Positions 1-35,601 of a DNA stretch of 35,601 nt are shown here, piece by piece. The notes beneath the pieces are model-generated. The model had not been told where the DNA came from and made no database searches. It saw nothing but the letters and a program-made list of their open reading frames with translations. A program made the translations under genes and the position numbers. Numbering within the stretch: position 1 is the stretch's first letter; the number at the start of each line of letters is the position of its first letter. Source of the DNA: Butyricicoccus sp. (GTDB taxonomy: Bacteria; Bacillota; Clostridia; Oscillospirales; Oscillospiraceae); contig JAMPGF010000005.1 of assembly GCA_023664105.1 (NCBI GenBank), positions 1 to 35,601 on the forward strand. Direction: 5' to 3'.

Positions 1-1
1 C

Positions 2-1354
2 ATCGCCCACCAGTTTGTCGGTCTTGTGATGATCCCCAACTGCGACAAGAACGTACCGGGCCTTCTCATGGCCGCGGCGCGGGTGAACGTGCCCACCATC
101 TTCTGCTCCGGCGGCGCCATGCTGGCGGGGCACCTCAAGGACGGGCGGCGCACCTGCCTCAGCCACATGTTCGAGGCCGTGGGCGCGTACCACGCGGGCA
201 CGCTGGACGAAGCGGGCGTGGACGACTACACCGAGAACGCCTGCCCCAGCTGCGGCTCCTGCTCGGGCATGTACACCGCAAACTCCATGAACTGCCTGAC
301 CGAGGCCCTGGGCATGGCCCTGCCCGGCAACGGCACCGTCCCCGCGCCCTACTCGGCGAGAATTCGCCTGGCAAAGCGCACGGGCATGAAGATCATGGAG
401 CTGATTGAAAAGGATATCCGCCCGCGCGACATCATGACCGAGGCGGCCTTCCACAACGCCGAGACCGTTGACATGGCCCTTGGCTGCTCGACCAACACCA
501 TGCTGCACCTGCCCGCCATAGCCCACGAGGCCGGCGTGACCATCGACCTTGACCGCGCCAACGGGATAAGCGCGCGCACGCCGAACCTCTGCCACCTCGC
601 CCCGGCGGGGGACACCTTCATGGAGGACCTCGACCGCGCCGGCGGCGTTTACGCCGTGATGAAGGAGCTGACGAGGAAAAACCTGCTGGACACCTCCCTC
701 ATCACTGCCACGGGCAAAACCGTGGCCGAGAACCTGGCGGACGTTAAAAATCTCGACACCGAGATTATCCGTCCCATCGAAAACCCCTACTCCGAAAACG
801 GCGGCATCGCCGTGCTGCGCGGCAACCTGGCCCCCGACGGCTGCGTAGTAAAGCAGTCCGCCGTGGCGCCGGAGATGATGCGGCACGAGGGCCCCGCCCG
901 TGTGTTCGACAGCGAGGAGGACGCCATCGCCGCCATCTACGCCGGGAAGATTGTCGCCGGGGACGTGGTGGTGATCCGCTACGAGGGCCCGAAGGGCGGC
1001 CCCGGTATGCGCGAGATGCTCAACCCCACCTCCGCGATCTGCGGCATGGGCCTGGGCGAGAGCGTGGCGCTCATCACCGACGGGCGCTTCTCCGGAGCTA
1101 CCCGCGGCGCGTCCATCGGCCACGTCAGCCCCGAGGCGGCTTCCGGCGGCAATATCGGGCTGGTGCATGGGGGCGACCTTATCGCCATCGACATACCCAA
1201 GTGCAAAATCGAGCTGAAGGTGTCAGACGATGAGCTGGCCAAGCGGCGCGCGGCGTGGGCCTGCCCGCCGCCGAAGGTGACGACGGGGTACCTGGCGCGC
1301 TACGCGAAAATGGTAAGCTCCGCGGACAAAGGAGCAATACTGGAAGTCAAATAA
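2..1354 (+). CDS. ilvD: Dihydroxy-acid dehydratase, 5' end missing
   Basis: IlvD dehydrates 2,3-dihydroxy-isovalerate and 2,3-dihydroxy-3-methylvalerate to the 2-keto acids that become valine, leucine and isoleucine. The reading frame is open from base 2 (IAHQFVGLV...), so the gene begins outside the window; roughly the first 100 of about 555 residues are missing, and the internal ATG at base 26 is not the true start. Family hallmarks are visible: the PNCDKNVPG cysteine, the [16 protein letters not shown] cysteine cluster associated with the iron-sulfur centre, [17 protein letters not shown], and [20 protein letters not shown] near the C terminus. It ends with TAA at 1354. The next gene starts 95 bp downstream on the same strand with no terminator seen between, so ilvD, the DUF815 ATPase and ilvA are probably co-transcribed. 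Confidence 0.96.
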
Positions 1355-1449
1355 GTTGCCTATGGCCACTTATTTGAGACAAAGCTGTTCGCGCCTCCAC
1401 GCGAAGCCCAGCGTCAGCGGGTTCGCGTGGGATAAGGAGGAGCAGCGAA

Positions 1450-2835
1450 ATGAGCGAGCTTTCGGCTTTAGCCGGAAGCGAGGGATATGGAGATTGCGAC
1501 GACATGTACAGAGAAATATCCGCTCTGCTGCTGTACGGGGAGCTGGGAGAGGACTCGATCCTCTCCCGCCTCGGCGGCATCTTCCGGCGCTGGGAGGCCG
1601 GAGACGGCGACGCCCTGGAGCTGCGGCGGGAAATACACCTGCAAATCAAGCGGCTGCTTGACCTCGCCACGGCCTACGGCTTTGACGGGAACCTGTGGCT
1701 GAATTACCTGACGTACGTCATTCTCACCAACGAAAACTCCTTCAGCCTGACCTGCGAGGGCCGCGGCGCGATGCCCGGCGGCACGGTAAACGAGCTGGCG
1801 CGGCAGGACTTTGATGTCTTTCTGCGCCTGATGCGCTACGACTTCGGCCCCATCGAGAAGGATCTTGGCATCGACTGCTTCACGCTCATACAAAACTACA
1901 CCGCCATCCCCAAGCGCGAGAGCATGTATAACCGCAACGCGGGCCGCCTCGTGCGCGAGATGAGCGCGAAGCTGGCCGGCGCGCGGGACGCGGACGAGGC
2001 TTTCGAGCTGGTGACCGGCTTCTACCGCGACCACGGCGTGGGCGACTTCGCCTTCAGCCGCGCCTTCCGTCTGGGCGGCAGCGGGGACGACCTGCGTCTC
2101 GTGCCCATAAACAACATCGAAAACGTCTCCCTCGGCGGCATCGTCGGCTACGCGGAGCAAAAGCGCGAGCTTATCGCCAACACCGAGGCCTTCATCGCCG
2201 GGCGCGGCGCGAACAACGTGCTGCTCTACGGCGACAGCGGAACCGGCAAATCCACCAGCGTCAAGGCCCTTATCAACGATTACTTCGACAGCGGCCTGCG
2301 CATGATCGAGATTTACAAGCACCAGTTCCGCGACCTCGGCGGCGTGATTGCGCGAATCAAAAACCGCAGCTACCGCTTTATAATCTTCATCGACGACCTG
2401 TCCTTTGAGGAGCACGAGATCGAATACAAGTTCCTCAAGGCGGTTATCGAGGGCGGCGTGGAGACGCGGCCGGAGAATATGCTCATTTACGCCACGTCCA
2501 ACCGCCGGCACCTCATCCGCGAGAGCTGGAAGGACAGAAACGACATGGAGCACTCCGGCGACCTGCACCGCTCCGACACCGTGGAGGAAAAGCTGTCCCT
2601 CGCGCAGCGCTTCGGTCTGGCGATATGCTATTCCACCCCCGGCAGGGCACACTACCACGAGATAGTCCGCGCCCTCGCCGCGCAGCAGCTTAACGTGGAA
2701 ATCGACGACGCCCAGCTCATCGCCGGGGCCAACACCTGGGAGATCCGCCACGGCGGCGTGTCGGGCAGAACGGCTCAGCAATACATAAGCCATCTGGCGG
2801 GCAGACCGTCGGATAATACCGGCACGGAGGAATGA
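1450..2835 (+). CDS. DUF815-family AAA+ ATPase
   Basis: This is a 461-residue predicted cytosolic ATPase of the DUF815 family (a branch of AAA+ proteins); no substrate or biological role is established that I know of. The first 230 or so residues form an unassigned helical region. A Walker A motif GDSGTGKS lies at about residues 261-268 and a Walker B-like FIIFIDDLSF at about 310-320. The stretch after it (ATSNRRHLI, then HSGDLHRSDTVEEKLSLAQRFGL) is the characteristic DUF815 region. The ATG is preceded by AAGGAGG at a good distance. It lies between ilvD and ilvA and its stop is only 5 bp before the preferred ilvA start, so translation of the two may be coupled. The family call is firm; any link to amino acid synthesis rests on position alone. 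Confidence 0.9.
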   Translation: MSELSALAGSEGYGDCDDMYREISALLLYGELGEDSILSRLGGIFRRWEAGDGDALELRREIHLQIKRLLDLATAYGFDGNLWLNYLTYVILTNENSFSLTCEGRGAMPGGTVNELARQDFDVFLRLMRYDFGPIEKDLGIDCFTLIQNYTAIPKRESMYNRNAGRLVREMSAKLAGARDADEAFELVTGFYRDHGVGDFAFSRAFRLGGSGDDLRLVPINNIENVSLGGIVGYAEQKRELIANTEAFIAGRGANNVLLYGDSGTGKSTSVKALINDYFDSGLRMIEIYKHQFRDLGGVIARIKNRSYRFIIFIDDLSFEEHEIEYKFLKAVIEGGVETRPENMLIYATSNRRHLIRESWKDRNDMEHSGDLHRSDTVEEKLSLAQRFGLAICYSTPGRAHYHEIVRALAAQQLNVEIDDAQLIAGANTWEIRHGGVSGRTAQQYISHLAGRPSDNTGTEE

Positions 2836-2840
2836 ACGCC

Positions 2841-4037
2841 ATGCTCACACTTGACAGAATTTACCACGCCGCCTTTGTTCTGCGCGAGGTAGCACGCAAA
2901 ACCGACCTTATCTACGCGCCCCGCCTGAGCGGCGAGTGCGAGATGCACCTGAAAACCGAAAACCTCCAGCTCACCGGAAGCTTCAAGATCCGCGGCGCGT
3001 ACTACAAGATAAGCCAGCTCTCCGCCGGGCAGAAAGCCGCGGGCATCATCGCGTGCAGCGCCGGGAACCACGCCCAGGGCGTGGCCCTGGCCGCGACGAG
3101 GATGGGCGCGAAAAGCATCGTGTGCATGCCCGACGGCGCTCCCATAAGCAAGGTCGAGGCCACAAAGCGCCTCGGCGCGCAGGTCTGCCTCGTGCCCGGC
3201 GCCTATGACGATGCCTACGCACACGCCATAAAACTCCAGCAGGAGACTGGCGCGACCTTCATCCACCCCTTCGACGACGAGGAGGTCATAGCCGGGCAGG
3301 GCACCATCGGTCTGGAGATACTCGACCAGCTCCCCGACGTGGACGCGGTCATCGTGCCCGTGGGCGGCGGCGGGCTTATATCCGGCGTGGCCACGGCGAT
3401 AAAAATGCTGCGCCCCGACGTGAAGGTCTACGGCGTGCAGGCCGAGAAGGCCGCCAGCATGGCCGGCAGCCGCGCGGCCGGAGAGCAGATCACCCTTGAC
3501 AGCGTGGACACCTTTGCCGACGGCATCGCGGTCAAGCACCCCGGCGACAACACCTTTGAGATTTGCCAGAAATACGTCGACGAGGTCGTCACCGTCACCG
3601 AGGACGAGATCGCCGCGGCGATACTCTCGCTTATCGAGAACCAGAAGCTCATTGCCGAGGGTGCGGGCGCGGTGAGCGTGGCAGCGGCGCTCTTTAGAAA
3701 GCTGCCGCTGTCCGGGAAAAAGGTCGCCTGCCTCATCTCCGGCGGCAACATCGACGTGAACATCCTCTCCCGCGTGATAACCCGCGGCCTCATCACCAGC
3801 GGGCGCAACGCGCGCTTGCAGATAGCCCTTGAGGACAAGCCCGGACAGCTGCTGGGCGTCAGCCGGATAATATCCGAGTGCGGCGGCAACGTCATAAGCG
3901 TGGACTACGGCGCGTCCGACCCGAACATGGCCATAGCCAGCTGCTTCCTCAACATCGGTATGGAGACCCGCGGCTTCGACCAGATCCAGGAAATCCGCCA
4001 GGCACTGACCAGGGCGGGGTTCAAGATTGTCAACTGA
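2841..4037 (+). CDS. ilvA: Threonine ammonia-lyase (threonine dehydratase)
   Basis: This PLP enzyme deaminates L-threonine to 2-oxobutyrate, the first step toward isoleucine, or a catabolic step in the TdcB-like forms. The PLP lysine sits in GSFKIRGAYYK (about residue 49), followed by CSAGNHAQGVA and the glycine loop VGGGGLISG. The C terminus (from about residue 325, ALEDKPGQLLGVSRIISECGGN) is a single ACT-like regulatory domain, which suits an allosterically controlled enzyme of about 400 residues. There are two possible starts. ATG 2832 overlaps the previous stop as ATGA but has a GGAGG only one base away. ATG 2841 has GGAGG at 10 bases, so I prefer it. A strong terminator follows immediately. 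Next to ilvD an isoleucine role is the natural reading, but the short single-ACT form does not exclude a catabolic role. Confidence 0.94.
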   Translation: MLTLDRIYHAAFVLREVARKTDLIYAPRLSGECEMHLKTENLQLTGSFKIRGAYYKISQLSAGQKAAGIIACSAGNHAQGVALAATRMGAKSIVCMPDGAPISKVEATKRLGAQVCLVPGAYDDAYAHAIKLQQETGATFIHPFDDEEVIAGQGTIGLEILDQLPDVDAVIVPVGGGGLISGVATAIKMLRPDVKVYGVQAEKAASMAGSRAAGEQITLDSVDTFADGIAVKHPGDNTFEICQKYVDEVVTVTEDEIAAAILSLIENQKLIAEGAGAVSVAAALFRKLPLSGKKVACLISGGNIDVNILSRVITRGLITSGRNARLQIALEDKPGQLLGVSRIISECGGNVISVDYGASDPNMAIASCFLNIGMETRGFDQIQEIRQALTRAGFKIVN

Positions 4038-4045
4038 TACAAAAA

Positions 4046-4075
4046 CCCCGGCGTCTGGAAAGACGCCGGGGTTTT
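4046..4075. terminator. Bidirectional intrinsic terminator after ilvA
   Basis: An 11-bp perfect stem (CCCCGGCGTCT, bases 4046-4056, with 4061-4071) closes a GGAA tetraloop. It is followed by T's on the + strand and preceded by a run of A's, so it works in both directions. It separates the ilv group from the convergent radical SAM gene ending at 4081. Confidence 0.93.
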
Positions 4076-4080
4076 GCGTT

Positions 4081-4962
4081 TCAGTTTTTCCCTGGCACAA
4101 AATCATGCAAATCGTAGGGCTCGTAGACCACTTCGCGGTATTTGTCCACGTCCAGCATGACTCCCGTCCAGTCGGAGTGAATGTCGCCGTTCTGCTTGAC
4201 GACGATATCATAGAGCACATCGTAGTCCGTCCCGTCACGGTTGACAGGCATGGTGCTGTAGGGCAGGGTCTTGTGGTAGGATATCTCGGGCCCCTCGCTG
4301 CCGAAGCTGTAGTTGCAGCGGATGCGGCAGCCGCTCGCCGTGGAGCAGGGGGCGATGGCGCTGAGCATTTTAAATATGGGGTCACCGGACTCGTCGTAGA
4401 GGTTCTCCGGCGTGGTTTGGGTGTAGTCCGAGCGGAACTGTATGGGCAATCCGATGCCGTGGAAGCGCGCGATGAAGCCGCGCAGCTGATGCTCGTCACA
4501 GTCTCCGAACAGCACACAGTTTATGCGCGCGGGCACGCGCAGGCGTGCAAAAAGCTCGTCGCCGCTTTCGACCACGTATTTTTTCAGGTGGCGCGAGACG
4601 TTCACGCAGGTGATTTTCCCGCTGTTGACATTGAGGAAGTCCACGACCTCGTCGGCCGTGTGCTGCTTCATAACCGGCAGCGTAGTGTTTATAAAGATCC
4701 TGTGTCTGGCGGGGATGAGATCCAGCATCTTTTGCAGGGACGGCAAATCCGCCAGCGGCTCGCCGCCTGTGAAAACAAAGTCGCACTCCGGCGTTATGGC
4801 GTCAAGGATGCGTATGCTCCGGCATATCTTCTCCGCGCTGAAGCCGGCGGTGTTTTCGTATTCCTGCTTGTTTATGCAGAAGGGGCAGCGGTTGCCGCAG
4901 TCGTAGGGAACGAAAACCGTGACCGTCGCCCCGCCCTGTCTGGTCATATATGGATTGCTCAT
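4081..4962 (-). CDS. Radical SAM protein of unassigned function
   Basis: This predicted radical S-adenosylmethionine enzyme has 293 residues from the start chosen here. The cluster-binding CxxxCxxC motif is C22-GNR-C26-PF-C29, and FTGGEPL is the usual GGEP-type SAM contact. Further cysteines near the C terminus (CSTASGCRIRC) could bind a second cluster or substrate (inference). I do not recognise the subfamily. The frame is open up to a TTG at 5052, but that TTG is the first half of a good -35 box (TTGACT, 17-bp spacer, TAAATT), so it should lie upstream of the transcript. ATG 4962 is preceded by GAGAGG 11 bases away and is the likely start. The sequence becomes markedly richer in A/T just upstream of this start. 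Confidence 0.82.
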   Translation of the reverse strand: MSNPYMTRQGGATVTVFVPYDCGNRCPFCINKQEYENTAGFSAEKICRSIRILDAITPECDFVFTGGEPLADLPSLQKMLDLIPARHRIFINTTLPVMKQHTADEVVDFLNVNSGKITCVNVSRHLKKYVVESGDELFARLRVPARINCVLFGDCDEHQLRGFIARFHGIGLPIQFRSDYTQTTPENLYDESGDPIFKMLSAIAPCSTASGCRIRCNYSFGSEGPEISYHKTLPYSTMPVNRDGTDYDVLYDIVVKQNGDIHSDWTGVMLDVDKYREVVYEPYDLHDFVPGKN

Positions 4963-5023
4963 CTGATAATGTACCTCTCCCGGTTTGATCCTGATATCAT
5001 ACCGAATCTGTTCACGATTTAAT

Positions 5024-5052
5024 AATTTACCATCAATTCGGTCAATAGTCAA
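5024..5052 (-). promoter_or_regulatory. Sigma-A-like promoter of the radical SAM gene
   Basis: On the minus strand, TTGACT (5047-5052) and TAAATT (5024-5029) are separated by exactly 17 bp. The predicted transcript starts near 5017, giving a leader of about 55 nt before ATG 4962. Confidence 0.6.
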
Positions 5053-5172
5053 GAGAGCGGGAAAAGAACCCCAATTACCTTTTGTGTTGATAAATGCTTG
5101 GAACGGAAATTTTTCGTCGAAATGACTGAACGAGCAGTTACCCGATATGGATGACTGCTCGCTGAATGGAAT

Positions 5173-5526
5173 TTATTGATTCCATTCATATTCTGACTGC
5201 CAGCCGTCTGGAATATCCGTAACGTCTACTTCTCTATGTAACATAGCCGCATCATGAGGGAGAGCTGTCACAATCCATTCGGCAGAGGAATACCCTTTAC
5301 ATTCATATACTTTATAATCTTTATTTCCGTCTACAATGCCGATTTGTTTTCCACGGTCACCATAAGCAGATAAAGCACCATAAGGGACATAGGTTCTATC
5401 ACCCCATACAATAGCTGCATAGTCATTGCCAACTTCAGTAGTCATATCTTCTATGCTTCCTTGAGAGCAAGAGCACAGAGAGAAAGCTAAAGCAACGATC
5501 ACAAATATGGAAAATATCTTTTTCAT
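5173..5526 (-). CDS. Small predicted lipoprotein, function unknown
   Basis: This 117-residue exported lipoprotein has a lysine start (MKKIF), a hydrophobic core and a lipobox ending at cysteine (FSLCSC). The mature part includes AAIVWGDRTYVPYGALS, DRGKQIGIVDGNKDYKVYECKGYSSAEWIV and a C-terminal VTDIPDGWQSEYEWN. I recall similar short lipoproteins in low-GC Lachnospiraceae, but I know of no established function. The frame also has a TTG seven codons upstream (5547). ATG 5526 is preferred because AGAGGA precedes it at a suitable distance and it gives a normal signal peptide. Codon use and base composition are much richer in A/T than in all neighbouring genes, suggesting recent acquisition (inference). 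Confidence 0.82.
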   Translation of the reverse strand: MKKIFSIFVIVALAFSLCSCSQGSIEDMTTEVGNDYAAIVWGDRTYVPYGALSAYGDRGKQIGIVDGNKDYKVYECKGYSSAEWIVTALPHDAAMLHREVDVTDIPDGWQSEYEWNQ

Positions 5527-5584
5527 TCCTATACCATCCTCTTTCAATCAAATTCCGGTTTGTTCACTTTTTACATTTCACTTT

Positions 5585-5593
5585 ATCATATCA
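5585..5593 (-). promoter_or_regulatory. Possible extended -10 promoter of the lipoprotein gene
   Basis: On the minus strand, TGATATGAT fits an extended -10 element (TGn plus TATGAT). No convincing -35 box is visible. The predicted start would leave a leader of about 50 nt before ATG 5526. Confidence 0.35.
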
Positions 5594-5721
5594 AATTGCT
5601 TTTGGCAAGGTTTTTGGTGAAATTGCCATAGGATTCTTTCATCAACACGAAAGGTAAAAGGGACGGAAAAGATAAAAAATAAACATGGGGAAACAGGCAG
5701 TTTTTCAGCGCAGCGGCCTGT

Positions 5722-6003
5722 TCAGCGGGTGTGCTCGTTGAGAATCCCGCGCAGGGCCTCCATGGAGCTGGAGTGCGAGCGCACCACAACCGCCCCGCCG
5801 CCGCGCGTCTCGCTCAGGGCGCAGCGCAGCATCTTGTGCGACATCGTGCCCGTGAACAGCACCAGCAGATCCGGACTGCCTATCTTGCTTTTCAGCCCGC
5901 TTTTCATCTGCGTGAACACCTTCGCCCGGCATTTGTACTGCTCGCACAGGTCCATATACTGCCGCACCATGCGGTCGTTTCCTCCCACTATCACAACGCT
6001 CAT
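5722..6003 (-). CDS. DUF2325 domain protein
   Basis: This is a 93-residue cytosolic protein that consists entirely of a DUF2325 domain. Visible family features are the N-terminal beta strand and loop VVIVGGNDRM, the middle block CRAKVFTQMKSGLKSKIGSPDLLVLFTGTMSHKM, and the end VVVRSHSSSMEALRGIL. The fold looks Rossmann-like, but no activity is established that I know of. The ATG at 6003 has AAAGGAG eight bases upstream. The gene has its own near-consensus promoter overlapping the end of the upstream membrane-protein gene, and a leader with two hairpins, so it is probably regulated separately from its neighbours. Confidence 0.88.
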   Translation of the reverse strand: MSVVIVGGNDRMVRQYMDLCEQYKCRAKVFTQMKSGLKSKIGSPDLLVLFTGTMSHKMLRCALSETRGGGAVVVRSHSSSMEALRGILNEHTR

Positions 6004-6020
6004 GCCAATTCTCCTTTCAC

Positions 6021-6076
6021 GCGGTTAGGGTTCTCTAACCGCCCGTCGAAAATTTACCGCCGTGGTTAGAGACGGC
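6021..6076 (-). promoter_or_regulatory. Paired hairpins in the leader of the DUF2325 gene
   Basis: The first dyad, GCGGTTAG (6021-6028) with CTAACCGC (6035-6042), has a perfect 8-bp stem and 6-base loop just upstream of the ribosome binding site. The second, GCCGT (6059-6063) with ACGGC (6072-6076), carries GGTTAGAG in its loop, and the complementary CTCTAACC occurs in the first dyad. The sites lie downstream of the predicted transcription start, so they could act as an operator or as RNA structure. The regulator is unknown. Confidence 0.5.
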
Positions 6077-6103
6077 AAATTAGAGGTGCTTAACTATGCG
6101 CCC

Positions 6104-6132
6104 ATTGTAGCATGATTTTCCGCTCAAGTCAA
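6104..6132 (-). promoter_or_regulatory. Near-consensus promoter of the DUF2325 gene
   Basis: On the minus strand, TTGACT (6127-6132) and TACAAT (6104-6109) lie 17 bp apart. The -35 box falls at the very end of the upstream gene, immediately next to its stop codon (6124-6126). The predicted start is near 6097. Confidence 0.8.
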
Positions 6133-6852
6133 TCTTTTTTCCCGGCAGAATGGGAAATACAGCGCGCACCACACCAGCGCGAGCATGGGCAGGTAGCCCA
6201 GGAGATAGCCGGGGTTTCCCAGCAGCGCGGCAAACCACTCCAGCGGCGAGCCCGCGGCGGGCGCGAGCAGGAACATGTAATTGGCGCTGAAGCGCCGGTC
6301 GAATACATACACCGGCAGGGCCAGGCACAGCAGGATGAGCAGGCAGCGCGGCAGGCGCCCGACGCTGGGGCGGATGTCCCCGCCGAGGGTCTGCATGAGC
6401 GGGTAGACGACTATCAGCAGGTGCACAGTGAAGCCAACGATGCTGTGGAAGCTGAAGGCCGCGCAGGCGGTCCAGTCGGGGAAGAGTATGGCGAACAGCG
6501 CGCCCGGCATACATGTGCTGTATATAAAATCGCCCAGGGTTTCGTTCGGGCGTATGCTGTGGGCGAGGGTGAAGAACACCGCGAGGCCGCACAGGTGCAG
6601 GGGGAGGTAGTAGACGCTGAACACGCCCTGTATCATGAGGTTGGCGTCCTTGAGGATTTCGCACAGCAGCACGGCAAGCCCTACGCCCAGGCGCATACGC
6701 GCGCGGGCGCGCGCGGGCAGACGTCGGTAGGTAAGGCACAGCGCCGTGCCCGCGGCGAGGCAGATGGCCAGCCAGCAGATGTGGTCGCGAGCGTATAGTT
6801 GGAAGCCCGCGCCCGGTGGGAGGAGAGACGCGGGAGTGAAGAAGTCGTTCAT
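6124..6852 (-). CDS. YwaF-like integral membrane protein (TIGR02206 type)
   Basis: This is a 242-residue membrane protein with about six or seven hydrophobic segments, for example HICWLAICLAAGTALCL, MRLGVGLAVLLCEIL, YYLPLHLCGLAVFFTLA, CLLILLCLALPVYVF and LLGYLPMLALVWCALYF. The block LMIQGVFSVYYLPLHLCGLAVF and the NPGYLLGYLPM segment resemble the YwaF/TP0381 family of uncharacterised membrane proteins. The frame stays open further upstream to 7035, but that extension runs through non-coding hairpin sequence. ATG 6852 gives the natural N terminus (MNDFFTPASLL) and has GGAG about nine bases upstream. The function is unknown. It is divergent from the lysine-riboswitch unit. Confidence 0.8.
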   Translation of the reverse strand: MNDFFTPASLLPPGAGFQLYARDHICWLAICLAAGTALCLTYRRLPARARARMRLGVGLAVLLCEILKDANLMIQGVFSVYYLPLHLCGLAVFFTLAHSIRPNETLGDFIYSTCMPGALFAILFPDWTACAAFSFHSIVGFTVHLLIVVYPLMQTLGGDIRPSVGRLPRCLLILLCLALPVYVFDRRFSANYMFLLAPAAGSPLEWFAALLGNPGYLLGYLPMLALVWCALYFPFCREKRLT

Positions 6853-7080
6853 AAGGAATGTCTCCGGTTTTTGGGAAAAAATTAAAAGTTTCGTCAACCT
6901 TTTCAAAGGCTGCGGAGTCCAGAGGCAGAGCTTCTGGTCGCGGCCCGCGGGCCGCAATAGTTTCCGTTTTATTATACTCCCAACCCCCACAAAAAATCCA
7001 GAATAAGGTATGCCCCGGCGGCAAAAATATTGCAAAGCGCATAAAAAGCTGAAAAAATGAATAAAATGTTAATTTTCCTG
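6853..7080. other. Non-coding stretch with three short hairpins and a TATAAT
   Basis: No gene is seen here. Three dyads follow one another: CCTTTTCAAAGG (about 6898-6909), CCAGAG...CTTCTGG (about 6919-6937), and the perfect 16-base palindrome GCGGCCCGCGGGCCGC (6940-6955). A minus-strand TATAAT (complement of 6971-6976) could be the -10 box of the YwaF-like gene, but the -35 is poor. The rest is AT-rich up to the riboswitch promoter. The run of hairpins resembles dispersed intergenic repeats I recall from gut Clostridia, but other copies cannot be checked in this window. Confidence 0.5.
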
Positions 7081-7109
7081 TTGACAAGAGGGCGTATAGT
7101 AAATATAAT
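7081..7109 (+). promoter_or_regulatory. Consensus sigma-A promoter of the lysine-riboswitch unit
   Basis: TTGACA (7081-7086) and TATAAT (7104-7109) both match consensus and are exactly 17 bp apart. The predicted transcript starts about 7116, shortly before the aptamer. Confidence 0.93.
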
Positions 7110-7133
7110 AATTGCGTCAATTGAACAAGGCAT

Positions 7134-7456
7134 GATAGAGGCGCGGCAACCATCAGTAGCTTCCGGAGACACGGCAGGAACCGTGGAGGCGAAAGGGGTC
7201 AGCCGCCGAAGGGTCCCGCTCTTTCCTGGGCGCGGGATTTCCTGGGCCGCCGGACAATATCCGGCGGACTGTCGCAGTAGAACCTGTGTTCATAAGCGAA
7301 AGCGTTGTCTGGGCGAGGGATTTTTTCGTCGGGCAAGGCAAATTTTCGCAGAAATACTTTGTGTATTTCAAGAAAATTTAACGCAGCCCGGTGGAAAAAT
7401 ATCCGTCCAGGCGGCGTTGGCGCTTGTGAATGCAGGTTCTGAAGCGGAGAGCTGTC
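7134..7456 (+). ncRNA. Lysine riboswitch (L box) aptamer with very long P5
   Basis: The conserved lysine-aptamer blocks occur in order: GATAGAGGCGC (7134-7144), AGTA with GGAA of the P2 loop-E region, GAAAGGGG (7191-7198), GCCGCCGAAGG (7202-7212), CCTGGG (7241-7246), ACTGTC (7268-7273) and GGAGAG (7446-7451). P1 can form from GATAG (7134-7138) with CTGTC (7452-7456), P3 from TCCCGC with GCGGGA, and P4 from 7247-7254 with 7260-7267. Where the short P5 hairpin is expected, the RNA folds into a hairpin of about 160 nt (7279-7440), so the aptamer is almost twice its usual length. In known members lysine binding stabilises P1 and favours a downstream terminator. Such a terminator is present at 7481-7523, so an OFF switch for the transporter gene is inferred. 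Confidence 0.88.
7279..7440 (+). repeat. Long imperfect inverted repeat forming the P5 extension
   Basis: The outer 20 bases (7279-7298) pair completely with 7421-7440: 17 Watson-Crick and three G-U pairs. Inner blocks continue the helix: 7307-7315 with 7404-7412, 7327-7334 with 7386-7393, 7340-7347 with 7372-7379, and the apical stem 7351-7357 with 7363-7369. AGTA (7276-7279) opposite GAA (7441-7443) at the base resembles a loop-E motif. The G-U pairs suggest the structure matters as RNA, though a decayed palindromic insertion is also possible. Confidence 0.85.
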
Positions 7457-7480
7457 AGTGGCTGCCATAGCTTCGGTTTG

Positions 7481-7523
7481 GTCATGAATCAGTTTATCTG
7501 CTGAGTTCATGACTAATTTTTTT
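7481..7523 (+). terminator. Intrinsic terminator of the lysine riboswitch
   Basis: GTCATGAATCAG (7481-7492) pairs with CTGAGTTCATGAC (7501-7513), with one bulged G, and is followed by a T-rich tract TAATTTTTTT (7514-7523). It sits directly before the GGAGG ribosome binding site of the transporter, the standard place for riboswitch-controlled attenuation. I could not identify the competing antiterminator by eye. Confidence 0.88.
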
Positions 7524-7536
7524 GGAGGAAAGAAAA

Positions 7537-9174
7537 ATGAGAAAGCAGACAAAGAACCTCTGGCGCGCGCTCGCGGTTATACTCGTGGTCGCCGCCGCGC
7601 TGGCGCTCCCCGTCCTGGCGGACGACGGCGAGGGCGCGTCCGGCATGTACGGCACCGCCTGGGCGCTGGTGCCGCCCGTTGTGGCCATAGTGCTGGCCCT
7701 CATCACCAAGGAGGCGTACTCCTCGCTGTTCATCGGCATCCTCGTCGGCGCGCTGTTCAACTGCGGCTTCGCCCCCGCCGCCACCATGGACGCCATCGTC
7801 AGCGACGGCTTCATCTCCGCTATTGAGGGCAATGCCGGCATTTTCCTGTTCCTGGTGATACTTGGCACCATCGTGGCGCTGGTGAACGCCTCCGGCGGCT
7901 CCGCGGCCTTCGGGCGCTGGGCGGAGAAGAACATCAAGACCCGTGTCGGCTCCATGCTCGCCACCCTCGTGCTGGGCGTGCTCATCTTCATCGACGACTA
8001 TTTCAACTGCCTGACTGTCGGCTCCGTCATGCGCCCGCTCACCGACCGGCACAAAATCTCCCGCGTGAAGCTGGCCTACCTCATCGACGCGACCGCCGCG
8101 CCCGTGTGCATGATAGCGCCCGTGTCCTCCTGGGCCGCCGCGGTCTCCACGGTCATTTCCGACAACGACCTGAGCCTCGGCTGGGACGGCATGGAGCTGT
8201 TCGTCCGGGCGATACCCTACAACTTCTACTCCCTGCTGACCTTCGTGTTCATCATCGCCCTGTGTGTCATGAAGTTTGACTACGGCCCGATGAAAATACA
8301 CGAAATGAGCGCACAGCTGAGCGGCGAGCTCGGCGCGCTGGACGGCGCGTCCGAGGAGTCCGGCAACTCCAACGGCAGGGTCCTTGACCTTATCCTGCCC
8401 GTGGTCGTGCTCATCATCACCTGCGTCATCGGCATGATCTATGTCGGCGGCTTCTTCGGCGTGGACGCCTGGGGCGGCACGGACTGCGCGGGCGACTTCG
8501 TCGCCGCTTTCGCCAACACGGACGCCACCGTTGCCCTGCCCTGGGGCGGGCTGATTGCCCTGGTGTTCACCGTTATCTACATGGTGGCCCGCCGCCTGAT
8601 CTCCTTCAAGGATGCCATGGCCTGCGTGCCCAAGGGCTTTAACGCCATGATCGCCCCCATCATCATCCTGACCCTGGCGGTCAGCCTGAAGAACATGTCC
8701 TCCGGCCTGGGTCTGAGCATATTCGTCAAGGGCGTTATGGAGGGCGCGTCGCAGGGGCTGTTCAGCATGCTGCCTGCGGTCATCTTCGTCGTGGCCTGCT
8801 TCCTGGCTTTCGCCTCCGGCACCAGCTGGGGCACCTTCGGTATCCTCATCCCCATCGTCGCCTCCGTGTTTGAGCCGGGCACAACCCTGCTGACCATCGG
8901 AATCTCCGCCTGCCTTGCCGGGGCCGTCTGCGGCGACCACTGCTCGCCCATCTCCGACACCACCATCATGGCCTCCGCCGGGGCCCAGTGCGACCACATC
9001 AGCCACGTCTCGACCCAGCTGCCCTACGCCATAACCGTGGCGGCGGTGAGCTTTGTCAGCTTCATCCTCGCCGGCTTTATCCAGAACTGGATAGTCTGCC
9101 TGCTGATCGGCGCGGTGTTGACCGTCGGCACGCTGTTCGGCATCAAGACAGTCACCGCGAAGAAGGACGCGTAA
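7537..9174 (+). CDS. NhaC-family antiporter-type transporter, probable lysine carrier
   Basis: This 545-residue multi-pass membrane protein belongs to the NhaC Na+/H+ antiporter superfamily. Family signatures include LGVLIFIDDYFNCLTVGSVMRP, IAPVSSWAAAVS, FASGTSWGTFGILIPI and GDHCSPISDTTIMASAGAQCDHISHVSTQLPYA. About 12 hydrophobic segments can be traced. The first 30 residues (ending LPVLADDG) look like a signal peptide or extra segment. ATG 7537 has GGAGG at nine bases. A TTG at 7522 in the same frame lies in the terminator T-tract and is rejected. It is the only gene behind the lysine riboswitch and has its own terminator. NhaC-type proteins have been placed in L-box regulons by comparative genomics and proposed as lysine transporters, so lysine uptake is the likely role (inference). 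Confidence 0.92.
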   Translation: MRKQTKNLWRALAVILVVAAALALPVLADDGEGASGMYGTAWALVPPVVAIVLALITKEAYSSLFIGILVGALFNCGFAPAATMDAIVSDGFISAIEGNAGIFLFLVILGTIVALVNASGGSAAFGRWAEKNIKTRVGSMLATLVLGVLIFIDDYFNCLTVGSVMRPLTDRHKISRVKLAYLIDATAAPVCMIAPVSSWAAAVSTVISDNDLSLGWDGMELFVRAIPYNFYSLLTFVFIIALCVMKFDYGPMKIHEMSAQLSGELGALDGASEESGNSNGRVLDLILPVVVLIITCVIGMIYVGGFFGVDAWGGTDCAGDFVAAFANTDATVALPWGGLIALVFTVIYMVARRLISFKDAMACVPKGFNAMIAPIIILTLAVSLKNMSSGLGLSIFVKGVMEGASQGLFSMLPAVIFVVACFLAFASGTSWGTFGILIPIVASVFEPGTTLLTIGISACLAGAVCGDHCSPISDTTIMASAGAQCDHISHVSTQLPYAITVAAVSFVSFILAGFIQNWIVCLLIGAVLTVGTLFGIKTVTAKKDA

Positions 9175-9191
9175 AAACCCAATAAAACCAG

Positions 9192-9227
9192 CCATCCCGG
9201 GGAGCTTTCCCCGGGATGGATTTTTTT
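9192..9227 (+). terminator. Intrinsic terminator after the NhaC-family gene
   Basis: A perfect 12-bp stem (9192-9203 with 9208-9219) with loop GCTT is followed by a seven-T run. It insulates the transporter from the ABC operon. Confidence 0.95.
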
Positions 9228-9262
9228 ACATTTTCTTCCCGCTTAATTTCCGACAAAATTTC

Positions 9263-9291
9263 TTGCTTTTTACTCCGGGGCATTATATAAT
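9263..9291 (+). promoter_or_regulatory. Promoter of the nucleoside-type ABC operon
   Basis: TTGCTT (9263-9268) and TATAAT (9286-9291) are 17 bp apart, about 50 bp before the first ATG. The -10 is consensus and the -35 is weak at its last positions. Confidence 0.72.
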
Positions 9292-9342
9292 ATGAATATA
9301 TTGTAAACGCACACTCTATTTCTGAAAGCGGGGCTGATAATC

Positions 9343-10884
9343 ATGGAATCCGAGAACATCATTGAGATGCTCCACATCACCAAGGAGTTCCCCGGCATAA
9401 TCGCAAACGACGACATCACACTACAGCTTCGCCGCGGGGAAATCCACGCCCTGCTCGGCGAAAACGGCGCGGGCAAGTCCACGCTCATGAGCGTGCTGTT
9501 CGGGCTCTACCAGCCCGAGGCGGGCGTCATCCGCAAAAACGGCCAGGAGGTCAAAATCAACAACCCCAACGACGCGACCGCCCTCGGCATCGGCATGGTG
9601 CACCAGCATTTCAAGCTCATCGAGGTGTTCACCGTGCTGGACAACATCATCCTCGGCGCGGAAACTACCAAGCTGGGCTTTCTCCAGAAAAAGGAGGCCC
9701 GCAAAAAGGTGGAGGAAATCTCCGAGCGCTACGGCCTGAAGGTCGACCTCGACGCGAAGGTCGAGGACATCACCGTCGGTATGCAGCAGCGCGTGGAGAT
9801 ACTCAAAATGCTCTACCGCGACAACGAGATCCTCATCTTCGACGAGCCGACCGCCGTGCTGACCCCGCAGGAGATTGACGAGCTGATGGCCACCATGCGC
9901 GCCTTCGCCAAGGAGGGCAAGTCCATCCTCTTTATCTCCCACAAGCTCAACGAGATTATGGCCGTGGCCGACCGGGTGACCGTGCTGCGCAAGGGCAAGT
10001 ACGTCGGCACCGTGGAGACCGGGGACACGGACAAGCAGTCGCTGTCGAACATGATGGTCGGCCGCCCCGTGCAGCTCGAGGTGAGCAAGGCCCCCGCCAA
10101 GCCGGGCGAGACGGTTCTGCACGTGGAGGATTTCACCGTCCCCTCCAAGGGCCACAAGCGCGACGCCGTCAGCCACGTCTCCTTTGACGTGCGCGCGGGC
10201 GAGATCGTCTGCATCGCCGGGATAGACGGCAACGGCCAGACCGAGCTCGTCTACGGCCTGACCGGCCTTGAAAAATCCTCCGGCGGCAAGATCACCCTCT
10301 GCGGCAGGGACATCACCCACGCCTCGATCCGCCACCGCGGCACGGATATGAGCCACATACCCGAGGACCGCCACAAGCACGGCATGGTGCTCGACTTCAC
10401 CCTTGAGCAGAACATGGTGCTCCAGCGCTACCGCGAGGGGCAGTTCCAGCACTTCGGCTTCATTAACCGGGGCGCGGTTCGCAAGTACTCGGAAAGGCTC
10501 ATCGAGCAGTACGACGTGCGCTCCGGCCAGGGGCCCGTCACCGTCGCGCGCAGCATGTCCGGCGGCAACCAGCAAAAGGCCATCATCGCCCGCGAGGTCG
10601 ACCGCGACAAGGCCCTCATCGTGGCCGTGCAGCCCACCCGCGGACTGGACGTGGGCGCGATTGAGTACATCCACTCCCAGCTCGTCGCCGAGCGCGACAA
10701 GGGAAAGGCGGTTTTGCTCGTCTCCCTTGAGCTGGACGAAGTCATGAGCCTGTCCGACCGCATACTCGTAATGTACGAGGGCGAGATTGTCGGCGAGCTC
10801 GACCCGAAAACAACCACCGTTCAGGAAATGGGCCTGTATATGGCAGGCGCCAAGCGCAATACAAAGGGAGGTGAGCCGGCATGA
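9343..10884 (+). CDS. ABC transporter ATPase, nucleoside/BMP type (NupO/YufO-like)
   Basis: This 513-residue cytosolic ATPase has two fused nucleotide-binding domains in the RbsA style. Domain 1 has Walker A GENGAGKS (residues 39-46), a divergent signature TVGMQQRVEI and Walker B ILIFDEPTAVLTPQE. Domain 2 has the degenerate Walker A GIDGNGQTE, the signature MSGGNQQKAIIAREV and a relaxed Walker B LIVAVQPTRGLDVG. That asymmetry is normal for this family. With the two permeases that follow, it matches B. subtilis NupOPQ (YufOPQ), an importer of guanosine and related nucleosides. Its stop overlaps the next start as ATGA. The periplasm-facing binding lipoprotein (BMP/NupN) that normally accompanies it is not in the window, so the exact substrate is an inference. 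Confidence 0.93.
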   Translation: MESENIIEMLHITKEFPGIIANDDITLQLRRGEIHALLGENGAGKSTLMSVLFGLYQPEAGVIRKNGQEVKINNPNDATALGIGMVHQHFKLIEVFTVLDNIILGAETTKLGFLQKKEARKKVEEISERYGLKVDLDAKVEDITVGMQQRVEILKMLYRDNEILIFDEPTAVLTPQEIDELMATMRAFAKEGKSILFISHKLNEIMAVADRVTVLRKGKYVGTVETGDTDKQSLSNMMVGRPVQLEVSKAPAKPGETVLHVEDFTVPSKGHKRDAVSHVSFDVRAGEIVCIAGIDGNGQTELVYGLTGLEKSSGGKITLCGRDITHASIRHRGTDMSHIPEDRHKHGMVLDFTLEQNMVLQRYREGQFQHFGFINRGAVRKYSERLIEQYDVRSGQGPVTVARSMSGGNQQKAIIAREVDRDKALIVAVQPTRGLDVGAIEYIHSQLVAERDKGKAVLLVSLELDEVMSLSDRILVMYEGEIVGELDPKTTTVQEMGLYMAGAKRNTKGGEPA

Positions 10885-12191
10885 AAAGCTTCTTCAATAA
10901 AGAGGGCACCCGCTCGGTTCTGGCCTCGCTTATCTCCATCGTCATCGGCCTGCTGGTCGGCAGCCTGCTGATCCTCATCGTCGGTATGACCAGCAGTAAC
11001 CTGAGCCTGACCAGCGCCTGGGAGGGCATACGCCTGGTCCTCTTCGGCATTTTCAGCACGGGACGCGACGCCCTCGGCGCGCTGACCTGGGGCTTCAACC
11101 CCCAGAGCATCGGCAACATGCTCTTCCGCGCCACCCCGCTGATACTCACGGGACTTTCCGTGGCCGTGGCCTTCAAAACCGGCCTTTTCAACATCGGCGC
11201 GCCGGGGCAGTACCTCATGGGCACCGCCGTGACGCTGATTCTGGCTCTGAGCATCCCCTCGGCCAGTGTGCCGCCGGTGATAATCTGGATAATCGCCTTT
11301 TTGGGCGGCATCCTCGCCGGAGCGGCCTGGGGCGCTATCCCTGGCCTTGTCAAGGCTTTCCTGAACATAAACGAGGTCCTCGCCTGCATCATGACGAACT
11401 GGATAGCCGCCAACGTCGTCACCTGGATTTTTGACGGCAGCGACTGGCGCAACATGGTTGAAAACACCAAGAGCGGCTATATCTACAAGACCTCCTTCAA
11501 CAACGTGCAGACCGCAAAGCTCGGCTTGGATAAGCTTTTCCCGAACTCCCAGGTCAACGGCGGCATCATCATAGCCATTTTGATCGCGGTGCTGCTCTAC
11601 GTCTTCATGACCAAGACCACGCTCGGCTACGAGCTCAAGGCCTGCGGCGCGAACCGCCACAGCGCGCGCTACGCCGGCATTGCCGACAAGCGCAACATCG
11701 TGCTGTCCATGGCCATCGCCGGCGGGCTCTCCGGCGCCGCCGCGTCGCTGTACTACCTGTCGGGCAACACGGAGTTTTTCTGGTCCACCTACCAGTCCCT
11801 GCCGGCGGCGGGCTTCAACGGCATCCCCGTGGCCCTGCTGGCGGTCAACCACCCGATAGGCGTCATCTTCACCGGCATATTCATGTCCATGCTCGACATC
11901 GTGGGCCTCCAGCTGACCAACCTGACAGCCTACAACGAGTACATCACCGACGTTATCATCGCCACCATCGTGTACCTGAGCGCGTTCTCGCTGGTCATCA
12001 AGATGCTGCTTGGCGGGCGCAAAAAGCACAAGGCTGAGGCAGCTCAGGCCTCCGCGGCGGCAAAGACCGCGGCCGCGGAGACGGGCGCTGACGCCACCGC
12101 CGCCGGCGGCGGGGACACGAAGGAGCCCCCGGAGAAGGCGGACAAAACGCCCGACGGGGCCAAAGCTGAGAAAGGAGGCGAGAAGGCATGA
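10881..12191 (+). CDS. ABC permease, nucleoside type (NupP/YufP-like)
   Basis: This 436-residue membrane subunit of the same importer has about nine or ten hydrophobic segments. Conserved blocks include LFRATPLILTGLSVAVAFKTGLFNIGAPGQYLMG near residue 75-110, NINEVLACIMTNWIA and the cytoplasmic KACGANRHSARYAGI, typical of BPD_transp_2 permeases. AAAGGAGG precedes the start, which overlaps the ATPase stop by four bases; the stop in turn overlaps the next start by four. Unusual is a C-terminal tail of about 50 residues (from KAEAAQASAAAK) made largely of Ala, Lys, Glu, Gly and Pro, which looks unstructured and cytoplasmic. It adds to the normal family length of about 350-370 residues. Confidence 0.92.
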   Translation: MKSFFNKEGTRSVLASLISIVIGLLVGSLLILIVGMTSSNLSLTSAWEGIRLVLFGIFSTGRDALGALTWGFNPQSIGNMLFRATPLILTGLSVAVAFKTGLFNIGAPGQYLMGTAVTLILALSIPSASVPPVIIWIIAFLGGILAGAAWGAIPGLVKAFLNINEVLACIMTNWIAANVVTWIFDGSDWRNMVENTKSGYIYKTSFNNVQTAKLGLDKLFPNSQVNGGIIIAILIAVLLYVFMTKTTLGYELKACGANRHSARYAGIADKRNIVLSMAIAGGLSGAAASLYYLSGNTEFFWSTYQSLPAAGFNGIPVALLAVNHPIGVIFTGIFMSMLDIVGLQLTNLTAYNEYITDVIIATIVYLSAFSLVIKMLLGGRKKHKAEAAQASAAAKTAAAETGADATAAGGGDTKEPPEKADKTPDGAKAEKGGEKA

Positions 12192-13219
12192 CATTTCTTA
12201 TTCAGCAGACCTTGCTGTACGCCGTGCCGCTCATGCTCGTGGCGCTGGCCGGCGTCTTTGCCGAGCGCAGCGGTATCATCAACCTCGCGCTCGAAGGCAT
12301 TATGATTTTCGGTGCCTTTGTGGGCGTGCTGTTCGTGCGCACGATGCAGGGCACGGAGCTGTTTTCCGCGGCCTATGAGGCGAAAAACTGGCTTGCCATG
12401 CAGGGTCTTGAGCTGCTCACCATGCTTGTGGCGGGACTGCTCGGCGCGATATTCTCGCTGCTGCTGTCCTTCGCCTCGGTCAACCTGCGCGCCGACCAGA
12501 CCATCGGCGGCACGGCCCTGAACCTGATGGCCCCCGCCCTGGTCCTGTTCCTCATCCGCATCATCGCCAACCAGAACACCTTGCAGATGGCCTCCGGCGA
12601 CGCGGCGAGCTGGTTCATGGTCAAAAAGACCACGCTCGGCTTCTCGCGCACCGACGACCTGGGCTTTTTGGGCAACACCTTCCTGCACCAGGTCTACCTT
12701 GCCACCTATGTGTGCATCATACTCTTCGTGGTGCTGTCGGTAATCATGTACAAGACCCGCTTCGGCCTGCGTATGCGCTCCTGCGGTGAAAATCCCCAGG
12801 CGGCCGACTCGCTGGGCATCAACGTCTACAAAATGCGCTATGCCGGCACAACCATTTCCGGCGCCCTGGCGGGCATGGGCGGCTTTGTCTACGCGCTGAC
12901 CACCGCTAACTGCGCCTCCACGGGCGACGTGGCCGGCTTCGGCTTCCTGGCCCTGGCGGTCATGATTTTCGGTAACTGGAAACCTCTCAATATTGCCGGC
13001 GCGTCCATACTGTTCGGCCTGTTCAAGTGCATCGCCGCGTCCTACTCCAGCATCGATATAAACGGCGACGGAGTGTACATGCTCGCCCAGATTAACGTCA
13101 GCCCGCATCTGTACCGCATGCTGCCGTACATAATCACGCTGCTGGTGCTGGCCTTCACCTCCAAGAGCTCCCGCGCCCCCAAGGCCGAAGGCGTCCCCTA
13201 CGACAAGAGCACAAGATAA
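12188..13219 (+). CDS. ABC permease, nucleoside type (NupQ/YufQ-like)
   Basis: This 343-residue second permease subunit of the importer would form the heterodimeric membrane channel with the preceding protein. The start MTFLIQQTLLYAVPLMLVALAGVFAERSGIINLALEGIM is the conserved family N terminus, and the cytoplasmic coupling loop reads LRMRSCGENPQAADSLGINVYKMRY. The ATG overlaps the previous stop as ATGA and AGGAGG lies about ten bases upstream, so the three genes are tightly coupled. A terminator 14 bp after the stop ends the operon. No binding protein or nucleoside-catabolic gene follows. Length and topology are normal for the family. Confidence 0.93.
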   Translation: MTFLIQQTLLYAVPLMLVALAGVFAERSGIINLALEGIMIFGAFVGVLFVRTMQGTELFSAAYEAKNWLAMQGLELLTMLVAGLLGAIFSLLLSFASVNLRADQTIGGTALNLMAPALVLFLIRIIANQNTLQMASGDAASWFMVKKTTLGFSRTDDLGFLGNTFLHQVYLATYVCIILFVVLSVIMYKTRFGLRMRSCGENPQAADSLGINVYKMRYAGTTISGALAGMGGFVYALTTANCASTGDVAGFGFLALAVMIFGNWKPLNIAGASILFGLFKCIAASYSSIDINGDGVYMLAQINVSPHLYRMLPYIITLLVLAFTSKSSRAPKAEGVPYDKSTR

Positions 13220-13233
13220 AAAAGCTAAAAACA

Positions 13234-13263
13234 GAAGCCGCCGGATGGGCGGCTTCGTTTTTT
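13234..13263. terminator. Terminator between the ABC operon and the sensor kinase
   Basis: GAAGCCGCC (13234-13242) pairs perfectly with GGCGGCTTC (13248-13256) around a five-base loop and is followed by GTTTTTT. A-rich sequence on the other side lets it also serve the convergent kinase gene ending at 13269. Confidence 0.92.
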
Positions 13264-13268
13264 CTTTT

Positions 13269-16200
13269 TTACCCGAGCAGCTCGTCGAGCAGCTCAAGCA
13301 GCTTGTCGATGTCTATCGGCTTTCCTATGTGCCCGTTCATCCCGCACATAAGCGCGTTGCGGCGGTCCTCCTCAAAGGCGTTGGCCGTCATCGCCACAAT
13401 GGGGATCGACGCCAGCTCCCTGTCAGGCAGGGCGCGGATCTCCCTCGTCGCGGCGTAGCCGTCCATCACGGGCATCTGCACGTCCATGAGCACGAGGCTG
13501 TAATACCCCGGCCCCGCGGCCTTGAGCATATCCACCGCCTCGCGCCCGTTGCCGGCGGCCTCGGGTTCAAAGCCCGCCTCCTTGAGTATGGCTACCGCGA
13601 TCTCCTGGTTGAGCTCGTTGTCCTCGGCCAGCAGTATGCGCCCGGCGCGGACCCTCTCGCTCCTGCCGGCCTCGCCGCTTTCCGCGGCGGCGCCCGGGCC
13701 TACCACGCTGTGCAGGCAGCTGCGCAGCTCCGAGAGGAACAGCGGCTTGCTGCAAAAGGCCGTGACTCCCGCTTCGCGGGCCTCGTCCTCGATATCCGCC
13801 CAGTCGTAGGCGGTCAGCACGATTATCGGCACGTCCTCGCCCATCTCCTTGCGCACGCGCCTGGCGACCTCCACGCCGTTCATGTCCGGCATCATCCAGT
13901 CGATGAGGTAGACGGTGTAGTTGTCCTCGCGCATCTTCGCCTGGCGCGTGCGAAGCACGGCCTCGCGGCCCGAGAGCGTCCACTCCGCGCGCAGGCCGAG
14001 CTGCCCGAGCATGAAGGACACGCTGTCGCAGGTGTTGAAATCGTCGTCCACCACCAGCGCGCGGCAGCCCTTGAGCTGGGGTATCACAGCAGGCTCCTTG
14101 CGCTCCGAGCCGAGGCGGAAGGTGAGGCGCACCGTGACCTCCGTGCCCGCTCCCTGCTCGCTTTTTACGTCAATGCTGCCGTTCATCATCTCCACTATGT
14201 TCTTGGTGATCGACATACCAAGCCCCGTGCCCTGTATGCCGCTGATGGTGGAGTTCCTCTCGCGCTCAAAGGGCTCGAAAATATGCTCGACAAACTCCGG
14301 ACTCATGCCTATGCCCGTGTCGCGGATATTGAACTCATAGCTGGCGTAGCCCTCCGGCGCGCCGGGCTTTTCGATTATCCTGACGCTGACGATGCCCCCG
14401 GCGCCGGTGTATTTTATCGCGTTGCTCAGCAGATTGAGCAGCACCTGGTTGAGCCGGAGCTTGTCGCAGTAAATCTCCTCGTCGTAGACGTCCACCGTGT
14501 CGATAAACAGCTCCAGCTGCTTTGCCGCGATGTCCCCCTGCACGATGCTGCGCAGGCCGTGGAGAATATCCGGCAGGCGGCAGAGCGCCTCCTCAAGGTG
14601 CATCTTGCCGCTTTCGATACGGCTCATGTCCAGCACGTCGTTTATCAGGCTGACGAGGTGGTTCCCGGAGGTGAGGATCTTTTTCAGGTACCCCTCCACC
14701 AGCTCAGGCTGATTGAGACGTGTCAGCGCCAGCGAGGTAAAGCCCACAATGGCGTTCATGGGCGTGCGTATGTCGTGGGACATGTTGGAAAGGAAGGTGC
14801 TCTTGGCCTTGCTGGCGCGGTTGGCCTGCATGAGCGCGTCCTCGAGCAGGCTCTTTTTCTCCAGCTCCGAGCGCGTCTCATCGTCCACGTTGGAGAAGCC
14901 GAGAACAACGCTGCGGCTCTTGGGCCAGCCGCCCGTGCGCACGGCCTTGACGCGGAAATACTTCATCTCCCCGGCGCACACGTTCCTGTAATTCATGCTG
15001 TACACGCTCTTGTCCTCAAGGATCTTTTCCAGCCCGCCCTCGAGGAAAAGAGCGCGCATGGCCTCCCTGTCGTCGGCGTATACGCAGCCGTCTATGTACT
15101 GCGCCAGGCAGTCCTGAAGCTCCAGCTCGTCCGTGAAGACCCGCTCCAATACGCCCGGCTTGCACCTGCCGCGGCGCAAGGTGCGCCCCTTCCCGGTGGC
15201 CAGGTCGAACACGCACACCAGGCTGAAGTCCATGGCCAGCGCGTGCAGCAGCTCGGCGTGGCGGCGCTCGCTCTCCACGCGCTCGGCCTGCTCGCGCTGC
15301 TTCTGCGCCGTGCAGTCGAGCAGGAAGCGCTGGCAAAGCACCTCCCCGTTTTCCTCAATGAGCTTGAACGAGCCCATGACGTGCAGGAGCTTCCCGTCGT
15401 GGTGCAGCACGCGGTATTCCACGCTGGCGCTGTCCCCCGGCTTTTTCAGGGAGGCTATGCGCTCGCGCATCATCGGCTTGTCCTCGTCCAGGACCGTCTT
15501 GGCGACCATGTAGAAGCCGTCGCTTGTCATTTCATCCTGCGAGGTGTAGCCGAGTATTTTCAGCGCGGCCCGGTTGACGCGGATGATGCGCGAGCCGTCG
15601 AGCGTGTGGACGATTATGCCGCAGTCGAGGGAGGTGAAGATAGTCTCCATCACCTGGTTCTGGCGCATGAGCTCCTGCTCATAGGCGCGCTCCTGCGTCT
15701 TGTCTATCGCCACGCCCACGGTTCCCATGACGCTGCCGTCGAGATTGTACAGGGGGGATTTGTAGGTCGTGAGCAGGCGCGTACCCTCGCCCGTGCTTAT
15801 CGTCTCCTCCGCCACGCAGGTCTCCCTGTGCTCCATCACCAGCCGCTCGGACTCGATGCACGCGGGGTCATCCTCCTCCACATCCCAGATGTAGGCGTGG
15901 CGCTGGCCCTGGACATCGAACTTATCCTTGCCCACGGTCTCGCAGAAGCTGTCGTTGACCTTCTCGTGGACTCCGTCTTTGTCCTTGTACCAGATAAGGC
16001 TGGGCGTGCTGTTTATCGTCGCCTCCAAAAACTGAGAGGTCTCCCACGCGTCGCAGCGCGCCTTATAGGCCCTCTGCCAGCGCGCGAAGCGGAAGCGCAG
16101 CTCCTTTTCCTCCATGGGCGTGTTCCACACGTCGTAAACCGCGTCAAGCAGCACCTGAGACAGGGAAAAGCTGCCCTTATCCGCCAAAAGGATGAGCTGG

Positions 16201-16424
16201 GCGCCCTCGCGGGTGCAGTCGAGCAGGTCATACAGGGCGTTCTCCTCATTTTCCGGCCCGACGCAGGCAAAGATAACGTCCGCGCGAGAGCTGGGCTCCG
16301 GCTCGGGATACCTGCTCTCGTCGAAGGCGTATTCAAAACGCTCTGGGGGCGTCATCTGCTTTATGAGCTCAAAGGCCTGATTCCCCTGTCCTATTAAATA
16401 AAACTGAACGCGGCAGTAATACAT
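13269..16424 (-). CDS. Hybrid sensor histidine kinase with two receiver domains
   Basis: This 1051-residue protein has no membrane segment, so it is a predicted cytosolic signalling kinase. In order: a receiver-like but degenerate N-terminal domain (about 1-120, ending in LRFRFARWQRAYK), a PAS domain (about 130-250), a second PAS (about 260-385), a further PAS-like region (about 395-520), a HisKA domain with the phospho-accepting His550 in FLSNMSHDIRTPMNAI, and the ATPase domain with N box NLLSNAIKYTG, DTGIGMSPE and GTGLGMSI. Receiver 1 (about 790-905) has VVDDD, LIDWMMPDMNG and CSKPL; receiver 2 (about 931-1051) has LLAEDNELN, LVLMDVQMPVMDG and IGKPID. No HPt or DNA-binding domain is present, so an outside partner is needed. 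ATG 16424 has GGGGAGG eight bases upstream. The ligand and output are unknown. Confidence 0.93.
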   Translation of the reverse strand: MYYCRVQFYLIGQGNQAFELIKQMTPPERFEYAFDESRYPEPEPSSRADVIFACVGPENEENALYDLLDCTREGAQLILLADKGSFSLSQVLLDAVYDVWNTPMEEKELRFRFARWQRAYKARCDAWETSQFLEATINSTPSLIWYKDKDGVHEKVNDSFCETVGKDKFDVQGQRHAYIWDVEEDDPACIESERLVMEHRETCVAEETISTGEGTRLLTTYKSPLYNLDGSVMGTVGVAIDKTQERAYEQELMRQNQVMETIFTSLDCGIIVHTLDGSRIIRVNRAALKILGYTSQDEMTSDGFYMVAKTVLDEDKPMMRERIASLKKPGDSASVEYRVLHHDGKLLHVMGSFKLIEENGEVLCQRFLLDCTAQKQREQAERVESERRHAELLHALAMDFSLVCVFDLATGKGRTLRRGRCKPGVLERVFTDELELQDCLAQYIDGCVYADDREAMRALFLEGGLEKILEDKSVYSMNYRNVCAGEMKYFRVKAVRTGGWPKSRSVVLGFSNVDDETRSELEKKSLLEDALMQANRASKAKSTFLSNMSHDIRTPMNAIVGFTSLALTRLNQPELVEGYLKKILTSGNHLVSLINDVLDMSRIESGKMHLEEALCRLPDILHGLRSIVQGDIAAKQLELFIDTVDVYDEEIYCDKLRLNQVLLNLLSNAIKYTGAGGIVSVRIIEKPGAPEGYASYEFNIRDTGIGMSPEFVEHIFEPFERERNSTISGIQGTGLGMSITKNIVEMMNGSIDVKSEQGAGTEVTVRLTFRLGSERKEPAVIPQLKGCRALVVDDDFNTCDSVSFMLGQLGLRAEWTLSGREAVLRTRQAKMREDNYTVYLIDWMMPDMNGVEVARRVRKEMGEDVPIIVLTAYDWADIEDEAREAGVTAFCSKPLFLSELRSCLHSVVGPGAAAESGEAGRSERVRAGRILLAEDNELNQEIAVAILKEAGFEPEAAGNGREAVDMLKAAGPGYYSLVLMDVQMPVMDGYAATREIRALPDRELASIPIVAMTANAFEEDRRNALMCGMNGHIGKPIDIDKLLELLDELLG

Positions 16425-16463
16425 AGGTAAAGCCTCCCCGCAAACGCTGAATATGCAGTATAT

Positions 16464-16493
16464 ATTTTATCAAATTTACCTCCCCTCTGTCAA
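16464..16493 (-). promoter_or_regulatory. Promoter of the hybrid kinase gene
   Basis: On the minus strand, TTGACA (16488-16493) is followed after 18 bp by TAAAAT (16464-16469). This places transcription about 30-35 bases before the ATG at 16424. Confidence 0.62.
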
Positions 16494-16584
16494 TATTTTA
16501 GCTCAGCTTTGTTCCCGCTGCATGTACCCGGCTTTTTGCCTTAAGCCGGCAATCCCTGGCCGCGGTTTTTGGTCATCCTGCCTA

Positions 16585-16612
16585 TTGATTTTTATTTTCG
16601 CTCTGGTAAAAT
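16585..16612 (+). promoter_or_regulatory. Possible promoter of the lipoprotein gene
   Basis: TTGATT (16585-16590) and TAAAAT (16607-16612) are 16 bp apart, about 50 bp before the lipoprotein ATG. Both boxes match consensus at four or five of six positions. Confidence 0.5.
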
Positions 16613-16665
16613 GCGATTACCGCTGTATGCTTTCAGTTCAGCGAATAGAAGGGAGGAAATATTGA

Positions 16666-17388
16666 ATGAAAAAAGTGAAAAAGCTGCTCGCGCTCATGCT
16701 GGCGCTGGCCATGCTCATGGCGATGACCGCCTGCGGCTCCGAGCCGAAGGGCAGCGTATCGACCGGCGCCGACTCCGGCTCCAGCACCAGCTCCACCCCG
16801 GAGGCCACCCCGGAACCCACCCCCGAACCGGAGGATGAGCTTGAGCTCGGCTCCATGGTCGGCGGCATCTATGAAAACGACTTCGCCGGCATCGGCTGCA
16901 AGCTCGACGAGACCTGGACCTACCTCAGCGAGGAGGAGATCCTCGCGCAGAACGAGGTTATGATCGAGTCCGTGGACGACGACGAGCTTGCCGAGCTGCT
17001 CAGCGACAAGGGCACCTTCTACGACATGGTCGCCATGTCCGAGGAGACGCTCTCGACCGTGAACGTGGTCGTGGAAAACCTCGGCCTGCTCTACGGCGCC
17101 GCGCTTGACGCCGGCAAATATGTGGACATCTCGCTCGAGTCTCTCGAGGGCCAGCTCGGCAGCATGGGCATGTCCGTCACCTCCTGCGAGAAGGAGAGCG
17201 TCGACTTCTGCGGCAAGGCCACCGACGGCATTTACATCGCCGGCACGATGGATGTCGAGGGATACGAGGTCGAGATGTTCGAGCGCATAGCCTGCGTCAA
17301 GGCCGGCACCTACATGTTCGTCATCACCGCCTGCACCTACGTCGAGGACACCACCGCCGACGTTCTTGCCCTGTTCTACTCAGTGTGA
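16666..17388 (+). CDS. Predicted surface lipoprotein, function unknown
   Basis: This 240-residue exported lipoprotein has a clear type II signal peptide: a KKVKK start, a hydrophobic core LLALMLALAMLMAM and the lipobox MTAC with the cysteine at about residue 23. A flexible linker of Ser, Thr, Pro and Glu follows (SGSSTSSTPEATPEPTPEPEDE, to about residue 60). The remaining 180 residues form one acidic domain beginning GGIYENDFAGIGCKLDETWTYLSEEEI, with three or four further cysteines; I do not recognise it. GGGAGG about ten bases before the ATG supports the start. It stands alone between the divergent kinase and a terminator. It may be a sensor or adhesion-type protein, but nothing in the sequence decides this. 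Confidence 0.85.
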   Translation: MKKVKKLLALMLALAMLMAMTACGSEPKGSVSTGADSGSSTSSTPEATPEPTPEPEDELELGSMVGGIYENDFAGIGCKLDETWTYLSEEEILAQNEVMIESVDDDELAELLSDKGTFYDMVAMSEETLSTVNVVVENLGLLYGAALDAGKYVDISLESLEGQLGSMGMSVTSCEKESVDFCGKATDGIYIAGTMDVEGYEVEMFERIACVKAGTYMFVITACTYVEDTTADVLALFYSV

Positions 17389-17404
17389 GCCGGCCAACAC
17401 ACCG

Positions 17405-17437
17405 CAAAACTGCACGGGCTTTACCCGTGCAGTTTTG
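17405..17437. terminator. Bidirectional terminator between the lipoprotein gene and nrdG
   Basis: A 14-bp perfect stem (17405-17418 with 17424-17437) around loop CTTTA has A4 on one arm and T4 on the other, so it can stop transcription of both convergent genes. Confidence 0.92.
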
Positions 17438-17968
17438 TTATCTCCGTATATTATCCAAAAGAATTACCCGCCCCTCCCGGAGCGTTTTCCCCAAATCAAT
17501 GACTCTCTGGTTTTCCGAGCCGCGAAAGGCGAGGCTGATGTCCTTCTTCTCCTGCACAAACTCGCCGTCAACCAGCACGTCAATCAAGCCCAGCAGCTCG
17601 TCCGTGACCTCACATCGGGCGCGGCTTTCGTCCAGCAGGTCGCTCTCCAGCATGTAGCCGGTGTAGCACCAGACATTTTTCCCGGGCCGCTCGTCGCGCA
17701 CGCGGCGCAGCAGCGGCAGCAGCGCGCGCTGATTCTCCGGCTCCATGGGCTCGCCGCCCAAAAGCGTCAGCCCGTCGATGTAGCCCGGAGCGAGCATTTC
17801 TATCAGCTTATCCTCCGTCTCGCGCGTGTATGGCTCGCCATATTTAAAATCCCAGGTCTCCGGCTGGAAGCAGCCGGGGCAGTGATGCGTGCAGCCTGAG
17901 ACAAACAGCGTCACCCGCACTCCCAGCCCATCGGCAATGTCGCAGTTTTTTATGTTTCCGTAGTACAA
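17438..17968 (-). CDS. nrdG: Anaerobic ribonucleotide reductase activase
   Basis: NrdG is the radical SAM activase that installs the glycyl radical on NrdD. The 176-residue protein has the cluster motif C26-THH-C30-PG-C33 in LFVSGCTHHCPGC, and LLGGEPMEP is the SAM-binding GGEP region. Its N terminus (YYGNIKNCDIADGLGVRV) aligns with clostridial NrdG. The start codon is TTG at 17968, preceded by GGAGG nine bases away; no in-frame ATG would preserve the conserved N terminus. It follows nrdD by 56 bp on the same strand, with a hairpin between, and ends at a bidirectional terminator. Together the two form the oxygen-sensitive pathway that makes deoxyribonucleotides. Confidence 0.95.
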   Translation of the reverse strand: MYYGNIKNCDIADGLGVRVTLFVSGCTHHCPGCFQPETWDFKYGEPYTRETEDKLIEMLAPGYIDGLTLLGGEPMEPENQRALLPLLRRVRDERPGKNVWCYTGYMLESDLLDESRARCEVTDELLGLIDVLVDGEFVQEKKDISLAFRGSENQRVIDLGKTLREGRVILLDNIRR

Positions 17969-17987
17969 TACTTTTGTCCTCCGAGAA

Positions 17988-18012
17988 TAAGAGGCCGCGG
18001 CGCGGCCTCTTA
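17988..18012. terminator. Hairpin between nrdD and nrdG
   Basis: An 11-bp perfect stem (17988-17998 with 18002-18012) has a three-base loop. On the coding (minus) strand the sequence after it is UAUUCUCGG, with no U-run, so it should at most weaken read-through into nrdG or act in mRNA processing. T-rich sequence lies on the + side, where no gene is transcribed. Confidence 0.6.
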
Positions 18013-18024
18013 ATTTTTATCCTT

Positions 18025-20199
18025 TTATAAGTGCAGCACCCTGTCCTTGATTTCCTGCGTCCGGCCCTGGTTCCAGAACTGGGTCCCGATATAGCCGCAG
18101 GTGCGCCTGGCAACGTTCATCCTGTTCTGGTCCCGGTTGCCGCACTTCGGGCACTCCCAGACCAGCTTGCCGTCGTCCTCGATTATGCTTATCTCCCCGT
18201 CATAGCCGCAAACCTGGCAGTAGTCGCTCTTGGTGTTGAGCTCGGCGTACATTATGTTGTCGTAGATAAAGCGTATGACCTGCAAAACCGCGGGGATGTT
18301 GTCCTGCATGTCCGGCACCTCGACATAGCTTATCGCGCCGCCGGGGGACAGAGCCTGGAACTGCGCCTCAAAGCGGAGCTTCTCAAACGCGTCGATTTCC
18401 TCGCAGACGTTGACGTGGTAGCTGTTGGTGATATAGCTCTTGTCCGTCACGCCGGGAATGATGCCGAAGCGCTTTTGCAGGCACTTGGCAAACTTGTATG
18501 TCGTGCTCTCCAGCGGCGTGCCGTAGAGCGAGAAATCTATATTGTGCATCGCCTTCCACTTCCTGCAGGCGTCGTTCATGCGCTGCATGATATCCAGCGC
18601 CAGGGGGGTGGCCTCGGGGTCGGTGTGGCTCTTTCCGGTCATATACCGCACGCACTCGTAAAGCCCCGCGTAGCCCAGCGAGATTGTGGAGTAGCCGCCG
18701 AAAAGCAGCTTGTCTATCTTCTCGCCCTTTTTCAGACGCGCCAGCGCGCCGTACTGCCAGAGTATGGGCGCGGCATCCGACAGCGTTCCCTTCAGCCGAT
18801 CGTGCCGGCACAGCAGCGCCTGGTGGCACAGCTCCAGCCGCTCGTCGAAAATCCCCCAGAACCTGTCCTTATCCCCGCCGGAGGACAGCGCAACATCCAC
18901 AAGGTTTATGGTCACAACGCCCTGATTAAAGCGTCCATAATACTTCGGCTCGCCGTTTTCGTCCACATACGGCGTCAGGAAGCTCCTGCAGCCCATGCAG
19001 GTATAGCAATGCCCCTCGCCGTTTTTGTCTATCTTGAGCTTGAGCATCATCTTCTCGCTGATGTAGTCGGGCACCATGCGCTTTGCGGTGCACTTTGCCG
19101 CCAGCTCAGTCAGATACCAGTACGGCGCTTCCGGCGTTATGTTCTGCTCCTCGAGCACGTAGACCAGCTTCGGGAACGCCGGCGTCACCCACACGCCGTT
19201 CTCGTTTTTCACGCCCTCGCAGCGCTGTGTGAGCGTTTCCTCGATTATGAGGGCCAGATCCCGCTTCTCCTGCTCGTTTTTCGCCTCGCCAAGGTACATG
19301 AACACCGTGACGAAGGGGGCCTGTCCGTTCGTTGTCAGCAGCGTGACGACCTGGTACTGTATGGTCTGCACCCCGCGGCGGATCTCGTCGCGCAGGCGCT
19401 GCTCGACTATTTCGCCGATCTTCTCCGCGGGCGGGTTTGCGCCGATCATCTCCATCTCGCTGAGCACGACGTTGTGTATCTTCTCCCGGCTGACCTGCAC
19501 AAAGGGGGCCAGGTGCGCCAGAGAGATGCTCTGCCCGCCGTACTGGTTGCTGGCAACCTGGGCCACTATCTGCGTGGCTATGTTGCAGGCCGTGGCGAAG
19601 CTGTGCGGCTTTTCTATGAGCGTGCCGGTGATGACCGTGCCGTTTTGCAGCATGTCCTCAAGGTTGACCAGGTCGCAGTTGTGCATGTGCTGGGCGTAGT
19701 AGTCCGAGTCATGGAAGTGGATCACGCCCTCGTCATGGGCCTTGACGATCGTCTCGGGCAGCAGCAGGCGGCGCGTGAGGTCGCGGCTGACCTCGCCGGC
19801 CATGTAGTCGCGCTGGGTGCTGTTGATGATGGGGTTTTTGTTGGCGTTCTCCTGCTTGGCCTCCTCGTTATTGCACTCGATGAGGCTGAGTATCTGGTAG
19901 TCGGTGGTGTTCGAATCGCGGGCCAAATTGTGGTTGTAGCGGTAACGGATGTAGCGTTTTGCTGTCTCCGGCGCGCCCTGGAGGATTATGTGCGTCTCCA
20001 CCAGCTCCTGTATCTCCTCAACTCCCAGCGCGCGGCCCACCTCGGCACAGTAGTCCTCAATGACCAGCGAGATGTAGTCTATCTGCCTTTCGGTCAGCTC
20101 CGGCTGGCCGTTGGTCTCGACGTTGGCGCTGTATATAGCGTTCTTGATTTTCTGTCTGTCAAAGGGCTCCTCCGAGCCGTTTCTCTTTATGATTTTCAT
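18025..20199 (-). CDS. nrdD: Anaerobic ribonucleoside-triphosphate reductase
   Basis: NrdD reduces ribonucleoside triphosphates to deoxy forms without oxygen, using a glycyl radical (class III). The 724-residue protein begins with an ATP-cone regulatory domain (MKIIKRNGSEEPFDRQKIKNAI). The catalytic barrel includes YTCMGCRSFLTPY. The C terminus has a zinc-type set CQVCG...CPKCG and the glycyl-radical loop RRTCGYIGTQFW, with Gly702 as the radical site. ATG 20199 has GAGGAG six bases upstream. It is followed by nrdG and preceded by an array of NrdR-box-like sites, so repression by NrdR when deoxynucleotides are plentiful is the expected control. Confidence 0.97.
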   Translation of the reverse strand: MKIIKRNGSEEPFDRQKIKNAIYSANVETNGQPELTERQIDYISLVIEDYCAEVGRALGVEEIQELVETHIILQGAPETAKRYIRYRYNHNLARDSNTTDYQILSLIECNNEEAKQENANKNPIINSTQRDYMAGEVSRDLTRRLLLPETIVKAHDEGVIHFHDSDYYAQHMHNCDLVNLEDMLQNGTVITGTLIEKPHSFATACNIATQIVAQVASNQYGGQSISLAHLAPFVQVSREKIHNVVLSEMEMIGANPPAEKIGEIVEQRLRDEIRRGVQTIQYQVVTLLTTNGQAPFVTVFMYLGEAKNEQEKRDLALIIEETLTQRCEGVKNENGVWVTPAFPKLVYVLEEQNITPEAPYWYLTELAAKCTAKRMVPDYISEKMMLKLKIDKNGEGHCYTCMGCRSFLTPYVDENGEPKYYGRFNQGVVTINLVDVALSSGGDKDRFWGIFDERLELCHQALLCRHDRLKGTLSDAAPILWQYGALARLKKGEKIDKLLFGGYSTISLGYAGLYECVRYMTGKSHTDPEATPLALDIMQRMNDACRKWKAMHNIDFSLYGTPLESTTYKFAKCLQKRFGIIPGVTDKSYITNSYHVNVCEEIDAFEKLRFEAQFQALSPGGAISYVEVPDMQDNIPAVLQVIRFIYDNIMYAELNTKSDYCQVCGYDGEISIIEDDGKLVWECPKCGNRDQNRMNVARRTCGYIGTQFWNQGRTQEIKDRVLHL

Positions 20200-20225
20200 T
20201 CAATGCTCCTCGTCCGCGTGAAAAA

Positions 20226-20375
20226 ACTCACCATATTGTGTCCCGGCAATTTTCGACCATACAGCATATTGTGTCCCATTGCAGGGGGTAAAGCACAATA
20301 AATTGTGTGCCGGCAGTTTTAGATTATACAGCATATTGTGTCCCATTGCAAGAGGCAAAACTCAATATGCTGAAA
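20226..20375 (-). promoter_or_regulatory. Array of five NrdR-box-like sites in a duplicated 67-bp unit
   Basis: The NrdR consensus is an imperfect 16-bp palindrome close to ACACAATATATTGTGT. Matches lie at 20226-20241, 20259-20274, 20293-20308 (GCACAATAAATTGTGT, best, 14 of 16), 20326-20341 and 20360-20375 (weakest, 10 of 16). The ends are 33, 34, 33 and 34 bp apart, about three helical turns. Sites 1-2 and 3-4 belong to two tandem copies of a 67-bp unit; GCATATTGTGTCCCATTGCA is identical in both. NrdR normally binds a pair of such boxes, so this operator is larger than usual. Confidence 0.8.
20323..20351 (-). promoter_or_regulatory. Promoter of nrdDG inside the NrdR-box array
   Basis: On the minus strand, TTGCAA (20346-20351) and TATAAT (20323-20328) are 17 bp apart, with the fourth NrdR-like box covering the spacer and -10. 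The tandem copy 67 bp closer to nrdD carries the same layout with decayed boxes (CTGCAA, TATGGT), so it is probably a weaker duplicate promoter. Confidence 0.7.
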
Positions 20376-20416
20376 GTTTATTTTTTAACCAAGTCAAAAA
20401 AGTAGCGTTCCGGTGA

Positions 20417-20444
20417 TTGACAAACGCGGAAAATGGTGTATAAT
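20417..20444 (+). promoter_or_regulatory. Promoter of the rpsF-ssb-rpsR operon
   Basis: TTGACA (20417-20422) and TATAAT (20439-20444) are both consensus, with a 16-bp spacer. It fires away from the nrd promoter and leaves a leader of about 85 nt. Confidence 0.88.
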
Positions 20445-20450
20445 AGTGGA

Positions 20451-20522
20451 GCTCGTCCGGCTTGAGGCTGGAAACGGGCTATCCTTGTTCGCGCTTTTAC
20501 CGCGCGGGCCATAAGTCCAGAA
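20451..20522 (+). promoter_or_regulatory. Structured rpsF leader, possible S6:S18 binding site
   Basis: The leader can fold with CGCGC (loop TTTTAC) CGCGCG as an inner stem, then GGC with GCC, and GGCTT with AAGTCC at the base. Leaders of bacterial rpsF operons are known to bind the S6:S18 complex through a CCG-containing bulge, and TACCGCG here could supply it. The match is by position and partial structure only. Confidence 0.35.
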
Positions 20523-20534
20523 GGAGGTGCTTAA

Positions 20535-20831
20535 ATGGCAAAAACTACTGAGAAGTACGAGTGCATGTACATCCTCAACCCCAACCTGACGGAGGAAGAG
20601 ACCGCCGCTCTCGTAGAGAAGTTCAAGGCTCTTGTCGAGGCCAACGGCACTCTTGACGAGATGGAGGAGATGGGCAAGCGCAAGCTCGCTTACGAGATCA
20701 ACTTCATTTCCGAGGGGTACTACGTCCTCGTCAAGTTCACCAGCGCTCCGGAGTTCCCCGCCGAGCTTGACCGTGTGTTCGGCATTACCGACGGCGTGAT
20801 GCGCAGCATGATCACCCTGCGCTACGAGTAA
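20535..20831 (+). CDS. rpsF: Ribosomal protein S6
   Basis: S6 is a 98-residue protein of the 30S platform that binds 16S rRNA together with S18. Family features are the start KYECMYILNPNLTEEE, the central MEEMGKRKLAYEINFISEGYYVLVKFTS and the end VFGITDGVMRSMITLRYE. There is no acidic C-terminal tail. AAGGAGGT is correctly spaced before the ATG. The next gene, ssb, starts 11 bp after the stop with its own AGGAGG, in the conserved rpsF-ssb-rpsR order. Confidence 0.98.
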   Translation: MAKTTEKYECMYILNPNLTEEETAALVEKFKALVEANGTLDEMEEMGKRKLAYEINFISEGYYVLVKFTSAPEFPAELDRVFGITDGVMRSMITLRYE

Positions 20832-20842
20832 GGAGGCGGCTG

Positions 20843-21349
20843 ATGCTTAACCACATCGTAATAATGGGCCGCCTGACCCGTGATCCCGTTTTGCGCTACA
20901 CCCAGAGCCAGATACCCGTGGCCTCGTTTTCCCTGGCCGTGGACCGGGACTTTGGCAGCCGTGACGGCGGCGAGCGTCAGACCGACTTTATCGACGTCGT
21001 TGCCTGGCGCAGCACGGGCGAGTTTGTGTCCAAGTACTTTACCAAGGGCAGGATGGCCGTAGTGTCAGGCCGCCTTCAGATAAGGGACTGGACCGACCGC
21101 GACGGGAACAAGCGCCGCAGCGCGGAGATTGTGGCTGACAACGTATACTTTGGCGACAGCAAGCCCAGCCGCGGTGACGGTGCGGGAACGCAGCGTCCCT
21201 ATTCCGACTCCTATTCCGGACCGTCCTCTCATTCCGAGCCGCAGGCTCCTCAGAGCTATGACGATGACTACCGCAGCTTTGACGGCGCCGATGGCGGCAG
21301 CCCCGTTTTCTCCGAGCTGTCCGACACGGACGGCGATCTCCCGTTCTGA
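20843..21349 (+). CDS. ssb: Single-stranded DNA-binding protein
   Basis: SSB coats single-stranded DNA in replication, repair and recombination. The 168-residue protein has an N-terminal OB fold (about 1-110) beginning MLNHIVIMGRLTRDPVLRYTQSQIPVASFSLAVDR and containing FIDVVAWRSTGEFVSKYFTKGRMAVVSGRLQIR. A flexible tail rich in Gly, Ser, Asp and Pro follows, with the partner-binding acidic tip ending DGDLPF. AGGAGG lies directly after the rpsF stop. The operon position between rpsF and rpsR identifies it as the main replicative SSB. Confidence 0.98.
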   Translation: MLNHIVIMGRLTRDPVLRYTQSQIPVASFSLAVDRDFGSRDGGERQTDFIDVVAWRSTGEFVSKYFTKGRMAVVSGRLQIRDWTDRDGNKRRSAEIVADNVYFGDSKPSRGDGAGTQRPYSDSYSGPSSHSEPQAPQSYDDDYRSFDGADGGSPVFSELSDTDGDLPF

Positions 21350-21390
21350 TACGAGCGGGCGCAAAAAATTTTTAACAGGAGGATACAGCC

Positions 21391-21627
21391 TTGGCTTTTG
21401 ATAAGAACACCAAAAACCGCAAGCGCAGAAAGGTTTGCCAGTTCTGTGTCGACAAGAGCACATATGTCGATTACAAGGACACCGTAAAGCTCAAGCGTTA
21501 CCTGTCCGAGCGCGGCAAGATCCTGCCCCGCCGTGCCACAGGCACCTGCGCGATGCATCAGCGTCAGCTCACTGAGGCAGTCAAGAGAGCCCGTCAGGTG
21601 GCGCTCCTGCCCTACGTTGTTGACTGA
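21391..21627 (+). CDS. rpsR: Ribosomal protein S18
   Basis: S18 is a 78-residue protein of the 30S platform and the partner of S6. The conserved core reads [39 protein letters not shown]. It carries the zinc-ribbon type of S18 cysteines: CQFC near residue 16-19 and CAMH near 53-56. The start is TTG at 21391 with AGGAGG eight bases upstream, giving the family N terminus [15 protein letters not shown] strong terminator follows four bases after the stop. Confidence 0.97.
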
Positions 21628-21630
21628 AAA

Positions 21631-21668
21631 TAAAACAGGCTCCGATATCGGAGCCTGTTTTATTTTTT
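21631..21668. terminator. Bidirectional terminator between rpsR and eno
   Basis: Bases 21631-21662 form a perfect 32-base palindrome with a GC-rich centre and A4/T4 ends, followed by more T's. It can end both the ribosomal protein operon and the convergent glycolytic operon. Confidence 0.95.
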
Positions 21669-21686
21669 GCTATTCTCAGGAAAACA

Positions 21687-23003
<1,317 letters not shown>

Positions 23004-23031
23004 CTAAAAAATTTATAAAATATAGGAATTA

Positions 23032-24549
23032 TTAATGCTCAATAAGTGATTTTCCCGTCATCTGCTCAGGCTTGTCAATACCCATGAGCTCGAGCATCGT
23101 CGGCGCGATATCCGCCAGGCGGCCGGGGTGCAGCTTCGCGTCCGCGCCGACAAGGATAAGCGGCACGGGGTTGGTGGTGTGCGCGGTGTTGGGGCTGCCG
23201 GAGGGCAGCATCATGCTGTCGGCGTTGCCGTGGTCGGCGGTGACGAGCATTATGCCGCCCATGTCCCGCACGGCCGCGCCGATGGTGCCCACGCACTCGT
23301 CGACGGTTTCCACGGCCTTCACAGCCGCCGTCATGACGCCCGTGTGGCCGACCATGTCGCAGTTGGCCAGGTTGCAGATCACCACGTCGTACTCCCCGCT
23401 GCGAATGCGCTTTGCGCACTCGTCGGCGACCTTGTACGCGCTCATCTCGGGGATGAGGTCGTAGGTCGGGAACTCCTTGGGCGAGGCTATCAGCACGCGG
23501 TCCTCGCCCTCCTCGGGCTGCTCCACGCCGCCGTTGAAGAAGAAGGTCACATGCGCGTACTTCTCCGTCTCGGCGATGCGCAGCTGCTTGAGCCCCAGGG
23601 AGCTGATATACTGCCCGAAGGTGCGCTCTATGCTCTCGGGCGGGAAAGCGATGGGCAGGGTGAGGTTTTCGTCGTACTGGGTGGTGCAGACATAGTTGAG
23701 CTTCAGCTCGTCCGTGTCCATGGTGGAGTCCGCCGGGAGGTTCCCGGTCAGCGCCCAGGTGATCTCGCGGGCGCGGTCAGGGCGGAAGTTGATGAAAATA
23801 ACGCTGTCCCCGGGGCGGATCATGCCGCTCTCGTCGCAGACGACGGGCTTTACGAACTCGTCCGACACGTCCTCGGCGTAGCTTTTCTCCACCGCGTCGG
23901 CGGCGTCGGGGTTCCTGATGCCCACACCGCGAACCATGGCGTTGTACGCCTCCTGCAGGCGCTCCCAACGTTTGTCGCGGTCCATGGCGTAGAAGCGGCC
24001 CATGACGGTGGCCACGCTGCCGCCGCCGATTTTCTTGATCTCCGCGTCCAGCTCGCGCATATACTCCGCGCCGGACCTGGGCGGCACGTCGCGCCCGTCG
24101 AGGAAGGCGTGAACGTAGACCCTCTCGAGCCCCATGTCCTTCGCCATCTTCAGAAGGGCGTAAAGGTGGGTGCTGTGGCTGTGCACGCCGCCGGGGGAGA
24201 CAAGGCCGCACAGGTGCAGGGAATGCCCGCCCTCGATCGCCGCGTTAATGGCGCGGCGGTAGTGCTCGTTTTCAAAGAAGCTTCCGTTTTCAATGGCGAG
24301 GGAGATCCTCGGCAGGTCCTGGAACACGACGCGGCCCGCGCCTATGTTGGTGTGGCCGACCTCGCTGTTTCCGATCTGCCCGTCCGGCAGGCCCACGTCC
24401 AGGCCCGAGGCCTGGAGCTGGGTGTGCTCGCAGGAGGCGAACAGCCCGTCCAGCACAGGCGTTTTCGCCATATACACGGCGTTGTCCTTGTCCTCCACGC
24501 CCAGACCGAAGCCGTCCATTATCAGCAGGACTATCGGCTTTTTACTCAT
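23032..24549 (-). CDS. gpmI: 2,3-bisphosphoglycerate-independent phosphoglycerate mutase
   Basis: GpmI interconverts 3- and 2-phosphoglycerate using two manganese ions and a phosphoserine intermediate. The 505-residue protein shows the alkaline-phosphatase-type metal site (LLIMDGFGLG, Asp12), the catalytic Ser62 in DGQIGNSEVGHTNIGAGR, FLDGRDVPPRSG, FINFRPDRAREIT and LVTADHGNADSM. Only two bases separate its start from the tpiA stop, and its GGAGG lies inside the end of tpiA, so the two are coupled in translation. Its place between triose-phosphate isomerase and enolase fits lower glycolysis. Confidence 0.98.
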   Translation of the reverse strand: MSKKPIVLLIMDGFGLGVEDKDNAVYMAKTPVLDGLFASCEHTQLQASGLDVGLPDGQIGNSEVGHTNIGAGRVVFQDLPRISLAIENGSFFENEHYRRAINAAIEGGHSLHLCGLVSPGGVHSHSTHLYALLKMAKDMGLERVYVHAFLDGRDVPPRSGAEYMRELDAEIKKIGGGSVATVMGRFYAMDRDKRWERLQEAYNAMVRGVGIRNPDAADAVEKSYAEDVSDEFVKPVVCDESGMIRPGDSVIFINFRPDRAREITWALTGNLPADSTMDTDELKLNYVCTTQYDENLTLPIAFPPESIERTFGQYISSLGLKQLRIAETEKYAHVTFFFNGGVEQPEEGEDRVLIASPKEFPTYDLIPEMSAYKVADECAKRIRSGEYDVVICNLANCDMVGHTGVMTAAVKAVETVDECVGTIGAAVRDMGGIMLVTADHGNADSMMLPSGSPNTAHTTNPVPLILVGADAKLHPGRLADIAPTMLELMGIDKPEQMTGKSLIEH

Positions 24550-24551
24550 CT

Positions 24552-25325
24552 TCAGCCCTCCGACGCCGCGGCGATTATCTTCGAGAAGTCAGCCGGCTTG
24601 AGGGACGCGCCGCCGATGAGGCCGCCGTCGATGTCCTCCTTGCCCAGCAGCTGGGCGGCGTTTCCGGCGTTCATGCTGCCGCCGTAGAGTATGCTCACCG
24701 CCTGTGCGGTCGCGCCGTCGTAAGTCTCGGCGATAACGGCGCGGATGTGGCCGCAGACCTCCTCGGCCTGGTCGGCGGTGGCGGTCTTTCCGGTGCCGAT
24801 GGCCCAGATGGGCTCATAGGCGATGATGCAGCGGCGCACGTTCTCCGCGCTCAGGCCGTACAGCGCGGCCTTGACCTGATAGGCGATGTGGGGCATGGTC
24901 AGAGCGCGCTCGCGCTGCTCAAGACTCTCGCCCACGCAGATTATGGGGATCATGTCCAGAGCCAGCACGGCAGCGGCCTTGACGTTGACGCCGGTGTCCG
25001 TCTCGCCGTTATACTCGCGGCGCTCGGAGTGGCCGAGGATGACGTACTTGGTGTCCATGTCCTTGAGCATCGCGGCGGAGACTTCGCCAGTGTAGGCGCC
25101 CTTTTCGTGCTCGCTGACGTTCTGGGCGCCGACGGCAACGCAGGTACCCTTCGCCGCTTCCATGAGCGCGGGCATGATCACGAACGGCGCGCACACGGCA
25201 ACGCCGCAGTCGGGCTCCGCGGGAATCAGGCCCCCCAGCTCGTCCACAAAGCCCCTGGCCTGGGACGGGAGCATGTTCATCTTCCAGTTGCCCGCGATAA
25301 TCGCGCGGCGGTTTTTCTTATTCAT
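24552..25325 (-). CDS. tpiA: Triose-phosphate isomerase
   Basis: This enzyme interconverts dihydroxyacetone phosphate and glyceraldehyde 3-phosphate. The 257-residue TIM barrel has all catalytic residues: Lys15 in AGNWKMN, His99 in VILGHSERRE and Glu171 in AYEPIWAIGTGKTA. The phosphate-binding loop near the end is ILYGGSMNAGNA. ATG 25325 has GGAGG nine bases upstream. It lies 181 bp after pgk, across a stretch with three hairpins, and is coupled to gpmI downstream. Confidence 0.98.
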   Translation of the reverse strand: MNKKNRRAIIAGNWKMNMLPSQARGFVDELGGLIPAEPDCGVAVCAPFVIMPALMEAAKGTCVAVGAQNVSEHEKGAYTGEVSAAMLKDMDTKYVILGHSERREYNGETDTGVNVKAAAVLALDMIPIICVGESLEQRERALTMPHIAYQVKAALYGLSAENVRRCIIAYEPIWAIGTGKTATADQAEEVCGHIRAVIAETYDGATAQAVSILYGGSMNAGNAAQLLGKEDIDGGLIGGASLKPADFSKIIAAASEG

Positions 25326-25514
25326 AGGTCATTACCTCCAAACAGATAAATCCAATTACAATTTAAAACCTCGTAGAGTTCGCGGCGCGCACGCCGCGAA
25401 AAAAGTCTAATCGTTTTTTCCGGCGGCGTGTACGTCGGAAAAAACACTTTGCGCGGAGCGAGCGCGCAGAGCGGAGCGCATCCTCACAAGTGAGAGGCTG
25501 CGCCTCTCACTTGT
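25326..25514. other. pgk-tpiA spacer with three strong hairpins
   Basis: No gene is seen here. Perfect or near-perfect stems lie at 25379-25387 with 25392-25400 (loop CGCA), 25413-25425 with 25433-25445 (13 bp, one G-U), and 25486-25498 with 25502-25514 (13 bp, loop TGC). The last includes the pgk stop codon. None is followed by a U-run on the coding (minus) strand, so they are more likely mRNA processing or stability elements, or remnants of an intergenic repeat, than terminators. Confidence 0.75.
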
Positions 25515-26784
25515 CTAAAAGGCAGGCCACGCCGGGCAGCTCCTTGCCCTCCATGAACTCGAGGGACGCGCCGCCGCCGGTGGAGATGTGGGTCATCTTC
25601 TCGGCGTAGCCGAGCTGCTGCACGGCAGCCGCGCTGTCGCCGCCGCCGATGATGGTGATGGCGCCGGTCTTGCTCAGCGCCTCGGCAACGGCCCTGGTGC
25701 CGGCGGCGAACTTGTCGAACTCAAACACGCCCATGGGCCCGTTCCAGATAACGGTGCCCGCGTCGGCAACCGCGTCGCAGTAGAGCTTCACGGTCTCCGG
25801 TCCGATGTCCAGACCCTGCCAGCCGTCGGGAATCTGGCCGTTGGGGACGACCTTGCTGTCCGCGTCGGGGGCGAACCTGTCGGCAATCACGGTGTCGACA
25901 GGCAGCAGGAGCTTTACGCCCTTGCCGGCGGCCTTCTTCACCATGTCGTTGGCGTAGTCCTTCCAGTCCTCCTCAAGCAGGCTGTCGCCCACGGTGCCGC
26001 CCTGAGCAGCGGAGAAGGTGTAGGCCATGCCGCCGCCGATGATGATGGTGTCGGCGATCTCAAGCAGGTTATTGATAACGCCGATCTTGGAGCTGACCTT
26101 GGAGCCGCCCAGGATGGCGACGAGGGGACGCCTGGGATTTGCCAGAGCGCCGCCGATGAAGTCCAGCTCCTTCTGGATGAGCATACCGGACACGGCGGGC
26201 AGGTATGCCGCCACGCCGGCGGTGGAGGCGTGGGCGCGGTGGACCGCGCCGAAAGCGTCGGAGACGTAGATATCGGCCAGACCGGCCAGCTTTTTGGCAA
26301 ACTCCGGGTCGTTTTTCGTCTCGCCCTTGTTATAGCGGGTGTTCTGCAAAAGCATGATCTCGCCGCTCTTGAGCGCGGCGGCCCTGGCCTCGACCTCGGC
26401 GTTTACCACGCTGTAGTCCCCGGCCAGGATAACATCCCTGCCCAGCAGCTCGCCGAGGCGCTTGGCCACGGGCTCCATGCGCAGCGCTTCAAGGGACTTC
26501 TCCCACTTTTCCTTCGTGAGGGAGGCGGGGTCCTTGCCCTTCTCGGTCTGCTTTTTCACCCACTTGTCAAAGTCGGCCTCCGGCTTGCCCAGATGGGAGC
26601 AGGCGATGACCGCCGCGCCCTGGTCGAGCAGGTACCGGATAGTCGGCAGAGCGGCGCGGATGCGCTTGTCGTCGGTGATGACGCCGCTGCCGTCCTTGGC
26701 CAGGGGGACATTGAAGTCGCAGCGCAGCAGCACCTTCTTGCCTTTCACGTCGATGTCGTAAACTGTTTTCTTGTTGTAATTCAT
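25507..26784 (-). CDS. pgk: Phosphoglycerate kinase
   Basis: Pgk transfers the phosphate of 1,3-bisphosphoglycerate to ADP, the first ATP-yielding step of glycolysis. Signatures are [65 protein letters not shown] and [13 protein letters not shown]. The protein has 425 residues against about 395 in many bacteria. The difference is largely an insertion after GKPEADF (about residues 70-100: [23 protein letters not shown]), rich in lysine and glutamate and probably a surface loop. A GGAAG-type site precedes ATG 26784. It lies 33 bp after trmL on the same strand. Confidence 0.97.
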
Positions 26785-26817
26785 ATGGGCACTTCCTTTC
26801 TTGCAGGTAGATTTATC

Positions 26818-27303
26818 TTAAATTTTGAGCATACTTCCGGTATCCGCCAAATGCGGGAACCCCTGCTGGCGCAGCGCCTCGAAGCAGAGGATCGCCACGC
26901 TGTTGGCGAGGTTGAGGCTCCTTGCCTCGGCGCGGATGGGAATGCGCAGGCAGCGGTCGTAGTAGCGCTCTCGCAGCTCCTCCGGCAGACCGGCAGTCTC
27001 CTTGCCGAACATGAGCTTCACGTCCCCTGTGAAATCCGCCCCGGCGTAGCTCTGCGGAGCCTTCGTCGTGGCAAGCCAGAGGTTTTCGTCGCCGTTTTTT
27101 GCGAAAAACTCCTCCACGTTCCCGTACACGGAGATATCCGCCAGATGCCAGTAATCCAGCCCCGCGCGCCTGACGGCCCGGTCGCTTATGTCAAAGCCCA
27201 GGGGCCTGATCAGGTGCAGGCGCGCTCCCGTCGCCGCGCAGGTGCGGGCGATGTTACCGGTATTCATCGGTATTTCCGGCTCTAAAAGTATTATATCTAT
27301 CAT
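26818..27303 (-). CDS. trmL: tRNA (cytidine/uridine-34 2'-O) methyltransferase
   Basis: This is a SpoU-class (SPOUT, knotted) methyltransferase that 2'-O-methylates the wobble base of certain leucine tRNAs. The 161-residue length and the motifs NTGNIARTCAATGARLHLIRPLGF, LMFGKETAGLPEEL and LRIPIRAEARSLNLANSVAI match TrmL. The ATG at 27303 has no Shine-Dalgarno sequence. Instead TATAAT ends only five bases before it, so the transcript may begin at or next to the start codon. It precedes pgk by 33 bp, so it may head the glycolytic operon. Confidence 0.93.
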   Translation of the reverse strand: MIDIILLEPEIPMNTGNIARTCAATGARLHLIRPLGFDISDRAVRRAGLDYWHLADISVYGNVEEFFAKNGDENLWLATTKAPQSYAGADFTGDVKLMFGKETAGLPEELRERYYDRCLRIPIRAEARSLNLANSVAILCFEALRQQGFPHLADTGSMLKI

Positions 27304-27308
27304 CGCAT

Positions 27309-27314
27309 ATTATA
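27309..27314 (-). promoter_or_regulatory. TATAAT immediately upstream of trmL
   Basis: A minus-strand TATAAT lies five bases before the trmL ATG. The -35 region is poor (TGACGG at 18 bp). If used, transcription would start about at the ATG, giving a leaderless mRNA. Confidence 0.5.
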
Positions 27315-27449
27315 CCAGCCAATTCCTCAACGCCGTCACAAACGTTCCATACAATTATAGCCGCATACGCCCCGCAATTCAAGTAAAATTTGGCAGGTGA
27401 ACATGTTTTTATGCTTATTGCAAGAGTTTTTTCGGCAATTATATACTTG

Positions 27450-27478
27450 TTGCATAATTAACACAAAACAACTATAAT
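27450..27478 (+). promoter_or_regulatory. Promoter of the glycosyltransferase-pflX pair
   Basis: TTGCAT (27450-27455) and TATAAT (27473-27478) are 17 bp apart. The leader of about 40 nt contains a small hairpin GGGGC-GCG-GCCCC (27493-27505) before GAAGGA and the ATG. Confidence 0.72.
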
Positions 27479-27523
27479 AAAGAAATCAAAAAGGGGCGCG
27501 GCCCCGGAACGAAGGATAAGCAA

Positions 27524-28276
27524 ATGAACACAATTTACCTTGTCGTCCCCTGCTACAACGAGCATGACGCGCTGCCGCTCACCGCGCCGGTAATGCTCCA
27601 AAAGCTGGGAGAATTGGCCGGCGCGGGCAAAATCTCCCCCGAAAGCGGCGTGCTTTTCGTCGACGACGGCTCACAGGACGGCACCTGGGAGATAATAAAA
27701 AAATTGCGCGAAGCCGACAGCCGCGTCTCCGGCCTTCGCCTCAGCCGCAACCGCGGCCACCAGAACGCGCTCATGGCCGGGCTCGTCACCGCCATGGACT
27801 GGTGCGCCGCCACGGTTTCAATGGACGCGGATTTGCAGGACGACATCAACGCCATCGACGCCATGGCGGAAAAATTCGCCTCCGGCGCGGACATAGTCTG
27901 CGGCGTGCGCTCACGGCGCGACACCGACGGCTTTCTCAAGCGCGTGACCGCACGGGGCTACTACGGCCTGATGAACCTCTTCGGCGCGGGGCTGGTCTAC
28001 GACCACGCCGACTTTCGCCTCCTGAGCCGCGAGGCGCTGCGCCGGCTCTGCCGCTACGGCACCGACGACCTCTTCATCCGCGGGCTCGTCACCCGCCTTG
28101 ACCTGCCCCTCGAGAAGGTGTACTACGACCGCTCCGCCCGCGTCGCGGGAGAGAGCAAGTACTCGCTGGGCAAAATGCTCCGCCTCGCCATGCGCGGTTT
28201 TGCCTGCGGGAGAATGAAGCCCGCGCCGGAGCTGCGCGTGGGCGAGCTGTACGTCGCCGAGGTGCTCCATGGCTGA
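27524..28276 (+). CDS. Family 2 glycosyltransferase without membrane anchor
   Basis: This 250-residue GT-A fold transferase is of the polyprenyl-phosphate sugar transferase kind (DPM1/GtrB-like). Motifs: VVPCYNEHDALP at the N terminus, VLFVDDGSQDGTWEII, LRLSRNRGHQNALMAGL, the metal-binding SMDADLQDD, and HADFRLLSREAL. The conserved AGESKYSLGKMLRLAMRG is present. Relatives then continue with about 60-80 residues holding two membrane segments, but here the protein stops after a short polar tail (KPAPELRVGELYVAEVLHG). GAAGGA precedes the ATG. The last eight bases overlap the next gene. It may be a natural soluble form or a deletion product; the acceptor is unknown. Confidence 0.88.
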   Translation: MNTIYLVVPCYNEHDALPLTAPVMLQKLGELAGAGKISPESGVLFVDDGSQDGTWEIIKKLREADSRVSGLRLSRNRGHQNALMAGLVTAMDWCAATVSMDADLQDDINAIDAMAEKFASGADIVCGVRSRRDTDGFLKRVTARGYYGLMNLFGAGLVYDHADFRLLSREALRRLCRYGTDDLFIRGLVTRLDLPLEKVYYDRSARVAGESKYSLGKMLRLAMRGFACGRMKPAPELRVGELYVAEVLHG

Positions 28277-29156
28277 GCCCTGCCGCGCCTGTCCCCGCCG
28301 CTGCGGCTCCGACAGGGACACGAAGCCCGGCTTCTGCGGCGTACCCGCCCAGGCGGTAGTCGCCCGTGCCGCGCCGCATTACGGCGAGGAGCCGTGCATA
28401 AGCGGCACGCGCGGCAGCGGCACGGTGTTTTTCTCCGGCTGCAGCCTCCGCTGCGTGTTCTGCCAGAACCGCGAGATAAGCCGGGGCCGCTCCGGCGAGC
28501 GCGTGCCCGTGCCGGAGCTGCGGGAGATCCTCCTGCGCCTTCGCGACGCGGGCGTGCACAACATAAACCTCGTCACCCCCAGCCACTACGCCGCGCTGCT
28601 TGCCGAAGCTCTTTCCGGCCTTGAGCTGGGCATCCCCGTAGTGTGGAACAGCTCCGGCTACGACAGCGTGGAGGCCCTGCGCGCGCTTGACGGCCTGGTG
28701 CAGGTGTACATGCCGGATTTTAAATATTCCGACCCCGCCCTTGCCCACCGCCTCTCCGCCGCGCCGGACTACCCGGAAACGGCGCTTGCCGCCATACGCG
28801 AGATGTACCGCCAAACCGGCCCCTTCGAGCTGGACGGCGAGGGGATAATGCGCCGCGGCGTGCTGATACGCCACCTGATTCTCCCCGGCGCGGCGGAGAA
28901 CACCCTCGGCGTCATCGACATGATAGAGGACAACCTTCCCCCGGACAGGATAATGTTCAGCCTCATGGCCCAGTACACCCCCATGCCCGGCCTTGAGCGC
29001 TTCCCCGTGCTCCGGCGCCCCATAACGCGCGCGGAATACGAGCGCTGCCTGTCCTATCTCGACTTCTCCGCGATAGAGCACGGCTACTGCCAGGGGCTTG
29101 ACTCCGTCGGGACTGATTTGATTCCGTCATTCGACGGAACCGGGATAACAAAATGA
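28269..29156 (+). CDS. PflX-type radical SAM protein (COG1313)
   Basis: This 295-residue protein resembles the putative pyruvate-formate-lyase-activating family PflX, a radical SAM group without settled substrate. The N terminus has extra cysteines (CRAC, RRC, FC at residues 5-23). The cluster motif is C58-SLR-C62-VF-C65 in FFSGCSLRCVFCQN. NLVTPSHYA, VWNSSGYD and YMPDFKYSDP are typical of the family. The ATG lies inside the glycosyltransferase gene with an eight-base overlap, and GAGGTG upstream can serve as the ribosome binding site. The stop codon lies in the 5' arm of a strong terminator. Whether it acts with the glycosyltransferase is unknown. Confidence 0.9.
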   Translation: MAEPCRACPRRCGSDRDTKPGFCGVPAQAVVARAAPHYGEEPCISGTRGSGTVFFSGCSLRCVFCQNREISRGRSGERVPVPELREILLRLRDAGVHNINLVTPSHYAALLAEALSGLELGIPVVWNSSGYDSVEALRALDGLVQVYMPDFKYSDPALAHRLSAAPDYPETALAAIREMYRQTGPFELDGEGIMRRGVLIRHLILPGAAENTLGVIDMIEDNLPPDRIMFSLMAQYTPMPGLERFPVLRRPITRAEYERCLSYLDFSAIEHGYCQGLDSVGTDLIPSFDGTGITK

Positions 29157-29185
29157 GAGAACGTCTTGCGTTCTCTCATTTTGTT
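29147..29185. terminator. Bidirectional terminator after the PflX-type gene
   Basis: A 17-bp perfect stem (29147-29163 with 29169-29185) has loop TCTTG and A4/T4 near its base. It contains the stop codon of the + strand gene and touches the stop of the convergent sulfatase gene. Confidence 0.93.
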
Positions 29186-31055
29186 AATCAAAGTCATGCA
29201 TCCGGTAATACTGCACCTCCAGCACGCGCGCGAGCGCCTCGCGGCTGTTCAGCTCCGCCACCTCCGTGACCAGCTCCCCGTTTTCCCTAAAGCGCCCGGA
29301 CTCGTTGACCACGTCCACGCCGGAGTCCATCAGCTCACGCAGGGACTGCGCCGCCGCGTCGCCCTCATACCCGCACAGATCCATCAGCCGCGTCATGAGG
29401 AAGCATGGCGACATGCTCCCGCCATCGCCGGCGAAGTCATTGCCAAGCGCTTCCTTCGCCGCGTCATTGGCCCAGATGAGGTACTGCGTGTTGTAATAGT
29501 TGTAAAAGCTCTCCTCGTCCGTCTGGCTTATGTCGATGCCCAGCTCGCCGTAGACGCTCGCGTAGTCGCCCAGCCAGGGCTTGTGGTCGCCGAAAATCAC
29601 TATCACCAGCGGCTCGCTGTCGTCGCGGAAGCCGTCGATAAACTCCTTCAGGCTGTCGTCCGTGAGCTTGATGCCCCAGAAATAATTGTTGAGGATGTTA
29701 TAGCCCTCGCGGCTGAGCTCCCCGCGGGGGATATACTCGTTTTCCGTGTCGTAGAGGAAGTCCGCGGCGTACGGCCCGTGGTTCTGGTAGGTGACGGAGA
29801 AGTTGAAATACGGCCTGCCTTCCGCCTCCGCTTCCCGGTAAAGCCGGGCGATGTCGGGGAAAAACACGTCGTCATTTATCATGTTATAGCCCTCGGGCTG
29901 GGTGTAGCGGTCCTCGAAAAAGTGCGCGCTCTCGAACCCGAGGTACTCCATGACGTTCCGCCGGTTGTAGAACCAGCCGTAGCCGGGATGGCAGAACTCG
30001 GTGAAATAGCCCTGATCCGCGAAATAGCGCGCGTAGGAGTCCGCCGCGCCGCGGTAGTCGTAAAGCTGGGTCGAGCCGGTAATATAGCCGCGCTCGGTGT
30101 CGATGGTGCCCCCGGCGAAGATATTCGTCACCAGCTCGCCGGTATAGCTCTCGCCCTGCAGCTCGTGGTAGAACTCATAGGGGTCGCACTTAAAGCTGAA
30201 AATATCCCCGAATTCGGAAAAGTCAAAATACGCCTCCAGCATTATGGAGATGAAATTGACCTTCCGCTCCTCCGGGATCTCCCCCTCGCCATAAGACGCG
30301 ATAAGCTCGGCTGTCTCCCTTTTGTTGTATCCGTCGGGCTTGCTGTAGAACGCGTTTGTACCGCTGTGCAGCAGCGGGTAGAGGAAGCCCCGGCAGCAGT
30401 ACTGGTCGGTCTCATTCCACTCGTTGAGCTTCCTGCCGTCATTGAACTCCATGATGGTGTTGCTGGTAAATTTGTACACGTCCGGGTTTGCATATGCCCC
30501 GAACCACATCACCGCGCACGCGGCCAGGAGCACGACGCCCCACGCCAGGCGCGTCCCGGTGCGGCGCATGCGCGCGTTCATGAAGAAGAATGCGAACGCC
30601 GTCGCGCCGATAATCGCCGCGAAGGTCAGCGCGATAGCGGGCGTTATAACGATGTTGTAGCCCTTGCTTATTTTTGCCGCCTCGACGAAGTAGCGCACGT
30701 CGCTGACCAGCAGCGGGTCGTTGCGGAACAGGAGCTTGAAGCGGTTTATCAGCGCCAGCACCGTAATTATCAGCCCGCTGCCCAAAACCGCCGGCCAGAC
30801 GCGGTTGCAGGCGAGGAAAAACGCCGCCGCCACAACGAACACCGGCAGAATATTCAGCAGGAGCAAAACGGTGTATTGAAAATAGCTGCGGAACAGCTCG
30901 ATCCCGTAATTGACGCTGCCGAAGCGCAGGCTGACCACGCCCACGCCCGTGCACCACGCGGCGATATAAAGCAGGTTCAGCGCCCAGTGCAGCGCCCAAT
31001 GCAGCCGCGAGGGGTCTGTGGAATCGCAAAAAATTATACTGCGAATAGTTTTCAT
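29184..31055 (-). CDS. Lipoteichoic-acid-synthase-like sulfatase family protein
   Basis: This 623-residue membrane enzyme resembles LtaS and related phosphoglycerol transferases (COG1368). About five hydrophobic segments occupy residues 20-190 (for example LNLLYIAAWCTGVGVV, YTVLLLLNILPVFVVAAAFFLA, LAWGVVLLAACAVMWFGAY), followed by an extracellular sulfatase-fold domain. The nucleophile region is AGGTIDTERGYITG (threonine), with SVTYQNHGPY and the metal-binding VIFGDHKPWLG. It probably transfers glycerol phosphate or a similar group to a cell-surface polymer; the exact acceptor is not shown. The ATG at 31055 has only a weak ribosome binding site. It lies 53 bp downstream of glyS, separated by a hairpin. 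Confidence 0.9.
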   Translation of the reverse strand: MKTIRSIIFCDSTDPSRLHWALHWALNLLYIAAWCTGVGVVSLRFGSVNYGIELFRSYFQYTVLLLLNILPVFVVAAAFFLACNRVWPAVLGSGLIITVLALINRFKLLFRNDPLLVSDVRYFVEAAKISKGYNIVITPAIALTFAAIIGATAFAFFFMNARMRRTGTRLAWGVVLLAACAVMWFGAYANPDVYKFTSNTIMEFNDGRKLNEWNETDQYCCRGFLYPLLHSGTNAFYSKPDGYNKRETAELIASYGEGEIPEERKVNFISIMLEAYFDFSEFGDIFSFKCDPYEFYHELQGESYTGELVTNIFAGGTIDTERGYITGSTQLYDYRGAADSYARYFADQGYFTEFCHPGYGWFYNRRNVMEYLGFESAHFFEDRYTQPEGYNMINDDVFFPDIARLYREAEAEGRPYFNFSVTYQNHGPYAADFLYDTENEYIPRGELSREGYNILNNYFWGIKLTDDSLKEFIDGFRDDSEPLVIVIFGDHKPWLGDYASVYGELGIDISQTDEESFYNYYNTQYLIWANDAAKEALGNDFAGDGGSMSPCFLMTRLMDLCGYEGDAAAQSLRELMDSGVDVVNESGRFRENGELVTEVAELNSREALARVLEVQYYRMHDFD

Positions 31056-31071
31056 AGATATCTTATAATTT

Positions 31072-31099
31072 CACCACAGCGGCAAAAGGCGCTGTGGTG
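31072..31099. terminator. Hairpin between glyS and the LTA-synthase-like gene
   Basis: CACCACAGCG (31072-31081) pairs with CGCTGTGGTG (31090-31099). On the minus strand it is followed by AAATTATAAG rather than a U-run, so it may only partly terminate glyS transcription or protect the 3' end. Confidence 0.5.
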
Positions 31100-31108
31100 T
31101 GATTGGTT

Positions 31109-32545
31109 TTAAAATTTTATTCTGCTCTCGATATAAGACTTGACCTCGGTGATGGGGATACGCACCTGCTGCATACTGTCGCGCTCGCGCACGGTGACGC
31201 AGTTGTCGGCCTCGTCGGTCTCGGTGCCGACGGTGTTGAAGTCGACGGTCACGCAGAACGGGGTTCCGACCTCGTCCTGGCGGCGGTAGCGCTTGCCGAT
31301 GGAGCCGGCGTCGTCGTAGTCGCACATGAACTCCGCGCTCAGCTCATTGTAAAGCTTCATCGCCGGCTCGGTGAGCACGGCCTTCTTGCTCAGCGGCAGA
31401 ATGGCGCACTTAAACGGCGAGAGCGCCGGGTGCAGGCGCATGACAACGCGCACGTCATCCTTGCCGTTTTTATCCTGCCCCACGACCTCCTCGTCGTAGG
31501 CGTCGCACAGCACGGCCAGCACCGAGCGCTCCACGCCCAGCGACGGCTCGATGACATAGGGGATGTAGTGCTCGTTCTTCTCCTGGTCGAAGTAGGTCAG
31601 GTCGCGCCCGGAGGTGTTCTGGTGCTGGGTCAGGTCGTAGTCCGTGCGGTCGGCCACGCCCCACAGCTCGCCCCAGCCGAAGGGGAACAGGAACTCAAAG
31701 TCGGTGGTCGCCTTGGAATAGAAGCTCAGCTCCTCGGGGTCATGGTCGCGCAGGCGCAGGTTTTCCTCCTTCAGCCCTATGCCCAGCAGCCACTCGCGGC
31801 AGAAATTGCGCCAGTAGTCGAACCACTCAAGGTCGGTGCCCGGCTGGCAGAAGAACTCAAGCTCCATCTGCTCGAACTCGCGCACGCGGAAGATGAAGTT
31901 GCCGGGTGTGATCTCGTTGCGGAAGCTCTTGCCTATCTGGGCGATGCCGAAGGGGAGCTTGCGCCGCGTCGTGCGCTGGACGTTGACGAAGTTGGTGAAG
32001 ATGCCCTGCGCCGTCTCGGGCCGGAGATACACGGTGTTTTTCGCGTCCTCGGTCACGCCCTGGAAGGTCTTGAACATGAGGTTGAACTGCCGGATATCGG
32101 TGAAATTGTGCTTGCCGCAGGTGGGGCAGGGGATGTTTTTCTCATCCACGAACTCCTTCATCTCGGCCTGGGAAAACGCGTCGATGGGCTTATCCAGCGT
32201 CACGCCGTTTTCCGCGCACCAGTCCTCGATGAGCTTGTCGGCGCGGAAGCGCTCGTGGCACTCACGGCAGTCCATCAGCGGGTCGGAAAACCCGGCCAGG
32301 TGTCCCGACGCCACCCAGGTCTGCGGGTTCATGAGGATGGCGGCGTCAAGTCCGACGTTGTACCGGTTTTCCTGCACGAACTTCTTCCACCAGGCGCGCT
32401 TGACGTTGTTTTTCAGCTCCACGCCGATGGGGCCGTAGTCCCAGGTGTTGGCCAGCCCGCCGTAGATCTCGCTGCCGGCGAAGATGAAGCCGCGGTTTTT
32501 GCACAGGGCGACGATTTTGTCCATAGTCTTTTCGGTGTTTTTCAT
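31109..32545 (-). CDS. glyS: Glycyl-tRNA synthetase, single-chain class II form
   Basis: This enzyme charges tRNA-Gly. The 478-residue protein is the alpha-2 dimer form common in Gram-positive bacteria, archaea and eukaryotes, not the alpha-2/beta-2 form. Features: [32 protein letters not shown] at the N terminus; a zinc-type insert with CRECHERF and CPTCGKHNF; the class II motif 2 [25 protein letters not shown]; motif 3 [14 protein letters not shown]; and a C-terminal anticodon-binding domain. The frame is open to 32644, but ATG 32545 has GGAGA/AGGAG seven bases upstream and gives the family start. A -35/-10 promoter and a short leader with a hairpin precede it; no T-box is seen. Confidence 0.97.
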
Positions 32546-32561
32546 TTTTCTCTCCTTCTCC

Positions 32562-32578
32562 CGCGGCTGGCAGCCGCG
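32562..32578 (-). promoter_or_regulatory. Small GC hairpin in the glyS leader
   Basis: CGCGGCT (32562-32568) pairs with AGCCGCG (32572-32578) around a three-base loop, ending about ten bases before the ribosome binding site. It may affect translation; no known motif matches. Confidence 0.45.
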
Positions 32579-32611
32579 TAGATACAAAATATAATTGCCG
32601 ATAATTCCGTA

Positions 32612-32641
32612 ATTATAGCACCGTCCCCCGGATTTTGTAAA
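32612..32641 (-). promoter_or_regulatory. Promoter of glyS
   Basis: On the minus strand, TTTACA (32636-32641) and TATAAT (32612-32617) are 18 bp apart. The predicted leader is about 60 nt, too short for a T-box. Confidence 0.7.
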
Positions 32642-32751
32642 CACAAATTTCCCCCGAACCGTCTCCGTCGCGCCATATTTTTGCAGTTTATTGAAAACCC
32701 GCCGCTCTCCCGCGCCTAATTTGTCGCTTTATGCCATAGCCAAGGTGAAAA

Positions 32752-32782
32752 CCGCCGGCCTCGGATGAGGCCGGCGGAAGTT
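32752..32782 (-). terminator. Terminator of the BlaR1-like gene
   Basis: An 11-bp perfect stem (32752-32762 with 32767-32777) has a four-base loop. On the minus strand it is followed by TTTTC, a short U-run. Confidence 0.82.
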
Positions 32783-35601
32783 TTATTCAAGCAGCAGACT
32801 GTAGCTGACCGTCACGTCCCCGCCGGAAAGCTCAAGGTATATATCCACATCATTGCCCTCCGGCGTCTGCGTTGTCCAGCTGTTGGCGGCGCTGTCGGAC
32901 CTCCCGCCTGTAACCGACTGCAAATCCATCGGCGTCAGGTCCGCAAGGTATACCGGCGTGCCCGCCCTGCCGTAGACCTCCTCAAGCCCGGCAAGCAGCT
33001 CCTCATAAAGCTCAATCTGCTCCTGCCGCGTGAGAGCTCCCTCGCCGTTGAAGCTGTATTCCCCGCTGACGAGCGCGTTCTCGCCTCCGAAGCCGTACCA
33101 CGCCGTGCACTCGTACAGTTTATCGTACATCCACGTCGCGGTCAGCTCGTTGGTCGCCTGATACTCAAGCCCCGCGTAAATCAGCCTTTGCAAGGCGTCC
33201 GCCCTGCTCACGCCCCAGGGCAGACCGCCGAAGCCCGCGACGTAGCCTCGCGCCTTGTAAAAGCCGATGCTCCGCGCCAGCGCCTCCGCGTCCTCCCGGG
33301 AGGCCGTCCCCGGCGCGAACTGCGCCACCACTTCCACGCCCAGCTCCTCGCTCTCGGCGCGCACCGCCGCCGTCTCATAGCTCGACCACGCGTAATCCCT
33401 CGGCACGCTCTCGTCAAACTCGTCGTAGGTCACGTCCGCCGTGTACACGCCCGGCGCAATTTCCGTCTCGTTTTCCCATGCGTAGTGGTTCACATGCCAC
33501 GGGTGGACTGCCCACGCCAGCTCCTGCCACGCGATGAAGCCCGCGTAATTCCCGTCGGCGTCGTACATATACGACAGGGGTATCAGCTCGAAGGTGTTCA
33601 CGCCCGTGTCCGTCTCCACGTACGCGCTGTGCTCCGACCAGCCCTCCGGCAGCGCCAGCTCCACGCCGAACGCCGGACCCTCGCGCACCATGCCGCCCTC
33701 GTCGTAATAATACCCCGGCACGACGAACTGCCACAGCCCGACGCCCGCCGCGGACGGCGCGGCCTGCAAGCGGATGTTCTCCGCTATCAGCCGCGCGGCC
33801 CAGCCGTACTCGTTCTTGTCGGCGAACTCGACCACCACGATGGCCTCCAGCTCCCTGCTGTATACGCATATGCCGCACCTTCCCGAGTACGTCTCGCCGT
33901 CGGCGCTTATCGTGCTGATGTACGCCGTGCCGCCGTCGCTGCCGGGAGTGTTCTCCGTCCAGCCGTACCTCACCCAGTCCGTCCTTTCCTTCAGCGCCGC
34001 GTTTACCGCCTCACTCAGTCCCCGGTCGACCGTGCCGTCGTTCACCGTCTCCGGGTCGAAGCCGGCCCACGCCACAAACGCCGCGCAGTGGCCCCTCTCG
34101 TCATAGATGTACGCCGGCTCGAGCAGGCCGTGCGTGTCGGGCAGTCCCCAGATGTCCGCCGTCTCAAGGCGCACGCTCCAGCCCTCCGGCAGGTGCATGC
34201 TCGCCAGAAACTGCCGCCCTGCGCCGCTCCGGACGCCGCCGGAGTAGTCCTTGCCGCTGAAGCTTACCGCCGTCTCCCTGTCGCTCATGCTCACCGCGCA
34301 CAGCTCAAGGCTCTCGGCGATCGCCTCGACCTCGCTGTCGCTGATCAGGTGCTCGTACAGCTCCATCGCCACATACGCGCCCAGCCCGCGGTCGTAGCGC
34401 CCGATGCCGTAGCGCGTCTCAAGCTCCATGCCCTGCCCGCTGCCGCTCTCGGCGTCCGTCTGGCGCAGTATGGTCGCCCGGAAGGTCTCGCCCTCGTCGG
34501 AATACCTCACGCTCCGGAAATCCCGCCAGTTCTTCCCGTAAAGCTCCGGGCAGAACGCCGCCCGGTCGTAGTCGGCCTCCGTCCCGCCCTCGATGAGGTA
34601 CAGCGTCCGGTCCGCGTCCGGGTCGAACGCGCGGTAGCACATTTTCGCCGCCAGCTCGCCGTCCGCGTTGCGGAAGAAGACGTGGCCGTAGCCCTCGCCG
34701 TCCACGCCCTCGGGGATCAGCGAGTAGCCGTCGCCCACGTACCAGCCCTCCGGCAGCGCCAGCTCCGCCGTGAAGGACCCCCGGTCCAGGACCCTCGTGC
34801 CCTCGACATAGTGCGCGCGGAACGACACCTTCACCCTGTTCCCGTCCTGCGCGCCGCCGTCCTTTTTCCCCATCGGGTTGGTCAGCAGCAGCACGCAGGC
34901 CGCCGCTATCGCCGCCGCCGCGCAGACCATCACCCAGAACGCGGGCTTTTTCCAGTGCAGCGCGTTTCTTATCCTCGCGCCGGTGTCCCCCTCGCCGAAG
35001 GCGAGCAGGCAGGGGCTCGGGAAGCGCCCCTTTGCCGACATGTCCAGCAGCGTCTGGCAGTAGTCGGCGCGGATATCGCCGCCGCTGCGGCGCAGCACCG
35101 CCTCGTCGCAGCTGGTCTCCATGTCCCGGCCCGACAGGGCGAAGGCCAGCCACACCAGCGGGTTGAACCAGTGTATCGCCAGCGCCGCGAAGGCCAGCAG
35201 GCGCGTGACGTGGTCGCCGCGCCTGATGTGCGTGCGCTCGTGCGCGAGCACGTATTCACGCCCCGCGCCCTCGAGGGCCGACGGCAGGAAAATTTTCGGC
35301 CTTACCAGTCCCGCCACGAAGGCGGTGGGGATGCGGTCGGCCAGCCACACGTTGCCCTCGAGCCTCACCGCGCCGACGAGCAGCCGCCGCAGCTTGAGCT
35401 GCCCCACGATTCCCCAAACCAGCACCGCCGCCGTCCCCGCGGGCCACAGCCACGCGCCCAGCAGCAGCCAGACCTGCGTGTGATTTGCGCCTACGTGGTG
35501 CGTTTCCGCCTCGGCGGGCGTGCCCTCCGGCGGGGTGTAGCTCTCGTCCATCTGCACATAGATGACGCCCAGCCCGCCGTTTGCCGCGTCGCCCACGGCG
35601 C
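32783..35601 (-). CDS. BlaR1/M56-type membrane protease with tandem C-terminal repeats, 5' end missing
   Basis: The frame stays open to the window edge, so the N terminus is missing; residue numbers count from the GTG at 35596, which is not claimed as the start. An M56 peptidase domain is clear: hydrophobic segment (about 42-65), FVAGLVRPKIFLP, zinc motif H119-ERT-H123, the segment LLAFAALAIHWFNPLVWLAFAL and METSCDEAVL. A last membrane segment (about 218-238) leads to roughly 700 extracytoplasmic residues. These hold three related domains (about 256-431, 443-611, 619-781), each with LPEGW near the start and an acidic, helix-like end, then a different domain (about 782-937). In BlaR1 and MecR1 the outer part senses beta-lactam and the protease inactivates the BlaI repressor. 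Here no penicillin-binding motif is seen, so the signal is unknown. Any BlaI partner would lie beyond the window. Confidence 0.87.
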   Translation of the reverse strand, partial: AVGDAANGGLGVIYVQMDESYTPPEGTPAEAETHHVGANHTQVWLLLGAWLWPAGTAAVLVWGIVGQLKLRRLLVGAVRLEGNVWLADRIPTAFVAGLVRPKIFLPSALEGAGREYVLAHERTHIRRGDHVTRLLAFAALAIHWFNPLVWLAFALSGRDMETSCDEAVLRRSGGDIRADYCQTLLDMSAKGRFPSPCLLAFGEGDTGARIRNALHWKKPAFWVMVCAAAAIAAACVLLLTNPMGKKDGGAQDGNRVKVSFRAHYVEGTRVLDRGSFTAELALPEGWYVGDGYSLIPEGVDGEGYGHVFFRNADGELAAKMCYRAFDPDADRTLYLIEGGTEADYDRAAFCPELYGKNWRDFRSVRYSDEGETFRATILRQTDAESGSGQGMELETRYGIGRYDRGLGAYVAMELYEHLISDSEVEAIAESLELCAVSMSDRETAVSFSGKDYSGGVRSGAGRQFLASMHLPEGWSVRLETADIWGLPDTHGLLEPAYIYDERGHCAAFVAWAGFDPETVNDGTVDRGLSEAVNAALKERTDWVRYGWTENTPGSDGGTAYISTISADGETYSGRCGICVYSRELEAIVVVEFADKNEYGWAARLIAENIRLQAAPSAAGVGLWQFVVPGYYYDEGGMVREGPAFGVELALPEGWSEHSAYVETDTGVNTFELIPLSYMYDADGNYAGFIAWQELAWAVHPWHVNHYAWENETEIAPGVYTADVTYDEFDESVPRDYAWSSYETAAVRAESEELGVEVVAQFAPGTASREDAEALARSIGFYKARGYVAGFGGLPWGVSRADALQRLIYAGLEYQATNELTATWMYDKLYECTAWYGFGGENALVSGEYSFNGEGALTRQEQIELYEELLAGLEEVYGRAGTPVYLADLTPMDLQSVTGGRSDSAANSWTTQTPEGNDVDIYLELSGGDVTVSYSLLLE

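Follow-up and report, generated by a model that had tools for sequence, protein, structure and literature searches.

A short P5 helix is usual, though not strictly defining, in lysine riboswitches, and the leader described here, in a 35,601-nucleotide stretch of a Butyricicoccus sp. genome (contig JAMPGF010000005.1, positions 1 to 35,601; hereafter the window), carries one of about 175 nt instead. This locus raises the question of where such an arm comes from and whether the riboswitch that bears it still works. A first-pass annotation of the same DNA had read the segment as a lysine riboswitch with a giant P5 hairpin, and suggested that the arm alters folding speed, adds a protein or second-ligand site, or is an insertion tolerated at a permissive position. 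Here we report that the observation itself is confirmed and its interpretation supported in part: the P5 arm is no P5 innovation but a dispersed palindromic mobile element (MITE), present as a full-length copy, and the locus is very probably a standard lysine OFF switch that tolerates a self-folding IS5/IS1031-type MITE at the permissive tip of P5. The direct basis of this reading is the identity and family of the element, its target-site duplications, the empty and shortened orthologous sites and an intact predicted aptamer; lysine binding, OFF switching and the near-neutrality of the arm we infer.

In an Rfam covariance-model scan of the window, the lysine riboswitch, RF00168, was the sole family above its cut-off (7128–7315, 73.6 bits, E = 1.4e-17; gathering threshold 30 bits). 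The unconstrained minimum-energy fold of 7130–7458 contains all five aptamer helices, P1, P2, P3, P4 and P5 with its arm, in a five-way junction closed by the conserved P1 strands UGAUAG (7133–7138, kept in two congeners, G001 and G002) and CUGUCA (7452–7457). The first-pass annotation had recognized the conserved blocks around the arm and had placed the 3' strand of P1 correctly. P2, P3 and P4, with the loop-E/kink-turn blocks of P2, occupy 7142–7266 in both the RF00168 match and the fold, and the predicted L2–L3 kissing pair joins CAGGAA (7175–7180) to UUCCUG (7223–7228), both segments being identical in G001 and G002. The original base of P5 is formed by UCGC (7272–7275) and GCGG (7444–7447), the relative with an empty site reading CUGUCGCAUUAAUUGCGGAGAGC.

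The aptamer and the features around it lie on the forward strand. A sigma-70 type promoter (TTGACA, 17 nt, TATAAT; 7081–7109) matches the consensus at 12 of 12 positions and is readable also in the G002 leader. An intrinsic terminator (7478–7523; stem 7478–7516, then a U-tract) was seen by folding and missed by a simple terminator scan, and its hairpin is kept in both congeners; it stands, as previously annotated, directly before the Shine-Dalgarno sequence GGAGGA (7524–7529). The following gene (7537–9174, 545 aa; PF03553, E = 1.9e-47) belongs to the Na+/H+ antiporter family and is of the NhaC/LysW type, a presumed lysine transporter, COG1757/lysW being a known lysine-riboswitch target class (PMC5584792). 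With its closed junction, its L2–L3 complementarity and a lysine-related gene behind an expression platform, the locus is identified as a lysine riboswitch before an NhaC/LysW-type transporter gene, with lysine as its predicted ligand. It has the five-helix aptamer, P2 loop-E block, L2–L3 kissing, terminator platform and target gene class of NhaC/LysW-associated RF00168 riboswitches (PMC5584792), and differs from them in a P5 lengthened by mobile insertion and in a misplaced Rfam aptamer end.

That misplacement arises within the insert, where the RF00168 model falsely closes both P5 and P1, while the real 3' end of the aptamer is the P1 strand at 7452–7457, which pairs with 7133–7138. The cmscan delimitation is wrong, and an automated annotation that adopted it would lose the real 3' half (7440–7457); covariance-model annotation can in this way place an aptamer boundary inside a mobile element. 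The lowered score, 73.6 bits against 86.1 and 92.6 in relatives, could also be viewed as a trace of a riboswitch broken by the insertion, its leader now decaying and blind to lysine, and an insertion at the base of P2 (GGGGTCAGCC versus GGGG-CGGCC) is indeed specific to the window species. We consider such a loss of function unlikely: part of the score difference comes from the misplaced 3' half, P1, the kissing loops, the loop-E blocks, the P4 loop, the P5 base and the terminator are all kept, the ORF of the transporter is undamaged and folding without constraints gives a native-like structure.

The giant hairpin is real. Against the roughly 175 nt of the window, P5 measures 11–20 nt in 22 related lysine riboswitches (those that could be parsed) and 44 nt in G002; it is of normal size in L001, the second lysine riboswitch of the window's own genome, and 11–15 nt long in the distant NhaC leaders L026, L025, L028, L034 and L019. 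The arm (7268–7452) has a folding energy of -101.5 kcal/mol (z = -12.2), equalled by none of 200 shuffles, and in the predicted fold the MITE stem stacks on P5, which starts with UCGC/GCGG. The outer 20 pairs (7279–7298 with 7421–7440) are standard throughout, three of them being G-U, just as had been claimed. A further proposal, that AGTA (7276–7279) opposite GAA (7441–7443) at the base of P5 duplicates the loop-E of P2, has to be given up: U7440 is an extra base in this motif and pairs with A7279, and A7279 and U7440–A7442 are target-duplication bases. The likeness to the P2 motif is accidental. When the arm was compared with known RNA families, only weak chance matches to miRNA-precursor hairpins were returned.

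The element proper (7280–7439, consensus GAACCTGTATTCA...TGAATACAGGTTC) is 160 bp long and without coding capacity, and ends in 19-bp terminal inverted repeats, GAACCTGTGTTCATAAGCG on the left (7280–7298, forward) and GAACCTGCATTCACAAGCG on the right (7421–7439, reverse strand). It is flanked by GTA (7277–7279) and TGA (7440–7442), target-site duplications decayed from TNA, the corresponding bases being TTA in the empty site of G001 and, on the right, TAA in G002; this decay in the window's own copy counts against the preferred explanation. Of 65 copies, 43 carry the same TNA 3-mer on either side of the element; at 3–8 bases further out, 0–5 of 65 agree. Many genomes of the family, other genera included, have end-to-end matches to the segment 7279–7440 (query 1–162, 70–80% identity) at unrelated sites, and some match is present in 56 of 150 genomes. 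A covariance model of the element, built from 13 copies, found matches in 14 of the 14 genomes on which it was run, in some of them at dozens of separate places and in the window's own genome at eight or more; its match counts may include reverse-strand matches of one palindrome, and many distinct places are listed nonetheless. The terminal repeats recur at unrelated loci of the same genome (reversed control pattern, 0–1). Since a sister copy elsewhere in G002 shares 90% identity with the arm (146 of 162 columns), the subfamily of the window arm was, by this evidence, mobile within the genus.

These copies bear on the idea that lysine riboswitches themselves evolved the arm as a structured extension of P5, and so gave rise to a new aptamer subclass with a site for a protein or a second ligand. 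The arm is certainly long and highly paired, and P5 does vary in size, that of riboswitch L022 in G047 having an extra inner hairpin. However, the same 160-bp sequence is present outside riboswitches in many genomes, flanked by its own target duplications, and P5 is short in close orthologues. As the origin of the arm, P5 innovation is refuted by these dispersed copies together with the empty site, and a new subclass is extremely improbable. There is no evidence for the protein or second-ligand site proposed at first pass, because the sequence of the arm is common to copies at unrelated sites.

The history of the insertion can be read from the two congeners, in each of which an NhaC gene with 79% identity lies below an orthologous leader; apart from the insert, all three keep the aptamer, the kissing segments and the terminator hairpin. 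In G001 the leader (CGCATTAATTGCG) has an empty site and a short P5, CGCA-TTA-ATTGCG, and in G002 a shortened remnant, GGGGCCGGTATTCATAAAATGCAGGTTCTAA, occupies a position identical to that of the window insert. The junctions (empty GCA-TTA-ATTGC in G001; TAA-ATTGC on the right in G002; GTA on the left and TGA on the right in the window) are consistent with a single entry of the element into the P5-loop TTA, in an ancestor shared by the window species and G002, and with its later shortening in G002. Short solo forms of the element exist, and an already-short element may possibly have inserted independently in G002. Empty site, remnant and dispersed copies together bear out the last of the three initial suggestions, that of an insertion tolerated at a permissive position. 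The annotation had also named a refuting result for its structural reading, relatives with a normal short P5 together with a mobile insert, and this result was obtained. Random decay of the arm, however, was not seen, about 62 of 64 positions being still paired.

An exact-pattern search for P5 insertions in the lysine riboswitches of 400 genomes of the family, which is blind to diverged ends, returned the window only; pattern matches in G306 and G407 look unrelated, and the one in G306 proved on reading to be a short solo hairpin. A second short copy of the element was seen in G002 between the terminator and the Shine-Dalgarno sequence of its transporter leader (L050, about 1325–1358).

The IS1031 group of the IS5 family is characterized by TNA duplications, and the ends of its member ISLrh read GAACCTGTCTAGTATCT (PMC12016507). 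A TNA target and ends starting GAACCTGT fit an IS5/IS1031-type non-autonomous MITE. The element has these ends and the 3-bp TNA duplications in common with IS1031-group insertion sequences and MITEs (PMC12016507), and differs from them in being non-coding, about 160 bp long and palindromic throughout, with an autonomous partner that is only a candidate. This candidate, L223 from a relative (1419–1641 in G272:C9), has an IS5-type OrfA (DUF4096) just inside TAA followed by GAAACCGTATTCACAAATGGGG; the contig end cuts the locus so that one end is present, and this end is identical to the MITE end at 18 of 22 positions (shuffled controls within the locus, at most 15). A PF01609 search of ten genomes gave no transposase partner with the element's ends, no terminal-repeat pairs with the spacing of about 1–2 kb expected of an autonomous element were among the places listed for five genomes, and no complete autonomous partner was found in the genomes searched, the assemblies of which are fragmented. 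Among the other copies (L114, L118, L120–L123 and L156–L168), the core of the element (about 7312–7405 in the window) is common to subfamilies with different outer arms, AGAGCTTATCCCG, AGGCCTTGTTTGA, AGAAGCTGTATTC and others, which suggests arm swapping or several mobilizing transposases.

Pairing is maintained throughout the element family. Of the paired cells in 13 full-length copies, 95.6% hold standard pairs, and compensatory changes occur at 35 of 64 pairs, a number reached in none of 500 shuffles. Counted on the strand that is transcribed at this locus, these copies have 70 G-U cells to 6 A-C cells, and in the wider set (65 copies, alignment A3) the inserted strand has 388 against 54, although some of this lean is built in, RNA energies having been used to derive the structure to which the wider alignment was then fitted. 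Selection or an amplification bias probably favours folding of one strand in the element family, and the asymmetry suggests that one-strand folding, as RNA or as single-stranded DNA, matters for it. By a crude longest-ORF method, no clear orientation bias relative to genes was seen.

The same asymmetry could be enlisted for a MITE arm that has been co-opted, its stem of about 64 pairs acting as an RNase III substrate or folding module that alters the processing, stability or folding kinetics of the mRNA. Where the window copy alone departs from the sister copy and the family, every altered pair still pairs, five having become G-U and none A-C, with one altered on both sides, and transcripts of Correia MITEs are known to be cut by RNase III (PMC10969869). 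As proof of selection at the riboswitch, however, the G-U excess was rejected: it is family-wide and cannot be credited to this site. A required role is further disfavoured because the arm is shortened to a P5 of about 44 nt in G002 and absent in G001, and there is no sign of a conserved length or sequence of the arm at the riboswitch site. We therefore regard co-option as doubtful, and see only a slim chance that the aptamer has exapted the transposed hairpin as one of its working parts, such that output or mRNA stability would depend on the folding or processing of this hairpin, for example by RNase III.

Under the preferred reading, a tolerated insertion in a standard OFF switch, a 160-bp non-autonomous IS5/IS1031-type MITE would have inserted at the TTA in the loop of P5, most likely in an ancestor that the window species shares with G002, turning an arm of roughly 15 bases into one of 175. 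Because it is an almost perfect palindrome, inserted in its best-pairing RNA orientation, the transcript would fold it as one long stem on P5. The insertion would have left the five-way junction, the kissing loops and the terminator untouched, and since these are intact the OFF switch most likely still works: lysine would stabilize the junction and P1, the terminator would form and expression of the transporter would fall. In G002 the insertion would later have been reduced to a small hairpin. The key tertiary contacts of the lysine riboswitch are the L2–L3 kissing, the P2 kink-turn and L4–P2, and the only P5 contacts given are those of the junction-end residues G141 and A162 (PMC3764141). The tip of P5 is most likely without an essential tertiary contact, so that the palindrome can fold on itself. 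The enlarged P5 of L022, with its inner hairpin GACCTGCCCCGTAGGTC, may be an independent sign that P5 is permissive.

Mobile palindromes are tolerated inside structured functional RNAs elsewhere, as Rickettsia palindromic elements sit in tmRNA and RNase P RNA (PMC2229807); here the host RNA is a riboswitch aptamer, and element family and lineage are unrelated. The Correia/NEMIS elements of Neisseria (PMC10969869, PMC2229807) are likewise MITEs, of roughly 100–155 bp, the transcripts of which form long stems; theirs are cut by RNase III, whereas the element described here is known from its sequence and predicted fold. A literature search of limited scope found no earlier report of a MITE or mobile palindrome inside a riboswitch aptamer. 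With this locus nature has carried out an insertion experiment on an aptamer that ranks among the most complex, identifying a tip of the lysine riboswitch that accepts about 160 extra nucleotides, and across the three congeners the site is found empty, fully occupied and occupied by a shortened insert. This allows a direct test of whether a structured regulatory RNA can take up a self-folding mobile palindrome and stay unbroken, or make it one of its own parts.

Two further element copies lie near other RNA families. In the window's own genome (L158, 295–460 and 166–302, both on the reverse strand; G000:C56), a copy with TAA/TAA duplications separates a promoter-like sequence from a Moco (molybdenum) riboswitch, RF01055, in the same orientation. 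In G002 (L164, 657–715; G002:C146), a match to RF02440 (SpF59, ldcC RNA), far outside Streptococcus, is found about 50 nt before an element copy.
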